Shown piece after piece: positions 1-64,000 of a stretch of DNA of 64,000 nucleotides; within the stretch, counting starts at the first letter, position 1; each line of letters opens with the position of its first letter. A program made the translations under genes and the position numbers. The DNA is from Bombella pluederhausensis (GTDB taxonomy: Bacteria; Pseudomonadota; Alphaproteobacteria; Acetobacterales; Acetobacteraceae), in assembly GCF_026385525.1 (NCBI RefSeq), contig NZ_JANIDY010000001.1, forward strand, positions 62,001 to 126,000, in the 5' to 3' direction. The notes under the pieces were generated by a model. The model ran no database searches. It saw only the letters and a list, made by a program, of their open reading frames with translations, and was not told the origin of the DNA.

Positions 1-169
1 ATCCGCTGGTCTGCCCTGCATGTTTGATGGTGGCCTGGACAGCATGATCCTGCCCGACTGTGAATTGCGTGAAAGACCCGTCAGCTTCCGGGATGACGAA
101 TGTGACGATGATCTGCTTGCGGGTGAAGCTGTGAGTACTGGTGGCATTTGTGGCCTGTGTGGCGATCAT
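1..169 (-). CDS. Baseplate protein, 5' part (Pam3 gp17-like), cut by window edge
   Basis: The first 56 codons of a minus-strand gene are present; the rest lies beyond position 1. The ATG at 169 overlaps the stop of the baseplate plug gene in an ATGA junction, so the two are translationally coupled. The visible part begins MIATQATNATSTHSFTRKQI and continues into a hydrophobic beta-strand-like run and a 'GQDHAVQATIKHAG' stretch. Small phage baseplate proteins that follow the plug gene in contractile phages such as Pam3 open this way (an aromatic/Arg-Lys start followed by a statement about sensory 'amplification' of a scalar quantity). The assignment rests mainly on position after the plug gene and is an inference. 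Confidence 0.55.
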   Translation of the reverse strand, partial: MIATQATNATSTHSFTRKQIIVTFVIPEADGSFTQFTVGQDHAVQATIKHAGQTSG

Positions 170-465
170 GACGTGTCATCTTCATAATGGAGCAGGAAGC
201 GGGAGCCGAGATCAGGGAAGGAAGGATCGTCAGTGCCCTGTGTGTCAGTAAAATAGAGTGTTCCGGGCAGGGGGCTGGCAGGGTTGCGGATCAGGTCCGT
301 TTTGTTCTGGCAGAGTATGCCACGCAGGAGAGGTATCTGGCCTGCTGTGAGGTCCATATAGAGGCCGGTGGAAAGTTGACGCAGCCAGATACGGCATTGC
401 AGGCCAGCGATCGGGCAGGTCATGCTCTGGGAAGGGGTTGGTATGAGCGGAATAGTATAGATCAT
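166..465 (-). CDS. Phage baseplate plug protein (Pam3 gp18-like)
   Basis: This is a 99-aa beta-rich protein without signal or membrane segment. The pattern 'CRIWLRQLSTGLYMDL', then 'LLRGILCQN', then 'YFTDTQGTDDPSFPDLGSRF' matches the small plug proteins that close the central channel of contractile phage baseplates; the TDTQGTDDP..GLGSRF block is their most constant part. It lies at the end of the tail gene series, after a Dit-like gene and before a further baseplate gene, and overlaps the latter by ATGA. The preceding gene ends at 462, so this one also overlaps it by 4 nt. Family membership is from memory of the motif and not from a search. Confidence 0.75.
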   Translation of the reverse strand: MIYTIPLIPTPSQSMTCPIAGLQCRIWLRQLSTGLYMDLTAGQIPLLRGILCQNKTDLIRNPASPLPGTLYFTDTQGTDDPSFPDLGSRFLLHYEDDTS

Positions 466-1136
466 GCAGACATACCCGGTTGAAGTGTGACAGGGCCGCT
501 ATTCCGTGTCCGTGCGCCTTGAGGATGACGGCTGTTTGCCCAGAGGGATGTTCTGCTCTGGCGCACTTCCTGAATGGTTATGTTCGCTGTGATGATGTCC
601 ACGCCGTTGGTAGCTGTTCGGGTAAACTCATAGCCTGTGATGTTGGCATTGGCATAGATTCCTTCTGGTGTGGCAACGAAATACAGGTTCGTGTCTTTCA
701 CCAGCCGGGCGAGTGTCGCCAGAAAATCCTTCCGTACGGTATCTGCCCCTATGCCGATGGCGCTGCGGAGAAATCCCGGCAGAAGGGCTTCGCCAAGAGT
801 GCCGGTTTCCGAACCATCACAGGTCATGCGGATTATGGCCCTGTAGGGGGAGAACACCTTGTTGTAGCTGGTAAAACTACCTTTTTCCTGCGGAGCGGAG
901 CAGATTTCAGACTGTTCATCCAGCCGCAGGGATTCCACATGTGCGGCGGAGAGGACACGTCTGGGTTTCTGTTCCAGCGTGGGGCTGAAGGATGAGCCAT
1001 ATGGGCGGTCTGTCTGGCTCATATCGGGGCGGCGGAAAATCCCCCATTGGCGGGCAGCACGCTGCACGGCCCAGTTTTCCAGCATGGCCCCGCTAAAGGC
1101 GGAGGTTGTGGCCCGAAGGGATGTAAGGGCGGACAT
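462..1136 (-). CDS. Dit-like phage tail/baseplate protein
   Basis: The 224-aa product has the layout of Dit-like baseplate proteins of contractile phages. A basic, low-complexity N-terminus is followed, from about residue 130, by 'DTVRKDFLATLARLVKDTNL' and 'FVATPEGIYANANITGYEFTR', ending with 'ITANITIQEVRQS'. The strand pattern 'F-V-A-T-P-x-x-x-Y-x-N-x-x-I' plus a final 'I-T-x-x-E-V-R' is the usual signature of the first domain. It would join the tail tube to the baseplate hub. It sits between the tape measure gene and the plug gene, the expected place. The N-terminal 90 residues are not recognised and may contact the host-specific fibre. Confidence 0.6.
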   Translation of the reverse strand: MSALTSLRATTSAFSGAMLENWAVQRAARQWGIFRRPDMSQTDRPYGSSFSPTLEQKPRRVLSAAHVESLRLDEQSEICSAPQEKGSFTSYNKVFSPYRAIIRMTCDGSETGTLGEALLPGFLRSAIGIGADTVRKDFLATLARLVKDTNLYFVATPEGIYANANITGYEFTRTATNGVDIITANITIQEVRQSRTSLWANSRHPQGARTRNSGPVTLQPGMSA

Positions 1137-1156
1137 GGGGTAGCTCCTGTGGCGGT

Positions 1157-2176
1157 TTATCCTGTCTGGGCGAGTGTCTGGCGGGTAATGGCCCTGATGG
1201 TGCTGACTTCCACGGCTCGGGCAATATCCTGCGGCCTGTCGTGACGGGTCTCAACGGTGATGTTGATGGTCGGGCTGTGGGTTGTTGTCGTACTGTGGGG
1301 CGTCATGGGGTCTTGGCGGATCATGCCGCTCATCCTGTCGGCAAGGCGGGCCAGCGGTGGAGGCGACATGGCCGCAGGAAGTGTTCCAGATCGTGCCAGT
1401 GGTGTGCTGGTCAGTTTCTGGTTTAGCGTCCGGCTGGTTACCGTCATGGTACGGATGATGCGTTGCATCTGGTCATGCTGTGTCATGGCAGTATTCGTGT
1501 TTGTTCCACTGGGTGGGGGCACATGAGGGAACGCATCGTCTGCCCTGTCGGGAGATGACGGGAGGCTTGGAGTAGCCGGAATACTGGGGGTTATGGTGCC
1601 TGCATTCCACCCCATCCCGTTGGGAGCAGAAGGGGCATGTGCCGCCATGATGCTGCGGGCAGTCATCAGGGCGGAAAGGTTCTGAAGAAGGCTGGCCGGG
1701 TCTGATCCTGTCCGTTCCGGCGTGGCGTCATGGTTGGGAAGGCGGGTTAGAGCCTGTTCTGCATTCTGTAGGGTTGGTTCTACGTCACGCAGGGCCTGCC
1801 GTGTTACCGGGTCTGATCGTGCCAGAAGCGTGTTCCAGTCCTGTGTGGCCTGTACGGGGTCCGGCTGTGTCGTCTGGCTAGAGTGCGGTGGCACTTTCTG
1901 TTCCACAGGATAAGAAAGGACGTGCCCTTCCGGTACTGTCATTGAAGGGATGAAGGGCTGGTTTTCCGGCTGTAGATCGGCTAGCCATGCGGGCGGTGTG
2001 TTCTGGTCTGGCTGTGTAAGATTCCCGTTGAGGCCCGTAAGAGAACGCCCCCCTGTAAAAAGGGCCAGAGCTCCCATGACTTCCTGACGGAACGTGCGGG
2101 TGTTTCCGGCTTTCTGCGGGGGCGGTGTGGGAGCCGCTTTTTCAAGCTGGGTGATGAGGGTATCAAGAATTGCCAT
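1157..2176 (-). CDS. Short tail tape measure protein
   Basis: This 339-aa protein is Pro/Thr/Ser/Gln-rich through its middle. It ends with 'INITVETRHDRPQDIARAVE' and a short amphipathic helix, a C-terminal form common in tape measure proteins (a beta hairpin, then P-x-x-I-A-x-x-V). It lies directly after the tail assembly chaperone and its downstream small ORF and before the Dit-like gene, which is the fixed place for the tape measure. The start ATG is inside the end of the preceding 40-codon gene (ATGGCAATTCTTGA). At 339 residues it is short; with the usual 1.5 Å per residue the tail tube would be near 50 nm. It lacks the long hydrophobic segments of large tape measures, so identification is mainly contextual. 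Confidence 0.5.
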   Translation of the reverse strand: MAILDTLITQLEKAAPTPPPQKAGNTRTFRQEVMGALALFTGGRSLTGLNGNLTQPDQNTPPAWLADLQPENQPFIPSMTVPEGHVLSYPVEQKVPPHSSQTTQPDPVQATQDWNTLLARSDPVTRQALRDVEPTLQNAEQALTRLPNHDATPERTGSDPASLLQNLSALMTARSIMAAHAPSAPNGMGWNAGTITPSIPATPSLPSSPDRADDAFPHVPPPSGTNTNTAMTQHDQMQRIIRTMTVTSRTLNQKLTSTPLARSGTLPAAMSPPPLARLADRMSGMIRQDPMTPHSTTTTHSPTINITVETRHDRPQDIARAVEVSTIRAITRQTLAQTG

Positions 2177-2285
2177 TCATGCGCTCCACGGCCGCAACTT
2201 CCCAGAGAAGCCACATATCTTCACTGTCATAGAGGGTTTTCAGCTCATGTAATGTGGCTAGTCCCGACCCGATGACGAATGCCAT
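2163..2285 (-). CDS. Small tail protein, possible frameshift partner of the tail chaperone
   Basis: A 40-codon reading frame encodes MAFVIGSGLATLHELKTLYD followed by SEDMWLLWEVAAVERMNGNS. It fills the gap between the chaperone (stop at 2300) and the tape measure (start 2176) and its TGA overlaps the tape measure start. The leucine/tryptophan-rich helix resembles the short C-terminal extensions or mini-proteins encoded between tail chaperone and tape measure in many phages. Its frame is the -1 frame of the chaperone and is open all the way back to a T TTT TTC heptamer at 2381-2387. It may therefore be made as a fusion, as a separate protein, or both. No strong Shine-Dalgarno is visible before its ATG. 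Confidence 0.55.
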   Translation of the reverse strand: MAFVIGSGLATLHELKTLYDSEDMWLLWEVAAVERMNGNS

Positions 2286-2299
2286 AGGGCCGGAAAGAT

Positions 2300-2761
2300 T
2301 TACGCAGCGGGCGGAGGCGCGTCCGGCTGTGTGTCCCTCAATATGGCGATGAGGGGATAGATCTGGTAAATTGCGGCCTTGAAAAAATCCACGTTGAGCC
2401 GGAAGGCTTCGGCCCGTAGGGCAGGCAACGTGTTGGGGTCCGTAATATCGGCCTCGATGAGCGGGGCTGGGTCGATGGCCCTGTTCGTGGGGTCACGGCG
2501 GATCGTCACGCAGTCGAGAAGGCCAGTGAAGGCCCTGTCGCAGTCTTCGTCACTCATATGGCCGAATAACGCCATGCTCTGGCCGGAAAGACCGGCAATG
2601 CCACTCTGCAGGGCTTCCCGTGGGGTGTTGGCCCCCGCACGGGCAAGGGCACGGACAACATGCCGTGCCCAGCGGTCTGCCGTGAAGGCCGACATGCGGG
2701 AAATGACAAAGCATTTCCCGGCATCACTCCCTTCCTGCGGGCTCCATTCAGTCTGCTTCAT
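2300..2761 (-). CDS. Tail assembly chaperone
   Basis: The 153-aa helical protein starts 'MKQTEWSPQEGSDAGKCFVI', continues with a 'RWARHVVRAL' helix and a 'DEDCDRAFTGLLDCVTIRRD' block, and ends with 'LNVDFFKAAIYQIYPLIAIL'. Proteins of this size and layout stand between the tail tube and tape measure genes in contractile phages and coat the tape measure before tail assembly. It is followed by a 40-codon ORF in the -1 frame. The codons GAT TTT TTC near residue 127 form the slippery heptamer T TTT TTC. Assignment is from position and general resemblance. Confidence 0.6.
   Translation of the reverse strand: MKQTEWSPQEGSDAGKCFVISRMSAFTADRWARHVVRALARAGANTPREALQSGIAGLSGQSMALFGHMSDEDCDRAFTGLLDCVTIRRDPTNRAIDPAPLIEADITDPNTLPALRAEAFRLNVDFFKAAIYQIYPLIAILRDTQPDAPPPAA
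2381..2387 (-). other. Candidate programmed -1 frameshift site T TTT TTC
   Basis: On the minus strand the chaperone codons GAT-TTT-TTC present the heptamer T TTT TTC in the correct phase for simultaneous -1 slippage. After slippage the new frame is open for 32 codons and then runs in phase into the ATG at 2285 and on to the TGA at 2163. Tail assembly chaperone genes of many phages use exactly such a slip. Against it, the site is about 28 codons before the normal stop, farther upstream than usual, and the linker read in the -1 frame is not clearly protein-like. Confidence 0.4.
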
Positions 2762-2773
2762 GATGGGACTGCC

Positions 2774-3211
2774 TTACACACCGGCAGGGAGAACTGTCTC
2801 CCATGTGATGTTGACGGTCCGGTCGCCCAGCGTGGTGTCACCGGCGGGCACGGGGTCATAGTCCGTCAGGCAGCCATTGGTGAAGGTGAAGCGCTGGCCG
2901 AGCCCCTTCAGCAGCAGTTCGCCATTCAGTTCATAGACAGTCCTTGCCTGTCGTGAGGCTGTGGCAATGGCATCAAACACCGGCAGGGAGCGGGAGCCGG
3001 CAGAAAAATGCAGAGACATCTGATAGGCGGAAGGGACGAAGCCTTTATTGAGCTTGCCATCAATGGAGAGGCTGGTGGTGGCGAGTTTCAGCTTCTGTGA
3101 ACTGCCCCAGCCGTGATTGGTAGCCCAGTTCTCCAGCGTGATGGGGGCATTGAAAAGCGTCTTGACCGTGAGGGTGAACACGGCATCAGCAGATGTGACC
3201 AATGTGGACAT
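2774..3211 (-). CDS. Phage tail tube protein
   Basis: The 145-aa product begins 'MSTLVTSADAVFTLTVKTLF' and includes 'LENWATNHGW', 'LSIDGKLNKGFVPSAYQMSL' and a closing 'VNITWETVLPAGV'. This matches the tail tube proteins of small contractile phages, where a first strand 'A-D-A-V-x-x-L-x-V-x-x-L-F', a 'D-G-x-L-x-x-G-x-V-P' turn and a final 'R-x-x-x-I-x-W-E' strand recur. It forms the inner tube within the sheath made by the preceding gene. It begins 2 nt after the sheath stop, so translational coupling is likely. Confidence 0.75.
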   Translation of the reverse strand: MSTLVTSADAVFTLTVKTLFNAPITLENWATNHGWGSSQKLKLATTSLSIDGKLNKGFVPSAYQMSLHFSAGSRSLPVFDAIATASRQARTVYELNGELLLKGLGQRFTFTNGCLTDYDPVPAGDTTLGDRTVNITWETVLPAGV

Positions 3212-3213
3212 GG

Positions 3214-4383
3214 TTACTGAACCTCAATGGATGTGAGGGAGATGGACTGGACAGACTGGCCATCCGTGTACCAGAAGCGGCAGGGTGGGCTTTTACGGGC
3301 TGTCCTGATGCTGGCCGCCGCCGTGGAAGCATTGGGCTGGAAGTACCAGCCCCGTGTCTGCACCGTGTCGCTGATGGTTGTGCCAGCGCTGCGGTCGATC
3401 TGCTGTTTCTGGAGGGATGTAAGCTGGATGCCGGGCCTGATGGCGCCAAAGCGCAGGGCCTGATTGATGACATCCTGCACGGCAGCGGAGATCATGCCAT
3501 CGCCGATGGTGTCATAGGGAATCTGCCCGGACTGGAGAAGCAGCGTGGTCAGGGCTGACTGGAAGGCGGCATTCAGCCATATCTGGTTGATGTAGCTGTC
3601 CGCCCAGAGAAATGCCCCGGACACATGGCCATCTTCCAGCCACTGGAACCGTCCCAGACCATTCGCATAGGCACCATAGAAATTATAGCCATTGCTGCGG
3701 AGTGTGGCTGCTGTGACGGCATCGGTGACGCTGGGGGTCAGCAGTCCGCTGCGGCGGAAGCAGAGATTCGTGCGGCCATTCGTGGCGTCAAAGTCGATGG
3801 AAGCCATCCAGCCAAGGCAGAAAGCGGCCGCCAGAGGGTCGTGATAAAGCAGTGTCGTGCCATCAATGGCCTGTGCCTGTAACCATGTGCCGAAGCTTGT
3901 GCTGTTCTGGGCGGCAAGGGCCTGTTCATCTGTATCCCATGCTACATACCAGTAGCGGTCCGACTGGCCGGCCACCCATGTGGCGAAGGCCTGTTTCTGT
4001 GCCAGCGTGGGCTCCCAGACTGTAGTGAAACCAGCAAAGTTCTGGCTCTGGCTGGTGATGAGCTCCATGAGGCCCGCTGGGTCTGCCTGATGGGTAGGGT
4101 CCGCCATGTAGATGAGCAGTGTGGCCGGTGTTTGTGCCGCATCTTCGTGGCTGCCGAAATAGACGGCTGCCATGCGGGCCTCGATGCCGTTGGTGGGGAA
4201 GTCCCTCGTGACATCGGAGAGTGAACCATACTGCTTCAGCGTTCCGGTGCTGAGTGCGGCGGAATCAGACGGCCCCGTGATGAGGAGGCCGTTCATGAAG
4301 GGGACGCCGCCTTCCGTGCCCAGTGTGGCCGGATTGATGCTGACAGTCTGTGAGAGGGGGATGGTGCCTGTCATGGAGGCCAT
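3214..4383 (-). CDS. Contractile tail sheath protein, DUF3383 family
   Basis: A 389-aa protein opens 'MASMTGTIPLSQTVSINPAT' and contains 'GLLITGPSD', 'VAGQSDRYWYVAWDTDEQAL', 'LGWMASIDFDATNGRTNLCF' and 'LWADSYINQIWLNAAFQSAL'. These are hallmarks of DUF3383, the sheath family of many small myoviruses: an N-terminal I-P-L-S-x-x-V-S-V-x-P, a central 'G-x-x-x-S-x-D-F-x-x-x-x-G-R-x-x-L-x-F' and a 'W-x-D-x-Y-x-x-x-x-W-L' region. Its presence shows that the prophage tail is contractile. It stands between the neck terminator gene and the tube gene, as expected. Confidence 0.85.
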   Translation of the reverse strand: MASMTGTIPLSQTVSINPATLGTEGGVPFMNGLLITGPSDSAALSTGTLKQYGSLSDVTRDFPTNGIEARMAAVYFGSHEDAAQTPATLLIYMADPTHQADPAGLMELITSQSQNFAGFTTVWEPTLAQKQAFATWVAGQSDRYWYVAWDTDEQALAAQNSTSFGTWLQAQAIDGTTLLYHDPLAAAFCLGWMASIDFDATNGRTNLCFRRSGLLTPSVTDAVTAATLRSNGYNFYGAYANGLGRFQWLEDGHVSGAFLWADSYINQIWLNAAFQSALTTLLLQSGQIPYDTIGDGMISAAVQDVINQALRFGAIRPGIQLTSLQKQQIDRSAGTTISDTVQTRGWYFQPNASTAAASIRTARKSPPCRFWYTDGQSVQSISLTSIEVQ

Positions 4384-4436
4384 AGAGGTGTCCTTGTCTG
4401 CAAGACGTAAGGGAGAGGTCTGCCCGGTGGGAAGGG

Positions 4437-4997
4437 TCAGTTATGGTCGGTCAGGTCTGCTTCCGTGATGGAAGACATGGCGAGGGCTGTGGCTGTTTCG
4501 ACCGGGCGGCAGAGGCGTGTTTCCACGACCAGAGTCAGGGTAAGAGTGGCTGAATCGTCATAACGCTGCTCTGCACTGATGAATCCGTGCTGCGAGAGAG
4601 GCCCTGTCCCAAGGGGCGCCATGTCATTCCGTCTTTGCTGGAACCAGCTGACAGCTCCAGCATCACGCCAGAGTGTACTGATGCTGCCGAATACGGTGAG
4701 TGCTGCTGCCCCATAGGCCGTAAGCTGGATGGAGAGCTCTATCGGCTGGGTGATGGTGACGGATGTCGGGCTGTATTCATGATGGTTGGTGGCCAGCGGG
4801 CGGCGTGAGACAGCCTGCATGACCATGAAATCCGCCCGTGGTGGCGGGAGACGGTTCTGCTGGCCCTGAAAGAGCGCCCAGTCAGATGGCAGGGCCGTGG
4901 CCTTCAGCCAGTCTCCGACCATCTGCATGATGGTGCTTTCTGAAGGGCTTAGTTGGCTGTCTGCTGGGTCTGACGTGTGACGATCAGGCGACACCAT
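4437..4997 (-). CDS. Phage neck terminator protein (gp12-like)
   Basis: The protein carries 'ESTIMQMVGDWLKATALPSD', 'LFQGQQNRLPPPRADFMVMQ', 'ELSIQLTAYGAAA' and 'WFQQRRNDMAPLG', the pattern of neck terminator (LIC_12616/gp12-like) proteins that cap the tail tube at the head side. I place the start at 4997 because GGGGAA lies 7 nt upstream; an ATG at 5012 is possible but has no ribosome site, and the ATG at 4928 would trim to the conserved core. The chosen start overlaps the end of the head-closure gene (stop at 4949) by about 50 nt. It is followed by the sheath gene. Confidence 0.65.
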   Translation of the reverse strand: MVSPDRHTSDPADSQLSPSESTIMQMVGDWLKATALPSDWALFQGQQNRLPPPRADFMVMQAVSRRPLATNHHEYSPTSVTITQPIELSIQLTAYGAAALTVFGSISTLWRDAGAVSWFQQRRNDMAPLGTGPLSQHGFISAEQRYDDSATLTLTLVVETRLCRPVETATALAMSSITEADLTDHN

Positions 4998-5332
4998 GTA
5001 TTGGTTCCCCATTGTTCAAGGATTTTCGTGACAAGCCATTCCGAGCCTTCGAAAAGGACGCTGTCCCCGCCAGTCTGTAGGGGGCGGCTTAGTGTATGGG
5101 CGCTACCTTTCAGGTAGATGGTGCGGCTTTCGCCTTGCTGGGCGATGTCCCCGATAAGTTGGAGGATGTTGCCGGGAGCTGGCTGGACATCAATCATGAC
5201 CGGAACGTCTTCATAGAGCGGTCTGGTGCTGTAATCGGCAGCCAGTTCTGTTCCTGTCATGCGGCGGAGCAGGGCCGGGGTAAGAGGGTTGATGACGGAG
5301 GTCATGCTGCTGGCAAGCGAGAAAAGATTCAT
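4949..5332 (-). CDS. Head closure / neck protein (unnamed family)
   Basis: From the ATG at 5332 the product is 127 aa and begins MNLFSLASSMTSVINPLTPA, with 'DVPVMIDVQPAPGNILQLIG', 'SRTIYLKGSAHTL' and a C-terminal 'LVTKILEQWGTNTWCRLIVT'. The pattern (short N-terminal helix, 'V-x-V-Q-P-x-x-x-x-x-L', a strand 'I-x-x-Y', then 'Y/W-x-V-x-x-x-x-x-W-x-x-x-x-W-x-x-x-x-V') is that of small head-closure proteins between the connector and the neck terminator. The frame is open upstream to 5581, but that part is Pro/Gln/Arg-rich, not protein-like, and would run across the plus-strand gene at 5503. The ribosome site before 5332 is weak. Confidence 0.55.
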   Translation of the reverse strand: MNLFSLASSMTSVINPLTPALLRRMTGTELAADYSTRPLYEDVPVMIDVQPAPGNILQLIGDIAQQGESRTIYLKGSAHTLSRPLQTGGDSVLFEGSEWLVTKILEQWGTNTWCRLIVTRQTQQTAN

Positions 5333-5502
5333 GGATATCGGGTCATGGCCGGGGGAAAGGCATGTTGAAGGACTCCCATAGCGGAAGGGCAGTGTGGTAA
5401 TGAGGGGAGTAAATTGGCGGGTTGTTGCGTCTGCGCCACGGTTTGGCCGGTTCTGGCTGACTTGAGGGGTATCTCCAGCCCGTGAGACAGGAGTGAACGT
5501 AT

Positions 5503-5694
5503 ATGTATGGTGCTGTAACCGGAAAGGTTGCGCTGTTTGCCGTGGTGCTGATCCTGTGTCTGCTGTCTCTGACACGGACATTCTTCCTGATGAACCGGGC
5601 TGGTGATGGGGAGCGTTTCACATTTGGTACGGTGACCCGTATCGTGACGCCGTTCCTGTTCGCCTATGTCGTCTGGTGGTTGCTCTGGCATTGA
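5503..5694 (+). CDS. Small two-helix membrane protein, plus-strand gene inside the late operon
   Basis: This 63-aa protein has two clear hydrophobic segments, roughly residues 8-25 (VALFAVVLILCLLSL) and 45-62 (IVTPFLFAYVVWWLLW), separated by a polar loop 'FFLMNRAGDGERFTFG'. ACAGGAG stands 10 nt before the ATG. A strong GC-rich hairpin with a short T run follows at 5746-5774. It is transcribed against the surrounding phage genes and lies in the only sizeable gap between the connector and head-closure genes. That is how phage morons (independently expressed cargo genes) are arranged. Function is unknown; superinfection exclusion, holin-like or other membrane roles are all open. No antisense late gene needs this interval. 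Confidence 0.55.
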   Translation: MYGAVTGKVALFAVVLILCLLSLTRTFFLMNRAGDGERFTFGTVTRIVTPFLFAYVVWWLLWH

Positions 5695-5745
5695 GGGTAA
5701 AGCGCCCCGTGAAGGATGGCTCTCTGATCCTGAGAGCCTGATGAC

Positions 5746-5775
5746 CGGCCCGTTCCGTCTGGAGCGGGCCGTTTC
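5746..5775 (+). terminator. Intrinsic terminator after the small membrane gene
   Basis: CGGCCCGTTCC and GGAGCGGGCCG form an 11-bp stem with a GTCT loop, followed by TTTC. A second, weaker hairpin (GCTCTC/GAGAGC, 5719-5737) stands just before it. Its position 50 nt after the plus-strand stop at 5694 supports an independent plus-strand transcription unit. Confidence 0.6.
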
Positions 5776-5779
5776 TGTA

Positions 5780-6247
5780 TCAGGGCCAGAGGCGGGCCGG
5801 ATGGGACTGACCGGGCAGAAAACGCATCTGGCGGAGGGAGGCCGTAGCCTGCCAGAACATCAGCCCATATTGTGTCTGGCTGAACCACCCAGCCTGACGG
5901 GGTAGAGCGCTGCCATCCAGCGTAATGGAGACAGCCCCTTGCGTAGCGGAGGAAATCCGCCCGACAGGCGGTGCCGCAGGTGACCCGGTGGCGGGATCAC
6001 TGGCTGAGGCGGTGGCATCAGACGCAAAAAGCTGTGCCTGATGTGCTACCAGCAGCCAGAGTAGTGTTCTGCGCTTCTTCATGTTCCGGACAGGGGAGCT
6101 GCCTGTATTATTGAGGATGAGTTCAGCCAGCTGGAAGAACCCTTCCGCCTGCCCGGCACTGACACGGCCTGCAAAGGCCGGATAAGCCGCCAGCCAGTCC
6201 TGATAGGAGAATGAGACCTGCCCTGAAGGCGGAGTAGAGTCTGTCAT
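5780..6247 (-). CDS. Head-tail connector, DUF4054 family
   Basis: From the ATG at 6247 the product is 155 aa ([20 protein letters not shown]). It has the DUF4054 order: 'YPAFAG', '[20 protein letters not shown]', '[16 protein letters not shown]', '[20 protein letters not shown]' and '[20 protein letters not shown]'. The run 'G-R-I-S-S-A-T-x-G-S/A-V' and 'W-F-x-Q-T-x-Y-G-x-x-F/Y-W-x-A-T' is diagnostic. The family forms the connector ring bound to the portal. A longer frame begins at 6307, but the added residues are not conserved-looking. Confidence 0.8.
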
Positions 6248-6317
6248 GAGGGGGCATTGTCTCCCGGTTGGTGGACCCGTGCCGTTCCGGCAGATGCCGT
6301 GTGGCACGGGTCAGCAA

Positions 6318-6731
6318 TCATGCTGTCATCTGCATGGGGGTAACCCCTTCCGTCAGGGTGGTGGGGTCGGCGCCTTCCAGCCCTGTGCGTTCTTTGGCCA
6401 GTTCAGCCATGGCGTTCTCAGCACGGGCGGGCGTGTTCTCGGCAAAGATAATCTTCCGGGTGATGAGATCACTCTGCCTGTTCTGCTCCAGCCATGCTTT
6501 CCAGAAGTCCGTTGGCACGGTGGTACGTCCGGCCCGGCCAAGCAGGCGGTTTTCCGCTGGGTGGTAGAGCGGGTCCTGCCGGATGCCGTTCAGCAGAATG
6601 GAGGATCGGGCCTGTGGCGGGGCCATGATGGGCGCCGTGGCCTGTGTCCGTTCGCTCAGGCTGGTGATGTCGTGCAGGTCGAGCCGAATGCCAGAGGGCA
6701 GGCGGCAGAGGACGGTAACGGTATCGGCCAT
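6318..6731 (-). CDS. Phage head-region protein of unknown function
   Basis: A 137-aa protein begins 3 nt after the capsid stop. It opens [20 protein letters not shown], a short beta segment of the type seen in small head accessory proteins (V-x-x-x-L-P-x-G-L/I-x-L), and has a central '[11 protein letters not shown]' helix and '[18 protein letters not shown]'. Genes of this kind ('V-x-C-K-L-P-x-G-L' start, 'F-W-x-x-W-x-x-x-N' centre) lie between capsid and connector genes in DUF2184-type phages. I cannot name a function; a head decoration or connector-adaptor role is a guess from position. Confidence 0.6.
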
Positions 6732-6734
6732 GTG

Positions 6735-7760
6735 TCAGATTCCTGTCATGGTGACGCAGGCGACCGGGTAGAACCAGATGGTCCCCCATGTGCCCTGAGA
6801 TTTCTTCTGGCGGATGTAGGAGCTGTAACGCTCAACAGCATGGGCCCGCAGCTTCTCGGTGAAGGCGGTCGTCACACTTTCCTGCCCATCCACTTCCCGC
6901 AGGAAAAGCTGCATCTGCGTGACCTTGCTGAGACCGCCAGAAAGCGTACTGCCTGCTTCCGGCAGGGTTTCGATTTTCAGATTGGGCAGGTTCTCCCGCA
7001 GCAGGTCCCGCAGGGAGGTGCGGAACTGGTTGGTATAGAGCAGGCACTGCTGTCGCTCTGTTGGAATGACGAGAGTCAGCGGGCTTTCCAGCGTGACGTT
7101 GCCGCCCATCTGTTCGGAAAGTTGCTGGAAGGCCTTGAGAATATCAGCATAGACCTGCACCGGGTCGGTGACGCTCAGCCAGTCATTGCTACCCGTTGCC
7201 GCACCGGAAGGCGCAATCTTGGGTGTGGGCTGGATGGCTGGTGGCAGGGCCGTGTCATTGAGGGCACCCCGCAGCTGAAGCCCTTCCATCCCGAACAGGC
7301 TGATGCGGTTGCTGGTTTTGTTAAGGATGGAGATGGAGGCTTCGTTTTTGCGGGAAACCCAGTCCAGACGGGCGGCTCCCATACGTTCGGCTTCCCGCTC
7401 TCCCCAGCGTGTCCATGTCTGAAAGTGGAAGGACTGGCGCTGCACCCAGTTGGCGTTGACGTCACTGTCGCCAGAGCTGTCATAATCGCCATAGGACGCT
7501 GTCTGGCCGGAGAGTTCGACAAAGGGGAACTGTGCCGTATCTGTCAGCCAGTCACCTTTCTGGCCCTGACCATAGATGGCCTCTGCCCGGATGGGCGTAA
7601 TGAGGGCCTTGATGGTCCGGGGGTCGGTATAGGTGGAGAAAATGGACGGAATGCCAGAATTGGGAGCCGTCACGGCACTGTCAAACGCCATGGCGTGGTC
7701 AAGCACGCCATGAATGCCGAAGTCACGTTTCAGCATGGCGGAAGAAATGGAATGGGGCAT
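6735..7760 (-). CDS. Major capsid protein, DUF2184 family
   Basis: The 341-aa protein includes 'RDFGIHGVLDHAMAFDSAVT', 'NSGIPSIFSTYTDPRTIKAL', 'GQGQKGDWLTDTAQFPFVEL', 'TASYGDYDSSGDSDVNANWV' and 'GAARLDWVSRKNEASISILN'. This is the DUF2184 capsid family: I-P-x-x-x-x-x-x-x-D-P-x-x-x-x-x-L, then a 'G-x-W-x-x-x-x-x-x-F-x-x-x-E' region and a G-x-Y-x-D-Y turn. The C-terminal 120 residues carry the HK97-like A-domain elements. It is preceded by the cement protein and DUF2213 genes, as usual for this head type. An ATGG start with AAGGT upstream is visible at 7760. Confidence 0.85.
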   Translation of the reverse strand: MPHSISSAMLKRDFGIHGVLDHAMAFDSAVTAPNSGIPSIFSTYTDPRTIKALITPIRAEAIYGQGQKGDWLTDTAQFPFVELSGQTASYGDYDSSGDSDVNANWVQRQSFHFQTWTRWGEREAERMGAARLDWVSRKNEASISILNKTSNRISLFGMEGLQLRGALNDTALPPAIQPTPKIAPSGAATGSNDWLSVTDPVQVYADILKAFQQLSEQMGGNVTLESPLTLVIPTERQQCLLYTNQFRTSLRDLLRENLPNLKIETLPEAGSTLSGGLSKVTQMQLFLREVDGQESVTTAFTEKLRAHAVERYSSYIRQKKSQGTWGTIWFYPVACVTMTGI

Positions 7761-7820
7761 GATGGATACCTTATGGATGGTCTGGGGCAGAGAAGGGCAT
7801 GGCCTGTAATAGGGCGTGCA

Positions 7821-8321
7821 TCAGGCCGCCATGGGGTGCATGGGGCCGGAAATGATGATCGGTTCTCCCGCATTGCCACCACGGGCAACGGTCCAGCCGG
7901 TAGCGACTGTTCCCTGTGGGGCATTGCCTGCCGGTGCTGTCTGAAGGCTGCCATCTTCTGTTGAGGCATAGACGGCCTGACCCGTGCTGGCTGCTGTGGA
8001 GGCAATGGCCCAGAAGTCACCACCTTCTGCAATGCTGGCCATGAAGCCCTGTGGCAGGGTCATGGTGGCGGACTGAAGATACTGTGTCGTCAGCCCCTGC
8101 TGTGTGCGGTAGAGGAACCCCGCCGGAGTGGTGGAGCCCGTATTGCTCAGGCTCAGCCCATCCTCATTGCGCCAGACGAAGTGGGCAATGGTCAGGCCAT
8201 TCGCACCGGCAATGAAGCCTCCTTCTGGGGCGATGGCCGTGCGGATGGGGTTGGCACTGGCCGGGGCACCGGGAAAGCCCTGCGGCCATGTGTAGGAAAC
8301 GCTCTGCTGAAAATCGGACAT
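7821..8321 (-). CDS. Structural cement protein, Gp24-like
   Basis: This 166-aa beta-rich protein contains 'WPQGFPGAPASANPIRTAIA', 'FIAGANGLTIAHFVWRNEDG', 'AGFLYRTQQGLTTQYLQSAT', 'MTLPQGFMASIAEGGDFWAI' and 'YASTEDGSLQTAPAG'. Gp24-like structural cement proteins share A-x-x-G-x-x-A-S-x-N-P, G-G-x-x-A-G-x-x-G-x-x-V/I-x-x-F-x-W and V/L-P-x-G-x-x-x-x-x-x-x-G-D-F/Y-W. It would bind the outside of the capsid lattice and stabilise it. It lies between DUF2213 and the capsid gene. Confidence 0.75.
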   Translation of the reverse strand: MSDFQQSVSYTWPQGFPGAPASANPIRTAIAPEGGFIAGANGLTIAHFVWRNEDGLSLSNTGSTTPAGFLYRTQQGLTTQYLQSATMTLPQGFMASIAEGGDFWAIASTAASTGQAVYASTEDGSLQTAPAGNAPQGTVATGWTVARGGNAGEPIIISGPMHPMAA

Positions 8322-8360
8322 GGAGATGCTTTCTGTAAGGCTGGAACCGTGATGGAAGGG

Positions 8361-9290
8361 TCAGTAGCGGCGTGGGGCCGTGTATCCGGTGCTGGCGCTG
8401 TCGGTCGCCAGCATGTGCGGGGCCGGTGATGTCATGGAGGTCAGACGGGTCTGGACAAGTGCCCGCAGCCCGGCCTGATTGATGTCGGCAAGACTGTCTG
8501 CGGCCATGCCAGACTGCTGGAGCGCATAGCGATAGACGGCATCAGCACTGTCCATACCGTGAACATCTCCGACCAGAGGCCGGACAAGACGGCGGGCTTC
8601 GTCCACGGCATGGCGCAGGGCACGGTCGGCGGATAGGGCTTTCTGAATGGCGTCATTCAGAGCGGCTTCTGCGTCTTCATGGTTGGGAGTTTTGGATGTG
8701 GGGGCTTCGGCTGTCTGTGTCATGGTAGTGGATGTCCTGTTATCTGTGGAAGAATCATGGACCAGCACGTCAGGGCCAGCCCGTCCTTTTGTTACGAGAG
8801 CAATATGGTTGCCCCGGATATTGACCATGCGCCCGTCATAGGGCTGGCCTTCATAAGTGCCGGGGGTCATGTCGGCCTCGTAGGCATAGCTGCAGGACAG
8901 TTCTTTCTGGTCGCCGGACTGGATGCGGCTGATGGCGGGACCATCGAAAATGACCATGCCGACCGTCAGATAGGGGCTTTCAAAACGGGCATTATCCATG
9001 GTGGAGCCAACCGTCAGTTCCCGTGGGTGGGCATCGGCACTGGTGGGGACGTGTTCTTCCAGAATGGGAAGGGAGTTGAACGTGTCTGCTGCCTTTTCCA
9101 GCTCCTTCGGGTCACGGAGGAGGCGGTAGGGCTGGTCTGGCTTCAGGCCGAGCCGGACATGGTCCGGGATTTCCCGGCCCTGATAGATGCAGATATTCGC
9201 CTTGCTGATGGGCGTCCGCTCCACACGGAGTCGCCCGTTATCATCAAAACTGCGGACGGAGCCGGTGCGGTCATAGGCAAGAAGGGTCAT
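8361..9290 (-). CDS. DUF2213 phage head protein (scaffold/protease region)
   Basis: The N-terminal 175 residues match DUF2213: 'DNGRLRVERTPISKANICIY' ,'YQGREIPDHVRLGLKPDQPY', 'FNSLPILEEHVPTSADAHP', 'YLTVGMVIFDGPAIS', 'QKELSCSYAYEADMTPGTYE' and 'MVNIRGNHIALVTKGRAGPD'. The family is thought to act in head maturation, with a prohead-protease-like fold. The remaining 130 residues are Ala/Thr/Asp-rich and helical, as expected for a scaffold that is removed. The ATGA overlap with the portal stop at 9287 couples the two genes. The C-terminal tail carries 'LADINQAGLRALVQTRLT', unassigned. Confidence 0.8.
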   Translation of the reverse strand: MTLLAYDRTGSVRSFDDNGRLRVERTPISKANICIYQGREIPDHVRLGLKPDQPYRLLRDPKELEKAADTFNSLPILEEHVPTSADAHPRELTVGSTMDNARFESPYLTVGMVIFDGPAISRIQSGDQKELSCSYAYEADMTPGTYEGQPYDGRMVNIRGNHIALVTKGRAGPDVLVHDSSTDNRTSTTMTQTAEAPTSKTPNHEDAEAALNDAIQKALSADRALRHAVDEARRLVRPLVGDVHGMDSADAVYRYALQQSGMAADSLADINQAGLRALVQTRLTSMTSPAPHMLATDSASTGYTAPRRY

Positions 9291-10732
9291 GAGGCCTCGG
9301 AGGACTGTGGTGGTGTGGTCTGCTGCCAGAGGGGATTGAAGGTGATCTCCAGCGCAGGGTCGGTTGCGCCCCAGAGATTGAGCTGGATCAGGGTGAGCAG
9401 GCGGTTCAGGACGGGCCGCATATGGGCTTCCTGAAACGCCGCAATTTCATCGTAGAACACTCGTATTTCCCCGGCGGATGAGGCGTTCAGCCCGTTTGGT
9501 GTGATGCCGAACAGCTTGACCAATGGAATACCGGGAATGGAGGCCATTGCCTCCATGGACTGCGCCTGAAGGTCGGCAAGCCCCGTCAGGGGGGTCGCCA
9601 CGATGGACACATCTTCATTCTGTCGGTCGGCCACGATGATGTCCTGACCTTCAGAGATTTTCTGCATGAAGGAAGCCCGGCCCGTGATGGAGGTGGTCGG
9701 GTCCGCCTCCTCGCCGGTGCCGGTGGCCATGAGACCGCCCATGTCGGTCTTCAGAACAAGCTTGGAGAAGTTAGCCGTAATGTTGCTGATGCTGTTGCGT
9801 GTCCGCAGAAAGTTGTGAACATAAGGCCGCAGCTGTTGTGTCAGGCTCATGCCGCCGAAATTGAATGACGGCTTAAACAGGTCGGACACGCCATAGGGTA
9901 CCATGCTGATGAGCCTGTCCCGATGGACGAGACAGCCCTGTACCCACCAGTTGCGGGGCCGGTAATAATCATCCTGCAAGGGAGAATCCGCATTATAGGC
10001 GTTGGGTGTGGTCCAGACGGGTTCAATGGTTTTCAGCCCGGCCAGTGTTCCCTTACGGACCCCGTTGGAGGTAAGGGGCAGTGGAAGTGTCTGCCCGTAG
10101 GTCGTGCGGGGTGTGTCCGCCATGTTGAGCCAGATATGGCCAATGCCGTAGAGCAGGCTGTCCAGAATCTGCTGGTGGAGCAGCTCCCGGATGTTCAGCC
10201 GTTTCATCTCGACTTCCAACGCATGGAGGCGGGCTGTGGGGTCTGAGGGAATGGCGGGGGCAGTATGGTCGGCAGGGTTATGGGTGCTGAGGCTGATCCA
10301 TTCCCGTGTGGCTTCCCGTGCGATGACATCACAGGGTTTACGGAATTCTGCCCGCTGGGCCATCTGGGCAAGGGTCGGGTAGCCCAGAAAACCCAGTCCA
10401 TCTGCCATCCATGAAGGCTGGGAAGCTGTCTGTGCCATGGCCCAGCCGGAAATGTCCGTCATGTTGGGGACTGCGGAATCCGTACCGAGTGGGGTGGGGC
10501 ATTCATAGCCTTCTGGTACGACACCCGGCGGGGGCTGGTACGGGGTGAACGCTGTGACTGTTCTGGAATCAGACGTCAGCAGGCTATGAGAAGCACGCCG
10601 CAGGCGGGTCAGCCAGTGGGGGCTTGTCTTCTTCTCTGAAGTGGTGTGACGTGGAGGGGCGGGTTCCTGCCGTGGACGTGCCGTGGTGGTGGGCTGTCCT
10701 TCAAACAGGCGTGTGAGGGAGAAACCGGACAT
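9287..10732 (-). CDS. Phage portal protein, DUF1073 family
   Basis: The 481-aa protein has a disordered, basic N-terminus. A DUF1073 portal core follows from about residue 90: 'GYPTLAQMAQRAEFRKPCDV', 'ATREWISLSTH', 'LLYGIGHIWLNMADTPRTTY', 'YYRPRNWWVQGCLVHRDRLI', 'ITANFSKLVLKTDMGGLM' and 'SIPGIPLVKLFGITPNGLNA' then 'SSAGEIRVFYDEIAAFQEAH'. The last block (I-P-x-x-x-L-F-G-x-x-P-x-G-x-x-A-x-x-E/G-x-x-x-x-x-Y-x-D-x-I) is the strongest signature. The portal ring receives DNA from the terminase encoded upstream. Proteins of this group are often labelled 'anti-CBASS Acb1-like' in databases because of a domain-name confusion; nothing here shows the Acb1 nuclease motif. Confidence 0.85.
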   Translation of the reverse strand: MSGFSLTRLFEGQPTTTARPRQEPAPPRHTTSEKKTSPHWLTRLRRASHSLLTSDSRTVTAFTPYQPPPGVVPEGYECPTPLGTDSAVPNMTDISGWAMAQTASQPSWMADGLGFLGYPTLAQMAQRAEFRKPCDVIAREATREWISLSTHNPADHTAPAIPSDPTARLHALEVEMKRLNIRELLHQQILDSLLYGIGHIWLNMADTPRTTYGQTLPLPLTSNGVRKGTLAGLKTIEPVWTTPNAYNADSPLQDDYYRPRNWWVQGCLVHRDRLISMVPYGVSDLFKPSFNFGGMSLTQQLRPYVHNFLRTRNSISNITANFSKLVLKTDMGGLMATGTGEEADPTTSITGRASFMQKISEGQDIIVADRQNEDVSIVATPLTGLADLQAQSMEAMASIPGIPLVKLFGITPNGLNASSAGEIRVFYDEIAAFQEAHMRPVLNRLLTLIQLNLWGATDPALEITFNPLWQQTTPPQSSEAS

Positions 10733-10768
10733 GGGAAGGGCCTATCTGTAACGGAAGGGAAACATGCC

Positions 10769-10897
10769 ATGAGATGGATCGACTGGAACGCATCACCGCG
10801 GCGTATTGCAGGGCAGATACTTGTTCTGGCCTTGCTGGGTGGGGCTGTATTGGGTGGGATTATCGGATTCTGGCTGCGCTGGGCCATCAGCCATTGA
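10769..10897 (+). CDS. Tiny single-helix membrane protein on the plus strand
   Basis: The ATG at 10769 follows GGAAGGGA by 9 nt and opens a 42-codon frame: a basic start MRWIDWNASPRRIAGQ, then a hydrophobic helix (ILVLALLGGAVLGGIIGFWL) and RWAISH. It fits exactly between the TerL stop (10913) and the portal start (10732), both on the other strand. Like the gene at 5503, it is an opposed small membrane gene within the late operon. No terminator follows it. Function unknown; it may be a moron or a chance ORF, although the basic-then-hydrophobic design and ribosome site argue against chance. Confidence 0.4.
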   Translation: MRWIDWNASPRRIAGQILVLALLGGAVLGGIIGFWLRWAISH

Positions 10898-10912
10898 TGA
10901 TGGTGGATTTTG

Positions 10913-12142
10913 TCAGGCAGATGGAGCGAAGCGTGAGAAATCCGGTAAAGAAGACCGGTTGGTAATGAGGCCATCCAGCGCATAGCGCAGGGCATCAATG
11001 TAATGATTATTGGCGTCTTCTATCTGCGGGAGAACATCGCCCGTCAGCGGGTCGGACCTGTAGCGGTACAGGCGGAACTCACGGGCTGTTTCCGTACAGC
11101 GTGGATGAATGCGGATGGTGCGGAATGAGCGGAGCCTTTCGATGCCATCTTCTACGCTTCCGGGCCATTTGCGTGCAGCGCTGATGCGAAAATGATGGTG
11201 GGTTTTGAGGTAATTGATGGTTTCGGGGCGGGCACTGTCTGCCCGGATAGGCCAGCGGCGGATGGCGGGTATCCTGTCGAACAGGTCGGGAAGTTGGTCC
11301 AGCGGGATATGGGTGCCTCCGGCTTCGTGATCGATATGAAGGATATCATCCTGAATGAAGCAGCGGATGAGGGCCGTGGGGTCTCGTGAGAATCCCCAGT
11401 CCACACCGAAATAGAAGCGACAGTCTTCCGGCGCTGAAAAATCTTCAACCGTGATGCGATTACGGAAGATGAGCGCTTCATGGTGCTGCTGGTAGCCGCC
11501 TTCCCATATATGTTCATAATCCTGCGGGCGCAGGGTCTGGTCCCGTTTCCGTTCCTGATTCAGAACGTCTGGAAACCATGGATTATCTGACCAGTTGGCG
11601 CAGATGGTCATGATGGAGGGATCATCTTCAGCGGCAGGAGCGCGCATGAAGGCATCAACAGGGTCGGAAGGATGGTTGGGGTTCCAGCTGAACCATATCT
11701 CGGAGTGAGGTTTGCGGATGGTCGGGCGCAGCAGTTTCAGGGATGTTGCTGAAAGGGACTGCGCTTCTTCCACCCAGGCGATGTCCATACCCTCCAGGGA
11801 TTTGATGGTCTCGGCATTATAGGACTGCATTCCCTGAAACAGGATGACACCCCCGCCAGGCGTACGGATTTCCTTATCCAGCACCGTGAAAAGAGAAGAC
11901 AGGTTCAGGCGGGTGATGGTGTCCCGGAGGAGTTGATGGACAGAGACGGTCAGGGATTTCTGAATTTCCCGGATGCAGACGGCTCGTAGGCCGGGGCGCA
12001 GCGTAGCCTGTTCGATCAGCAGCCCGGCAAAGAAATGGGACTTCCCAGAACCACGCCCGCCCCATAGGCCCTTGTAACGGACTGGCTGAAGAAGGGGCGC
12101 AAAGGCACGGGGTGTCATGATGGTCAGCCTGTTTCCTGTCAT
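10913..12142 (-). CDS. Terminase large subunit, PBSX/Terminase_3 type
   Basis: The 409-aa packaging motor has an N-terminal ATPase: Walker A GGRGSGKS at residues 28-35 and Walker B IAWVEEA at 121-127. The C-terminal RNase H-like nuclease has acidic residues at D248 ('FGVDWGFSRDP'), D302 ('RADSARPETI') and D377/D383 ('EDANNHYIDALRYAL'). All four catalytic carboxylates are present, so the protein looks intact. TerS ends 17 nt upstream. Short length and motif style place it in the PBSX-like terminase group. Confidence 0.92.
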   Translation of the reverse strand: MTGNRLTIMTPRAFAPLLQPVRYKGLWGGRGSGKSHFFAGLLIEQATLRPGLRAVCIREIQKSLTVSVHQLLRDTITRLNLSSLFTVLDKEIRTPGGGVILFQGMQSYNAETIKSLEGMDIAWVEEAQSLSATSLKLLRPTIRKPHSEIWFSWNPNHPSDPVDAFMRAPAAEDDPSIMTICANWSDNPWFPDVLNQERKRDQTLRPQDYEHIWEGGYQQHHEALIFRNRITVEDFSAPEDCRFYFGVDWGFSRDPTALIRCFIQDDILHIDHEAGGTHIPLDQLPDLFDRIPAIRRWPIRADSARPETINYLKTHHHFRISAARKWPGSVEDGIERLRSFRTIRIHPRCTETAREFRLYRYRSDPLTGDVLPQIEDANNHYIDALRYALDGLITNRSSLPDFSRFAPSA

Positions 12143-12159
12143 GACGTACCTGTATTCTG

Positions 12160-12603
12160 TTATTGTGGTCGTGTGTCTGGGGCGGCAGGGTCTATGATGA
12201 GCCGCCGGATGGTATGGATGGGGCCACCATCCTGCCCGGTATGTTCTACGGTCTGTCGCTCGCCGTAGCGTTTTGGGGCACGGCGGGCCATGACCCAGCG
12301 CAGCATGTCAAACCGCAGCTTGTGGAGATTGACCGTTGCCGTATCGGCAGCCTCCGGCATGGCCATGATGTGGGACAGGATGGTGCTTTCCAGACTGTCC
12401 GCCGATAGGTCTCGTGCCTGACGGTAACAGGGAAGCAGTGCGGGGTTTTTATGCAGCCAGCGATAGAAGCTGCGTAATGTGGGGCGCTGTGTGCCAGAGC
12501 ATATCTCATGCAAGGGGCGGCCCAGCATGAGGTCTTCCATCATCTCATCGAACAGTTTCTGCGAGAAGGTGATGGGTCTTTTGCGGTCTGTTTCACGAGG
12601 CAT
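12160..12603 (-). CDS. Terminase small subunit, Sf6-like
   Basis: From the ATG at 12603 the product is 147 aa, MPRETDRKRPITFSQKLFDE. A helix-turn-helix-like region 'LGRPLHEICSGTQRPTLRSF' then 'YRWLHKNPALLPCYRQARDL' and 'SADSLESTILSHI' follows. This is the pattern of Sf6-type small terminases (S/R-L-x-x-I-C-x-x-x-x-x-P-x-x-x-T-x-x-R/Y-W-L-x-x-x-P-x-x-x-x-x-Y-x-x-A-R). It recognises the packaging site and recruits TerL. The frame is open to 12672, but the preceding residues are not conserved. Its start overlaps the end of the 133-aa gene by 11 nt. Confidence 0.85.
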   Translation of the reverse strand: MPRETDRKRPITFSQKLFDEMMEDLMLGRPLHEICSGTQRPTLRSFYRWLHKNPALLPCYRQARDLSADSLESTILSHIMAMPEAADTATVNLHKLRFDMLRWVMARRAPKRYGERQTVEHTGQDGGPIHTIRRLIIDPAAPDTRPQ

Positions 12604-12994
12604 AGCTGTGATGGGGGTGGTTGTCAGTGTGGCGACCGGAGAAGAAAGGCAAGCGTGAACTCTCCAGCGCATTGATCTGCAATTCCCGATGTGTGCGGAG
12701 GCGGAGCTGGGTGAGTGTCAGGGTGGAGAGGCGTGCCTGCTGGGGCGTGACGGCTCGCCGCTGCTTGAGGAAAGGAATGGCTCTGACAACGGCATTCTGT
12801 TTCAGTCCCAGAATGAGTTCATCCCGCCAGCTCAGAGGAATGTCGGCCCTGTGTGTCAGGTCAGGGGCTTCGTAGATGGGGCAGAGAACAAGGCGTTCTC
12901 CATCCTCGGCAAGAATGGTGCAGAGGCCTCGTTTTGTCATGACGATGCGACCACGGCCGAGCGGCTGCCCGGAAGTGGGAAAAGAATGTGCCAC
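12593..12994 (-). CDS. Phage protein of unknown function upstream of terS
   Basis: A 133-aa, basic protein is read if the GTG at 12994 is used. An ATG at 12940 (MTKRGLCTILAEDGERLVLC) may be the true start and would give 115 aa. Visible features are 'PIYEAPDLTHRADIPLSWRD', 'ELILGLKQNAVVRAIPFLKQ', 'RRAVTPQQARLSTLTLTQL' and an Arg/His-rich tail. Short strands followed by a helical basic tail suggest nucleic-acid or protein binding, but I recognise no family. It overlaps terS and belongs to the same transcript. Confidence 0.5.
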   Translation of the reverse strand: MAHSFPTSGQPLGRGRIVMTKRGLCTILAEDGERLVLCPIYEAPDLTHRADIPLSWRDELILGLKQNAVVRAIPFLKQRRAVTPQQARLSTLTLTQLRLRTHRELQINALESSRLPFFSGRHTDNHPHHSYAS

Positions 12995-13174
12995 GGTAAG
13001 ATATCCGTTATTTCTACGAAATGATAAGGGAGCGCTGGAGATGTGCCATTTTGCCTCTCAGGCAGGGCACGAATGCAGCGCAGGAAGATTGACCAGTGCG
13101 GAGATGATCGCCTGCGGGTCAGTCAGATTGTGAGGGAGGGCTGAAGCTGTCCTGTCAAAGAAGGAGGAGCAGCC

Positions 13175-13210
13175 AAATAAAAAGCCGTGAACCCTCTCAG
13201 GCACACGGCT
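13175..13210 (-). terminator. Intrinsic terminator after the 215-aa early/late-boundary gene
   Basis: On the minus strand AGCCGTG, a 14-nt loop and CACGGCT are followed by TTTTATTT. It lies 73 nt after the stop of the gene at 13283-13930, before the terminase cluster, so the latter probably has its own promoter in the 13,000-13,170 interval. I see no clear -35/-10 pair there. Confidence 0.65.
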
Positions 13211-13282
13211 CGTGATGATGAATTTCTTATAGGGTAAAGCGGGTGCCCTGTCAATGAGAAAATGGCAGGACGGACAGAACTG

Positions 13283-13930
13283 TCAGGGACGCAGCTCTAT
13301 GGCTGTCAGCTTGCGGGGCCTGTCGAGGATATGTTCGCCATGCTTGATGATCTTCTCAAGACCTTTAGGAGCAATGGCATATTTCTGTGTCAGAGTGGCC
13401 ATGTCCAGACCTTTCCGATGCTGCTGGGCGATGAGTACAGCCTGTCGGGCTTTTTTCTGTCTCTGTTCCTGCCAGAAGGATGCCAGCATCTCCAGCGTGG
13501 CAGCGCAGTCATCTGCGGCCTTCTTGCGGGCATTGTCCGGGTGAAGGTTGGGATAGAGTTTGGACCCTAAAGATGTGAAAGACCAGCCCAGTCCCAGCAT
13601 GTTGACCAGTAGCTGATGGCGTGCCCGCCCTGCATGACGGCGAAAGGCATTCAGTCGCCCCCAAGCCTTGCCCTGCAGCGCATTGAAGGTGAAGACATTG
13701 CCAGCCAGTGCCGGGGCCCCGCCATTCTTCATAATGTCGAGATAACCATGCTCGGCCAGCATCCAGTCCTTTACCCATTGTTCCGCTTCAGAAATAACCT
13801 CGGCTCTCAGACGTGATGACAGGGCGCCAAGCGTATTGGCACGGCGCCGCTTGCGGCCAATACCCTCATAGTCGGCCTTGCGTGTGCGTTCCCGTGTGGG
13901 AGTGGTGGTGATGTGAGCAATGCGAGACAA
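13283..13930 (-). CDS. Unrecognised basic protein between repressor and terminase genes
   Basis: I place the start at the TTG at 13930, 7 nt after AGGGAG, giving 215 aa; longer frames reach 13996 (ATG) and 14092 without good ribosome sites. The protein is very basic, with 'RKADYEGIGRKRRRANTLG', helices 'VISEAEQWVKDWMLAEHGYL' and 'LASFWQEQRQKKARQAVLIA', and near the C-terminus a helix-turn-helix-like 'MATLTQKYAIAPKGLEKIIK'. That, the length and the location suggest DNA binding, possibly a late-gene regulator, but this is inference. A terminator follows at 13175-13210. Confidence 0.55.
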   Translation of the reverse strand: MSRIAHITTTPTRERTRKADYEGIGRKRRRANTLGALSSRLRAEVISEAEQWVKDWMLAEHGYLDIMKNGGAPALAGNVFTFNALQGKAWGRLNAFRRHAGRARHQLLVNMLGLGWSFTSLGSKLYPNLHPDNARKKAADDCAATLEMLASFWQEQRQKKARQAVLIAQQHRKGLDMATLTQKYAIAPKGLEKIIKHGEHILDRPRKLTAIELRP

Positions 13931-14076
13931 AAGGAATCTCCCTAAAAAACTGCGTAATGGTCGTGATGGGGCACAGCCCCTTGCGAGCGTCTTCATGAGA
14001 GGATGAAACAGTGAGGGTATTCTTCCTTGGCAGATGAGTGTCGGAGAGCCTTCTGCGGGAATTGAATTAAAAATGC

Positions 14077-14163
14077 GGGTATATCCCCTCAAATGTCAAG
14101 CAAATTAACGTAACTCCAAGAAAACGCACCTCTGGACAATTCATTCACGGAAGGGATAATCCC
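14077..14163. promoter_or_regulatory. Divergent control region with two GGG-N5-CCC palindromes
   Basis: GGGTATATCCC (14077-14087) and GGGATAATCCC (14153-14163) are two similar 11-bp dyads flanking the interval between the minus-strand 215-aa gene and the plus-strand repressor. The second ends 3 nt before the repressor ATG. Paired similar dyads next to a repressor gene are what operators look like. The stretch between them is A+T-rich and probably holds the promoters. The identification is by inspection only. Confidence 0.35.
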
Positions 14164-14166
14164 CGT

Positions 14167-14928
14167 ATGTCCATTGAATCCTTACTGTCCCGTCTTGATT
14201 CCCTTCTGGCTGCGCAGGGCTTGTCTGATAGAAAAGCCTGCCTGAAGGCGCATGAGATCAATCCCGCCGTTGGGGTCGATTTTCTGCGGGATATGCGCAG
14301 GCGTAAGCATCTTCCACGCACGGACAAGCTGGCAGCTCTGGCGCAGGTGCTGGATGTCCCGGTCGCCACATTGGTGAGTGAGATCAGTCATCCGGGGGAG
14401 CGTGGCGTAACTGATGCAGCAGAATCCGAAGGCTCTCCGGCTTTACCTGTCTCGCAGGTGCAAGTCTGTGGTGAGGTGCAGGCGGGTGTCTGGAAAGAGG
14501 CGCAGGAATGGCCCGCATCGGACTGGTACGGCATTACCGTTCCTCATGACGCCACCTATGCCAGCCTGAAGCGTTATGGGTTGGTTGTTAAGGGCCAGTC
14601 GATGAACAGGGTGTTTCAGGATGGTTCGGTCGTCATCGTGGTCAATTTTGCTGAGCTGGGGCGCAGACCACGGAATGGTGATTACGTCATCGCCATGCAG
14701 CGCTCTGCTATGTCGGATGCTTTTGAAGCCACTATCAAGGCAGTTCAGATCAAGGATAGTGGGCAGATGGTGCTATGGCCTCAGAGTACCGAGCCGGAGT
14801 TTCAATCACCAATCATCCTTCCTGCCCCGGAGGAGACAGTCTGTCATAGTGAGGCAGAAAGCCCGGATGTGACGATTTTGGCGCTGGTTGTTGGCAGCTA
14901 CATGCCCATGCCGAGGGCTTCTTTCTAG
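14167..14928 (+). CDS. LexA-like phage repressor (HTH + S24 peptidase)
   Basis: The 253-aa protein has an N-terminal helix-turn-helix domain (about residues 1-75) and an S24 self-cleavage domain. The probable cleavage bond is Ala106-Gly107 in 'CGEVQAGVWKEAQEW'. The nucleophile is Ser145 in 'VKGQSMNRVF' and the general base Lys191 in 'FEATIKAV', so the autoproteolysis machinery is complete. Such repressors hold a prophage silent and cleave when RecA filaments form. It opens away from the structural genes and is followed 19 nt later by a Y-family polymerase gene in the same direction. Confidence 0.88.
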   Translation: MSIESLLSRLDSLLAAQGLSDRKACLKAHEINPAVGVDFLRDMRRRKHLPRTDKLAALAQVLDVPVATLVSEISHPGERGVTDAAESEGSPALPVSQVQVCGEVQAGVWKEAQEWPASDWYGITVPHDATYASLKRYGLVVKGQSMNRVFQDGSVVIVVNFAELGRRPRNGDYVIAMQRSAMSDAFEATIKAVQIKDSGQMVLWPQSTEPEFQSPIILPAPEETVCHSEAESPDVTILALVVGSYMPMPRASF

Positions 14929-14947
14929 CAGAAGGTCCGGCCAGCTT

Positions 14948-16057
14948 TTGAAGGAAAAAGTCCATACACAACCGGGACATGAGACCATCCGGCGTATCCT
15001 TCATGTGGATATGGATGCGTTCTATGCATCCATCGAGCAGCGGGACAATCCTGCCCTGAAAGGACGGCCCGTGGCTGTGGGGCGGGGCAGTGGCCGGGGT
15101 GTCGTGGCGGCTGCCAGCTACGAGGCCCGTAAGTTTGGTGTGCGGTCGGCTCTGCCATCCCACATGGCGCTGGAACGCTGCCCGGAATTGATCTTCGTGC
15201 CACCTCGTTTTGATGTCTATCGAGCTGTTTCGGCGCAGATTCACGCCATTTTTCGGCATTATACATCTGTCATTCAACCTCTAGCACTGGATGAAGCCTA
15301 TCTGGATGTGACGGAGCAGTGGCATTCCTACGGGTCTGCAACGGCCCTTGCCGAATCCATCCGGCGGGATATCCAGCAACAGACTGGCCTGACGGCTTCG
15401 GCTGGTGTGTCTTATAATCGGTTTCTGGCCAAGCTGGCCTCCGGGCAGCGGAAACCGGATGGGCTTTTCGTCATCCCACCACGACAGGGGGAAGGCTTCG
15501 TGGCGGAGCTGCCCGTGGAGAAGTTCCATGGTGTGGGGCCTGCCACGACAAGGCGGATGCATGGTCTGGGAATTTACACGGGGGCTGACCTGAAAACCTG
15601 GACAGTCCAGGAGTTGAAGCGACATTTTGGCAGTTCAGCGCAATTCTATCATGATATTGCAAGAGGAATCGATCACCGTCCTGTAGAGGCGAATCGGCCT
15701 AGAAAATCATTGGGAACAGAAACGACCTTCGCCCATGACGTTGCCGACTGGGACAGGTTGGCCGCTGTGTTGCAGGAGATTGTCCGTAAACTGGCCGCAG
15801 GCTGCGTGCAGAAGCGTATCGCCGGGAAGACGGTGACGCTTAAGCTCCGTTATGCTGGATTTCAGACCGTGACACGGGCCCGTTCTGCGCCCTTTCCAAC
15901 AGTGGAAGAAGCTGTGCTGCAACGGATGGCGCATGATCTGCTGCACAGTTTTTTCCCGCTGGAGCGCCCTGTCAGACTTCTGGGCCTGACCATTTCATCA
16001 CTGGTTCCTTATGACGAAAGCGCTTTACCTGTGCAGATGGGTTTATTCGAGCAGTAG
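14948..16057 (+). CDS. dinB: DNA polymerase IV (Y family)
   Basis: From a TTG at 14948 the product is 369 aa. Palm motifs are present: 'HVDMDAFYASIEQRDNPALK' with the first metal-binding Asp, 'SYEARKFGVRSALPS', and 'LDEAYLDVT' with the catalytic Asp-Glu. A helix-hairpin-helix ('GVGPATTRRMHGLGIYTGAD') and little finger follow. It ends in QMGLF, a canonical beta-clamp binding peptide. The enzyme does lesion bypass. A frame continues upstream into the repressor gene, but the family normally begins right before HVDMDAF. AAGG lies about 12 nt before the TTG. Co-orientation with the S24 repressor suggests a damage-inducible pair. Confidence 0.88.
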   Translation: MKEKVHTQPGHETIRRILHVDMDAFYASIEQRDNPALKGRPVAVGRGSGRGVVAAASYEARKFGVRSALPSHMALERCPELIFVPPRFDVYRAVSAQIHAIFRHYTSVIQPLALDEAYLDVTEQWHSYGSATALAESIRRDIQQQTGLTASAGVSYNRFLAKLASGQRKPDGLFVIPPRQGEGFVAELPVEKFHGVGPATTRRMHGLGIYTGADLKTWTVQELKRHFGSSAQFYHDIARGIDHRPVEANRPRKSLGTETTFAHDVADWDRLAAVLQEIVRKLAAGCVQKRIAGKTVTLKLRYAGFQTVTRARSAPFPTVEEAVLQRMAHDLLHSFFPLERPVRLLGLTISSLVPYDESALPVQMGLFEQ

Positions 16058-16172
16058 CTAGGATGTTATCGAGGTATTGAGTCGATATGCTTGTCTGCAT
16101 TCTGTAAAAGAGAGATGATGATGACGGTCACTTTGACCATGGAGCGATATTTTCCCTGATATGGAGGGGGTT

Positions 16173-17009
16173 ATGAGCGGTTTTCCCAAAAATGCGGCTG
16201 ATCGTGTGCAGCTGAATGATGGCCAGACCATGCCATGGATTGGGCTGGGCGTGTGGGAAACACCGCCCGATGAGACAGCGCAGGTTGTCAGAACGGCCAT
16301 TGAGCTTGGCTACAAGGCTGTTGATACGGCCCGGCTTTATCGCAATGAAGCAGGTGTTGGAGAGGGATTGCGGGATCATCCCGATATGTTCGTCACCACA
16401 AAGGTTTGGAATGATGAGCAGGGGTACGATGCCACTTTGAAGGCCTTTGATGAAAGTGCCCGTCTGTTACAGCGTGACGTTGTGGACCTTTATCTGATTC
16501 ATTGGGCTATGCCCCAGCAGGGCCTGTATGTGGAAACATGGAAGGCCCTGATTGAGCTGAAAAAGCAGGGGCGTGTCCGCTCCATCGGTGTTTCCAACTT
16601 CGAGAAGGATCACCTGAAGAAGATCATTGATGAGACGGGGGTTGTCCCAGCAGTCAACCAGATCGAGATTCATCCGTTCTTTCAGCAGGAGGAGCTACGG
16701 GCATTCCATAAGAGTGTCGGTATCCAGACAGAAGCATGGCGGCCTCTGGGTAAAGGGACTGTTCTGAAGAATGAGCTGATTGCCGACATTGCCAGGCGGC
16801 ACGGTAAAAGCCCGGCTCAGGTGATTCTGCGCTGGCATTTACAGAATGAAGTGGTGGTGATTCCCAAATCCGTGCATCGGGAGCGTATGGCCGAGAATCT
16901 GGACTTGTTCGATTTTGTGCTGCCAGAGAAGGAAATGGCCGAGATTGCAACCCTTCATCGTAAAGATGGTCGTATGGGTGCGAATCCAGCGAATCCTGTC
17001 TTCGACTGA
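16173..17009 (+). CDS. Aldo/keto reductase (AKR5-like, 2,5-diketo-D-gluconate reductase type)
   Basis: This 278-aa NADPH-dependent oxidoreductase has the full tetrad: Asp and Tyr in 'AVDTARLYRNEAGVGEGL', Lys in 'FVTTKVWN' and His in 'LIHWAMP'. 'GVSNF', 'NQIEIHPFFQQ' and the cofactor loop 'VVIPKSVHRERMAENLDLFD' are all present. I chose the ATG at 16173 because GGAGG stands 5 nt before it; the ATG at 16161 lies on that site. It reduces keto-sugars or small aldehydes; in acetic acid bacteria such enzymes act on keto-gluconates, but substrate cannot be read here. A strong terminator follows. Confidence 0.88.
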   Translation: MSGFPKNAADRVQLNDGQTMPWIGLGVWETPPDETAQVVRTAIELGYKAVDTARLYRNEAGVGEGLRDHPDMFVTTKVWNDEQGYDATLKAFDESARLLQRDVVDLYLIHWAMPQQGLYVETWKALIELKKQGRVRSIGVSNFEKDHLKKIIDETGVVPAVNQIEIHPFFQQEELRAFHKSVGIQTEAWRPLGKGTVLKNELIADIARRHGKSPAQVILRWHLQNEVVVIPKSVHRERMAENLDLFDFVLPEKEMAEIATLHRKDGRMGANPANPVFD

Positions 17010-17010
17010 C

Positions 17011-17045
17011 AAAAAAGGCTGTATCCCGAATATAGGGATACAGCC
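17011..17045 (-). terminator. Terminator shared by akr (+) and parE (-)
   Basis: GGCTGTATCCC and GGGATACAGCC form a perfect 11-bp stem with a 7-nt loop. On the minus strand it is followed by six T residues, so it is a strong parE terminator. On the plus strand only TTCCC follows, giving weaker termination. Confidence 0.85.
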
Positions 17046-17069
17046 TTCCCGGTTCATACTTGGGCGTTG

Positions 17070-19058
17070 TCAGATATCAAGCAGCTCGACAGAGCGAGCC
17101 TGTTCCTGAATGAACTGGAAGCGCAGCTCCGGCTTGCGGCCCATGAGGCTTTCAATCCGTTTCCGTGTCAGCAGGTTTTCTTCGGCAGGTACGGTCACAC
17201 GCAGGAGCGTCCGGCGAGCGGGGGACATGGTGGTTTCCTTGAGGTCGGAAACAGGCATTTCTCCCAGCCCTTTAAAGCGTGAAATCTCGACCTTGGCATT
17301 GGGCTTGAAGTCCGTCTTCAGGCGGCGGTCACGGTTGAGATCATCCATGGCATAGACGGTCTTGCTGCCATGTGTGAGGCGGTAGAGCGGTGGTTGAGCC
17401 AGATAGAGGTGGCCCTGCCGCACGAGGTCCGGCATCTCCCGGAAGAAGAAGGTCATCAGCAGGGAAGCAATATGAGCACCATCTACGTCAGCATCTGTCA
17501 TGATGATGACCCGCCCATAGCGTAACTTGCTCAGGTCCAGCGTCTTGCCGAATCCGCAGCCCAGAGCTTCGATCAGGTCTCGCAGCTCGGTATTGGCCCG
17601 CAGCTTTTCCTGTGTGGCAGAGGCCACATTGAGAATCTTGCCACGCAGGGGAAGAACGGCCTGCGTTTCCCTGTCACGAGCCTGACGGGCAGAGCCACCA
17701 GCTGATTCGCCTTCCACAAGAAACAGTTCTGTTTCATGGGCATTGCTGCGGGAACAATCCGTCAGCTTGCCGGGCAGACGCAGGCGGCGGGTGGCCGTCT
17801 TGCGGGTTGTTTCACGGGCTTCACGGCGGCGGAGGCGTTCTTCTGCCCGCTCGACAATATAGCCGACAAGGCTGTCAGCCTGTTGAGGGTTGCCGCCCAG
17901 CCAGTGGTCGATACGGTCTCGCAGGGCACCTTCTACGAGGCGGCTGGCTTCTTGCGTGGTCAGCCTGTCTTTTGTCTGTCCCTGAAACTGGGGATTGCGA
18001 ATGAAGACGGACAGGCGGGCATTGATGGTGCCGAGTACGTCTTCTGCCGTGATGGCATTGGCACGGCGAATCTTGCGCTGCTCACCCCAGTTACGGAAAC
18101 CCTTTACGAGTGCTGCACGAAGGCCATTTTCATGCGTACCACCCTGCGGCGTGGGAATGGTGTTACAGTAAGAGATGAGAGAGCTGTTGCCCTGATCCAG
18201 AAAGGCAACGGCCCATTCCACCCGGCCACCGGGCTGACCATCTGCGGCAAGGGGGAGTTCTGCATCGCCAGCCCAGAGGGGGGTGAGCAGAGCCGGTGAG
18301 GGACCAAGATCAGCCGTCAGGGCGTCTTCCAGCCCGTTAGGATAGGCAATGACCGTCTCGGCAGGGGGAGCATTCTCGCCCTTCAGCAGTTCCGGTGCAC
18401 ATGACCATGCAATGCTGACACCTCGGAATAGAGCCGCTTTGACCTGACACTGACGATAGAGACGGGCCGGTGAGAAATGCAGGCTGCTGCCGAAGATGTC
18501 ACTGTCCGGCGTGAAGCGTACCATCGTGCCCCGTTTGATGGCCGGTTTTGTACTTTCCAGAGTGCTGGTTGGCAGCCCACGGGAGAAGGTCTGCCGCCAG
18601 CCTTTGCGACCACGATAGACCTCGACCTCCAGCCGTGAGGCCAGCGCATTCACTACAGAGCTACCCACACCATGCAGACCGCCAGAGGTAGCGTAGGATT
18701 TCCCGGAAAACTTTCCCCCTGCGTGAAGGGTCGTGAAGATGACCTCAAGAGCTGATTTTTCAGGAAAACGGGGATGAGGATCAGTTGGAATACCACGCCC
18801 GTTATCACGCACCATGAGGGTGTGGGCATCTTCCAGATGGACTTCAATGGTCGTGGCGTGACCTGCCACGGCTTCATCCATGGCGTTGTCGATGATCTCG
18901 GAGGCAAGATGATGGTATGCCGTGTCGTCCGTGCCGCCAATATACATGCCGGGACGGCGGCGGACAGGCTCCAGCCCTTCAAGAACCTCAATAGCCCCGG
19001 CATCATAATTCTCAGCTGGCTGGGAACGGGAGGAATCCTGCTCGAACATGTCGGCCAT
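17070..19058 (-). CDS. parE: DNA topoisomerase IV subunit B
   Basis: The 662-aa type II topoisomerase subunit has the GHKL ATPase ('LEGLEPVRRRPGMYIGGTDD', 'EIIDNAMDEAVAG', 'VRDNGRGIP', 'GGLHGVGSSVVNALA'), the transducer Lys in 'QTKDRL', and the TOPRIM domain ('LFLVEGESAGGSARQARDRE', 'LPLRGKILNV', 'IIMTDADVDGAHI'). The C-terminal 'SRFKGLGEMPVSDLKETTM' completes it. Its length and lack of the long GyrB insert mark it as ParE. With ParC, encoded elsewhere, it decatenates chromosomes. A 19-residue polar N-terminal extension precedes the domain. Confidence 0.95.
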   Translation of the reverse strand: MADMFEQDSSRSQPAENYDAGAIEVLEGLEPVRRRPGMYIGGTDDTAYHHLASEIIDNAMDEAVAGHATTIEVHLEDAHTLMVRDNGRGIPTDPHPRFPEKSALEVIFTTLHAGGKFSGKSYATSGGLHGVGSSVVNALASRLEVEVYRGRKGWRQTFSRGLPTSTLESTKPAIKRGTMVRFTPDSDIFGSSLHFSPARLYRQCQVKAALFRGVSIAWSCAPELLKGENAPPAETVIAYPNGLEDALTADLGPSPALLTPLWAGDAELPLAADGQPGGRVEWAVAFLDQGNSSLISYCNTIPTPQGGTHENGLRAALVKGFRNWGEQRKIRRANAITAEDVLGTINARLSVFIRNPQFQGQTKDRLTTQEASRLVEGALRDRIDHWLGGNPQQADSLVGYIVERAEERLRRREARETTRKTATRRLRLPGKLTDCSRSNAHETELFLVEGESAGGSARQARDRETQAVLPLRGKILNVASATQEKLRANTELRDLIEALGCGFGKTLDLSKLRYGRVIIMTDADVDGAHIASLLMTFFFREMPDLVRQGHLYLAQPPLYRLTHGSKTVYAMDDLNRDRRLKTDFKPNAKVEISRFKGLGEMPVSDLKETTMSPARRTLLRVTVPAEENLLTRKRIESLMGRKPELRFQFIQEQARSVELLDI

Positions 19059-19105
19059 TCTGTAATCCTGTCTGTCGGGGCGTGAAGGGGAGAGGAGAAA
19101 AGGCC

Positions 19106-19639
19106 TCAGCCCCGGCGTTTGCGGTGCGCAGCACGGTGCGGAGGGAGTGGAGCAGAGCAGCTTTCGTAAGAAGACGGCTGAACGATGTCTTTGGCCTCTG
19201 CATAATGGGCAAGATCGCTCTTGGAATCATCCAGTGCTTCAATCTCGTCATACATGGGGACACGCTGGGCGCAGAAAGCCGTACCGGATTTCAGCCCGCC
19301 AAGTGACTGCACATCAGCCAGCTGGGTGATGTAATCGTCATGCTTCTTCTGAGCCTGATGGCCGAATGTTCGGTGAAAGTAGGAGTCCAGCTGCTTCTCG
19401 GAGGCTGTGAGAATGGGACGGAACCTGTTGATGAACTGGTTGTAGCGGTCCTGTGTCTGGCAGGAGAGGGCCGTAACCATGAGTTCCGATTTCAGCCCGG
19501 CAAGATTGAAGGCTGAATGGTCTTCCTCTGAGGAATGACACGCAGCCGCCATAGAGGCAGGGGCGAAGGCAAAGAAGGCCGCAGTGGCAAGTGCCAGTCC
19601 AGTTCTGGAAAAGGACAGGCTGCGAAACAGAAGAGACAT
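19106..19639 (-). CDS. Secreted protein of unknown function
   Basis: The 177-aa product has a clear signal peptide (basic MSLLFRSLSFSRTG, hydrophobic LALATAAFFAFAP, cleavage near ASMAAA). The mature part is helical and polar and has four or five cysteines ('ACHSSEED', 'ALSCQTQDRYNQFINRFRP', 'TAFCAQRVP', 'SSYESCSAP'), consistent with disulphides in the periplasm. The end is basic. It lies 47 nt upstream of parE on the same strand. No domain is recognised. Confidence 0.7.
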   Translation of the reverse strand: MSLLFRSLSFSRTGLALATAAFFAFAPASMAAACHSSEEDHSAFNLAGLKSELMVTALSCQTQDRYNQFINRFRPILTASEKQLDSYFHRTFGHQAQKKHDDYITQLADVQSLGGLKSGTAFCAQRVPMYDEIEALDDSKSDLAHYAEAKDIVQPSSYESCSAPLPPHRAAHRKRRG

Positions 19640-19902
19640 GTGAAAACTCCCGCTGACAGGTTTTCTGCCTATATCATGGCCGTTGGGGAAAGTCTGCCCT
19701 GAGAGGGCAATTCTTTGGAGGGGTATGGCCGCCCAATAATGAAAGAAGTGTTAAGTATGGGTGGGCTGATAAAGAAATGTGGAAGACTGCATTCTCATCG
19801 CTGCGTGGACAGCGTATCGTGCGCACGTGAGATAGGCGGAGCAGAGCAGAGGCTCTGACTGCGTCTTTATATCTGGTTCTTTAGTTTTCTCTGGAGTTGA
19901 CT

Positions 19903-20511
19903 GTGCAGCAGAGCAGTTTTCTAGTACGGGCTGGGGTTGTAAGTGCGACTCTTCTGGCTCTTGGCGGGTGTGTCGGACAGCAGGCGAGAGGGCCTGCCGC
20001 AAATATTCCGCCTAATCCTTTCGCCAATGAGAAGCGGGCAGCGCATTGTGATGTTTCCTCCTTGCAGACAGATGCTGCCGGGCGGATGAGCATAGAAATG
20101 ACAGTCATGGCGGGTGATGGTGGGGTTTGCCCGTTCTCTGTCAGCAAGGGCGGCGGGGGCAGCTATGTGTCCTTCGGTGTCGTACCTCCGCCTGAGCATG
20201 GCCGGGCGTTCCTCTATAACTACGACAACCGTACTTATGTGGAATACACCCCTGCCGCAGAATATAAGGGTGAAGATTCCTTTTCTGTGGAGCTGATCCC
20301 GGCACATGCACAGCCACGCCGTCAGCTGCATGTACAGGTGCGTGTGGAACAGCCTGCCAGTGCTGTGGCAGCTTCGCCTGTGGCAGAGAAGAAATCATCT
20401 GTAGCAGAAGCAGCAGAGCAGAAAGGCAAAAAGCCTGTTCATACTGTTCACCATGCAGCAACCCATGCGGGTCATGCTGCCAGCAAACATACAGGCACAG
20501 CAGCCAAGTAA
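19903..20511 (+). CDS. Lipoprotein with Ig-like region
   Basis: I place the start at the GTG at 19903, 6 nt after GGAG; a TTG at 19897 lies too close to that site. The 202-aa product has a lipobox LGGC with the modified Cys at about residue 23. The mature part contains 'GGVCPFSVSKGGGGSYVSFG', 'PPPEHGRAFLYNYDNRTYVE' and 'YTPAAEYKGEDSFSVELIPA', the pattern of short cadherin/Big-type beta domains ('Y-x-P-x-x-x-Y-x-G-x-D-S-F-x-V'). A low-complexity Ala/Lys/His tail ends the protein and might contact peptidoglycan. Role unknown. Confidence 0.7.
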   Translation: MQQSSFLVRAGVVSATLLALGGCVGQQARGPAANIPPNPFANEKRAAHCDVSSLQTDAAGRMSIEMTVMAGDGGVCPFSVSKGGGGSYVSFGVVPPPEHGRAFLYNYDNRTYVEYTPAAEYKGEDSFSVELIPAHAQPRRQLHVQVRVEQPASAVAASPVAEKKSSVAEAAEQKGKKPVHTVHHAATHAGHAASKHTGTAAK

Positions 20512-20586
20512 GACGGGTCCAGCAGGGTTAGCCATTCATGAAGGATGGTAACCCTGCATCATCTCTGTTTCAGGGTGCTGGATAGA

Positions 20587-20620
20587 AAAGAGGCCGGACA
20601 AGAAAATGTCCGGCCTCTTT
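20587..20620. terminator. Bidirectional terminator between lipoprotein and ompA-like genes
   Basis: AAAGAGGCCGGACA and TGTCCGGCCTCTTT make a perfect 14-bp stem with an AGAAAA loop, with A and T runs on both outer ends. It serves the convergent genes ending at 20511 and 20643. A second hairpin (GCAGGGTTA/TAACCCTGC, near 20530-20566) lies before it on the plus side. Confidence 0.85.
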
Positions 20621-20642
20621 CTGTTAGAATGCGGTGCCCAGA

Positions 20643-21788
20643 TTACTGGAAGTCGATTTCCACACGGCGATTCTGAGGTTCAGCAGTGCCGGGGCGTGTG
20701 GAGACGAGCGGCTGCGTATCCCCAAAGCCATGAACATCAATCACACCAGCCGGAACACCATCACGGATCAGCTCAGCCTTGATGTTCTGTGCACGGCGCA
20801 AGGACAAGGCCATGTTATAGGCCTGCGCTTTCTTGCTACCCGGATGAACAGCTGAGGAATCCGCATGGCCATTGACCTGAATGCGGGTGAACTGGGCGGA
20901 TGTGGAATTACGGGCAGCCGTTTCCACGATAGCCCGTGCCCGGTCGGAAAGACCATCACGATCCCAGTCGAAGAAGACAAGATAGGTACGGACAGGTGCT
21001 GGAGCCGGAGCGGAGAGGGTCTGTGTCGGTGCCGGTGGCGGTGGAGCAGGGTTGAACTCGTACCGCAGCCCCAGCATCAGGGAATGGTTGAAGTCGGTCC
21101 GGCTGCCACGCTTCCCACTGACAGGGCCGCTATCAGGGTTGGCGATGTTATAAGTAGCTGTCGTGAAGTGCCTGTGGCGCCCCGTGATGGTATAAAAACG
21201 GTATTCCATCGTGGTGGAAAGGCCTACGACCCAAGGCACAGGCAGGGAAAGACCAAAAATACCCTGATAAGCAAACCCGCCAGCACTGTCGCGGGTGCGC
21301 TGCCTATAGCCCTTGTCTACGCCTGTCCCCCGGATAGCCGTGTTGGTAAACTGGCTGCCATAGCCAATACCGGCACCGAAATAGGGGTAAATCCAGTTCT
21401 GCCCGATATCCATGTCGAACAGGGCATTCGCCATGCCACCATATTTCTGCTGATGGCCATGTGCTGAGCTGCCGAAACCGGGGGAGTGGAAGCGGGACAG
21501 ACGGTTATTGCGGTAATTACCCTCAAGCTCCACACGGAAGCCATTGCCCAGCCCCCAACCAACGCTTCCCAGGCCGGTGATGCCTGTTGCAAAATCATCC
21601 CGCCCACGGGGGAACAGCTTGGTATGCGGGTTGACCGTCTGAGACTGGTTGAAGCTCGCTCCAGCGGCGCCAGCAACATAAAGGCCGCGGACGGGCTGTG
21701 CTTTTGCCGCACCAAACGTCATGACTGACAGGCAGGCGGCACAGGCGCTGCGGGCCAGCAGTGATGCAATGGAGGTGCGTGCGATCAT
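20643..21788 (-). CDS. OmpA-family outer membrane protein
   Basis: The 381-aa protein has a signal peptide cleaved near AAKAQ, then an eight-stranded barrel region (about 30-245) with alternating aromatic strands such as 'FRVELEGNYRNNRL', 'YPYFGAGIGYGS' and 'SLMLGLRYEFNPAP'. A Pro-rich hinge is followed by an OmpA-like peptidoglycan-binding domain: 'YLVFFDWDRDGLSDRARAIV', 'RIQVNGHADSSAV', 'LSLRRAQNIKAEL', 'GFGDTQPLV' and 'EPQNRRVEIDF'. The Asp and Arg that bind diaminopimelate are present. It anchors the outer membrane to the wall. The 200-nt upstream interval probably contains its promoter. Confidence 0.9.
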   Translation of the reverse strand: MIARTSIASLLARSACAACLSVMTFGAAKAQPVRGLYVAGAAGASFNQSQTVNPHTKLFPRGRDDFATGITGLGSVGWGLGNGFRVELEGNYRNNRLSRFHSPGFGSSAHGHQQKYGGMANALFDMDIGQNWIYPYFGAGIGYGSQFTNTAIRGTGVDKGYRQRTRDSAGGFAYQGIFGLSLPVPWVVGLSTTMEYRFYTITGRHRHFTTATYNIANPDSGPVSGKRGSRTDFNHSLMLGLRYEFNPAPPPPAPTQTLSAPAPAPVRTYLVFFDWDRDGLSDRARAIVETAARNSTSAQFTRIQVNGHADSSAVHPGSKKAQAYNMALSLRRAQNIKAELIRDGVPAGVIDVHGFGDTQPLVSTRPGTAEPQNRRVEIDFQ

Positions 21789-21985
21789 TTAATTACTCTC
21801 CAACCAGACGGGTGGCTACTCTTTTCACTGAAAGCGCCGGTAAACGCAATGGATTTACCGGAAATACCTGCATCTGTTTTGATTGGACAAGGTGAGATGT
21901 GTCCTATCGGTTACAGGTTTGTGAATCCTTATGAGAGAAACAGCCCGTTCCGGTCTTGTTGATGAGGGGGCTTTGTCCGGGCAGG

Positions 21986-22339
21986 TTAGTCCAGATGACT
22001 GAAGCGGCGTGTACCGAGTTCGGTCTCCAGCGGTGCCGTACTGTCGGGGACATCAATTTCGATGATCCAGAGGTCAGGATCGTAACGTTTCTGGCGCTCC
22101 ATGTAGTCGGTAGCGTGCATGGCGGCACTTGCCGTCTCGGTATCTTCAAAGGACTGTCGGTGCCATGTGTCGCCTTGTTCTCGTAGAATGGCGATTCGGT
22201 TTTGTCTGTCTGTCAGTATGATGAAAATGCTTCCGGCATCTTCATCTCCCTTCTGCGCCACGACAGCCATGAGGCCTTCCTGATTGAGGCGGCGGAGAGT
22301 GGCACGCACCCAGAATCCTGCTTTGAGACCGTACATCAT
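21986..22339 (-). CDS. DUF1491 family protein
   Basis: The 117-aa cytoplasmic protein matches the alphaproteobacterial DUF1491 layout: 'LKAGFWVRATLRRLNQEGLM', 'AVVAQKGDEDAGSIFIILTD', 'GDTWHRQSF' and 'RYDPDLWIIEIDVPD'. No function is established for the family. The start could be either of the two adjacent ATGs. It follows the S41 protease gene by 54 nt on the same strand and is the last gene of the gltX-topA cluster. Confidence 0.8.
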   Translation of the reverse strand: MMYGLKAGFWVRATLRRLNQEGLMAVVAQKGDEDAGSIFIILTDRQNRIAILREQGDTWHRQSFEDTETASAAMHATDYMERQKRYDPDLWIIEIDVPDSTAPLETELGTRRFSHLD

Positions 22340-22393
22340 GAAAAGACATTCTCCTTGAGATAAGTCCCGACTGTGGATGCCTGTCCGGAGCGT

Positions 22394-24481
22394 TCAGTGG
22401 GATGGATCGGGGGATGGGGCGTCTGCGGTTGCCGGTGGGGGCTGTTGGAGCAGTGCCGTATGATAAGCATGAGGTATGATGAAAAGCGCCAGAGCGGCGG
22501 ACATGTCGGAGGGGCTGGGAGGAGATGGCGGGCAGACATTGCGCAGGGCAAGACGTGCGCTTTCCGGGCTATCCTCGTGAATGAGGCGGGATTTCTGCAG
22601 CGTTGCGGTCATGAGAGACTGACCATCTCTCAGGGCTGTTAGCTGAGCACGGAGAGGGAATTGGCCACGGGGTGTCGTGCAGAGTTGCGGCACAACACCG
22701 AGTCCCTGTATGGCCCAACCTTGGGGGGCGGTGATATGGGCCCATGTCAGGGAGAGATGGCCGCCATTGGGCATGATGGCGGAAATCTGGACCATTCCTT
22801 TGCCAAAGCTGCTGCTGCCTGTCACGACAGCGCGCTGCTGGTCTGCCAGTGCTGCGGCGAGAACCTCTGCGGCGCTTCCTGTATCTTTGTCCACCAGTAG
22901 GGCAAGAGGAGTGTTGTTTGTGAGATCTCCTCCCTGAATGCTCCAAACATGGTTGGATTCAGGCGCTCGTCCCTCGGTCGTGGCAATGACGCCATGGTCC
23001 AGAAAGAGAGCCGCTGTCATGACGGCTTGCTGCAATATACCACCATGATTGCCACGAAGGTCTAGCACGAGCCCTGGTAGGGTGGCTGGTGGGGTTTTGG
23101 GGAGATGGGTGATGTCGGCGTCTGGTGGTGTGTCAGGCAGAAGGGTGGATAGATATTGACTGACTTCCTCCGCTGTATGTGTGGAGAAATGAGTGACCCT
23201 CAGGATGGGGTATGGACCAGCATGATCGGGGAAGACGCTTTCCTCTAGCATCTGTGACCGGATGAAAGGGCGGACAATATGGCGGCCATCCTGTGTACGG
23301 AATTCCAGCCGGACAGTGCTGCCTGCAGGGCCTGCGAGCATATCCTGTAATGTTTCGAGAGGAATGCGGCGGGTACTGTGGTCATCCAGGCTGATGAGGC
23401 TGTCACCCGGTGTGATCCCTGCATCCCAGAGCGGGCTGTTGAGATTCAGGGCCGCTACGAGGGGAAAACGGGCGTGAGTCCGTCTGAGTGTCAGCCCAAC
23501 GCTGATACCGGGTATCTGCACATTCTGTGCTGTGGGTGGAGGAGCTGTATCGGAATGGGAGGGGGGCGGAGGTGGGGGCTGATACCGGGAATAGGGGTCC
23601 AGCCGAGCCAGCATGCCATTGATGAAATGACTCAGGAGAGCATCATTGCTTATGATCTGAAAGCGGGGAACATCCTGATGAAGCAGGGCAATGAGGCGTG
23701 TGCTGAGGAGGCTCCATCCGGCAATGTCATCCTTGTCGGGGGCCCGCTCGGAGAGCAATGTCTGCCCCCCATAGAGGACGGTAAGATGAGCAGGGCTGAA
23801 CAGCGAATTCGGATGAAATGTAAAGGTAAAGCCCGTTTGAGGTGAGGCTGTGGCGTGTTTCTGGCCGAGGGGAGAGGCGGCTGTTTCAAGCAGGGCCTGC
23901 ATTCCCCACAGGCAGAGTTCCTGAGGTGTGTGGGGTGTTAGCAGACGGGGCATCATAAAGGTGAGTGCCGTGGAGAGGGTAAGCTCTGTCTGTTTGTCTT
24001 CTGTGGAGAGTGTAGAGACGGGGGGCAGAGGCGCTGCGGCCGGGTTGCTGTCCGGCTGAGGAGGCTGGTTATTCGTCTGTGCTGCTGGGATGTCTGAAAC
24101 TGTTCCAGGCTGTCCTGGTGTTACGGTGTGGCTCGTGCTTCCTGCTGTGGTGGAAGTGACCGGCGTTAGTGATGCGCCCTCATGCTTGCTGGCAAAACGG
24201 TGAAGGAACTTATGCCAGAAGGGAGGCGTCTGCATGGTCTGGGCAGCTGTGGACCCCGCCGCAATGATGCCGCATAGGGCGAGCGGGGTAAGAACTATAC
24301 AGACAGGGCGCAGATGACGGACTGGCATCATGAACGTGATGAACCGGGATGAGGAAGGGGAGGGGAAACGAAAAGGCCGGAACACTGTCATTTTGCTTTC
24401 TTTGCGGACAGGACCGGATGGGGCGGAACGTGCCTCTGTTGGGCTGAAGCATGGCCTCCGAAAAAGGCCACGCTTCCCCAT
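22394..24481 (-). CDS. S41 family C-terminal processing protease with PDZ domain
   Basis: The 695-aa protein carries a membrane/signal segment near residues 57-80 ('VCIVLTPLALCGIIAAGST'), a Pro/Thr/Gln linker, a PDZ domain ('DAGITPGDSLISLDDHSTRR') and the S41 core with 'LVLDLRGNHGGILQQAV', Ser536 in 'DTGSAAEVLA' and Lys561 in 'SSFGKGMVQ', the 25-residue Ser-Lys spacing of CtpA. It probably trims periplasmic or envelope proteins. The linkers before and after the PDZ are longer and more Pro-rich than in typical CtpA, as is the C-terminal tail. The ATG at 24391 (residue 31) is an alternative start that would better place the signal segment. Confidence 0.82.
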   Translation of the reverse strand: MGKRGLFRRPCFSPTEARSAPSGPVRKESKMTVFRPFRFPSPSSSRFITFMMPVRHLRPVCIVLTPLALCGIIAAGSTAAQTMQTPPFWHKFLHRFASKHEGASLTPVTSTTAGSTSHTVTPGQPGTVSDIPAAQTNNQPPQPDSNPAAAPLPPVSTLSTEDKQTELTLSTALTFMMPRLLTPHTPQELCLWGMQALLETAASPLGQKHATASPQTGFTFTFHPNSLFSPAHLTVLYGGQTLLSERAPDKDDIAGWSLLSTRLIALLHQDVPRFQIISNDALLSHFINGMLARLDPYSRYQPPPPPPSHSDTAPPPTAQNVQIPGISVGLTLRRTHARFPLVAALNLNSPLWDAGITPGDSLISLDDHSTRRIPLETLQDMLAGPAGSTVRLEFRTQDGRHIVRPFIRSQMLEESVFPDHAGPYPILRVTHFSTHTAEEVSQYLSTLLPDTPPDADITHLPKTPPATLPGLVLDLRGNHGGILQQAVMTAALFLDHGVIATTEGRAPESNHVWSIQGGDLTNNTPLALLVDKDTGSAAEVLAAALADQQRAVVTGSSSFGKGMVQISAIMPNGGHLSLTWAHITAPQGWAIQGLGVVPQLCTTPRGQFPLRAQLTALRDGQSLMTATLQKSRLIHEDSPESARLALRNVCPPSPPSPSDMSAALALFIIPHAYHTALLQQPPPATADAPSPDPSH

Positions 24482-24508
24482 TATGCCGTATTGATGAAAG
24501 AAGGGGAA

Positions 24509-27220
24509 TTAGAAAGGAAGATCATCCTCGCTTAGGGGAGCCTTTGGTGCTTCTTTCTTGCTTGCTGTGCTTTTTGTGGTCTTGGCTGCGGTCTTCCTTT
24601 TGGTCGTGCTGGCCGCCTTGGTCTTCGTGGCCGTTGTTTTCTTGGTGGTGGCTTTTTTGGTTGTGGTCTTTTTCGTAGCTGTTTTCTTGGTAGTCGTTTT
24701 GCGTCCACCCTTCAGCGATTTGCCTTTTTCTTCCAGCAGGGTGAGGGCGTCTTCCAGCGTTACATCATCCATTGAGTCTCCCTTGGGGAGGGTGGCAACG
24801 GTCTGGCCGTGCTGCACATAGGGGCCAAAGCGTCCCTTACGGACCATGACAGCCTCGCCATCCTTGGGGTGTGTCCCCAGCGTACGGATGGAGGCGAGTT
24901 TCTTGGCCAGAGCATCCACAGCTCGGTTCAGCCCGATGGTCAGGACATCATCGTCCTTGCTGAGCGTGCCATAGATGCTGCCCATTTTGACGAACGGACC
25001 GAAGCGGCCGAGGCCAGCGGTAATCATCTCGCCCGTTTCCGGATGAGGACCGACTTCACGGGGGAGAGAGAGCAGACCTATAGCCTCCTCAAGGGTCAGT
25101 TCTTCACCATTGCGATCTTTGGGAATGGTGGCCCGTTTCGGCTTGGCTTTTTTATCTTCGGGGTCCGGTTCGCCACGCTGGACATACAACCCATAAGGCC
25201 CACGGCGGAGGGTGATGTCTTCCCCCGTGGCAGGGTCATGGCCCAGAAGGCGCATTCCATCAGGCAGGGCGGAGTCTTCACCGTTATCAACGGTCAGGGG
25301 CCGGGTAACACGGCATTCCGGGTAGTTGGAACAGCCAAGGAAGGCCCCATGCCGCCCCAGCTTGAGGCCCAGACGTCCATCAGAGCAGGACGGGCAGTGG
25401 CGGGGGTCGCTGCCATCTGGCCGTGGTGGGAAGAAATGATTACCGAGGTCCTGATCCAGCGCATCAATGACATCGGAAATTTTCAGGTCTTTTGTTTTGG
25501 CAACCGTGGCGGAGAAGTCATGCCAGAAGGCGGACATGACATCATGCCAGTCAGCCCGACCGTCAGAAATATCATCCAGCTGCGTCTCCAGCGAGGCGGT
25601 GAAGCCTGTATCCACATAACGCTGGAAGAAGGAGGTCAGGAAGGCTGTGACCAGCCGTCCTCTGTCTTCCGGGACAAAGCGGCGGGCGTCAAGACGCACA
25701 TAATTGCGGTCCCGCAGAACGCTGAGAATGGAAGCATAGGTGGAAGGCCGCCCGATGCCGATTTCTTCCATCTTCTTGACCAGTGACGCCTCGGAATAGC
25801 GGGGCGGCGGCTGGGTGAAGTGCTGTTCGGCTTTTACATCTTTCGTGCCCAGACGGTCGCCTTCTTCCATGGCAGGCAGGAGGCGGTTCTGGTCGTCATC
25901 GCCGCCTTTTTCCTTGTCATCATGCCCTTCGATATAGAGCTTCAGGAAGCCATCGAAAGCAATGATGGAGCCGGTAGCCCGCAGCAGGGTCTGTTCCTTG
26001 TCATCTCCGATGGTAATGGCAGTCTGGTCCAGTGCCGCGGACTGCATCTGAGAGGCCACGGCCCGTTTCCAGATCAGTTCATAGAGGCGTTTTTGATCGG
26101 CTGTAAGGACAGAGGAGACCGCCGCAGGGGTACGGGATACATCAGTCGGGCGGATGGCTTCATGGGCCTCCTGTGCGTTCTTGGCTTTTGTAGCGTAGGA
26201 ACGTGGTTTGTCCGGGCAGTAATCGTTCCCGAAAGTAGAATTGATATGGGAACGGATGGCCTGCACGGCTTCTGAAGCCATTGTGACGCCATCTGTACGC
26301 ATATAGGTAATGAGACCGACCGTCTCACCATTCAGGTCTACACCTTCATAGAGCTGCTGAGCGGTGCGCATGGTGGTCTGTGCGCTCATGCCCAGCTTGC
26401 GGGAGGCTTCCTGCTGGAGTGTGGAGGTGGTGAAAGGCGGTGCCGGGTTACGGCGTGTCCGTTTGCGCTCGATCTTCCGCACGCTGAGCGCAGAGGAGCG
26501 GACCAGATCACGGGCCTTATGGGCCGTTTCTTCATTGGGGAGGGCAAACTGGTCGAGCTTCTTACCCTCAAGGTGGGTCAGCTTTGCCGTAAAGTCCGCT
26601 TTGGCAGGAGTCGTGAAAAGACCCTCCACACTCCAATATTCTCTGGGCTTGAAGACCTCAATTTCTGCTTCCCGCTCACAGATCAGGCGCAGGGCAACGG
26701 ACTGGACACGCCCTGCACTGCGGCTGCCGGGCAGCTTGCGCCAGAGAACGGGAGACAGGGTAAAGCCGACCAGATAATCCAGCGCACGGCGGGCCAGATA
26801 GGCGTCAATCAGAGGACGGTCCAGCGTGCGAGGGGCTTTCATAGCCGCAGCGATGGCGTTCTTGGTGATCTCGTTGAAGGTGACCCGTTCGACCTCAATG
26901 TCCTTGAGAAGCTTCTTCTCCTCAAGGGCACTGCGGACATGCCACGAGATTGCTTCGCCTTCTCTGTCCGGGTCGGTGGCGAGAATCAGTTTGCTGGCAC
27001 CTTTGAGCGCCTTGGCAATGGTGGCGATCTGCTTGGAGCCACGTTCATCGGTCTGCCATGACATGGCAAAGTTCTCATCAGGGCGAACACTGCCGTCTTT
27101 GGGGGGAAGGTCCCGCACATGACCGAAAGAGGCGATGACGGTATAATCGCTGCCGAGATAACGGTTGATGGTCTTTGCCTTGGCAGGGCTTTCGACAACC
27201 ACAACATTCTTCACTGCCAT
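24509..27220 (-). CDS. topA: DNA topoisomerase I
   Basis: This 903-aa type IA topoisomerase begins with a TOPRIM domain ('VVVESPAKAKTINRYLGSDY', 'LATDPDREGEAISWHV'). It has the active-site tyrosine in 'GLITYMRTDGV' and the capping segment 'EIGIGRPSTYASILSVLRDR'. One four-cysteine zinc ribbon ('CPSCSDGRLGLKLGRHG', 'CSNYPEC') is followed by several TopA_C repeats, each with 'GRFGPFV' or 'GRFGPYVQHG'. The last 70 residues are a Lys/Thr/Ala repeat tail typical of alphaproteobacterial enzymes and likely to bind DNA. It relaxes negative supercoils. It follows dprA by 56 nt. Confidence 0.96.
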   Translation of the reverse strand: MAVKNVVVVESPAKAKTINRYLGSDYTVIASFGHVRDLPPKDGSVRPDENFAMSWQTDERGSKQIATIAKALKGASKLILATDPDREGEAISWHVRSALEEKKLLKDIEVERVTFNEITKNAIAAAMKAPRTLDRPLIDAYLARRALDYLVGFTLSPVLWRKLPGSRSAGRVQSVALRLICEREAEIEVFKPREYWSVEGLFTTPAKADFTAKLTHLEGKKLDQFALPNEETAHKARDLVRSSALSVRKIERKRTRRNPAPPFTTSTLQQEASRKLGMSAQTTMRTAQQLYEGVDLNGETVGLITYMRTDGVTMASEAVQAIRSHINSTFGNDYCPDKPRSYATKAKNAQEAHEAIRPTDVSRTPAAVSSVLTADQKRLYELIWKRAVASQMQSAALDQTAITIGDDKEQTLLRATGSIIAFDGFLKLYIEGHDDKEKGGDDDQNRLLPAMEEGDRLGTKDVKAEQHFTQPPPRYSEASLVKKMEEIGIGRPSTYASILSVLRDRNYVRLDARRFVPEDRGRLVTAFLTSFFQRYVDTGFTASLETQLDDISDGRADWHDVMSAFWHDFSATVAKTKDLKISDVIDALDQDLGNHFFPPRPDGSDPRHCPSCSDGRLGLKLGRHGAFLGCSNYPECRVTRPLTVDNGEDSALPDGMRLLGHDPATGEDITLRRGPYGLYVQRGEPDPEDKKAKPKRATIPKDRNGEELTLEEAIGLLSLPREVGPHPETGEMITAGLGRFGPFVKMGSIYGTLSKDDDVLTIGLNRAVDALAKKLASIRTLGTHPKDGEAVMVRKGRFGPYVQHGQTVATLPKGDSMDDVTLEDALTLLEEKGKSLKGGRKTTTKKTATKKTTTKKATTKKTTATKTKAASTTKRKTAAKTTKSTASKKEAPKAPLSEDDLPF

Positions 27221-27276
27221 GAGTTCTTCCCGGTCTCTGGTGTCCTGACGATAAGGCTGCTTATGGCCGATGCCCG

Positions 27277-28554
27277 CTAGCTGAGAAGTGTGACCTGTCC
27301 ATCCTCATGGCGTTGGACAGCCCCGTTTATTTCCAGCTCGATGAGTATTGCCGCAACTGCTGAGATGGACAACTGACAGCGTGATGCAATCTCGTCAACA
27401 GTGGAGGGGGTATGCGCAAGGAGTGACAGGACATTTTTTTCGTCAGGACTCTGCGTGTTTTGCCCCGTCATGGGCGTTTTTTCGGCAGCAGGCAGGGCTG
27501 ATATGCTGGGGGCCTGTTCTGGTTCCTGAGGGGTGGGAGGGTCTTCCACCATGGTGAAAAGGGAAGGTTGCAGCGAGGGCGGCCTCCCCCAAGGGGCGAG
27601 TATCCGGTCGGGCGGGGTGGTGTCTTTCAAGGCGGTGAGAATGTCCTGAAACTGCTCGACCAGGATGGCTTTGTTCTGTTTCAGCAGATCATTGCCGCCA
27701 CTAGACCGTGGATCGCCGGGAAAGCCGGGAACAGCAAAAAGAAGCCGCTGGAAGGTCAGTGCGAGTCGGGCCGTGATGAGTGTGCCGGACCGTCTCGCCG
27801 CTTCCACCAGAAGGCAGCCTTGGGAGAGACCGGCAATGAGGTGGTTGCGCCGTGGGAAATGGCGGGCATTGGCCGGCATGCCAGGGGGATATTCCGTAAT
27901 CAGGCACCCTTGCCGGGCTATGTCTGCCTGTAATTGGGCATGTTCGGGCGGATAGGTGATGTCCAACCCACCGGGTAGGGCCGCAACAGTTCGGCCAAAG
28001 AGCAAGGCACCACGATGGGCCGCACCATCAATGCCACGGGCAAGACCGGATATGATAGTCAGGCCAGCTTCAGCCAGACCGGCCGCAAAATCTTCTGTTA
28101 GATTCAGGGCTGGATTGGACGCTTTGCGGGCGCCGACAATGGCTAGAGAGGGTGCTGAAAGCAGGGCGGTATTCCCCTGTGCAAACAGAAGAATGGGCGC
28201 ATTAGGCAAGGCTGCGAGACGGTGCGGATAAGCTGCATCAGAGCGCAGAAGGTGGCAGCCCCCCTGTTTGTCCAGCCAAGCTATTTCATCTTCCATCTGG
28301 GTAATGGAGGGAATAGCTGGTGTTGGTCGGTCTGAAAGGCGGGCGCGAACAGGCAAGGCGGCAATAGCCTGTTCTGCCGTACCATAGAGACCCATCAGCT
28401 TGCTGAAGGTTGCCGTGCCAATCCCTTTGGTACGGGCCAGCCGGAGCTGGGCCAGACGTTCCGTGATGGTTAGCCCTGCTTCCGGTGAGGAAGCAGGATT
28501 ATTTCTGCCCGACACGGGGTTCCGTCCCGCTACAGAGACGGGTGATGTTGCCAT
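27277..28554 (-). CDS. dprA: DNA processing protein DprA
   Basis: The 425-aa protein has an N-terminal SAM/HhH-like part ('RLARTKGIGTATFSKLMGLY'), a Rossmann core ('LAIVGARKASNPALNLTEDF', 'IISGLARGIDGAAHRGAL', 'TVAALPGGLDITYPPEHAQL', 'NHLIAGLSQGCLLVEAARRS', 'AVPGFPGDPRSSGGNDLLKQ') and a C-terminal winged helix ('HTPSTVDEIASRCQLSISAV'). It loads RecA on incoming single-stranded DNA during natural transformation. Its start overlaps the plsY end by 56 nt, so the true start may be a little downstream. comEC lies nearby on the other strand. Confidence 0.93.
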   Translation of the reverse strand: MATSPVSVAGRNPVSGRNNPASSPEAGLTITERLAQLRLARTKGIGTATFSKLMGLYGTAEQAIAALPVRARLSDRPTPAIPSITQMEDEIAWLDKQGGCHLLRSDAAYPHRLAALPNAPILLFAQGNTALLSAPSLAIVGARKASNPALNLTEDFAAGLAEAGLTIISGLARGIDGAAHRGALLFGRTVAALPGGLDITYPPEHAQLQADIARQGCLITEYPPGMPANARHFPRRNHLIAGLSQGCLLVEAARRSGTLITARLALTFQRLLFAVPGFPGDPRSSGGNDLLKQNKAILVEQFQDILTALKDTTPPDRILAPWGRPPSLQPSLFTMVEDPPTPQEPEQAPSISALPAAEKTPMTGQNTQSPDEKNVLSLLAHTPSTVDEIASRCQLSISAVAAILIELEINGAVQRHEDGQVTLLS

Positions 28555-29134
28555 AATGGCGCAGGAGAATCAGCAGGGTAATCAGCGCTGCTGCAATGGG
28601 ACGGGCGGACATGATGGGCGCCAGAGAAAACGCTACCATCAGGAAGGGAGCCGCCAGAAAGGCCAGCAGTGCCCCGACCGAGGAAATCTTGCTCAGCCGG
28701 ACACCGGCCAGCCACAGCAGGGTACAGAGCAGCCCGACCGGCCAGCACATACCCCAGAAGACGCCGATTCCGGTTGCAACCCCTTTGCCACCCCGAAAGC
28801 CCAGCCATATGGGAAAGCAGTGCCCCAGCACGGCCGCACAGCCCGCAACGGAGAGGCACAGGGCCGTGTTATGTGGGGAGAGGGCCTGCGCCAGCAGGAC
28901 GGCGAGCAGCCCCTTGAAGGCATCCAGCAGCAGGGTCGCTGCGGCGAGTCCTTTACGGCCTGTCCGCAGCACATTGGTGGCCCCGATATTGCCGGAGCCG
29001 ATACGCCGTATGTCCCCTTGCCCACTCAGAGCTGTGAGCAGCAGCCCGAACGGGATGCTGCCCATTCCATAGGCGGCCAGAGCAATGACGGGAAGGCTGG
29101 GGGGCATGAGGGTCCATGTCAGGATACCACTCAT
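28499..29134 (-). CDS. plsY: Acyl-phosphate:glycerol-3-phosphate acyltransferase
   Basis: The 211-aa inner-membrane enzyme has the three PlsY loops: 'YGMGSIPFGLLL', 'RIGSGNIGATNVLRTGRKGL' and 'WLGFRGGKGVATGIGVF', plus 'LRHYGNITRL' near the C-terminus. About five membrane helices separate them. It makes lysophosphatidate from acyl-phosphate and glycerol-3-phosphate. The start overlaps the pyrC stop by ATGA and the end overlaps dprA. Confidence 0.94.
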   Translation of the reverse strand: MSGILTWTLMPPSLPVIALAAYGMGSIPFGLLLTALSGQGDIRRIGSGNIGATNVLRTGRKGLAAATLLLDAFKGLLAVLLAQALSPHNTALCLSVAGCAAVLGHCFPIWLGFRGGKGVATGIGVFWGMCWPVGLLCTLLWLAGVRLSKISSVGALLAFLAAPFLMVAFSLAPIMSARPIAAALITLLILLRHYGNITRLCSGTEPRVGQK

Positions 29135-30408
29135 GAAGGGAGGCCTTCGGCGGTATAGACTTCTCTGCCATGGTGGAAGGTGCGCAGGACACGCCCCTTG
29201 AGGGTCCGGCCATCAAAGGGGGTGTTCTGGGCCCGACCGGGCAGGCTGCCTGCCGTGACGGTCCACTCTTCTTCCGGGTCGAACAGGCAGAGGTCCGCTG
29301 CTGCGCCGATGCTGAGCGTACCAGCTTCCAGCCCCAGCAGGCGGGCGGGGGCTACGGTAAGCAGGCGCAGGGCGTCCAGCAGAGGCAGGCCAGCCTGAAG
29401 CGTGACACCCAGCAGGGTGACGAGGCCGGTTCCGCCCGCACGGGCCTGTGCGAAGGGGAGACGCTTGTCATCGGCATCAGCCGGACTGTGATCGGAGGCG
29501 ATGGCATCAATGGTGCCATCAGCCAGACCAGCCAGAACGGCCTGACGGTCAGCTTCCAGCCGCAGCGGCGGGGACAGCTTGGCGTAGGTACGGAAATCGC
29601 CAATATCCGCTTCTGTCATGGCGAAATAGGGCGGGGCTGTATCACAGGTGACCCGGATTCCCCGCTTCTTGGCATCAGCAATCAGGCTGAGAGCCTCACC
29701 TGTGGAGATATGTCCGAAATGAATGCGTGCCCCGGTCAGTTCGGCAAGGCGGAGGTCACGGGCGACCATCATGGCCTCGGCACAGGCGGGAATCTGCGGC
29801 AGACCCATTTTCACGGCCTGCGGGCTGGCTGTGGCACAACCGCCGCTGGCAAGTGAAGGGTCTTCCGGGTGCAGCACGATGACCGTATCCAGAAAACCGG
29901 AATAGGCCAGCAGATTCCGCATCTGCTTGGTGTCGGCAATGGCACGGGCACCATCGGTGAAGCCGACTGCACCAGCCTTTTTCAGCAGACCGATTTCGGC
30001 CATATCCTTACCGGCACAGCCTTTTGTCAGCGCCCCGTAGGGATGGATGGAGACAAGGCCAGTCTCCTCGCCACGGCGGCGGATGTAATGAACAAGGGCT
30101 GGGTTATCAATGGCCGGGTCGGTATCGGGTAGCAGGGCAAGGGAGGTGATGCCTCCTGCCACGGCAGCCTGAATGCCGGAATCGATGCTTTCCCGATATT
30201 CTGCGCCCGGTTCGCCAAAGCTGGCCCGCATGTCCACGAGGCCGGGGCAGAGGACGGCGCCCTTGCCATCCACGATGCGGGCGGCCTTGGGTGTCTCCTT
30301 GGGGTCGATGGCAGCGATGCGGCCTTTTTCGACAAGCAGGCTCCCTTTGCTATCCTGCCCGGAGGCAGGATCAATCAACCGGACATTTTTAAAAAGGATA
30401 CTGCTCAT
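29131..30408 (-). CDS. pyrC: Dihydroorotase-like protein lacking metal ligands
   Basis: The 425-aa amidohydrolase-fold protein sits directly after pyrB (ATGA overlap) and clearly belongs to the type I dihydroorotase family ('[20 protein letters not shown]', '[20 protein letters not shown]', '[20 protein letters not shown]', '[20 protein letters not shown]'). However the canonical D-x-H-x-H-x-R-E-P-G reads D59-M-R61-A-S63-F-G-E-P-G, so both metal-binding histidines and the substrate arginine are gone. 'T-P-H-H' is also replaced by A-P-P-Y. It is probably the non-catalytic PyrC' type that holds aspartate transcarbamoylase, with the true dihydroorotase elsewhere. Confidence 0.85.
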
Positions 30409-31343
30409 GCGGGATTCTTCATGCGGGAGAGACGGTCAAGCACGGCCATGCGGACGGCAACACCCATCTCGACCTGTTCAGAAATGACACTCTGGGGGGA
30501 GTCGGCGACATCGGAGGCAATTTCCACCCCCCGGTTCATCGGGCCGGGATGCATGACAAGAGCCCCCGGCTTGGCCAGAGCGAGACGGCGGCGGTCCAGC
30601 CCGAAAAGGGAGAAATATTCCCGGGCACTGGGCACAAGCCCGCTGCCCATGCGCTCCCGCTGGACACGGAGGCACATGGCAACGTCTGCATCCTTCAGGG
30701 CTTCATCAATGTCATGATGCAGGGTGACGCCGTCCAGTGTACCGAGCGCACCGGGGAGCAGGGTGGGCGGGCCTGCCAGATGGATGTCATTCCCCATCGC
30801 CCGCAGGAGATGGATATCCGAGCGGGCTACACGGCTATGGGCGATGTCCCCGCAGATGGCGATTTTCAGTCCGCTGAGGCGGCCGAAATGCCGCCGGATG
30901 GTCAGGCCATCCAGCAGGGCCTGTGTGGGGTGTTCGTGCATCCCGTCACCGGCATTGACGACACTGGCTTCAACCTTCTGCGAGAGCAGGGCCGGGGCGC
31001 CACTCTGGGCATGGCGGACGACCAGCAGGTCGCAATGCATGGCATTGAGGGTTGATGCCGTGTCCAGCAGGGTTTCCCCTTTATTGACCGAGCTTGTGGC
31101 CACGGTCATGTTCACCACATCGGCACCCAGCCTTTTGGCGGCCAGCTCGAAGCTGGTGCGTGTGCGTGTGCTGTCCTCAAAAAAGAGATTGATGACGGTA
31201 CGGCCCTGCAGCACGTCCCGCGGTGCATTGCGGGAGCGGCTGAGCAGGGCATAGCTCTCGGCAAGGTCTAGAAAAGGCGTGATGTCCTTTTCCGTCATGC
31301 CTTCAATGCCAAGAAGGTGGGGCGTGTGGTGTGCGGAGCTCAT
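30405..31343 (-). CDS. pyrB: Aspartate carbamoyltransferase catalytic subunit
   Basis: The 312-aa enzyme has the carbamoyl-phosphate site '[20 protein letters not shown]', the '[20 protein letters not shown]' block and '[20 protein letters not shown]', with '[12 protein letters not shown]' near the C-terminus. It catalyses the first committed step of pyrimidine synthesis. Overlaps of 4 nt with both gltX and pyrC imply a single transcript. No pyrI regulatory subunit is present. Confidence 0.95.
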
Positions 31344-32743
31344 GCGGACAGAACACTCCGGATGCGGGCGAGGACTTCATCACGCCCCAGTGCGGCGAGT
31401 GTGAGGTCGATGCCGGGGGAGGTTGTTGTGCCTGTCATGGCGGCACGGAGTGGCTGGGCAACGGCCCCCAGTTTCAGCTCATGCTCGGCAGCGAAAGCAC
31501 GCAGTGTGCTGTCGATTCCTTCAGCCGTGAAGGGCTCCAGCGCAGCGAGTTTTTCTTCCAGCCCTGCCAGAACCTTCTTGCCATCCTCGCCAAGATGTTT
31601 CTCGGCTTTGGGTGTGATGGTCAGCGGCAGGCGCAGACCTGTGAAAGAGGCATTGTCGGCCAGTTCCACGACTGTCTTGGCACGTTCCTTCAGCCCCGGC
31701 ATGAGGGCGAGGACACGGGCACGGACTGTCTCGTCATGGTCCAGATCGTCACGCTGTTCCAGACGCTGCATGACCAGAGCGGTCAGCCGTTCATCATCGG
31801 CACGGCGCATCCAGATGCCATTGAGGTGGCTGAGCTTGACGTAATCCATGCGGGACGGAGAACGGCCAATGCCATCCATGTCAAACAACTTGATCTGTTC
31901 TTCACGGTCCAGCACTTCCGCATCGCCGTGTCCCCAGCCGAGGCGCAGCAGATAGTTGCAGAGGGCTTCCGGCAGGATGCCTTCTTCACGGAAGTCCACG
32001 ACAGACTGGGCACCGTGACGCTTGGAAAGCTTGGCTCCATCCGGCCCATGAATGAGCGGCAGATGGGCGAATTCCGGCAGGTCCCAGCCCATGGCCCGGT
32101 AGATCATGGCCTGACGGAAGGTGTTTGTCAGATGGTCGTCACCCCGCATGACATGGGTGATGCCCATATCATGGTCATCCACCACCACGGCGAGCAGATA
32201 GGTCGGTGTTCCATCGGAGCGGAGCAGGATGAGGTCATCCATTTCCGCATTGGCGACACGGACTTCCCCCTGCACGAGGTCCTTGATGATGGTCTCACCT
32301 TCCTTCGGGGCCTTGAGGCGGATGGCATAAGGGACGCCTTCCGGTGCCTCGGAAGGGTCACGGTCACGCCATGTGCCATCATAGCGGGGCGGGCGTTTTT
32401 CGGCACGGGCCTTTTCCCGCATGGCGGTCAGTTCTTCAGGCGTGCAATAGCAGCGATAGGCCATGCCCTTTTCCATCAGCTGCGCCACGACTTCCGCATG
32501 ACGGTCCTGCCGTGTGGCCTGAAAGACCGGCTCCTCGTCCCAGTCCAGCCCCATCCATTTCAGACCGTCAAAGATGACGTCCACGGCCTGTTGGGTGGAG
32601 CGCTCCCGGTCTGTATCCTCAATGCGGAGGACAAACTCTCCGCCGTGATGGCGGGCAAAGAGATAGTTGAACAGGGCAGCACGGGCATTGCCGATATGGA
32701 GCAGCCCGGTGGGCGAGGGAGCAAAACGGGTACGGATCTTCAT
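31340..32743 (-). CDS. gltX: Glutamyl-tRNA synthetase
   Basis: The 467-aa class I synthetase begins '[20 protein letters not shown]' with the HIGH-type motif and carries '[14 protein letters not shown]' as its KMSKS equivalent. The anticodon-binding domain fills the C-terminal third. The catalytic domain is of standard bacterial length. It is the first gene of the minus-strand cluster; 73 nt separate it from the divergent comEC, and that interval must hold the promoters for both. Confidence 0.95.
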
Positions 32744-32816
32744 GAGCAGGCCTTATAACATGCTGGGTTGGGGCGGGCTATCCACTTCAATGTGTCATCA
32801 TGGGTTTTAGCATAGA

Positions 32817-35072
32817 GTGCGGCCCTTGTGGACCGGCCTGCCGTTCAGGAAGCTGTGTCAGAAATGGGGCATGGGGCGTGTGATGGTCAGGATGATGATG
32901 TCGGGGCTGGCCCGGCAGGGCCGCCGCCTGACCTGCTGGTTGCCCGTGGGCATGGCTCTGGGCATTGCGGGTTATTTCGCCTTGCCGACTGAACCTTCAT
33001 GGGAACTCTACCTGCTGATAGCGCTTATGCTGGGGGCAGGTCTTGCCCTGCTGGTCTGGAGCGGGCGGGTGGAGGCGGTGACGGAACGGGCAGCGCATGG
33101 TCAGCTTCTGGGGTGTGTTCTGGGTGGTGGGCTGCTGATGGTAGGGTTGGGCTTTCTGCTGGCTTACGGGCAGGCTCATCGTCAGCCGCTCATGCCGCTT
33201 TTGCCTTTGGAAGCTGTCTGGGTGAAAGGCCATCTGGCAGAGCTGGAGCCTGTGGCAGCGCAGCATGAGGGGCAGAAGGCGGGCTGGCGTATCGGGCTGG
33301 ATGATGCCGTGTTTGAATCCCCCTGGTGGGTGGGGATGACTCCCTTGCGGCGGCGTGTGATCGTCACCTTTCGGCCCAAGGCCGGACAGGAGGATGCTTT
33401 GGATGGGCTGGTGATGGGGCAGTCTGTCAGGCTGCGTGCTCTCCTGCGATCACCGTCTGTTCCGCTCTGGCCGGGAGGACGTGACGGGCAGAGAGCGGCA
33501 TGGTTTGACGGACGGGCGGGGGCCGGTATGGCACTGTCGCCCCCGCAGCGCCTTCATGAAGATGGAGGCGGGCATGGGATGTCCGTCTGGACGACCCGCC
33601 TGCGTCAAACTGTCGCCATAAGCATTGAAAAGGCTCTGCCGGGGCAGGAAGGGGCCGTGGCGGCGGCCATATTATGTGGGGAAACGGGCCGTCTTTCTGC
33701 CGGGGCAAGGCAAAATTATGCGGCATCTGGTCTGGCGCATCTTCTGGCTGTGGCGGGGCTGCATCTGGGGTTCGTCATGGGGATGGTCTTTACCGTGACA
33801 CGGCGCTGCCTGAGTCTGTCCCAACGGCTTTCTGCCTACTGGCCTTGTCGTGAAGTCGCCCTGTTTGTGTCTTTATGTGCAGGAGCGGGTTATGTGGTGC
33901 TGACAGGGCTGCATGTGCCGGGTTTGCGTGCTCTGGGTCTGGCGGGATTGAGTGTTCTGGCGTTGCTGCTGGGGCGGCGGGCGGTCTCCATGCGGGGACT
34001 GGCTCTTATCTGTCTGGCGCTGGAAGTCATGTCTCCCGTTCTGGTGCTGGATGTATCATTTCAGATGTCCTTTGCCGCCGTGATGGCCCTGATGGCCGGT
34101 TACGAAACCCTGCGGAATTTGTCGTTCAGCAGGGAGAGATATGAGAGACAGGGAAGGACGATATGGCAGCGGGGAGGGACATTTCTGGCGTCCCTGACCA
34201 TGACCTCCCTGCTGGCAGGTCTGGCGACCTTGCCGCTCAGCATGGCGTATTTTGGAGCGTTTCAGCCGTGGTTTGTGGTGGCCAATATTGTGGCTGTACC
34301 GCTGATGGGGGTTTGGGTGATGCCCGCCGGGCTGGTGGCTCTGTTGTTGATGCCGTTTGGCCTGTCGGTTCTGCCGTTGCATGTGATGGGATGGGGTATC
34401 CGGTTGATTGGCTGGCTGGCGGCACATGTTGCAGCAGCTCCTCTGGCGTCATGGCCTGTCCCGTCTTTTCCGGCATGGGTTGTGGGGCTGTACATGCTGG
34501 GCCTGACGATATTGTGCCTGTGGCGAGGCTGGGGACGGTCTGCCGGTATGGTGCTGATAGTGGGGGCCTTGGTGGCGGTCTGGCTCATCGACCGGCCCGT
34601 GATGCTTCTGGTGGAGCAGGGACATATTCTGGCCCTTCGACAGGCCGGAGGAATGCGGGTGATGGAGGGGCGGCCCGGTAACGGGTTGGTCCGGCAGGAA
34701 ATGCAGCGTGCCTTTGGCTGGAAGGCGCAGGGCGTTGGCACGCCGGTCTGCGAAGCGGGTATCTGCCGGTTTTCGCTGAGGGCAGGGCAGACCATTCTGT
34801 GGCGTGGTGCAGAGGGACCGGATGACGTGCAGGACGTGCCATGCCGAAATGTTGTTCTGGAAATACGCATGGGGGCCCAGCATCCGTTATGTCCCTCTGT
34901 CCGACAGTTGGGGGCTACCGACATGCGGCGGGAAGGGAGCTGGGCAGTCTATGATGAAGGCCGGAACGGAATCAGGCTGCTGTCGGACAGGATGATGCAG
35001 GGAAAGCGTTTCTGGACAGAGGATGAGGGATTCCAGAGCGTGGCGCCGTTCCCGCTGGCGAAAGAGGAGTGA
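32817..35072 (+). CDS. comEC: DNA uptake channel ComEC/Rec2
   Basis: The 751-aa membrane protein has an N-terminal soluble region (DUF4131, about residues 70-230) between helices, then the Competence domain of seven or more helices, including 'LSAGARQNYAASGLAHLLAV' and 'AGLHLGFVMGMVF' and 'GLHVPGLRALGLAGL'. It conducts single-stranded DNA into the cytoplasm. A metallo-beta-lactamase domain is not evident in the last 150 residues, which look degenerate or unrelated. Alternative starts are the ATGs near 32871-32900. Presence of comEC and dprA together points to natural transformability. Confidence 0.88.
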   Translation: MRPLWTGLPFRKLCQKWGMGRVMVRMMMSGLARQGRRLTCWLPVGMALGIAGYFALPTEPSWELYLLIALMLGAGLALLVWSGRVEAVTERAAHGQLLGCVLGGGLLMVGLGFLLAYGQAHRQPLMPLLPLEAVWVKGHLAELEPVAAQHEGQKAGWRIGLDDAVFESPWWVGMTPLRRRVIVTFRPKAGQEDALDGLVMGQSVRLRALLRSPSVPLWPGGRDGQRAAWFDGRAGAGMALSPPQRLHEDGGGHGMSVWTTRLRQTVAISIEKALPGQEGAVAAAILCGETGRLSAGARQNYAASGLAHLLAVAGLHLGFVMGMVFTVTRRCLSLSQRLSAYWPCREVALFVSLCAGAGYVVLTGLHVPGLRALGLAGLSVLALLLGRRAVSMRGLALICLALEVMSPVLVLDVSFQMSFAAVMALMAGYETLRNLSFSRERYERQGRTIWQRGGTFLASLTMTSLLAGLATLPLSMAYFGAFQPWFVVANIVAVPLMGVWVMPAGLVALLLMPFGLSVLPLHVMGWGIRLIGWLAAHVAAAPLASWPVPSFPAWVVGLYMLGLTILCLWRGWGRSAGMVLIVGALVAVWLIDRPVMLLVEQGHILALRQAGGMRVMEGRPGNGLVRQEMQRAFGWKAQGVGTPVCEAGICRFSLRAGQTILWRGAEGPDDVQDVPCRNVVLEIRMGAQHPLCPSVRQLGATDMRREGSWAVYDEGRNGIRLLSDRMMQGKRFWTEDEGFQSVAPFPLAKEE

Positions 35073-35081
35073 GAGGCTGCG

Positions 35082-36026
35082 TCAGCTGCTGCACAGGGTG
35101 CGGATCAGGGGCGGGGTGATGCGGCTGAGGCGCTTTTCCAGCGTGGCTGAGAGCCGCTGATAGTGGCTGGCACCGGGCAGTGTGGTGTCCTCCCATGGCT
35201 TTGCCCCTTCAGGAAACTGGAGGATGCAGCGTTTCACCCGTTCCTTTTCCCGGCGTTTTTTCCAGTGGTCTGGAAGGTGGAGACAGAGATTTTCTGTCAG
35301 TTTTCCCGTCATGAAGTTCCAGCGTTCTGGCAGGATATGGACATGGTCGTGAAAGACCTGATTGAGAATGTCCGTGCCGGGGCAGAGATAGGGCCGTGTG
35401 GCGAGAGTGAAACAGCGGTTGATCTGGGTGGGTGAGATCAGGCGGGGCCGGATCAGGAGCATGTTGCTGTTAAAATAATCTTCTGGCCGGGAGAGGCAGA
35501 GATGGTGACGGGTATAATGGGGCAGGGTGGTGTCTGGCAGCCCTGTGGCAGGAGCATCACCCAGCAATGTGTGGATGGGCACCTTGTGCTGGCGGAGTAT
35601 CTGGGCAACGGGATCGGCAACGGCCCCTAGCCCGGTTGTTTGTGGAAAGCGATTCAGCAAGGGAGCGAGTGACCCGGTGACCAGCAGGGCATTGTTCAGC
35701 CAGAGAATATAGGGATTGTCCCGAAAGAGGACGGGAAGGTAGCAGCGATAGAAACAGTCTGTTCGCCATCTCTGATGGGTATGCAGGCGCAGGGCGCTGA
35801 CCTTCTGGCTGACATCATGAAAGGTCAGATTGCTGTGGTCTGTCTGGAACAGGTCGCTGAGGATGAGCTGAAGGGCAGGCTGGATGCTGGTGTGGAGTAT
35901 GTGGAAATTCAGCCTTGCATGGGGGTTGTGATCCATGACGGACTGGATGGCGCAGAGCGTGGCCCAGAGGTCTGTACCATCCGTGCCGAAAACGATGGCT
36001 GTCTCGTCCAGTGCAGGCGATGTCAT
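35082..36026 (-). CDS. Glycosyltransferase family 8 protein without DxD
   Basis: The 314-aa protein follows the GT8 plan: 'AIVFGTDGTDLWATLCAIQS', 'RTDCFYRCYLPVLFRDNPYI', 'FNSNMLLIRPRLI', 'GTDILNQVFHDHVHILPERW' and a final 'CILQFPEGAKPWED', corresponding to the family's N-terminal strand, acceptor helix, 'F-N-x-G', 'D-Q-D-x-L-N' and 'H-F-x-x-x-x-K-P-W'. In place of the metal-binding D-x-D ('Y-L-D-x-D') it has W-L-N111-N112-A113. It may therefore be inactive, metal-independent or of new specificity. It stands alone, converging with comEC. No wall or capsule genes are near. Confidence 0.75.
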   Translation of the reverse strand: MTSPALDETAIVFGTDGTDLWATLCAIQSVMDHNPHARLNFHILHTSIQPALQLILSDLFQTDHSNLTFHDVSQKVSALRLHTHQRWRTDCFYRCYLPVLFRDNPYILWLNNALLVTGSLAPLLNRFPQTTGLGAVADPVAQILRQHKVPIHTLLGDAPATGLPDTTLPHYTRHHLCLSRPEDYFNSNMLLIRPRLISPTQINRCFTLATRPYLCPGTDILNQVFHDHVHILPERWNFMTGKLTENLCLHLPDHWKKRREKERVKRCILQFPEGAKPWEDTTLPGASHYQRLSATLEKRLSRITPPLIRTLCSS

Positions 36027-36094
36027 GGTTTATCTCATGGTTAAAACATCGATTTGGGAATATTTAAGTCTTTTATAGAGTTTTGTGGTAAAAT

Positions 36095-36119
36095 AAAGGC
36101 CTTCATTGTGAAGGCCTTT
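36095..36119 (-). terminator. Terminator after nth
   Basis: AAAGGCCTTCA and TGAAGGCCTTT form an 11-bp stem with a TTG loop. On the minus strand it is followed by TTTATTTTA, so it ends the nth transcript, whose stop lies 28 nt before. T residues on the plus side make it potentially bidirectional. The GT8 promoter must lie between 36027 and 36094. Confidence 0.8.
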
Positions 36120-36146
36120 TTCTGGGTGTCGCTGATGGTGTTGCGC

Positions 36147-36845
36147 TTAGCGTTTGGGCGGTATCTTGTTCTTCTCTTTATAGAGGCACCATTCCGTGAC
36201 AGGGCAGCGCCAGCATTCTGGCGTGCGGGCCTTGCAGACATAACGGCCATGAAGGATGAGCCAGTGATGGGCCGGGCGGAGCATTTCCTTGGGGATGCGG
36301 CGGACCAGCTCATCCTCCACGGCACGGACCGTTTTGCCGGGAGCAAGGCCCGTACGGTTGCCGAGACGGAAAATATGGGTATCTACAGCCATGGTTGGCT
36401 GGTCGAAGGCGATGTTGAGCACAACATTGGCCGTTTTCCGGCCTACGCCGGGCAGGGCTTCCAGCGCTTCACGGGTGTCGGGAACCTGTCCGCCATGCTT
36501 TTCCAGAAGCTGCTGGCAGAGCAGGGCGACATTATGGGCTTTGGAGCGCCAGAGCCCTATGGTGCGGATATGCTGGGCAATGCCGTCCTCGCCCAGTGCG
36601 GCCATGCTGGCGGGGTCGGGGGCTTCTTCATACAGGGCACGGGTGGCCTTGTTGACAGAGACATCCGTTGCCTGTGCAGAAAGCACGACACTGACGAGCA
36701 GCTCGAACGTGTTGTGATAGATCAGTTCGCTGCGGGCATCCGGGTGGGCCTTGTCCAGTGCGGTCAGGAAAGCCCGGACGGCTTTCAGGCTCATGCGGGG
36801 CTGGGTCTTGGTCGTGCGTGTACGGGGCGTGCTGGAAGAAGCCAT
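36147..36845 (-). CDS. nth: Endonuclease III
   Basis: The 232-aa base-excision glycosylase/AP lyase has the helix-hairpin-helix with catalytic Lys ('LPGVGRKTANVVLNIAFDQP'), the catalytic Asp ('AVDTHIFRLGNRTGL') and the [4Fe-4S] cluster ligands in 'CKARTPECWRCPVTEWC' with 6, 2 and 5 residues between them. It removes oxidised pyrimidines. About 20 extra polar residues precede the domain, so the true start may be 36782 (MSLKAVRAFLTALDK). It is a single gene followed by a terminator. Confidence 0.95.
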   Translation of the reverse strand: MASSSTPRTRTTKTQPRMSLKAVRAFLTALDKAHPDARSELIYHNTFELLVSVVLSAQATDVSVNKATRALYEEAPDPASMAALGEDGIAQHIRTIGLWRSKAHNVALLCQQLLEKHGGQVPDTREALEALPGVGRKTANVVLNIAFDQPTMAVDTHIFRLGNRTGLAPGKTVRAVEDELVRRIPKEMLRPAHHWLILHGRYVCKARTPECWRCPVTEWCLYKEKNKIPPKR

Positions 36846-36968
36846 GAGTGATGGATGGTCCGGCCGTTATGGGGAAAATGCTTGCCTGTTCCTAGGGCGA
36901 GTTGGTGTTTTCTTCAAGCAGGGCGGTCAGGTACGGACTGGTCCTGTCGGGACTGATGAAGGGAATGG

Positions 36969-38786
36969 ATGAACGTGGCAGAGGGTAAAGACAGGCAGGA
37001 CAGGGTGAAAAAACTTTCCTTTGGCGAGGTGCTGCGGTTTGTGGCTGTGCGCTGGGTGGAGCATCCGGCCATGTTGGCCCGGACTCTGGGGGGCGTGGCA
37101 CTGGCAACGGTGGCGGATATCTGCACGCCGCTGCTGGCGGGGCGTCTGGTCGGTGATGTGTCCACTGCTCCAGTAGAGGGGGAGCGGGGCGCTCTGTTGC
37201 ATGATGCCACGCTGATGGTCAGCGGACTGCTGGTTCTGGGGCTGGTGGGGGTTATGGGGCGGCGTTCTTCCTATCTGGGGATCAGTCGGCTCAGTCTTGC
37301 CGTCATGCGCCGGGTGCTGGATGATGCTTTTGCCCGCGTGCAACGCTTCTCATCCGACTGGCACGCCAATAATTTTGCTGGGTCCACCGTGCGGCGTGTC
37401 ACCCGTGGTATCTGGGCGATTGATACGCTGGATGACACGCTTCTCCTGCTGATTGCCCCGGAAGTTCTGGTCCTTTTAGGAACGACACTGGTGCTTCTGG
37501 TGCGGGCGCCGCTCATGGGGCTGGTGCTGGCCGTGATGGTTGGCCTGTTTGCCTGTATCTCCATCTGGCTGGCGCTCCGCTATGTGGCACCCACGGCCCG
37601 GGTCTCTAATGAATGGGATTCCAGAATGGGGGCCGTGCTGGGTGATGCCGTTACCTGCAATGCCGTTGTGAAAAGTTTTGGCGCAGAGGAACGGGAAGAA
37701 GATCATCTCCATTCCGTAGCCCGGACATGGGCGGAGAAGACCTATTATAGCTGGTACCGGGGCACGAACAGCGCCAATTTTCAGGCTTCCTATACGCTGC
37801 TGATGCGTGTGGTGATGATCGGTCTGGCGGTGCTGCTCTGGTGGCGTGGTGTGGCCGGGCCGGGGGACGTGGCCTATGTGCTGACGATGATGTTCCTCAT
37901 TCAGGGCTATCTGCGGGACCTTGGGCAGCAGGTGAGTCAGGTTCAGCGTTCCGTCAATGAGATGGAAGAACTTGTCGGGCTGTTCTCGACCGAACCGGCT
38001 ATTCAGGATGTGCCCGATGCGGCGGTGCTTGAAGTGAAGGCTGGGGCGATTGACCTGACGGGCGTGACATTCCGCTATCCGTCTCAGGAGAAGCCGATTT
38101 ATCAGAATTTGTCCCTGAAGATTGCGGCGGGGAGCCGTGTGGCACTGGTCGGGGCGTCCGGTTCGGGCAAAACGACACTGACGAGGCTTCTTCAGCGTTT
38201 GTATGATGTGAATGAGGGCAGCATCTTGATTGATGGGCAGGATATCGCCCATGTCACGCAGCAGAGTTTACGGCGGCAGATTGCGCTTGTTCCGCAGGAG
38301 CCCATGCTGTTCCATCGGACATTGGCAGAGAATATCGCCTATGGGCGGCCGGATGCCTCTCGTGAGGAGATTATGGAAGCGGCCCGCATGGCGAATGCGG
38401 ATGCGTTCATCGCTCGTCTGCCAGAGGGGTATGATACGCTGGTCGGAGAGCGTGGCGTGAAGCTCTCCGGTGGTGAGCGTCAGCGTGTAGCGATTGCCCG
38501 GGCCTTTCTGGTCGATGCGCCCATTGTGATTTTTGATGAGGCAACCGCAAGCCTCGATTCAGAGTCGGAAATGCTGGTTCAGGAGGCCATGGCCCGCCTG
38601 ATGGAACATCGCACCGTGCTGGTCGTGGCGCATCGCCTTGCCACCGTGCGGGATCTGGATCGGATTCTGGTGTTCGAGCAGGGGCGAATCATTGAGGACG
38701 GCACGCATGAAGGGCTGATGGCCCGCCCGGATGGGGCCTATCACCGTCTGGTTGCGTTGCAGTCTCTTGAAGGCACGGAGGCCTGA
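36969..38786 (+). CDS. ABC exporter, MsbA-like (permease-ATPase fusion)
   Basis: The 605-aa half-transporter has six membrane helices in residues 25-330 ('GLLVLGLVGVMGRRSSYLGI' and others) and a nucleotide-binding domain with Walker A 'GASGSGKTT', Q-loop 'ALVPQEPMLF', signature 'LSGGERQRVAIARAFL', Walker B 'IVIFDEATASLD' and H-loop 'VVAHRL'. It acts as a homodimer or with a partner and exports lipids, polysaccharide precursors or drugs; the substrate is not evident. It is transcribed alone and followed by a strong terminator. Confidence 0.9.
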   Translation: MNVAEGKDRQDRVKKLSFGEVLRFVAVRWVEHPAMLARTLGGVALATVADICTPLLAGRLVGDVSTAPVEGERGALLHDATLMVSGLLVLGLVGVMGRRSSYLGISRLSLAVMRRVLDDAFARVQRFSSDWHANNFAGSTVRRVTRGIWAIDTLDDTLLLLIAPEVLVLLGTTLVLLVRAPLMGLVLAVMVGLFACISIWLALRYVAPTARVSNEWDSRMGAVLGDAVTCNAVVKSFGAEEREEDHLHSVARTWAEKTYYSWYRGTNSANFQASYTLLMRVVMIGLAVLLWWRGVAGPGDVAYVLTMMFLIQGYLRDLGQQVSQVQRSVNEMEELVGLFSTEPAIQDVPDAAVLEVKAGAIDLTGVTFRYPSQEKPIYQNLSLKIAAGSRVALVGASGSGKTTLTRLLQRLYDVNEGSILIDGQDIAHVTQQSLRRQIALVPQEPMLFHRTLAENIAYGRPDASREEIMEAARMANADAFIARLPEGYDTLVGERGVKLSGGERQRVAIARAFLVDAPIVIFDEATASLDSESEMLVQEAMARLMEHRTVLVVAHRLATVRDLDRILVFEQGRIIEDGTHEGLMARPDGAYHRLVALQSLEGTEA

Positions 38787-38793
38787 AAGGGGG

Positions 38794-38833
38794 AAGCTGG
38801 CCCGAGTTTCAGGATCAATCGGGCCAGCTTTTT
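38794..38833 (+). terminator. Terminator after the ABC exporter
   Basis: AAGCTGGCCCGA and TCGGGCCAGCTT form a perfect 12-bp stem with a 13-nt loop, followed by TTT. It lies 8 nt after the exporter stop at 38786 and also just beyond the end of the opposing decarboxylase gene. Confidence 0.8.
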
Positions 38834-38843
38834 GCTCTAAGGG

Positions 38844-39983
38844 TCAGATATAATGTTCGTCCAGTGGCGGGAAGCCGTTGAAGCCGGTGGAACAGTAAGT
38901 GGAAACGTAAGCTCCGGTGGCCAGAATGTTGATCCTGTCCCCAGCCTTCAGTTCTTCCGGCAGGGTGATGAGGTTCTTCTCATAGAGCACATCCATGCTG
39001 TCGCAGCTTGGTCCTGCCAGAATGCAGGGTGATGTGCCTGTTGTGGTGTCATCATGGGGAGTCTGAAAGGCGTAGCGGATGGATTCACCTTCTGTTTCCG
39101 CAAGGCCGCCAAAACGCCCGATATCCAGATAAATCCAGCGGGGGTCTGTCTCGCTACCGCCCCGTTTGCTGGCCAGCACGACCTCGGTATGTACGACTCC
39201 GGCACTGCCGACCATGTAACGGCCCGGCTCCAGCAGGATGCGGGGGGCACCATCGGGGAAATGGGCCTTCATGGCCTTTGAGATGGACTGCCCGAACTGG
39301 TCGATGCTGGGGATGGGGCTGTTATAATAGGTCGGGAATCCACCGCCCATATTAATGAACTCCAGCGTAATGCCCTGTTTCTGGAGTCGGTGATAGACAT
39401 CGGCAGCCTGAGCGATGGCATCACCATAGGCTTCTGTATTGGTCTGCTGGCTGCCGACATGGAAGGAAAGACCAACCGGCTTCAGGCCCAGCTCACGGGC
39501 TTTCTGCAGCAGGGTGAAGGCGCTCTCCGGTGTGGTGCCGAACTTGCGGGAGAGGGGCCATTGTGCGCCGGTATTGACGACACCAAGGCGGCAGAAGACC
39601 TCACAGCCGGGGGCATGTTCTGCCAGTTTTTCCAGCTCCTCAATGCAGTCGAAGGCATAGAGTGTCAGGCCCTTCTGGTGGGCGTAGGCAATGGACCGCA
39701 CGTTTTTGACGGTATGGCCGAAGGACATTTTCTGCGCCGGGATGCCTGCCTTCATGCAGATATCAATCTCACCGGGGGAGGCAATATCAAAGAACGAGCC
39801 AAGAGCGTGCAGTTCTTTGAGGATGGCCGGTGCCGGATTGGCCTTCACGGCATAATGGATTCGGGATGAGGGAAGGGCACCATGCAGGGCGTGGTACTGC
39901 GTGCGTACGCAGGCGAGGTCCACGACAAGGCAGGGGGTAGCCGGTTTCTGTTCGGCGAGGAACTGGGCGATTTTTGGGGTCAT
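38844..39983 (-). CDS. PLP-dependent ornithine/lysine decarboxylase (fold III)
   Basis: From the ATG at 39983 the product is 379 aa (MTPKIAQFLAEQKPATPCLV). PLP forms an imine with Lys47 in 'YAVKANPAP'. 'SFHVGSQQTN' (His175 stacks on the ring), 'INMGGGFPTYY', 'LLEPGRYMVGSAGVV' and 'GPSCDSMDVL' (catalytic Cys327) are intact. The eukaryotic-type fold and length mark an ornithine or bifunctional lysine/ornithine decarboxylase for putrescine or cadaverine synthesis. The frame continues upstream to 40142, but this stretch overlaps a structured leader and the family normally begins near this ATG. Confidence 0.9.
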   Translation of the reverse strand: MTPKIAQFLAEQKPATPCLVVDLACVRTQYHALHGALPSSRIHYAVKANPAPAILKELHALGSFFDIASPGEIDICMKAGIPAQKMSFGHTVKNVRSIAYAHQKGLTLYAFDCIEELEKLAEHAPGCEVFCRLGVVNTGAQWPLSRKFGTTPESAFTLLQKARELGLKPVGLSFHVGSQQTNTEAYGDAIAQAADVYHRLQKQGITLEFINMGGGFPTYYNSPIPSIDQFGQSISKAMKAHFPDGAPRILLEPGRYMVGSAGVVHTEVVLASKRGGSETDPRWIYLDIGRFGGLAETEGESIRYAFQTPHDDTTTGTSPCILAGPSCDSMDVLYEKNLITLPEELKAGDRINILATGAYVSTYCSTGFNGFPPLDEHYI

Positions 39984-40177
39984 GAGACTCACGTTCCCTG
40001 AAAGTCTTCCCTGTCCTGTTTGCAGGGAAGATGTTGCGAAACGGTCGAACGGACCGGCGAAGTTCCGCCTGCCCCTGAGGGGGACGTACGGAAGCCAGAA
40101 CGCTTGACGTCGTTGCGTAACCGCATGAAGGGCCAGTGGCACGTGCGTTGCTGCGTGAAGTGCGTGAAAGAACCCAT
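39984..40177 (-). promoter_or_regulatory. Structured leader with upstream ORF and alternative hairpins before the decarboxylase
   Basis: A 62-codon upstream ORF (ATG at 40177 with CAGGG before it, stop at 39989) ends 5 nt before the decarboxylase ATG. Arg is frequent (MGSFTHFTQQRTCHWPFMRL, then RNDVKRSGFR). Within the same RNA, CTTCCCTG (40030-40023) can pair either with CAGGGAAG (40013-40006), making a stable hairpin, or with CAGGGAA (40000-39994), which is the likely ribosome site. Two more hairpins precede (CGGTC/GACCG at 40056-40042 and CCCC/GGGG near 40082-40072). This is the layout of a switch that hides or exposes the start. Alphaproteobacterial speF leaders and gammaproteobacterial speFL leader peptides are the obvious comparisons. 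I see both features by inspection only. Confidence 0.45.
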
Positions 40178-40473
40178 ATTGCCCTGAAATGCAAGGAAAA
40201 TCTGAAGGCCGTCTCTGGGGCGCAGTAGAGTGATTACCGAAAGACGGCTGGTTTGTACGGTATTTCTCTGACTGATGACTGCGTGGTGCCTATCATGGGG
40301 TAGAGCGTGATTTTTGCGCTCACAAAATGTCTGGCGGTGTCAAGGTAATATGCCGTGGCCTAGCTATGAGGCTATGAGCGGCCCTGCCTGTTTTCATCCC
40401 TAAAAATATTTTGGTAACAGATAAATGATTCGCAAAGATTGGGTTAATCTGTTGTTCGGGAGTTTGATGGCAT
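40178..40473. other. Divergent intergenic region
   Basis: This 296-nt A+T-richer stretch separates the decarboxylase leader (minus) from the hydroxylase gene (plus). It should contain both promoters. A short GAGCG/CGCTC hairpin lies near 40304-40321. No gene, tRNA or repeat is visible. Confidence 0.4.
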
Positions 40474-41229
40474 ATGAGCGCGGGTTGTAAGGAAAAAAAG
40501 AAACGGCCCCTTTTGGTACGGGTAGGAAAGGCGCTACGTCCTTGGTTTAATGACCTGATTGCCAAGGGGTCTTTGGTTCCCAATACGTCTCTGCTGGATA
40601 ACAGGCTGTTTCCATGGGTTGCCGCATTGGAGAAAGCCGCTCCTCTCATACAGAAAGAGTTTCAGGCCATTATGGCAGAGCGTAATGCTGTGCCGCCTCT
40701 GCGGGAGCTTTCGCCTGATCATGAACGGATTGCGCCGGATAATCGGTGGAAGTCCTTCTTCTTGTATGGCTATGGCATTCGTGTACCGGAAAATTGCGCC
40801 AAAGCTCCTATAACGGCTCAGCTTGTGGCGGGTATTCCCGGCCTTTGTTCGGCGCTGTTCTCTGTTCTGGAGCCCGGTGGTGAGATTCCGCCTCATAATG
40901 GGGTTACCAAAGGGATGTTGAACGCACATCTGGGGTTGGGCGTTCCGAAAGATCGTGATAATTGCTGGATCAAAGTTGCAGACGACACGCTGCACTGGGA
41001 TGAGGGCAGGTTGTTCATTTTTGATGACACCTATCGTCATACCGTGCAGAACAATACTGATGAGGTGCGCGGCATTCTGTTCATTCAGTTTGAGCGCCCT
41101 ACCCGTGGTCTGGGACGGCTGATGCAGCGTATCTTCCTCGGCGGAGTGAAAAAATCTGCTTTCGTCAAGGATGCTCAGGGTAATATTGAACGCTGGAATC
41201 GGATTCAGGCCGAACTGGAGAAAGTATAA
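40474..41229 (+). CDS. Aspartyl/asparaginyl beta-hydroxylase family protein (LpxO-like)
   Basis: The 251-aa Fe(II)/2-oxoglutarate dioxygenase-family protein has 'SVLEPGGEIPPHNGVTKGML', 'NAHLGLGVP', 'HWDEGRLFIFDDTYRHTVQN' and 'EVRGILFIQFERP'. The iron ligands His in 'PPHNG' and His in 'TYRHTV', and the 2-oxoglutarate Arg, are visible. This group includes LpxO, which hydroxylates lipid A acyl chains at the inner membrane. A basic start KEKKKRP, and a hydrophobic C-terminal segment, would suit membrane contact. GGGAG stands 11 nt before the ATG. Confidence 0.85.
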   Translation: MSAGCKEKKKRPLLVRVGKALRPWFNDLIAKGSLVPNTSLLDNRLFPWVAALEKAAPLIQKEFQAIMAERNAVPPLRELSPDHERIAPDNRWKSFFLYGYGIRVPENCAKAPITAQLVAGIPGLCSALFSVLEPGGEIPPHNGVTKGMLNAHLGLGVPKDRDNCWIKVADDTLHWDEGRLFIFDDTYRHTVQNNTDEVRGILFIQFERPTRGLGRLMQRIFLGGVKKSAFVKDAQGNIERWNRIQAELEKV

Positions 41230-41282
41230 TCATCAGGCCGTGACCATGTCGCGGCAGGACAGGGAGAGGAATAGCGCACCCC

Positions 41283-42260
41283 GTGCCCGAAATGACCGAG
41301 ATGCCACAGGATGCTCCCCCGCCGCCCACCGGCTGGATAGCGGCGATACGTCAGATTCTGACAAATAGCGGAGACAGCCAGACATCCCTTAGTGCTGCGG
41401 GCTGTGCATTCTATGCAACGCTCTCGCTCTTTCCTGCCCTTACGGCTTTGATTTCTGTCTATGGTCTGGCCTTTGACGTGCAGACGGCGGAAGGCCAACT
41501 GCACGTCATCAAGCATATTCTGCCGCCAGCTGCCTATGACATGATCTTTGACCGGATACATACTTTGGTCACCCAGCCCCATTCCTCTCTAACCTTGGGG
41601 CTGGTTTTCTCCGTTCTGGTTGCTCTTTGGTCGGTAACGGCAAGTAGCAAGTCCATTCTATCCGCCCTGAATATTGTCTATCATGCTAAGGAGACGAGGG
41701 GCTTCTTCCATTTTCAATGTCTGGCATTTGGCACGACCCTGATGGCCGTCATCGGGGCCTGTCTGACGCTGGCTCTTATGGTGGCTGCGCCTGCTATTGT
41801 CGATTATCTGCCCCATTATTTGAGCTATGTGGGGGTGACCATGAGCAGCATCCCGCCATCCCTCCATTTTCTGGTGGAACAGGGGACGCCCGTGCTGGTG
41901 CATTGGCTGGCCCCGGCTATCATGCTGTGTTTTGTCTTCACGGCGCTTATCGTGCTGTACCGTATCGCCCCATGTCGAGACCGGCTGACCTGCTGGCGCT
42001 GGATTTTCCCCGGTGCACTTGTGGCGACTTTGCTCTGGGTTGGGGTGTCCATAGGTTTTTCATGGTATGTGGCCCATTTCGCCAGCTATGGGACAACATA
42101 TGGCCCGTTAGGGGCTGTAGCAGCCGTTATGATGTGGCTGTTCGTCAGCGCTTATGTTGTGCTGTTCGGCGCTGTAGTGAATGCGGAGCTGGAGGAGCGG
42201 GGATACCGCCGCACTGTCCGTAAGGAAATGGGACTGCCCGTGAAGAAGACGGCATCCTGA
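41283..42260 (+). CDS. YihY/BrkB family inner membrane protein
   Basis: The 325-aa protein has six or more membrane helices: 'SAAGCAFYATLSLFPALTAL', 'SSLTLGLVFSVLVALWSVTA', 'FGTTLMAVIGACLTLALMVA' and 'WRWIFPGALVATLLWVGVSI' among them. The 'A-F-Y-x-x-L-S-L-F-P-x-L' start and the 'YGTTYGPLGAVAAVMMWLF' end are the family signature. The role is unclear; it was once called RNase BN in error. A GTG at 41283 or the ATG at 41292 can serve as start. It follows the hydroxylase by 53 nt, so co-transcription is likely. Confidence 0.88.
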   Translation: MPEMTEMPQDAPPPPTGWIAAIRQILTNSGDSQTSLSAAGCAFYATLSLFPALTALISVYGLAFDVQTAEGQLHVIKHILPPAAYDMIFDRIHTLVTQPHSSLTLGLVFSVLVALWSVTASSKSILSALNIVYHAKETRGFFHFQCLAFGTTLMAVIGACLTLALMVAAPAIVDYLPHYLSYVGVTMSSIPPSLHFLVEQGTPVLVHWLAPAIMLCFVFTALIVLYRIAPCRDRLTCWRWIFPGALVATLLWVGVSIGFSWYVAHFASYGTTYGPLGAVAAVMMWLFVSAYVVLFGAVVNAELEERGYRRTVRKEMGLPVKKTAS

Positions 42261-42306
42261 GTCGAAAAAGTCCAGTAGTTTGTCATTTCTGACAAGAAGC
42301 AGCGCT

Positions 42307-42906
42307 TCAGTTCTGGCGGGCTATGGTTTCCGTTTTCGGGCGGGCGCTTCGGGCGAGCGTTTCTAAATCAGACGCCCGATGCAGCCCATTACGGGGCAGA
42401 ACCCTGACAGTAATCTGGCTGACCCCGCGCCGGATGATTCCCAGGCTGACGGCAGCCCCTTTGGAGAGGTCGAGGATTCTGTTGCTGCCAAAAGGACCAC
42501 GATCATTGACCCGCACAATGATGGACCGCCCTGTCGAGGGGGCCTGAATAAGCAGCTTCGTGCCCAGAGGTAGGTAAGGGTGGGCGGCGGTCAGGTCATC
42601 GGGGTGGAAGCGCTCACCGCTGGCAGTGCGCCGACCGGCCAGTTTTTTATCACCGTACCAGCTTGCAAGGCCTTTTTCTGTGACGGGAGGAAGGGAAGAT
42701 GAGACCTGTGCAATATCGGATGAGCGATGAGCAATAGCAGGCTGGGCCAGAAAAGGAGATGATAGAAGACTCAGGGAAATTAGATGGATAAAGGTAAATG
42801 AAATCTTCCGGAGTGATGAAGTGAAAGGCGCCATTCCATGCTGTCCCACGAGGGGAAGGTTTCTTTGAGGGGCAGCGGGGTGGGGCCTGGTTTTCATGCT
42901 ATCCAC
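42307..42906 (-). CDS. rlpA: RlpA-like septal ring lytic transglycosylase
   Basis: The 199-aa secreted protein has a hydrophobic signal segment ('FIHLISLSLLSSPFLAQPAI') and the double-psi beta-barrel 'GLASWYGDKKLAGRRTASGE', 'RFHPDDLTAAHPYLPLGTKL' and 'RVNDRGPFGSNRILDLSKGA', which contains the family's G-x-A-S-W-Y-G and R-x-N-D-R-G-P-F motifs. No SPOR domain is present, so it is a short form. It cuts peptidoglycan strands lacking stem peptides at the septum. The true start may be the ATG at residue 25. Confidence 0.88.
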   Translation of the reverse strand: MDSMKTRPHPAAPQRNLPLVGQHGMAPFTSSLRKISFTFIHLISLSLLSSPFLAQPAIAHRSSDIAQVSSSLPPVTEKGLASWYGDKKLAGRRTASGERFHPDDLTAAHPYLPLGTKLLIQAPSTGRSIIVRVNDRGPFGSNRILDLSKGAAVSLGIIRRGVSQITVRVLPRNGLHRASDLETLARSARPKTETIARQN

Positions 42907-43010
42907 GTCTATACTGTTGATGATAGGGGGATTGTGTCACAATTTCGCCAATTGGACTAGACTGGACATGCCAGCCTCATGGTAAAGCATTGGCTAACAG
43001 TGGGGAGGAC

Positions 43011-43523
43011 ATGGTCTTTACCTCAAAAGAGTGGCTTTACCTGGGGAATATGAAGGTGCTATCAGCCGTCCGGATGAAGCGACCTCTTATTGCTGTCCTG
43101 AATGGACCGAACCTGAACATGCTGGGGCTGAGGCAGCCTGAGATCTACGGTGAAGCGACACTCGATGATGTGGAGCAGCTGTGCCTTCAGGCAGCGGAAC
43201 GGCTTGATGTGACGATCGACTTCCGCCAGACCAATGGCGAGGGGGAGCTTGTGTCATGGGTACAGGAGTGCCGGGGCCGTGCAAGCGGTATCGTCATCAA
43301 CCCTGCGGCTTATGGTCACACATCAATTGCTTTGCTTGATGCGCTGCTGGCTGTTGAGTTGCCGGTGATTGAGGTGCATATGTCTAACATTCATCGCCGG
43401 GAAGCATTTCGTCACCATACGTATGTTTCACAGGCGGCCCGTGGGGTCATCTGCGGGTTGGGGATACGGGGTTATGCCCATGCCCTGCAGGCGGTGGCAG
43501 ATATGATTGAGGATGAAGGATGA
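43011..43523 (+). CDS. aroQ: 3-Dehydroquinate dehydratase type II
   Basis: The protein has 'AVLNGPNLNMLGLRQPEIYG' with the catalytic region, 'FRQTNGEGELVSWVQEC' with the flexible-loop Arg, 'NPAAYGHTSIALLDALL' with the active-site Asn-x-x-x-Tyr/His, and 'EVHMSNIHRREAFRHH'. It makes dehydroshikimate. I use the ATG at 43011 because GGGGAGG lies 4 nt before it, giving 170 aa; most relatives begin close to the ATG at 43074, so 20 N-terminal residues may be spurious. Its stop overlaps the accB start by ATGA. Confidence 0.92.
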   Translation: MVFTSKEWLYLGNMKVLSAVRMKRPLIAVLNGPNLNMLGLRQPEIYGEATLDDVEQLCLQAAERLDVTIDFRQTNGEGELVSWVQECRGRASGIVINPAAYGHTSIALLDALLAVELPVIEVHMSNIHRREAFRHHTYVSQAARGVICGLGIRGYAHALQAVADMIEDEG

Positions 43524-43975
43524 GCCGTATGCTCGTGGACAAGGAGGCCATTCGGGCGTTGGCCGATATCCTGACGGATACAGGCCTGACCGAAATTGAA
43601 GTTTCCGAAGGCGACAGCCGCCTTCGTGTTGCCCGTAATGTGACCGTGCAGGCTGCTGCTTCGGCTGCCGCTCCCGTTCAGGCGGTGGCGTCTGCCCCCG
43701 TGGCGGAGGAGGCCGTGGCACCGGCAGATCCATCTTCTCATCCCGGTGCTGTTCCCAGCCCGATGGTGGGTGTGGCTTATCTGACGCCTGATCCGTCCTC
43801 TCCGCCGTTCGTGCAGGAAGGTGCTCAGGTGGCAGCTGGTCAGACCATTATGCTCATCGAGGCGATGAAGACCTTCAACCAGATCAAGGCTCCCCGTGCG
43901 GGTAAGCTGGTCCGCTATTGCGTGGCCTCTGGTGATCCGGTTGAGTTCGGGGCAACATTGGCGATTATCGAGTAA
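43520..43975 (+). CDS. accB: Biotin carboxyl carrier protein of acetyl-CoA carboxylase
   Basis: The 151-aa carrier has an N-terminal helical domain, an Ala/Pro/Val-rich hinge (about 45-80) and a biotinyl domain with '[20 protein letters not shown]', where the Lys of E-A-M-K-T-F-N is biotinylated. It carries CO2 between AccC and the carboxyltransferase. It overlaps aroQ by 4 nt and accC by 1 nt, so the three are translated as a unit. Confidence 0.95.
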
Positions 43976-45327
43976 TGTTTTCCAAGATACTGATTGCCAA
44001 TCGTGGCGAGATCGCTCTGCGGGTGCTGCGCGCCTGCCGTGAGATGGGTATCAAGACGGTGGCCGTGCATTCCACGGCAGATGCTGATGCCATGCATGTG
44101 CGTCTGGCGGATGAGGCTGTCTGTATCGGGCCGCCAAGCTCCCGTGATTCGTACCTGAATGTGGCCGCTATTCTGTCTGCCGCAACCATCACCGGGGCGG
44201 AGGCAATCCATCCCGGTTATGGCTTCCTCTCCGAGAATGCGGAGTTTGCCGAGACGGTAGAGGAACACGGCATCGCCTTTATCGGTCCCACGGCGGAACA
44301 TATCCGCATGATGGGCGACAAGATTACGGCCAAGACCACCATGGAGGCTCTTGGCGTGCCGCTGGTTCCCGGTTCTGACGGGGCGCTGCGGAATCTTGAG
44401 GAAGCCCGTGAGGTTGCCGAGCGTGTCGGTTATCCTGTGCTCATCAAGGCGGCTGCCGGTGGTGGTGGCCGTGGTATGAAGGTGGCTCAGACCGCCGATG
44501 AGCTGGAAGAAGCGTGGAGCGTAGCCCGTACCGAGGCTCGTGCTGCTTTTGGTAATGATGAGGTCTATCTGGAGAAATATCTCGATAAGCCCCGTCATAT
44601 CGAGCTTCAGATTATGGGTGATACGCACGGCAATGTCGTGCATTTCGGGGAACGTGATTGCTCCCTTCAGCGCCGTCATCAGAAGTTGCTGGAAGAAGCC
44701 GGGTCTCCTGTCATCACGCCAGAACAGCGTAATGAGATCGGTAAGACCGTTACGGATGCCCTGTCACGCATGGGCTACCGTAATGCCGGGACGCTGGAGT
44801 TCCTCTATCAGGATGGTCAGTTCTGCTTCATCGAGATGAATACCCGCCTTCAGGTGGAACATCCGGTGACGGAAATGGTCTGCGATGTGGACCTCGTGCG
44901 GGAGCAGATTCGTGTTGCTGCGGGTGAGAAGCTAAGCTACCGGCAGGAAGACATTGTGATGTCTGGTCATTCTATTGAATGCCGCATTAATGCTGAAGAC
45001 TCGGAAACATTTGCGCCTAACCCCGGTCAGGTCAAAGTGTTCCATGCCCCGGGTGGGTTGGGTGTTCGTATGGATAGTGCGCTGTTCGCTGGGTATAAGG
45101 TTCCGCCTTATTATGACAGCATGATCGCCAAGCTGATCGTCCATGCACCGACCCGAGCACAGGCCATTACCCGTATGCAGCGGGCCCTGACAGAATGTGT
45201 GGTAGAGGGTGTGAAGACCGTTATTCCTCTGCATCAGAAAATTCTGGCAGACCCGGAGTTCCAGAAAGGTGAATATACCATTCACTGGCTGGAAAATTTC
45301 GTGGCGAAGCTGAACGGCGAAGGCTGA
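43975..45327 (+). CDS. accC: Biotin carboxylase subunit of acetyl-CoA carboxylase
   Basis: The 450-aa ATP-grasp enzyme starts '[20 protein letters not shown]' and has the glycine-rich lid '[15 protein letters not shown]', '[20 protein letters not shown]', '[17 protein letters not shown]' and the active-site 'RINAED'. It carboxylates the biotin on AccB using bicarbonate and ATP, the first step of fatty acid synthesis. Its length is standard. A terminator follows. Confidence 0.96.
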
Positions 45328-45354
45328 GTTTTCTTTGTGCCGTTGCTGTATGAG

Positions 45355-45387
45355 AGCCGTCCCTTCTTCAGAAGGGGCGGCTTTTTT
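45355..45387 (+). terminator. Terminator after aroQ-accB-accC
   Basis: GCCGTCCCTTC, a TTCA loop and GAAGGGGCGGC form an 11-bp stem with one G-U pair, followed by six T residues. It lies 28 nt after the accC stop. Confidence 0.88.
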
Positions 45388-45391
45388 CGTT

Positions 45392-46717
45392 TCAGGACCG
45401 GGCATCTCTCAGGCTGGCCCCGGCGAGAAGGGGGCAACCCGGCAAAGCCAGAAGGAAGATGGCAGCCAGTAGGCTGAGATTGGCTGTGCAGGTTGGTCCT
45501 ACGGGTGTCGTGCAGGCTAGCGTGCCGAAAATGAGGCTGGGCGTCATGAGAGGTAGTGTCAGGAGAGGGAGCAACAGGTTACTGCGCCTTGCGCCTAGCG
45601 TGATGGCTGCCGTCATGCCGCCGATGAAGGCTAGTGTCAGACTCCCCAGTGTGAGGCTACCGAGCAGAACAGGCAGAGCCGCAAGCGGTAGCTGGAAGAA
45701 TATGGCAAGCAGGGGGGTTGCCAGAATGATGGGTAGTCCGCTGGTCAGCCAGTGGATCAGGATTTTTCCCAGAGCGATGAGTGCAGGATGTAGGGTGATT
45801 TGGAGAATATCCAGCGATCCATCATCAGCATCAGCATTATAGAGGCGTTCCAGAGGCAATAGGCACGCTAGCAGGGTGCAGACCCACAGAATACCCGGTC
45901 CTGCTTGTTGGAGCAGTGCCGGTGTCGGTCCAAGGGCAAGCGGAAACAGGATACCGCATAAGATGAGAAAGAGCAGACCCGTCAGATTGTCTGTCCTGTT
46001 TCGGAAGGCAAGATAGAGTTCACGGCGGAGATGGCTCATGAAGGGGGATGACCTGCGTTGTATCGCCGCAGGCCTCCAGCGGGGCGTTGGATTATCCCTG
46101 TCCGGGGAAGGGTTATATGAAGGAGCTCTCCCAAAGATGAGATGATGGCTGCCGGGAATATCTAGAGAGGTATGAGAGGCCATGACGAGCGCCCCGCCTC
46201 GGGCCCGATGGTCTCTGCATATGCCTTCCAGCAGGGTGGAGCTGGCGGTATCCAGCGCATTGGCGGGCTCATCCAGAAGCCATAGAGGGGCATCTGACAG
46301 GAGAAGGCGGCTCAGTGCTACACGGCGTTTCTGTCCTAGCGAGAGCAGACGAACGGGGCAGTCCAGAAGATGCGTCAGGCCCAGTTGGTTCAGAGCGGTA
46401 TGAATGGCTTCCGTGTCATGGGGGGTAAAGAGGCGAAGATTCTGTTCAACCGTGAGGGTTGGCTTCAGGGCGTCATCCGGCCCTAGCCATGCCACGTCTG
46501 CCTTACGGGTGAGTGTTCCGGCGCTTAAGGGAGAGAGTCCTGCCAGAAGGCGGAGAAAGGACGATTTTCCTGTCCCGTTAGGGCCTGTCAGAATAAGGGC
46601 CTCGCCAGAGGTCAATGTCAGGGAAATGTCAGGCAGCAGGCAGCGACCGGCTCGTTCCAGCTTTACATGGTCCAGTGTCAGAAAGGGGAAAGACGTGCCG
46701 GGAGGAACAGGGGCCAT
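45392..46717 (-). CDS. Fused CcmA-CcmB haem exporter (ATPase + permease)
   Basis: A single 441-codon frame joins a CcmA-like ATPase (about 1-205) to a CcmB-like permease (about 225-441). The ATPase has Walker A 'GPNGTGKSS', signature 'LLSLGQKRRVALSRLLL' and Walker B 'LWLLDEPANALD'. The second part starts 'MSHLRRELYLAFRNRTDNLT' and has six hydrophobic helices ('GLLFLILCGILFPLALG', 'LSLLAAIFLLALPGCPLLAG'). These normally are separate genes in cytochrome c maturation. No stop or frameshift lies between them, and the internal ATG at 46045 has no ribosome site. ccmC and the other ccm genes are not adjacent. Confidence 0.85.
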   Translation of the reverse strand: MAPVPPGTSFPFLTLDHVKLERAGRCLLPDISLTLTSGEALILTGPNGTGKSSFLRLLAGLSPLSAGTLTRKADVAWLGPDDALKPTLTVEQNLRLFTPHDTEAIHTALNQLGLTHLLDCPVRLLSLGQKRRVALSRLLLSDAPLWLLDEPANALDTASSTLLEGICRDHRARGGALVMASHTSLDIPGSHHLIFGRAPSYNPSPDRDNPTPRWRPAAIQRRSSPFMSHLRRELYLAFRNRTDNLTGLLFLILCGILFPLALGPTPALLQQAGPGILWVCTLLACLLPLERLYNADADDGSLDILQITLHPALIALGKILIHWLTSGLPIILATPLLAIFFQLPLAALPVLLGSLTLGSLTLAFIGGMTAAITLGARRSNLLLPLLTLPLMTPSLIFGTLACTTPVGPTCTANLSLLAAIFLLALPGCPLLAGASLRDARS

Positions 46718-46921
46718 GAGTGTGTTTCATGTGGAGCAGTATGGCCCAGAGCGGGACATGGGATGTTTCGGGGATAAAATATGCGTTGCTGAAGGGAAAA
46801 TACATAAAAGGATGTTTTGCTTAAAGGGCGGTTATGTTTAGAAAGCGCAATGGTGAATGACTGCAGGGTGACAAATGTTACGCTGTAGCGTGCGGGAGGA
46901 TGTTCGGAACTGACTGACTGG

Positions 46922-47665
46922 GTGCTGAGGGCGACCGATATCGCCAAGTCCTTCGGTGGAAATGAGATTCTGCGGGGGATTTCTCTGGATGTAGAGCGGG
47001 GAGAGCTGATTTCCATCATCGGGCCATCTGGCTGTGGGAAATCCACTTTTCTGCGCTGTCTTAACTTTCTGGAACATCCTGATGCTGGTGAAGTGCGGGT
47101 GGAAGATGTCACCGTGACCAGTACAGGCCAGTGGAATCGTACCGATGAGGCTAGAGCACACCGCCTGAGGGGGCATGTGGGCATGGTCTTCCAGTCATTC
47201 AATCTGTTTCCGCATCGTACGGTGCTGGAAAATGTCATGCTGGCCCCCATGCAGGTGAAACGCATGGATGAAGGTCGTGCGCATAAGATTGCGTCCGAAC
47301 TTTTGGAGAAGGTGGGCCTCGTGGCGGTGAAGAACCGTTATCCGGATCGCCTTTCTGGTGGGCAGCAGCAGCGTGCAGCGATTGCCCGTGCTTTGGCGAT
47401 GAAACCCTCCGTCATGCTGTATGATGAACCGACCTCCGCACTGGACCCTGAGCTGTCGGAAGAAGTGCTGTCCGTCATGCGGGCGCTGGATGCCGAAGGG
47501 ATGACCCAGCTTGTTGTGACCCATGACATGCGCTTTGCACGGGCCGCATCGGATAGGGTTCTGTTTATGGAAGCCGGGCAGATTGTCGAAAGCGGCGATC
47601 CTGACGTGATGTTTGCAAATCCGCGTGAGCCGGGGACACGGCGCTTCCTGCGGACACTTCTTTGA
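46922..47665 (+). CDS. Polar amino acid ABC transporter ATPase (GlnQ type)
   Basis: The 247-aa ATPase has Walker A 'GPSGCGKSTFLRCLNFLEHP', Q-loop 'VGMVFQSFNLFPHRTVLENV', signature 'RLSGGQQQRAAIARALAMKP', Walker B 'VMLYDEPTSALDPEL' and H-loop 'VVTHDMRFARAASDRVLFME'. These are the hallmarks of the GlnQ/HisP group. The start is a GTG at 46922. The next gene, 16 nt downstream, encodes its binding-protein/permease partner. Confidence 0.92.
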   Translation: MLRATDIAKSFGGNEILRGISLDVERGELISIIGPSGCGKSTFLRCLNFLEHPDAGEVRVEDVTVTSTGQWNRTDEARAHRLRGHVGMVFQSFNLFPHRTVLENVMLAPMQVKRMDEGRAHKIASELLEKVGLVAVKNRYPDRLSGGQQQRAAIARALAMKPSVMLYDEPTSALDPELSEEVLSVMRALDAEGMTQLVVTHDMRFARAASDRVLFMEAGQIVESGDPDVMFANPREPGTRRFLRTLL

Positions 47666-47681
47666 TGATGGGGGCACGGTG

Positions 47682-49277
47682 ATGAAGCGTGTGGTTTTGG
47701 CGCTGGTTCTGGCCCTGTGTGGTTTTTTGAATGTCACGGGGCTGGATGGTCGTGCACTGGCAGAAGATATGGTGGCGGAGCAGGCGAAAGCGCCTGCGGC
47801 CCCCGTAGCGCCTCTCAGGGTTCCCGGTGCAACGGATGATAGGGACCTTCCATGGGCTTCGGATGGTGAAGCCAACGTCCCGTATGTCTTTCATGACCCG
47901 GCTCATGAAGGACGGATGACCGGCTTTGAGTATGACCTGATGCAGGCCATCAGTGCCCGCATGGGGCGTCATGGACGGTTCGTGCAGAATGGCTGGGATG
48001 GTCTCATTCCCGGCCTCTCACGGGACCTTTATGCTCTGGTGATTGATGGCATCGAGATGACGCCGGAGCATAAGGCCGCCGTGCTCTTTTCCCGGCCTTA
48101 TTATGTGACGGTGGACCGGATTGTTCTGCGGAAGAATGAAACGGGGTTGGATACGCTGGAGGCTCTGAAGGGCCATGTGGTCGGCACCATCAAGAGCACC
48201 GCTGCCGAACGTCTGCTTCTGGATCATGATCCTACGAATGTCCGTTCCTACGATGAGGAAACGAATCTTTTTTCTGATCTGAAAAACGGGCGTCTGGATG
48301 CCATCCTGATTGATGAGCCGATTGCTCTTTATTATCTCGCTGATGATCTGAAGCTGGTTGGCCCTCCTATCGGGCGTGTGGCCTACGGAATTGCCTTTCC
48401 AAAGAATAATCCTGGTTTGCGTGATGCAGTGGATTCCGTTCTCGGCGATCTCATGAATGATGGGACGCTCCATCAGATTCTAGCCCGCTGGAATCTTTGG
48501 ACGCCACAGATGGCAGATTACACGGGCGACCAGACCTTATTGGACATCAAGCCGACTGCATGGGCGGATTACCGCCAGACGATGGAACGGATGTCTGGCA
48601 GCAGCGTGAAGGCGATGGTGCATCGTTATGTCAGCTTCCTACCTCTGGTGCTCAGCGGTGCTCTGATGACGTTGGGTGTGTCGGCTCTGGCTATGGTTCT
48701 GGCTGTGGCTGTCGGGCTGATTCTGGCTCTGGCACGGGCTTACGGCATGGCCCCGCTGCGTTGGCTGGCCGGTCTTTATGTGGAGGTCGTGCGGGGAACC
48801 CCATTGTTGATTCAGGTGCTGTTTATTTTCTACGGCCTGCCTGCTTTTGGTCTGAGACTGTCTCCTTTTGCAGCGGGTGTCCTGTCACTGGGGCTGAATT
48901 ATGCGGCCTATGAGGCGGAGAATTATCGGGCGGGGCTCATGTCCGTTCCTCGTGGCCAGATGGAAGCTGCCATTGCCCTGAACATGACCCACATGCAGGC
49001 CCTCCGTCTGGTGATCGTGCCGCAGGCTTTCCGTACGGTAGTGCCTGTGATGACGAACGACTTCATTGCGTTATTGAAGGATAGTTCTCTCGTATCGGTC
49101 ATCACGCTGACGGAGCTGAGCCAGACCTATATTCGGCTTTCCTCAACTTACTATGATTATATTGGTACGGGCCTGATGATTGGTCTGGCTTATCTTCTGG
49201 TTGGCCTGCCTTTCGTGCGCCTCGCCCGCATGGCGGAGAAACGCATGGGGCGTGTCGTAGCCAAGGGGCATCATTAA
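47682..49277 (+). CDS. Amino acid ABC transporter binding protein-permease fusion
   Basis: From the ATG at 47682 the product is 531 aa. A signal peptide (MKRVVLALVLALCGFLNVTG) leads into a periplasmic binding domain (about 40-310; 'YVFHDPAHEGRMTGFEYDLM', 'DALVIDGIEMTPEHKA' type region, 'IDEPIALYYL'). A His/Gln/Glu-type permease follows, with 'LSGALMTLGVSALAMVLAVA', 'EVVRGTPLLIQVLFIFYGLP' and the EAA loop 'MEAAIALNMTHMQALRLVIV'. With the preceding ATPase it forms a complete importer. The fused architecture also occurs in Gram-positives and some proteobacteria. Substrate is probably glutamine, glutamate or a basic amino acid. Confidence 0.88.
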   Translation: MKRVVLALVLALCGFLNVTGLDGRALAEDMVAEQAKAPAAPVAPLRVPGATDDRDLPWASDGEANVPYVFHDPAHEGRMTGFEYDLMQAISARMGRHGRFVQNGWDGLIPGLSRDLYALVIDGIEMTPEHKAAVLFSRPYYVTVDRIVLRKNETGLDTLEALKGHVVGTIKSTAAERLLLDHDPTNVRSYDEETNLFSDLKNGRLDAILIDEPIALYYLADDLKLVGPPIGRVAYGIAFPKNNPGLRDAVDSVLGDLMNDGTLHQILARWNLWTPQMADYTGDQTLLDIKPTAWADYRQTMERMSGSSVKAMVHRYVSFLPLVLSGALMTLGVSALAMVLAVAVGLILALARAYGMAPLRWLAGLYVEVVRGTPLLIQVLFIFYGLPAFGLRLSPFAAGVLSLGLNYAAYEAENYRAGLMSVPRGQMEAAIALNMTHMQALRLVIVPQAFRTVVPVMTNDFIALLKDSSLVSVITLTELSQTYIRLSSTYYDYIGTGLMIGLAYLLVGLPFVRLARMAEKRMGRVVAKGHH

Positions 49278-49281
49278 TCCC

Positions 49282-50223
49282 TTAGGGAGCCAACGGGTCC
49301 CGTGGAATGGAATGGCCCTGTAGCTGGTTGTCAAAACCCAGTTGCAGGGCCTTTTGCCATTCCAGTGCCCAGCTCCGCATCTGGTTCAGGAAATTTCTAG
49401 CTTCTGCATAGGGGGTAGGGGTGCCTTTGGCCCATGCAGGGATGGGAGCAAGAAGTTGGTGTGTCTGTTGGTCCAGCGGTGGAATTAGTGTGTCCATGAG
49501 GCCAACCTGAGCCTGACCTCCTGGTGTGGCGGCAACATGGCGCCACTGTATGGCGAGAAACAGGGGCGGAATGGGTGTCACCCCAAGGGCCTGAAGGCGT
49601 GCGATGGACTGGTTGATGAGTGGATTCGTACTGACGTCATTGCCCTGTATCACAACGGTGCCAGAGCCTATGCAGTCTTCTCCTGCGGGAGAAACGGGTA
49701 GGCTGTGATTGAGGAAGTTACGGTCATCGTGACAGATGCTGGTGACATTGCCCGCTTGATCCAAAGAGATGGGCTGCTGAGTTGCCTGTGCGATGATAAG
49801 TCCAGTGATGGCCCCCTGATGTGTGCGGACCAGTGCCAGAAAAGAGAGTGGAGAATCGTTACTGATCTGGGCGGAAAGGATGGGATGCCACTCGCCTCTA
49901 GGCAGTGGCATCGTGTGGCCGCCTAGAGTAACGTGGTCTTTCACGATTTCAGACATGCTCGGATATTGCAGATGGATAGGCATCTGTCCGGCAGGACCTC
50001 TGTCGGGCCCTCCTTGAGCATCCATGTCGGAATCGTGGCTCCCCGCATGAGGTGTTTTGCCTGTGTGTGGGGCCTCTCCCGGTAGCCATGGCATTTTGTG
50101 TTTCAGCCCTGTTGTAGGGAAGAACGCTGCCATGGCCACGCCGCCAACGCCCAGAATGAAGCAGAGCCGCCAGAGGGGGGCCTGCTTCCACAAGGCGGCA
50201 CATGCATTGAAAAGGGTCTTCAC
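49282..50223 (-). CDS. Membrane-anchored protein of unknown function, third gene of the AAA+ cluster
   Basis: The 313-aa protein has one N-terminal membrane helix ('LCFILGVGGVAMAAFFP') after a basic start, a polar, Gly/His/Asp-rich linker and a soluble domain of about 220 residues facing the periplasm if the anchor is in-out. Recognisable pieces are 'VTLGGHTMPLPRGEWHPILS', 'LSFLALVRTHQGAITGLII' and 'NQMRSWALEWQKALQLGFDN'. Two Cys ('SICHDDRNF', 'GEDCIGSG') may pair. Its start overlaps the AAA+ stop by ATGA. I recognise no family; it is probably lineage-specific. Confidence 0.65.
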   Translation of the reverse strand: MKTLFNACAALWKQAPLWRLCFILGVGGVAMAAFFPTTGLKHKMPWLPGEAPHTGKTPHAGSHDSDMDAQGGPDRGPAGQMPIHLQYPSMSEIVKDHVTLGGHTMPLPRGEWHPILSAQISNDSPLSFLALVRTHQGAITGLIIAQATQQPISLDQAGNVTSICHDDRNFLNHSLPVSPAGEDCIGSGTVVIQGNDVSTNPLINQSIARLQALGVTPIPPLFLAIQWRHVAATPGGQAQVGLMDTLIPPLDQQTHQLLAPIPAWAKGTPTPYAEARNFLNQMRSWALEWQKALQLGFDNQLQGHSIPRDPLAP

Positions 50224-51572
50224 AGGCTCGCCTTGTTCATTTTTTCCTGTGGTTCTTCGCTAGTCTCGGCGCGGATATGACCTTCATCGGACATAATGAG
50301 GTGGACATGCGTGCGCCCCTGCTGGCGAGCTGTGATGAGGCTGTCGCTGATCATGTCCTCAATGGAGCGGAGAATATCACGGGCACTTGCCATGCTGCCG
50401 AGCTTCTGCTGCCGCTGGAGGATCTCAAAAAGCAGGGCCGGGTCGATACCGCCTGCTTCGACATTCAACCCGTAACCCCGGATCATATGTTCGATTTCAA
50501 GGGCAGCCACACGGGCAAGGTCCAGTCCACGCAGGGCACGGAAGACGAAGATGCGATCCAGACGGTTCAGGACTTCTGGCGCAAAACCGGCACGGCGCAG
50601 AGCTTCGGTCGATTCGGCACGCATTTTTTCAGGTTCGTCAGCAAGGCGTTCTGCGATGGCGTTGAGCTCATCTGTGGCAATGTTGGATGTCAGGACGAAG
50701 ATAGCTCGTGTGGTGGGAACCAGCTCGTTAGTGGAGGCTTCCGTCACATGACCGTCATTCCATGCGGTGAGGAACTTCTTGAAGACATCAGGATGTGCTT
50801 TTTCAATTTCATCCAGCAGAACAACAGCGTCAGGACGTTCTTTGAGGCCGCCTGTCAGCCGCCCGAACGTGTCGGAGCCAACATAGCCTTTAGGAGAACC
50901 AAAAAGCTGTGTAGCTGCGTGAGGGCTGGACATCTGCGTCATGTCGAAATGGAGCAGTGGGCGTTCCGTTTGGGTGGAAATCTGCTTGGCCAGATAGGTC
51001 TTGCCTGTGCCGGGAGGGCCCGCCAGCAGGAACACGCCGACAGGCCGGTTACGGTTCTGGAGGGCCAGACGGCGGCGCAGCTGCTGGGCAATATCCTCGC
51101 AGACCTGATCCTGACCAATGACACGGGCACGCAGGGCAGCGGCCAGTTCCTCGGCGTTGATGGTACTCTCACGCTGCTGGCGGGCCAGCATTTCTTCCAG
51201 TGCGGTACGGTTGGTCAGGCGGCTGAGAACATCCATGAGAAGACTCTTTCTATGGCGCAGGCCGTGGCGGGCCAGACGTTCGGAGGAGAGATAATAGAGC
51301 ATCCCGGCAAGAGAGAGGGCAAGCCCGACAATCCCTACGGGCAGGTAACCGGGGCGGGCCCAGTTTACGGCGACAAGAAAACCGTGAAGTAGAGCAGATG
51401 GTGAGATATGGACCATCAGAGCCAGCTGGACAGCCGCAAGAATGAGAAAGGCCGCCATCATCAGCGGCATCATGCGGGAGAGCCAGGGGATCAGAGATTT
51501 CATCATGAGGGGCTGCTGCCTTGCCGTGATGGAACAGGAATGGTTGCCGGATAGTAAGGTCTCTGTTTTCAC
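50220..51572 (-). CDS. Membrane-anchored Clp-type AAA+ ATPase
   Basis: The 450-aa protein has two N-terminal hydrophobic helices (about 36-55 and 73-96) and then one AAA+ module of the ClpB D2/ClpX kind. Walker A is GPPGTGKT (185-192), the pore loop GSPKGYVG (225-232) keeps its Tyr, Walker B VVLLDE (250-255) is followed by IEKAHP, sensor 1 is the Asn of FVLTSN (297) and the arginine finger lies in LNRLDR (337). A sensor-2-like Arg follows near 398. It is thus a probable threading motor fixed to the inner membrane. No protease domain and no typical ClpP-docking loop are visible. It is the middle gene of three. Confidence 0.8.
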   Translation of the reverse strand: MKTETLLSGNHSCSITARQQPLMMKSLIPWLSRMMPLMMAAFLILAAVQLALMVHISPSALLHGFLVAVNWARPGYLPVGIVGLALSLAGMLYYLSSERLARHGLRHRKSLLMDVLSRLTNRTALEEMLARQQRESTINAEELAAALRARVIGQDQVCEDIAQQLRRRLALQNRNRPVGVFLLAGPPGTGKTYLAKQISTQTERPLLHFDMTQMSSPHAATQLFGSPKGYVGSDTFGRLTGGLKERPDAVVLLDEIEKAHPDVFKKFLTAWNDGHVTEASTNELVPTTRAIFVLTSNIATDELNAIAERLADEPEKMRAESTEALRRAGFAPEVLNRLDRIFVFRALRGLDLARVAALEIEHMIRGYGLNVEAGGIDPALLFEILQRQQKLGSMASARDILRSIEDMISDSLITARQQGRTHVHLIMSDEGHIRAETSEEPQEKMNKASL

Positions 51573-51625
51573 TGGCGGGCCGGGATGGGGTCAAGCCCTT
51601 TTCATGGATAGCCGGTCTGCTGTTT

Positions 51626-52210
51626 CTATTGGACGATGACCGGAACAGAGAGAGCAGGGCTGGCCTGAGTGAGAGGTGGCAGAACCACCACGCTGCGGAA
51701 CATGTTCAGGGTTGCAACGGAGAGCGGTCCCAGTTTTGCCGGGCTGGTACGGGTCAGGGTGATGATGCCTTCCTGTGCGATGGGGAGGAGCACAGCCTGA
51801 GCCTTGGGGCTCAGAATGACCTGCTGACTGAAGCCTGCTCCGCTGACAGTCAGGCTCTGGCCAGTCTGGCCTTCAGCATCTGCCAGAGGGAGGGCTGCAA
51901 GGCGGATGCGGTTTTCCTTTAAGGCTGCTAGAAGGGCCGGTTTTTGCTGATCGGGGAATGCGCTACGGGCAATGGCACGGGCGGCTTCATCAGGGGGAAG
52001 CATGGAAAGTGTGATAGCCCCTTCCACCATAGGGACAGCCTGCTCGGCATGGTGCGGGCTGGGCTGTGGCGCCGGCCTCTGATCGGGGTGATGGCTGAGG
52101 GCCAACATAGCCCCTCCCAGCCCGACAGCCGCCGCCATCATGGCGATGGGGCGCCATGGGGTATGCTTCTGCGGTTCTGGCGTGGGTGATGGCTGTTCCA
52201 TAAAGGTCAT
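51626..52210 (-). CDS. Single-helix membrane protein of unknown function, first gene of the AAA+ cluster
   Basis: The 194-aa protein has a short cytoplasmic Pro-rich start, one membrane helix ('PIAMMAAAVGLGGAMLAL'), a Pro/His-rich linker and a compact domain with 'GAITLSMLPPDEAARAIARS', 'AFPDQQKPALLAALKENRIR' and beta-strands to the end ('GIITLTRTSPAKLGPLSV', 'ALSVPVIVQ'). The domain is predicted periplasmic. It lies 53 nt upstream of the AAA+ gene in the same direction and may deliver or sense the ATPase's substrate. No family is recognised. Confidence 0.65.
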   Translation of the reverse strand: MTFMEQPSPTPEPQKHTPWRPIAMMAAAVGLGGAMLALSHHPDQRPAPQPSPHHAEQAVPMVEGAITLSMLPPDEAARAIARSAFPDQQKPALLAALKENRIRLAALPLADAEGQTGQSLTVSGAGFSQQVILSPKAQAVLLPIAQEGIITLTRTSPAKLGPLSVATLNMFRSVVVLPPLTQASPALSVPVIVQ

Positions 52211-52358
52211 CTCGCATCATTTGTGAGTGGAGAACAAGACCTGAAAAAGAGAGGGCCTGTTTCTCCTTCTATGGAGTAGCGTGTGCGGTGGGAAATGCTT
52301 GCATTGAGGGTTGCTCTGTCGTATCAGGAGAGTGATTTCACTTTCCGCTCTTTTGGGG

Positions 52359-52384
52359 GGTGGCCCTGACGGGCCGCCTTTTTT
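52359..52384 (+). terminator. Terminator-like hairpin immediately before rimP
   Basis: GGTGGCCC, a TGAC loop and GGGCCGCC form an 8-bp stem followed by six T residues. It lies just 3 nt before the only in-frame start codon candidate of rimP (TTG 52388). No plus-strand gene ends upstream, so it is not the terminator of a neighbour. Either it is an attenuator in the rimP-nusA leader, or it ends a small RNA from the 52,211-52,358 interval. A TTGCAT-N16-GTATCA pair at about 52299-52326 could be the promoter. Confidence 0.6.
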
Positions 52385-52387
52385 GTT

Positions 52388-53050
52388 TTGGATCATTTTT
52401 CCACATCGCCGGACCAGTCCGGTCCGTCCGTTTCGCCTCATGATGGGGAAAGCACCCATGGGATTCGCCGTCTGAGCGGGCTTGAGGCACGCATTGCGGA
52501 CAGGATTGCGCCGACTCTCGCCGATATGGGGTACGAGCTGGTGCGTCTGTCCGTTCTCGGTCATGAGACGCCGACCGTGCAGGTCATGGCAGATCGTGCT
52601 GATGGCTCCCTCATCAGTGTTGAGGATTGCGAACAGATCAGCCACGCCGTCGGGGCCGTGCTGGATGTGGATGACCCAATACCGGGCGCATGGATGCTGG
52701 AGGTTTCTTCTGCCGGAATCGACCGTCCGTTGACCCGTGCGAAGGATTGGGAGCGTTTTGCAGGGCATCTGGCCAAGGTGGAGCTGGATGTTCCCCTTGA
52801 CGGGCGTAAGCGTTTTGCCGGGATTGTTCTTGGCGTGCGTGACGGGCACGGCCTGCTCCGTCTGGATGATGGGCAGGAAGTGGCTCTTTCGCTGGATGAT
52901 ATGCGTAAGGCTCGGCTGGTCCTGACAGACGAGCTTATCGAGGCCAGTGCCGCACTGGCTGGTGTGGCGCAGGAAAAAGATGCCGAGGCTGGGGATGCGC
53001 CCTGCCGTGCGCCAAAGCTGAAACCCAAAAAGCCGGGGAAAAAGAGCTGA
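52388..53050 (+). CDS. rimP: Ribosome maturation factor RimP
   Basis: The 220-aa product has the RimP core from residue 30: '[20 protein letters not shown]', '[20 protein letters not shown]', '[20 protein letters not shown]' and '[20 protein letters not shown]', then the C-terminal SH3-like domain and a Lys/Pro tail. It assists assembly of the 30S subunit. The start is uncertain: the TTG at 52388 has no ribosome site and is next to a terminator-like hairpin, and the next in-frame candidates are CTG/ATT codons. It is the first gene of the nusA-infB operon. Confidence 0.88.
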
Positions 53051-53084
53051 TGACCCGTCTTATGCTGGTTGGAGGTCCGATCTG

Positions 53085-54626
53085 ATGGACACATCTGTTA
53101 CCCGTCCCGAGCTGCTTCTGGTCGCTGATGCGGTCTCAAGGGAAAAGAATATTGATCGTGAGCAGGTGCTCGAAGCTATGGAGCAGGCCATCCAGAAGGC
53201 TGGCCGTGCGAAATACGGGCATGAGAAGGACATTCGTGCCACGATCGACCGCAAGACGGGCGAAGTCCGCCTGAGCCGCTGGACCGAAGCCGTTGAGGTT
53301 GTGGAGAATGAGGACGCTCAGATTCCTCTGAAAATCGCCCGGAAATTCCGTCCGGAGATTCAGGAAGGGGAGTTCATCGTAGACCCTCTGCCGCCGATTG
53401 ATTTTGGCCGCATCGCCGCCCAGACAGCCAAGCAGGTGATCGTCCAGCGTGTGCGTGAATATGAGCGCAAGCGCCAGTATGACGAGTTCAAGGACCGTGT
53501 GGGCGAGATCATCAACGGGACTGTCAAACAGACGGAATATGGTAACCTCATGGTGGAGCTGGGCGGACACGCCGAGGGGCTCCTGCGCCGTGATGAGCTG
53601 ATTCCTCGTGAGGCATTCCGCAATTCGGATCGTATCCGTGCGTATATTTATGACGTGCGTGATGAGCCCCGTGGCCCGCAGATTTTCCTCTCTCGTACCC
53701 ATCCGGGTTTTCTGGCCAAGCTGTTCGCACAGGAAGTGCCGGAAATCTATGATGGCATCATCGAGATCAAGGCCGTGGCCCGTGATCCGGGTTCCCGTGC
53801 CAAGATGGCCGTTGAGTCTCGTGATGCATCTATCGACCCGGTTGGTGCCTGTGTCGGTATGCGTGGCTCCCGTGTTCAGGCTGTTGTGGCTGAGCTTCAG
53901 GGTGAGAAAATCGACATCATTCCGTGGAGCGCACAGGCTGCTACCTTCGTGGTGAACGCTCTGGCCCCTGCTGAAGTGACCAAGGTCGTGATGGATGAAG
54001 ATGCCGGTCGTGTCGAAGTGGTCGTGCCGGACGAACAGCTCTCTCTGGCCATTGGTCGCCGTGGGCAGAATGTTCGCCTTGCCAGCCAGCTGACACGCTG
54101 GGATATCGACATTCTGACCGAAGCCGAAGAATCCGAGCGCCGTCAGGAGGAATTCCGCAAGCGTACCAGCCAGTTCGTCAATGAGCTGGATGTGGATGAT
54201 GTGATCGCCGGTCTTCTGGTGACGGAAGGCTATCACACCATCGAGGATCTGGCCTACGCTGATCCAGCCGAGCTGCACGACATTGAAGGCTTTGACGAGA
54301 CCGTTGCTGAGGAGCTTATGGCTCGTGCGGGCAATTATCTGGCTGGCCGTGAGCAGGCACTGGATGAGCGCCGCCGTGAGCTGGGCGTCAGTGATGATCT
54401 GGTCACGCTGGGGGCTTTCTCCCTTCAGGTTCTGGTGGAGCTGGGTGAGAAGGGTATCAAGACCCTTGATGATCTGGCCGATCTCGCTGCGGACGAGCTG
54501 ATTGAGCTTCTGGGTGGTGATGAGCCGCTTGAGGAAGCTGAAGCTAACGAGATCATCATGGCAGCTCGTGCTCACTGGTTCGATGGTGAGGGAGCTTCTG
54601 GTGAGGGAGACTCGAGCCACGACTGA
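53085..54626 (+). CDS. nusA: Transcription termination/antitermination factor NusA
   Basis: The 513-aa factor has an N-terminal RNAP-binding domain (1-130), an S1 domain ('GEIINGTVKQTEYGNLMVEL', 'GGHAEGLLRRDELIPRE'), two KH domains ('DPVGACVGMRGSRVQAVVAE' and 'LAIGRRGQNVRLASQLTRWD') and C-terminal helix-hairpin-helix acidic repeats ('GLLVTEGYHTIEDLAYADPA', 'LVELGEKGIKTLDDLADLAA'). This is full alphaproteobacterial form. It modulates pausing and termination. Its 3' end overlaps the ylxR start. Confidence 0.96.
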   Translation: MDTSVTRPELLLVADAVSREKNIDREQVLEAMEQAIQKAGRAKYGHEKDIRATIDRKTGEVRLSRWTEAVEVVENEDAQIPLKIARKFRPEIQEGEFIVDPLPPIDFGRIAAQTAKQVIVQRVREYERKRQYDEFKDRVGEIINGTVKQTEYGNLMVELGGHAEGLLRRDELIPREAFRNSDRIRAYIYDVRDEPRGPQIFLSRTHPGFLAKLFAQEVPEIYDGIIEIKAVARDPGSRAKMAVESRDASIDPVGACVGMRGSRVQAVVAELQGEKIDIIPWSAQAATFVVNALAPAEVTKVVMDEDAGRVEVVVPDEQLSLAIGRRGQNVRLASQLTRWDIDILTEAEESERRQEEFRKRTSQFVNELDVDDVIAGLLVTEGYHTIEDLAYADPAELHDIEGFDETVAEELMARAGNYLAGREQALDERRRELGVSDDLVTLGAFSLQVLVELGEKGIKTLDDLADLAADELIELLGGDEPLEEAEANEIIMAARAHWFDGEGASGEGDSSHD

Positions 54627-55266
54627 GGATCAGATTCCCGATACTGATGATGGACCGCCGGGGCGGGGCCGCCGTGCTCCGTCTCAGCGGCGTTGCCTCG
54701 TCAGCCGGACCCATGGCGAGCCGAAGCATATGCTTCGGTTTGTGGTCGGCCCGGATGGTAGAGTCGTGGCAGACCTTTCTGCCCGCCTGCCGGGAAGGGG
54801 TATGTGGCTGCAAGCGGACAGGGCCATTCTGGAAGATGGACAGCTGGCACGGGCTTTCTCCCGTGCTGCCCGCCAAAAGGTGGAGATTCCCGAAGGATTT
54901 GCAGAGTCTGTGAGGGATGGTTTGGCAAAGCGCCTTCTGGATGGTATCAGTCTGGGCCGACGCGCTGGAGAAGCGGTTTGTGGGTTTCAGAAGTGCCGGG
55001 AACGGATCGTTGCTGGCAGAGTCGGGGCTGTTATTTGTGCGGCAGGTGCGAGCCAGGATGAGGTGGCCCGCCTGCTTTCGGGGCATCGGGACTTACCGAT
55101 GGTCCGGGTGCCGGGGGACGTACTGGCGGTGTCATTCGGGCGGGAGCGTGCGGTTTATGCCGTGATGGCCCCCGGTGCGCTGGCGGAGCGGCTGAAGGCA
55201 GAATATAAGAGATTTGCGGGAGTGACCGAAGGTGTACTCCCGGGCCCTGAGACCATAGGGCAGTAA
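54601..55266 (+). CDS. YlxR/DUF448 RNA-binding protein with L7Ae-like C-terminus
   Basis: I choose the GTG at 54601, 6 nt after GAGGGAG, giving 221 aa; the frame is open further upstream within nusA. The DUF448 domain has '[20 protein letters not shown]' and '[19 protein letters not shown]'. From about residue 120 a L7Ae-like fold follows: '[20 protein letters not shown]', '[20 protein letters not shown]'. Both parts bind structured RNA, and the gene's place between nusA and infB is conserved. It overlaps nusA by 26 nt. Confidence 0.88.
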
Positions 55267-55282
55267 GGAACAGGCAGAAATT

Positions 55283-58021
55283 ATGAGCGACGGCAACGAG
55301 CGCAACCAGAACGGAACTCCAAAGGGGACGACCCCGAAAGAAGGGCAGAGCAAAAGCTCCGGTCGCCTGTCCCTGCGTCCGGCAGGACGCAAGGATGTAG
55401 GGCGGACTGTAGAAGCAGGCTCTGTAAGACAGAGCTTTAGCCATGGGCGCTCCAAGGAGGTCCGGGTCGAGGTACGCAAGCCCAAGCGCACCAGTGCAGG
55501 CGGTGGTCGTGGTGGCCGTGCCGCAACGGGCGTTCGTGGTCTGACGGCATCCGAGCAGGAAAAGCGTCAGCGGGTTCTGGCCGAGGCCGCTGCCCGCCGC
55601 GAGGCTGAGGAAGAAGCCCGCCGCGAAGCCGAAAAGATTCGTATCCGCTCCGCCGCCGAGGAAGAAGCTCGCAAGAAGGCTGAGGAAGAAAGCCGGAAGG
55701 CTCAGGAGCAGGAAGAAGCTCAGAGCCGCGCTGCCGAGGAAGAAGCCCGCAAGAAGGCCGAAGCCGCAGCACGTCGTAAGGAAACCGAGAAGCCGGTTCC
55801 GCCGCCGCTGACCAGCTCTACGGCTGGTGGTGTTCAGCTGGCTGAGCCGACAAAGCGTCTCCGTCCTCTGGCAGAGCGTGCCATCATGCCGAGCCGCCCA
55901 TTGAATACGGCTGCGTCTTCTCGTGCATCATCTGCACGTTCCAGCTCTGCCTCTGGTGAGACTCTGCATCTGCGTGGTCGTGCTGGTGCTGTTGTGGCGG
56001 CTGGTGATGATGAGGGGACAGCCGCTCCTCGCCGCAGTGGTGGCGGTGGAGGCGGTGGTGCCCGTCGGTCTTCCACGCAGTCCCGCCGTCCGTCTTCCCG
56101 CCGTAGTGCCGGTGGGCAGGATCGCCGGTCTGGTCGTATTGACGTCCGTGCAGCTATTGAGGGCGATGATGGCAAGACACGTTCACTTGCCTCTGTTCGC
56201 CGTCAGCGTGACCGTGAACGCCGTCAGGCCGAGCTGGAGCGTCTCCGTTCCGATCAGGTCCGTGTCGTGCGTGATGTGACCATTCCGGAAACCATCACGG
56301 TCGGCGAGCTGGCCAACCGTATGGCTGCCCGTCAGGGTGAAGTCATCAAGATGCTGATGAAGATGGGCGTCATGGCTACGGCCGCCCAGAGCATTGATGG
56401 TGATACGGCTGAGCTGGTTGTGAGCGAGTTCGGTCATCGCATCAAGCGTGTGGCAGACAATGATGTTGAGCTGGGCATTGAGGGTATTGAGGACAAGCCG
56501 GAAGACATGAAGCCCCGTCCGCCTGTCGTGACGGTGATGGGTCATGTTGACCATGGTAAGACTTCCCTGCTGGATGCGCTGCGGACGACTGATGTGGCTC
56601 ATGGTGAGGCCGGTGGCATCACCCAGCATATCGGTGCCTATCAGGTAACGCTGCCTTCCGGTCAGAAGGTGACCTTCATCGACACACCGGGTCATGAGGC
56701 TTTTACCTCCATGCGTGCCCGTGGTGCGTCTGTGACGGATATTGTGGTGCTGGTTGTGGCGGCTGATGATGGTGTCATGCCGCAGACAGTTGAGGCCATT
56801 AAGCATGCCAAGGCAGCTAATGCGCCGATCATTGTGGCCATCAACAAGATGGACAAGCCGGGCGCCAATCCTGACCGTGTCCGCAACGAGCTGCTGAACC
56901 ATGAGATCGTGGTGGAAAGCATGGGCGGTGACACGCAGGAGGTGGAAGTTTCCGCCCTCAAGCGTGATGGTCTGGATCGTGTTCTGGAAGCCATCCTACT
57001 TCAGGCTGAAATTCTCGACCTGAAAGCCAATCCGAACCGGATTGCCGAAGGTGCCGTCATCGAGAGCCGTCTGGATCGTGGCCGTGGTTCCGTGGCAACG
57101 GTTCTGGTCCAGAAGGGGACACTCAACCGGACGGATATCGTCGTGGCCGGTGCCCATTGGGGCCGTGTCCGTGCCCTGCTGGATGATCATGGCAAGCAGA
57201 TCAAGAAAGCTGGTCCGTCCGTTCCGGTCGAGATTCTGGGTATGAGTGGCGTGCCGGATGCCGGTGCTCCGTTCGTGGTTGTCGATAGTGAGAACCGTGC
57301 CCGTGAGATCAGCGAGTTCCGTCAGCGGAAGGCCCATGAGAAGGCTACCGCCATGCAGGTGGCAGCCCGTGGTACTCTGGATCAGATGCTGGCCCGGATT
57401 CAGGCTGGTGAACAGAAGGAAGTGGCTCTGATCGTTAAGGCTGACGTGCAGGGCTCTGCCGAGGCCATTCAGGCAACGGTAGAGAAGCTGTCTCATGAAG
57501 AAGTGGCTGTCCGTGTCCTGAACGCTAATGTTGGCCAGATCACTGAGAGTGACGTGCAGCTTGCCAAGGCATCCAGCGCTGTCATCATTGCTTTCAATGT
57601 GCGTGCCACCGTGCAGGCTCGTGAGCTAGCTCAGCGTGATGGTGTGGATATCCGGTACTATTCCATCATCTATCAGGTCTCTGATGATGTGGAGAAGCTG
57701 GTCAAGGGCCGCATTGCGCCGAAGCACCGCGAGAAGTTCCTTGGTTATGCGGAGATCCGTCAGGTCTTCAACATCACCAAGGTGGGCAAGGTCGCTGGTT
57801 GTTATGTCACCGAGGGTGTCGTCAAACGTGGCTGTGGCGTGCGTCTGCTGCGTGACAATGTCGTCATTCATGAGGGCGAGCTGAGCCAGCTGAAGCGCTT
57901 CAAGGATGATGTCCGTGAAGTGGCCCATAACTATGAGTGTGGTCTTTCCTTCGCCGGTTATAATGACCTGCGGGAAGGCGATGTGGTTGAATGTTTCGAA
58001 ATGGAAGAGATCCCGGCTTGA
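55283..58021 (+). CDS. infB: Translation initiation factor IF-2
   Basis: The 912-aa GTPase has a long, charged N-terminal region with Glu/Ala/Arg/Lys coiled-coil repeats (about 85-165) and a Gly/Arg/Ser stretch near 250, then the IF2_N region. The G domain has G1 '[12 protein letters not shown]', '[16 protein letters not shown]' (G3) and 'NKMDKPGAN' (G4). The C-terminal domains end '[20 protein letters not shown]'. It delivers fMet-tRNA to the 30S subunit. The rbfA start overlaps its stop. Confidence 0.96.
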
Positions 58022-58461
58022 AAAAACGGCCTTCCTTTGACCTTCTCGGGCCGGCAGGGGAAAGTCCTGTCGGTCCAAGTACCCGCCAGCTGCGTGTAGC
58101 GGAAGAAATCCGCCATGTTCTGGCGGAAGTCTTTGCCAGAACAGAGTTCCGTGATCCGGAGCTGTATGGCGTGACTGTCACGGTAACAGAGGTTCGTGTT
58201 TCACCGGACCTGCGTCATGCAACGGTGTTCGTGGCCCGCCTGGGGCGTGATGATATTGAGGCCGTCTTGCCCGCTCTGAAGCGTGTGGCGCCTTTCCTTC
58301 GTAAGAAGCTGTCTTCCGCTCTACGTCTCAGAACCGTGCCAGAACTGCACTTTCAGCCTGATACCTCTCTGGAGCATGCGATGGAGGTGGAAAGCATCCT
58401 GCGTTCTCCGGAGGTTCAGCGTGATCTATATCGTGCCCCAGACTCAGATGACGTGGACTGA
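58018..58461 (+). CDS. rbfA: Ribosome-binding factor A
   Basis: The KH-type protein has '[20 protein letters not shown]', '[20 protein letters not shown]' and '[20 protein letters not shown]'. I place the start at the TTG at 58018, which overlaps the infB stop as TTGA and gives 147 aa; the ATG at 57991 inside infB would add nine non-conserved residues. It matures the 5' end of 16S rRNA. Confidence 0.9.
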
Positions 58462-58478
58462 GGCTGGATAGACGGCTG

Positions 58479-59453
58479 ATGGCACGGAAAAGAGGCAGGG
58501 ACATACATGGCTGGCTGATACTCGATAAGCCGCTTGGACCGAGCTCCACAACAATGGTCAACAGGTTGCTGCGTGCTTTTGATGGCCGCAAGGCCGGACA
58601 TGGTGGAACTCTGGACCCTCTGGCCTCGGGTGTTCTGCCCATTGCTTTCGGTAAGGCGACAAGCACCATCCCTTACATCATGGATGCGACCAAGCGGTAC
58701 CGTTTCACTTTGTCCTTTGGTGAGAGCCGGACAACAGATGACCGGGAAGGTGAGGTGCTGGCGACTTCGGATGTGCGTCCTTCTGATGATGAGATCAGAG
58801 CTGTACTGCCCGTCCTTACTGGGGATGTGATGCAGGTGCCACCTGTGTTTTCCGCCCTTCGGGTGGGCGGGCAGCGGGCCTATGATCTTGCCCGTGCGGG
58901 CCGTCCGCCAGAGCTTCCTCCACGTCCAGCTCGAATCGATTCCATCACGCTAGTGGAACGTCCCGATGCTGATACGGCTGTTTTTGACGTGCAGTCGGGC
59001 AAAGGGGTCTATATGCGCTCTCTGGCACGGGATATTGCGCTGGCCTGTGGCACGGTTGGGCATATTTCCGTTCTGCGGCGGACGAAATGTGGCCCTTTTG
59101 ATCTTTCCCATGCGTATGCGGTGGAACAGTTAAGACTGGACAAACCGGAAGAAACTAGAGACAAGGCGTATGCCCTTCCGGTTCCTCTGCTGGATGCGGC
59201 GACTGCGCTGGTCGACATCCCGGCGCTAGCCGTCACACGAGCAGAAGGAAAGTCCCTGATCTGTGGGCAGGCTGTCATGCTGGCTCACCTTGAGGGGAAC
59301 GTGCCCGATAGGGTGGAAGATGTTCCACTCTGGCGGGTTACAGTTGGGGGGCATGTCATTGGGCTGTGCCGTGCTGTCGAAGGGCGGTTGCGGGCAGTCA
59401 GAATGTTGGAAAATCATTTGTTTTTTGGAGAACAGGATGTCGATTACAGCTGA
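58479..59453 (+). CDS. truB: tRNA pseudouridine(55) synthase
   Basis: The 324-aa enzyme begins with a basic extension, then '[20 protein letters not shown]', '[20 protein letters not shown]' with the catalytic Asp, and '[19 protein letters not shown]' and '[19 protein letters not shown]'. It isomerises U55 in the T-arm. Its end overlaps rpsO by 17 nt. Length and motifs are normal. Confidence 0.95.
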
Positions 59454-59706
59454 ACGTCGCACACAGCTCATCGCTGAATACCGTCGTGCCGAAGATGATA
59501 CAGGGTCCCCGGAAGTGCAGGTTGCTCTGCTGACCGAGCGGATCGTGAACCTGACCGAGCACATGAAGACCCACAAGAAGGACTTCCACTCCCGTCGTGG
59601 TCTGCTGATGCTGGTCGGTCGCCGCCGTGCGCTGCTGGACTATCTGAAGCGCAAGAGCGCAGAGCGTTATCAGACGCTGATCGAACGTCTCGGCCTGCGT
59701 CGCTGA
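59437..59706 (+). CDS. rpsO: 30S ribosomal protein S15
   Basis: The 89-aa protein has '[20 protein letters not shown]' then '[20 protein letters not shown]', '[20 protein letters not shown]' and '[20 protein letters not shown]', the standard S15 helices. The start at 59437 follows GGAGAACAGG and lies inside truB. In many bacteria rpsO and pnp form a unit with regulatory RNA between them. Confidence 0.97.
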
Positions 59707-59720
59707 GCTTCGACCACTCA

Positions 59721-59749
59721 CCGGGGGAGAATTGTTCTTCCCCGGGTTT
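59721..59749 (+). terminator. Terminator-like hairpin between rpsO and pnp
   Basis: CCGGGGGAGAA and TTCTTCCCCGG form an 11-bp stem with one G-U pair and a TTG loop, followed by GTTTG. The T run is short, so partial read-through to pnp is likely. Confidence 0.6.
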
Positions 59750-59772
59750 GGGCCCGTGCTGAGCTGCCAGCA

Positions 59773-59838
59773 AACGCTTTTGCCGGCGTTTCAGGCCACA
59801 TGGTGTCATGACGTGTCTGGTGCGTCATCATCGCCATG
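59773..59838 (+). promoter_or_regulatory. Structured pnp leader
   Basis: Two hairpins follow each other: AACGC/GCGTT at 59773-59790, and a longer arm with outer CATGG/CCATG and inner ATGACG/CGTCAT at 59799-59838. In enterobacteria the pnp leader is cut by RNase III and bound by PNPase itself. A comparable stem here suggests the same feedback, but sequence identity to known leaders was not tested. Confidence 0.4.
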
Positions 59839-59906
59839 CCGTCCGAAACGCTGTTTATAGTCTGGTACTGGCTGGGCCGTGATTATTGCTTCCGGAGGAA
59901 GACAGA

Positions 59907-62057
59907 ATGTTTGATAATTATTTCCGTAAAGAAATTGAATGGGCCGGCCGGCCGCTGGTTCTGGAGACGGGCAAGATTGCCCGTCAGGCTGATGGTGCCG
60001 TTGTCGTCACCTATGGCGATACGGTTGTGCTCTGCACCGCCGTAGGGGCCAAGACAGTCAAGCCGGGGCAGGATTTCTTCCCTCTGACAGTGAATTATCA
60101 GGAAAAGGCCTATGCGGCTGGTAAGATTCCGGGTGGTTTCTTCAAGCGTGAAGGACGTCCGTCCGAGCATGAGGTTCTGTCTTCCCGCCTGATCGACCGC
60201 CCGATCCGTCCGCTGTTCCCGGACAACTTCAAGAATGAAGTGCAGGTTGTTGCGACCGTTCTGAGCCATGACATGGAAAATGATCCGGCTCTGGTGGCGC
60301 TGATCGGCTGTTCCGCCGCTCTGACACTGTCCGGCATTCCGTTCTTTGGTCCGGTTGGTGCCGCTCGTGTCGGTCGCATTGATGGCAAGTTTGTCGTCAA
60401 CCCGACACTCAGCGAAGTGAAGGACAGCGCTCTGGACCTCGTGGTGGCTGGTACCGCTGAAGGCGTGCTGATGGTTGAATCCGAGGCACAGGAGCTTTCC
60501 GAGGATGAGATGCTTGAGGCTGTCATGCTGGGTCATACGGCCTTCCAGCCGGTGATTGATGCCATCATCGATCTGGCTGAACATGCAGCTCGTGCGCCGT
60601 GGGACCTGCCGGAAGTCTCCAAGGAAGAAGTTGCTCTACGCAAGCGTGTGGACAAGGTGGGCAACAAGCTGATCGCTGAAGCCTACAAGGAACGCCGCAA
60701 GCAGGCCCGTATGGAGAAGGTGGCCGAGGCTCGCGAGAAGATCGTGGCGACCCTTGAGGAAGAAGGCTTTGACGCCGAGCTGGCTAAGCCGATGATCAAG
60801 GACCTTGAAGCACAGGTCGTTCGTGGTGCTATCCTGAAGACTGGCATCCGTATTGATGGACGTGACACGAAGACGGTCCGTCCTATCGTGGCCGAAGTCG
60901 GTGTTTTGCCCCGTTCTCATGGCTCTGCCCTGTTCACTCGTGGTGAGACGCAGGCGCTGGTCGTTGCCACGCTGGGAACAGGACAGGATGAGCAGGTGAT
61001 TGATGCGCTGGAAGGTGAATATCGTTCCCGCTTCATGCTGCACTACAACTTCCCGCCTTTCTCTGTTGGTGAATGTGGCCGTATGGGCTCTCCCGGCCGC
61101 CGTGAGATTGGTCATGGTAAGCTGGCATGGCGTGCCATCAATCCGCTTCTGCCGTCCAAGGAGGAGTTCCCCTATACACTCCGTGTTGTTTCCGAGATTA
61201 CAGAAAGTAACGGGTCTTCCTCCATGGCTACGGTCTGCGGTACGTCCCTGTCCCTGATGGATGCCGGTGTGCCGATGCCGCGCCCTGTGGCTGGTATTGC
61301 CATGGGCCTCATCAAGGAAGAACGTGGCCATGCCGTGCTGACGGATATCCTTGGTGATGAAGATCATCTTGGGGACATGGACTTCAAGGTGGCTGGTACA
61401 TCCGAGGGTGTGACCGCTCTCCAGATGGATATCAAGATTACCTCCATCACACCGGAAATCATGAAGGTGGCGCTGGAGCAGGCCCGTGAAGGCCGTCTGC
61501 ATATTCTTGGTGAGATGAGCAAGGCCCTTTCTGAAGGCCGTTCTGACGTGGCTGGCAATGCCCCGAAGATCACAACCATGACCATTCCACTGGCCAAGAT
61601 CCGGGATGTGATCGGTTCTGGTGGTAAGGTTATCCGTGAGATTGTTGAATATTCCGGTGCCAAGGTCGATATTGGTGATGATGGTGTCATCAAGATTGCC
61701 GCTGCCAATGACGAACAGGCCCAGAAAGCTATCAGCCGGATTGAAGGTATTGTTGCCGAGCCGGAGTTGGGGCGCATTTATGAAGGCAAAGTCGTCAAAA
61801 CGGCTGACTTCGGTGCGTTCGTAAACTTCCTTGGTCCCAAGGATGGTCTGGTGCATATCTCCGAGCTGACGGATGGCCGTGTGGCTAAGACGACCGATGT
61901 CGTCAAGCAGGGTGATGCCGTCAAGGTCAAGGTTATTGGCTTTGATGACCGAGGTAAGGTAAAACTCTCCATGCGTGTCGTGGATCAGGAGACTGGTGCG
62001 GATATTACGGAGAGCGTTGGCGCCAAGCCGGGCCGTCCTCGCCGTGATGCGGAGTAA
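59907..62057 (+). CDS. pnp: Polynucleotide phosphorylase
   Basis: The 716-aa exoribonuclease begins [20 protein letters not shown] after GGAGGAAG. Two RNase PH domains ('[20 protein letters not shown]' and '[20 protein letters not shown]'), a helical linker, a KH domain ('[20 protein letters not shown]') and an S1 domain ('[20 protein letters not shown]', '[14 protein letters not shown]') follow. It degrades RNA 3' to 5' by phosphorolysis in the degradosome. Catalytic Asp residues and KH GxxG are present. Confidence 0.96.
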
Positions 62058-62133
62058 GTAATGTGTGGGGGGAGCCTATGGCTCCCTTTGCATGAGTTAG
62101 TTTGTGATTGAGTAGTGGGGACATCTGGCCTCT

Positions 62134-63561
62134 ATGAAGTCGATCAATGCCGTCCGTTTTGGTGGTCAGGAGGTTCTGCCCCTGGTCGAAGGGGGCAAAG
62201 GTGTTTCTGTCTCCAATGGTGTGTCTGCAGGGTACTGGGCTGCGGCAGGCGGGGTCGGAACGATCTCTGCCGTCAATGCAGACAGTTATGATGAGCAGGG
62301 AAACCCTGTTCCACAGATATATCATGGCCGTACACGTCGTGAGCGTCAGGCTGAGCTCGTGCGCTATGCCATTGATGGCGGGATTGCACAGGCACGGATA
62401 GCGCGGGATATTTCCGGTGGTCGTGGCCGTGTTCATGCCAATTTCATGTGGGAAATGGGTGCCGCCGAGGAGGTCATTACCGGAATTCTGGAAGGGGCTC
62501 CGGGCCTCATTCAGGGGCTGACCTGCGGCGCAGGCATGCCTTACAGGCTTGCTGAGATCGCTGCCCAGTTCGGGATACATTATTACCCGATCGTGTCTTC
62601 CGGCCGTGCCTTCAGCGCATTGTGGAAACGCTCTTATGTGCGTTTCTCCGAGTTGCTGGGGGGTGTTGTTTATGAAGACCCGTGGCGGGCGGGGGGCCAT
62701 AATGGCCTTTCCAACACGGAAAATCCCCTGAAGCCTGAAGACCCCTACCATCGCGTGGCCGCACTGCGGAAGGTCATGAATGGTTTTGGCCTTCAGCATG
62801 TGCCGATCATCATGGCTGGTGGTGTCTGGCATCTGGAAGAATGGAATGACTGGCTGGATAATCCAGAAATTGGTCTGATCGCCTTTCAGTTCGGGACCCG
62901 TCCACTTCTGACCAAGGAAAGCCCCGTTCCTGATGCGTGGAAGCAACTTCTGCTGACGCTGAAGGAAGGCGATGTCTATCTGAACCGTTTTTCTCCGACA
63001 GGATTTTATTCTTCAGCGGTGAATAACGGCTTCCTTCAGGGGCTTCGTGCCCGTTCCGAGCGGCAGATTGCCTTCCGTGCGGAAGCTGAAGGTGAGTTCA
63101 ATACGCCAATTTGTCTTGGTGGTAGAGGCCGTGAGGTTTTTGTCACGTCTGACGATGCCGAGAAGGTGAATCGCTGGAAAGAGGCTGGGTACACTCAGCC
63201 TATGCGGACACCAGATGGCACGGTCGTGTTTGAAACACTGGAAACAGCCCGGCAGGTTCTGGCGGATCAGGCGGCTTGCATGGGCTGTCTCTCCCAGTGC
63301 CGTTTCTCCAACTGGAGCCAGAAAGGGCCTTCTTTCAGCACGGGCCAGCGGGCTGATCCCCGGTCCTTCTGTATTCAGAAGACCCTACAGACGATCTCTC
63401 ATCTTCAGGGTGTGTCGCCTGAGGAGCAGAAGCATATTGTGGACCACAATCTGGTCTTTGGTGGAACGAATGCGTGGCGCTTTGCTACGGATCCGTTCTA
63501 TGCCAACGGTCATATCCCGACTGTCAAGGAGCTGATCGATCGGATCATGACCGGGCGGTGA
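62134..63561 (+). CDS. Nitronate monooxygenase-family flavoprotein, long form
   Basis: The 475-aa TIM-barrel flavoprotein has 'MKSINAVRFGGQEVLPLVEG', 'SNGVSAGYWAAAGGVGTISA', 'GAPGLIQGLTCGAGMPYRLA', 'YPIVSSGRAFSALWKRSYVR', 'VVYEDPWRAGGHNGLSNTEN', 'VPIIMAGGVWHLEEWNDWLD' and 'IAFQFGTRPLLTKESPV'. The FMN phosphate loop G-G-V-W and 'Q-F-G-T-R' are conserved. A 110-residue C-terminal extension has a Cys cluster 'CMGCLSQCRFSNWSQ' and a further Cys, which might bind iron-sulphur. It oxidises nitronates or acts as another NAD(P)H oxidoreductase; the long branch is uncharacterised. Confidence 0.8.
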   Translation: MKSINAVRFGGQEVLPLVEGGKGVSVSNGVSAGYWAAAGGVGTISAVNADSYDEQGNPVPQIYHGRTRRERQAELVRYAIDGGIAQARIARDISGGRGRVHANFMWEMGAAEEVITGILEGAPGLIQGLTCGAGMPYRLAEIAAQFGIHYYPIVSSGRAFSALWKRSYVRFSELLGGVVYEDPWRAGGHNGLSNTENPLKPEDPYHRVAALRKVMNGFGLQHVPIIMAGGVWHLEEWNDWLDNPEIGLIAFQFGTRPLLTKESPVPDAWKQLLLTLKEGDVYLNRFSPTGFYSSAVNNGFLQGLRARSERQIAFRAEAEGEFNTPICLGGRGREVFVTSDDAEKVNRWKEAGYTQPMRTPDGTVVFETLETARQVLADQAACMGCLSQCRFSNWSQKGPSFSTGQRADPRSFCIQKTLQTISHLQGVSPEEQKHIVDHNLVFGGTNAWRFATDPFYANGHIPTVKELIDRIMTGR

Positions 63562-63588
63562 GACCGTTCAGGTCACTCTGGAAATAGG

Positions 63589-63620
63589 AAGGTGCGGGTC
63601 ATTTGGCCCGCACCTTTTTT
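63589..63620 (+). terminator. Terminator after the flavoprotein gene
   Basis: AAGGTGCGGG and CCCGCACCTT form a 10-bp stem with an 8-nt loop, followed by TTTT. It separates the convergent pdxH gene. Confidence 0.85.
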
Positions 63621-63631
63621 ATGTCTTGCAG

Positions 63632-64000
63632 TCAGGGGAAAAGATGCTGGGTCGTCCAGCCTGTACCGTCTGTTGTCCGGGTGAACAGGACACGGTCATG
63701 CAGGCGGAACGGTTTATCCATCCAGAACTCTATGGAGAGGGGGGTGACCCGGTAGCCATTCCAGTATGGAGGGCGGGGAACGGACCCGATGGCAAAGCGG
63801 GCTGTTTCTTTCGTCACGGCCTGCCAGAGTGCTTTACGGCTGGCGATGGGGCGGGATTGCTGGCTGGCCCATGCGCCGATACGGCTCGCACGGGGGCGGG
63901 ACTGAAAATAGGCATCAGCATCCTCACCCGGCAGGCGTGAAACCGTGCCCCGGATGCGCACCTGCCGCCTCAGGGACTTCCAGTGAAACAGCAGGGCGGC
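63632..64000 (-). CDS. pdxH: Pyridoxamine 5'-phosphate oxidase, 3' part (cut by window edge)
   Basis: The C-terminal 122 residues of a minus-strand gene are present; the rest lies to the right. '[20 protein letters not shown]', '[20 protein letters not shown]' and '[20 protein letters not shown]' are the diagnostic FMN- and PLP-binding blocks, and 'TTQHLFP' is the usual end (R-L-x-P). It oxidises pyridoxamine or pyridoxine phosphate to PLP, needed by the decarboxylase above and others. Confidence 0.93.

Follow-up and report, generated by a model that had tools for sequence, protein, structure and literature searches.

What controls the ODC-type decarboxylase gene of Bombella pluederhausensis, and what part does the RNA upstream of its coding sequence play? 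The window (the whole stretch of 64,000 nucleotides analysed here) comes from a genome of 2.0 Mb in 14 contigs and holds a gene for a PLP-dependent protein of 379 aa of the Orn_Arg_deC type (Pfam PF02784, 1.1e-53; PF00278, 7.6e-11), whose best solved relatives are lysine/ornithine decarboxylases (E=2.8e-58). A sequence-only reading of the locus had proposed that the gene is preceded by a cis-acting leader, and in this it was right. The strongest signal at the locus escaped it, namely three near-invariant blocks, with 63 invariant columns across 26 aligned leaders of the family Acetobacteraceae. The features referred to below are as follows.

40189-40194, minus strand: TTGCAT, -35-like hexamer of the likely promoter, read from the sequence
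40032-40162, minus strand (contig 102032-102162): whole conserved leader, model R1, 133.3 bits, E=9.6e-37; the window leader is itself among the sequences used to build R1
40092-40161, minus strand: core element matched by model R3, 53.9 bits, E=1e-15
40130-40157, minus strand: block 1, CACGCAGCAACGCACGTGCCACTGGCCC, the 5' half of the core, near-invariant in the 26 aligned leaders
40094-40122, minus strand: block 2, GGTTACGCAACGACGTCAAGCGTTCTGGC, near-invariant; forms the 3' half of the core and may pair with block 3
40059-40093, minus strand: apical hairpin that separates block 2 from block 3 and differs in length and sequence among relatives
40033-40058, minus strand: block 3, GCCGGTCCGTTCGACCGTTTCGCAAC, complementary to block 2, near-invariant, found in Acetobacteraceae-type leaders
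40006-40030, minus strand: hairpin CTTCCCTG / CAGGGAAG just 5' of the ribosome site, from predicted folds
39994-40000, minus strand: CAGGGAA, probable ribosome site from the sequence and second partner of CTTCCCTG here
38844-39983, minus strand: ODC-type gene

The hexamer TTGCAT likely belongs to the promoter of the leader and ODC gene, to judge from sequence comparison, which places TTGC-type hexamers at a similar distance before block 1 in relatives; the -10 element in B. pluederhausensis is weak (TCTTTC, after a 17-nt spacer). Divergent from ODC lies a gene of the Asp/Arg hydroxylase family (40474-41229, plus strand), for which the nearest NCBIfam model is the ornithine-lipid hydroxylase OlsC (191.8 bits, under the cut-off of 450). 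This neighbor is a possible second user of ornithine chemistry.

A conserved leader RNA in the Acetobacteraceae

Three near-identical blocks were found upstream of ODC in 27 of 30 genomes. Alignment A1 comprises 26 leaders, without L009-L011, which have no leader, and L028, which the search expression did not catch. The covariance model of these 26 sequences, R1, matched 132 of 150 Acetobacteraceae genomes, at a single place in 131 and with a second, weak place in one; the latter (22.6 bits, L321 in genome G022) was dismissed as noise, and the core was not seen there. Among the 18 genomes of the family that R1 did not match, 10 are without an ODC at E<=1e-60 and eight have one, and the core was not seen upstream of ODC in those eight. 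The distance from core to coding sequence is 139-247 nt in 80 Acetobacteraceae-type leaders. What lies upstream of ODC is a genuine regulatory leader RNA, roughly 130 nt long and strongly conserved.

In three of ten congeners (L009-L011) the whole leader is gone; the ODC gene remains, with a TTGCAT-like hexamer near it. These losses amount to a natural deletion experiment.

The upstream ORF and the hairpin at the ribosome site

The mechanism originally suggested for this locus was that a 62-codon, Arg-rich upstream ORF and a hairpin whose 5' arm can pair with the 3' arm or with the ribosome site together control translation. Every piece of this model is present in B. pluederhausensis: CTTCCCTG (40030-40023), CAGGGAAG (40013-40006) and CAGGGAAC (40000-39993) lie on the minus strand at the positions given for them, and the ORF runs from 40177 to 39989 (minus strand), with its stop 5 nt before the ODC ATG at 39983-39981. 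The ATG of the ORF, however, was found in none of the eight other close leaders compared, and the frame 5' of block 2 differs in several of them because of indels. The same ATG sits between TTGCAT (40194-40189) and block 1, so the ORF probably starts upstream of the transcription start. The hairpin did not extend to relatives either, since 4 of 80 Acetobacteraceae-type leaders had arm complementarity at p<=0.05, which is chance level, and most relatives are predicted to fold a hairpin of different sequence at its position. Pairing of the 5' arm with the ribosome-site region gave p=0.015 in the window, 0.005 in one congener and 0.07-0.105 in four more, and the overlap of arm and ribosome site is real in this species and restricted to the genus at best. 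Taken together, these data make control by the ORF and its hairpin very improbable.

The core in other Alphaproteobacteria and its relation to ar45 and speF

The core, CGCACGUGCC...GCAACGACG inside an outer stem, recurs before ODC genes in other Alphaproteobacteria, where CGCACGTGCC of block 1 and GCAACGACG of block 2 are the common parts. Both motifs were present at 0-1 mismatch in 27 of 67 ODC upstream regions from elsewhere in the class; at that tolerance the other 40 are without the core. One of the 67 regions was just 51 nt long. A pattern scan blind to gene context, run over 84,980 species genomes, returned at least 118 matching stretches, and among the matches listed ODC lay 136-430 nt downstream on the same strand in 106 of 118. 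The 12 remaining listed stretches consist of two that end inside an ODC-like match (L165 and L245), one with a weaker partial match (L217), one before another gene (L163) and eight whose remaining sequence gave no match. Gluconobacter and Komagataeibacter are among the genera with a match. Eighty match titles name alphaproteobacterial or unspecific Proteobacteria assemblies, the sole exception being L188 (CALQHT020000382.1), labelled Nitrosovibrio. Both the leader and the ODC of L188 are of Acetobacteraceae type, and for this reason the bin is probably mislabelled or mixed. Two matches on viral contigs, obtained from a phage collection with a looser pattern, were attributed to chance; L268 lies inside a same-strand ORF of 414 aa, and the sequence of L267 was inspected.

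Rfam recognizes this family in part. Searches at the gathering threshold gave no match in the whole window, and at E<=10 nothing relevant was found around the leader, where neither RF02347 nor RF00518 matched; the latter is the speF family model, with which the sequence-only reading would have had the leader compared. At E<=1, 15 Acetobacteraceae loci gave no relevant match, RF00518 and RF02347 included, and the same was true of all but one of 17 other leaders; the exception is an ar45/speF locus. A place for RF00518 elsewhere in the B. pluederhausensis genome (10.6 bits, E=2.57, on another contig) was taken as noise, because 13 of 14 control genomes also match at that E-value.

RF00518 (speF) and RF02347 (ar45) each match the identical six of 190 genomes of the class, and in all six ar45 lies directly upstream of speF (the side-by-side placement was displayed for four). 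The ar45 consensus has CGCACGUGCCU-UGG and GCAACGACG in common with blocks 1 and 2. Model R3, built from an alignment without Acetobacteraceae-like and without ar45-type rows (A3, described below), scored 53.9 bits at the window leader and 24.5-33.3 bits at six of six ar45 loci, and gave no match at the leaderless loci L009-L011. The core of the Acetobacteraceae leader corresponds to Rfam ar45, which directly precedes speF in Rhizobiales-type genomes, and because R3 finds both, the Acetobacteraceae leader can be grouped with the ar45/speF leader described in Corbino 2005. Given this cross-test and the adjacency of ar45 and speF, the alphaproteobacterial speF-type leader had been well chosen as a precedent by the first reading. 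Over whole genomes and with stricter filters, R3 matched 35 of 190 class genomes, which include just two of the six ar45 genomes. In a set of 398 phylum genomes, with an unstated share from outside the class, it matched 17, all of them Alphaproteobacteria.

Structure and covariation of the core

The core folds into an outer stem, an invariant inner helix, CGCACGUGC/GCAACGACG, and a further pairing, UGGCC/GGUUA. Real combinations of the two outer-stem strands pair better than shuffled ones: none of 2000 shuffles did as well for 33 nonredundant leaders, and again none of 2000 for the 25 leaders left when the Acetobacteraceae were omitted. Covariation was assessed in two alignments. A2 contains 72 of 169 leaders, repeats and cores longer than 110 nt having been removed; the 169 were drawn from two collections, in which the same species may occur twice. 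A3 contains 52 sequences, 14 Acetobacteraceae-like and six ar45-type rows having been taken out by eye. In A2, each of the five outer pairs has two-sided changes. Both the covariation score and the count of changed cells lie above 500 of 500 shuffles and the count of changed pairs above 495 of 500, with the caveat that structures slid along the alignment equal the real one in changed pairs (up to seven with two-sided changes) and that the slide of +3 comes close to it in score (0.074). In A3, the covariation score was 0.082 against 0.051, above 500 of 500 shuffles, and no slide exceeded 0.042; four pairs are changed, a count equalled by 50 of 500 shuffles. The outer stem has compensatory changes across the class. 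RNAalifold applied to A2 did not predict the outer stem and returned just the seven invariant inner pairs, and as a bare duplex the pairing of blocks 1 and 2 is unexceptional, with 406 and 72 of 1000 shuffles better. Within the Acetobacteraceae there is too little variation for a covariation test.

A possible alternative pairing of block 2 with block 3

Block 2 could pair either with block 1 in the core (state A) or with block 3 (state B). State B is predicted to be more stable than state A in 25 of 26 and in 45 of 47 leaders, and the duplex of blocks 2 and 3 is modestly better than shuffles, between 10 and 42 of 1000 of which surpass it. Covariation in state B was not convincing, 39 of 500 shuffles being as high, and the predicted accessibility of the ribosome site was equal in the two states (0.24 vs 0.25, 47 leaders). 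A shorter block 2 tested against the whole downstream region was no better than shuffles (z<-2 in 0 of 75, mean +0.7). From these predictions, a switch operated by block 3 in the Acetobacteraceae leader is plausible and weakly supported. A downstream partner of block 2 acting as an antiterminator was also considered for other leaders and set aside, as z<-2 occurred in 4 of 78 with no general pattern.

Features downstream of the core

A TTTT run within 24 nt after the core was found in 48 of 79 middle-group leaders, nine of nine ar45-type leaders and none of 80 Acetobacteraceae-type leaders. Of 70 non-Acetobacteraceae leaders, 68 have an SD sequence followed by ATG 50-90 nt past the core, where shuffles predict 5.3; none of 75 Acetobacteraceae-type and none of nine ar45-type leaders has one at that distance. 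Across 72 nonredundant middle-group leaders, the ATG opens a separate small ORF in 52, is in frame with the gene in 18 and is missing in two, both of which are Acetobacteraceae-like. A U-tract, and an SD and ATG at a fixed distance, in most of the other leaders suggest attenuation or translational control there. The Acetobacteraceae form is without both the U-tract and the downstream small ORF.

Leaders in which the post-core ATG is in frame with ODC include L190, L202, L215, L216, L220, L253 and L263, of which L190 and L215 are titled Parvibaculum. With this ATG in frame, the ODC of L190, L215 and others would begin with an Arg-rich N-terminal extension of approximately 40-60 residues. The products of the small ORFs in the middle group often end alike (PSSIG, KTSI, SSM), and their sequences suggest either a conserved peptide end or an RNA feature.

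Other genes preceded by the core

Eighteen R3 places not tied to ODC matches were fetched, along with the weak R1 place. A decarboxylase paralogue, 30-35% identical to the window ODC, follows 11 of the 18 (L304-L308, L310 and L314-L318). Three more precede, one each, a homospermidine-synthase-like gene and then ODC, an ODC, and a class-I glutamine amidotransferase; the gene was not assigned in one of the remaining four, and a contig end cuts the other three. In Magnetospirillum molischianum (L163), the core stands before a gene that matches homospermidine synthase structures (1.9e-177). Behind the paralogue, L304 has a gene of the saccharopine-dehydrogenase fold (Pfam), ORFs with similar starts were recognized by eye in L305-L307 and L318, and L314 and L316 have genes of the deoxyhypusine-synthase and arginase families. 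Save for the amidotransferase and the unassigned gene, the genes after R3 places fit polyamine synthesis, and the identity of the genes behind the core strengthens the link to polyamines proposed at the outset.

Several second copies of the core share the order of paralogue followed by homospermidine-synthase-like or deoxyhypusine-synthase-family genes. In L313, the ORF of the class-I glutamine amidotransferase begins at the leader's own ATG.

Proposed mechanism and alternative explanations

The best explanation of these data is that the region is the structured 5' leader of the ODC mRNA, in its Acetobacteraceae form, and exerts cis-control linked to polyamine status; we put its probability at about 0.62. 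This reading makes it a variant of the alphaproteobacterial ODC/polyamine leader and takes the place of the upstream ORF and ribosome-site hairpin. Transcription would start at block 1, and the first structure to form would be the ar45-like core of blocks 1 and 2 (state A), from which block 3 could then capture block 2 (state B) and free block 1. A signal connected with polyamine status would determine the balance between the two states and, through it, the amount of ODC made, at the step of transcription, RNA decay or translation.

The 5' part might instead be a separate trans-acting small RNA that shares the ODC promoter region, as was proposed for rhizobial alpha-r45. According to the available text of PMC7717549, Bartonella expresses alpha-r45 independently of the speF leader, and the RNA is reported to co-precipitate with Hfq in S. 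meliloti; the U-tracts after the core in middle-group (48/79) and ar45-type (9/9) leaders would suit such a product. The core nevertheless precedes ODC in 106 of the 118 context-blind matches listed, and because no four-T run follows the core in any of the 80 Acetobacteraceae-type leaders, these have no terminator that would make a separate RNA; we consider this explanation unlikely. Less credible still is that the conserved blocks encode a leader peptide and not a folded RNA. LRNDVKRSG can be read in block 2 of eight of eight congeneric leaders, and one third-position change, CGC to CGT in L020 and L022, is synonymous in that frame; yet conservation covers all codon positions, the frame is broken inside block 1 (L023, L026 and L029) and between blocks, and an SD and ATG after the core occur in none of 75 Acetobacteraceae-type leaders, so that we give this reading almost no weight.

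A more serious possibility, though one we doubt, is that the leader is bound by a regulatory protein, or senses translation, and is not a ligand-binding RNA. The conserved blocks are short, single-sequence and invariant, as such a site might be, and the text available from Corbino 2005 (PMC1273637) reports in-line probing of the A. tumefaciens speF RNA with six compounds and no binding, which also runs contrary to the direct sensing of ornithine, lysine or putrescine that had been suggested for this locus. Homospermidine, however, is not among the compounds named in that text for the speF binding tests, and the core also precedes homospermidine synthase.

The structured cis-acting leader could be part of something wider. 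We raise tentatively that ar45, speF and the Acetobacteraceae leader are one class-wide polyamine-control RNA, in which CGCACGUGCC/GCAACGACG senses a polyamine such as homospermidine. If so, what is called the 'small RNA' ar45 would arise from this leader by attenuation, and in the Acetobacteraceae the output side would have been remodelled, with the terminator and uORF lost and a re-pairing block gained. Since 2005 the speF leader has counted as an orphan, with ar45 regarded as a small RNA in its own right; the present analysis places both in one leader family. It also extends the targets to decarboxylase paralogues and to genes for homospermidine synthase and for members of the deoxyhypusine-synthase and arginase families. 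This second set points to a candidate signal, and the compact Acetobacteraceae form, together with the natural deletions in congeners, offers a minimal test object.

Comparison with known leaders

The ODC of enterobacterial speF is of another type than the window ODC and differs from it in fold. Its SpeFL/orf34 leader reportedly acts through an upstream peptide and arginine or ornithine, whereas the Acetobacteraceae leader has no conserved uORF. The two are alike in being ODC leaders with alternative RNA conformations, which in the Acetobacteraceae leader are predicted ones (for the enterobacterial leader, PMC6386406).

The odc1 motif also precedes ODC genes in Alphaproteobacteria and combines a small upstream ORF with a hairpin that contains the ribosome site. 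The available text of PMC8632094 defines it by paired UUG starts two nt apart (UUG-N2-UUG) and an 11-aa peptide, and also describes a P1 hairpin with a pseudoknot. Compared by description, odc1 resembles the middle-group leaders. The Acetobacteraceae leader is distinct from it, as the window ODC starts with ATG and no uORF follows the core. A UUG pair near the start was found in none of 43 core-negative upstream regions.

Neither the Acetobacteraceae form nor the link to homospermidine synthase was found described in the open-licence literature, which does not prove absence elsewhere, and no ornithine or polyamine content was found in the available parts of PMC2965389 and PMC2864571. Further conserved parts of speF were described by Greenlee 2018, according to the accessible portion of a review (PMC7266159), and that consensus may already contain part of the link between ar45, speF and the Acetobacteraceae leader.

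The speF leader (RF00518) precedes the same kind of ODC gene (COG0019-type) in Alphaproteobacteria, and, as far as the published description of its extended element in the available text of PMC1273637 goes, is conserved from near the putative transcription start, with blocks on towards the start codon, as is the Acetobacteraceae leader. The latter differs in being shorter, in having its own block 3 and in giving no RF00518 match. In an S. meliloti screen, the available text of PMC2573895 treats smrC45 and speF as the same locus. The ar45/smrC45 RNA (RF02347) has an outer stem of GCCC/GGGC and a U-tract, in contrast to ACGC/GCGU and no U-tract in the Acetobacteraceae leader, and within that stem both hold the same core of CGCACGUGCC and GCAACGACG.
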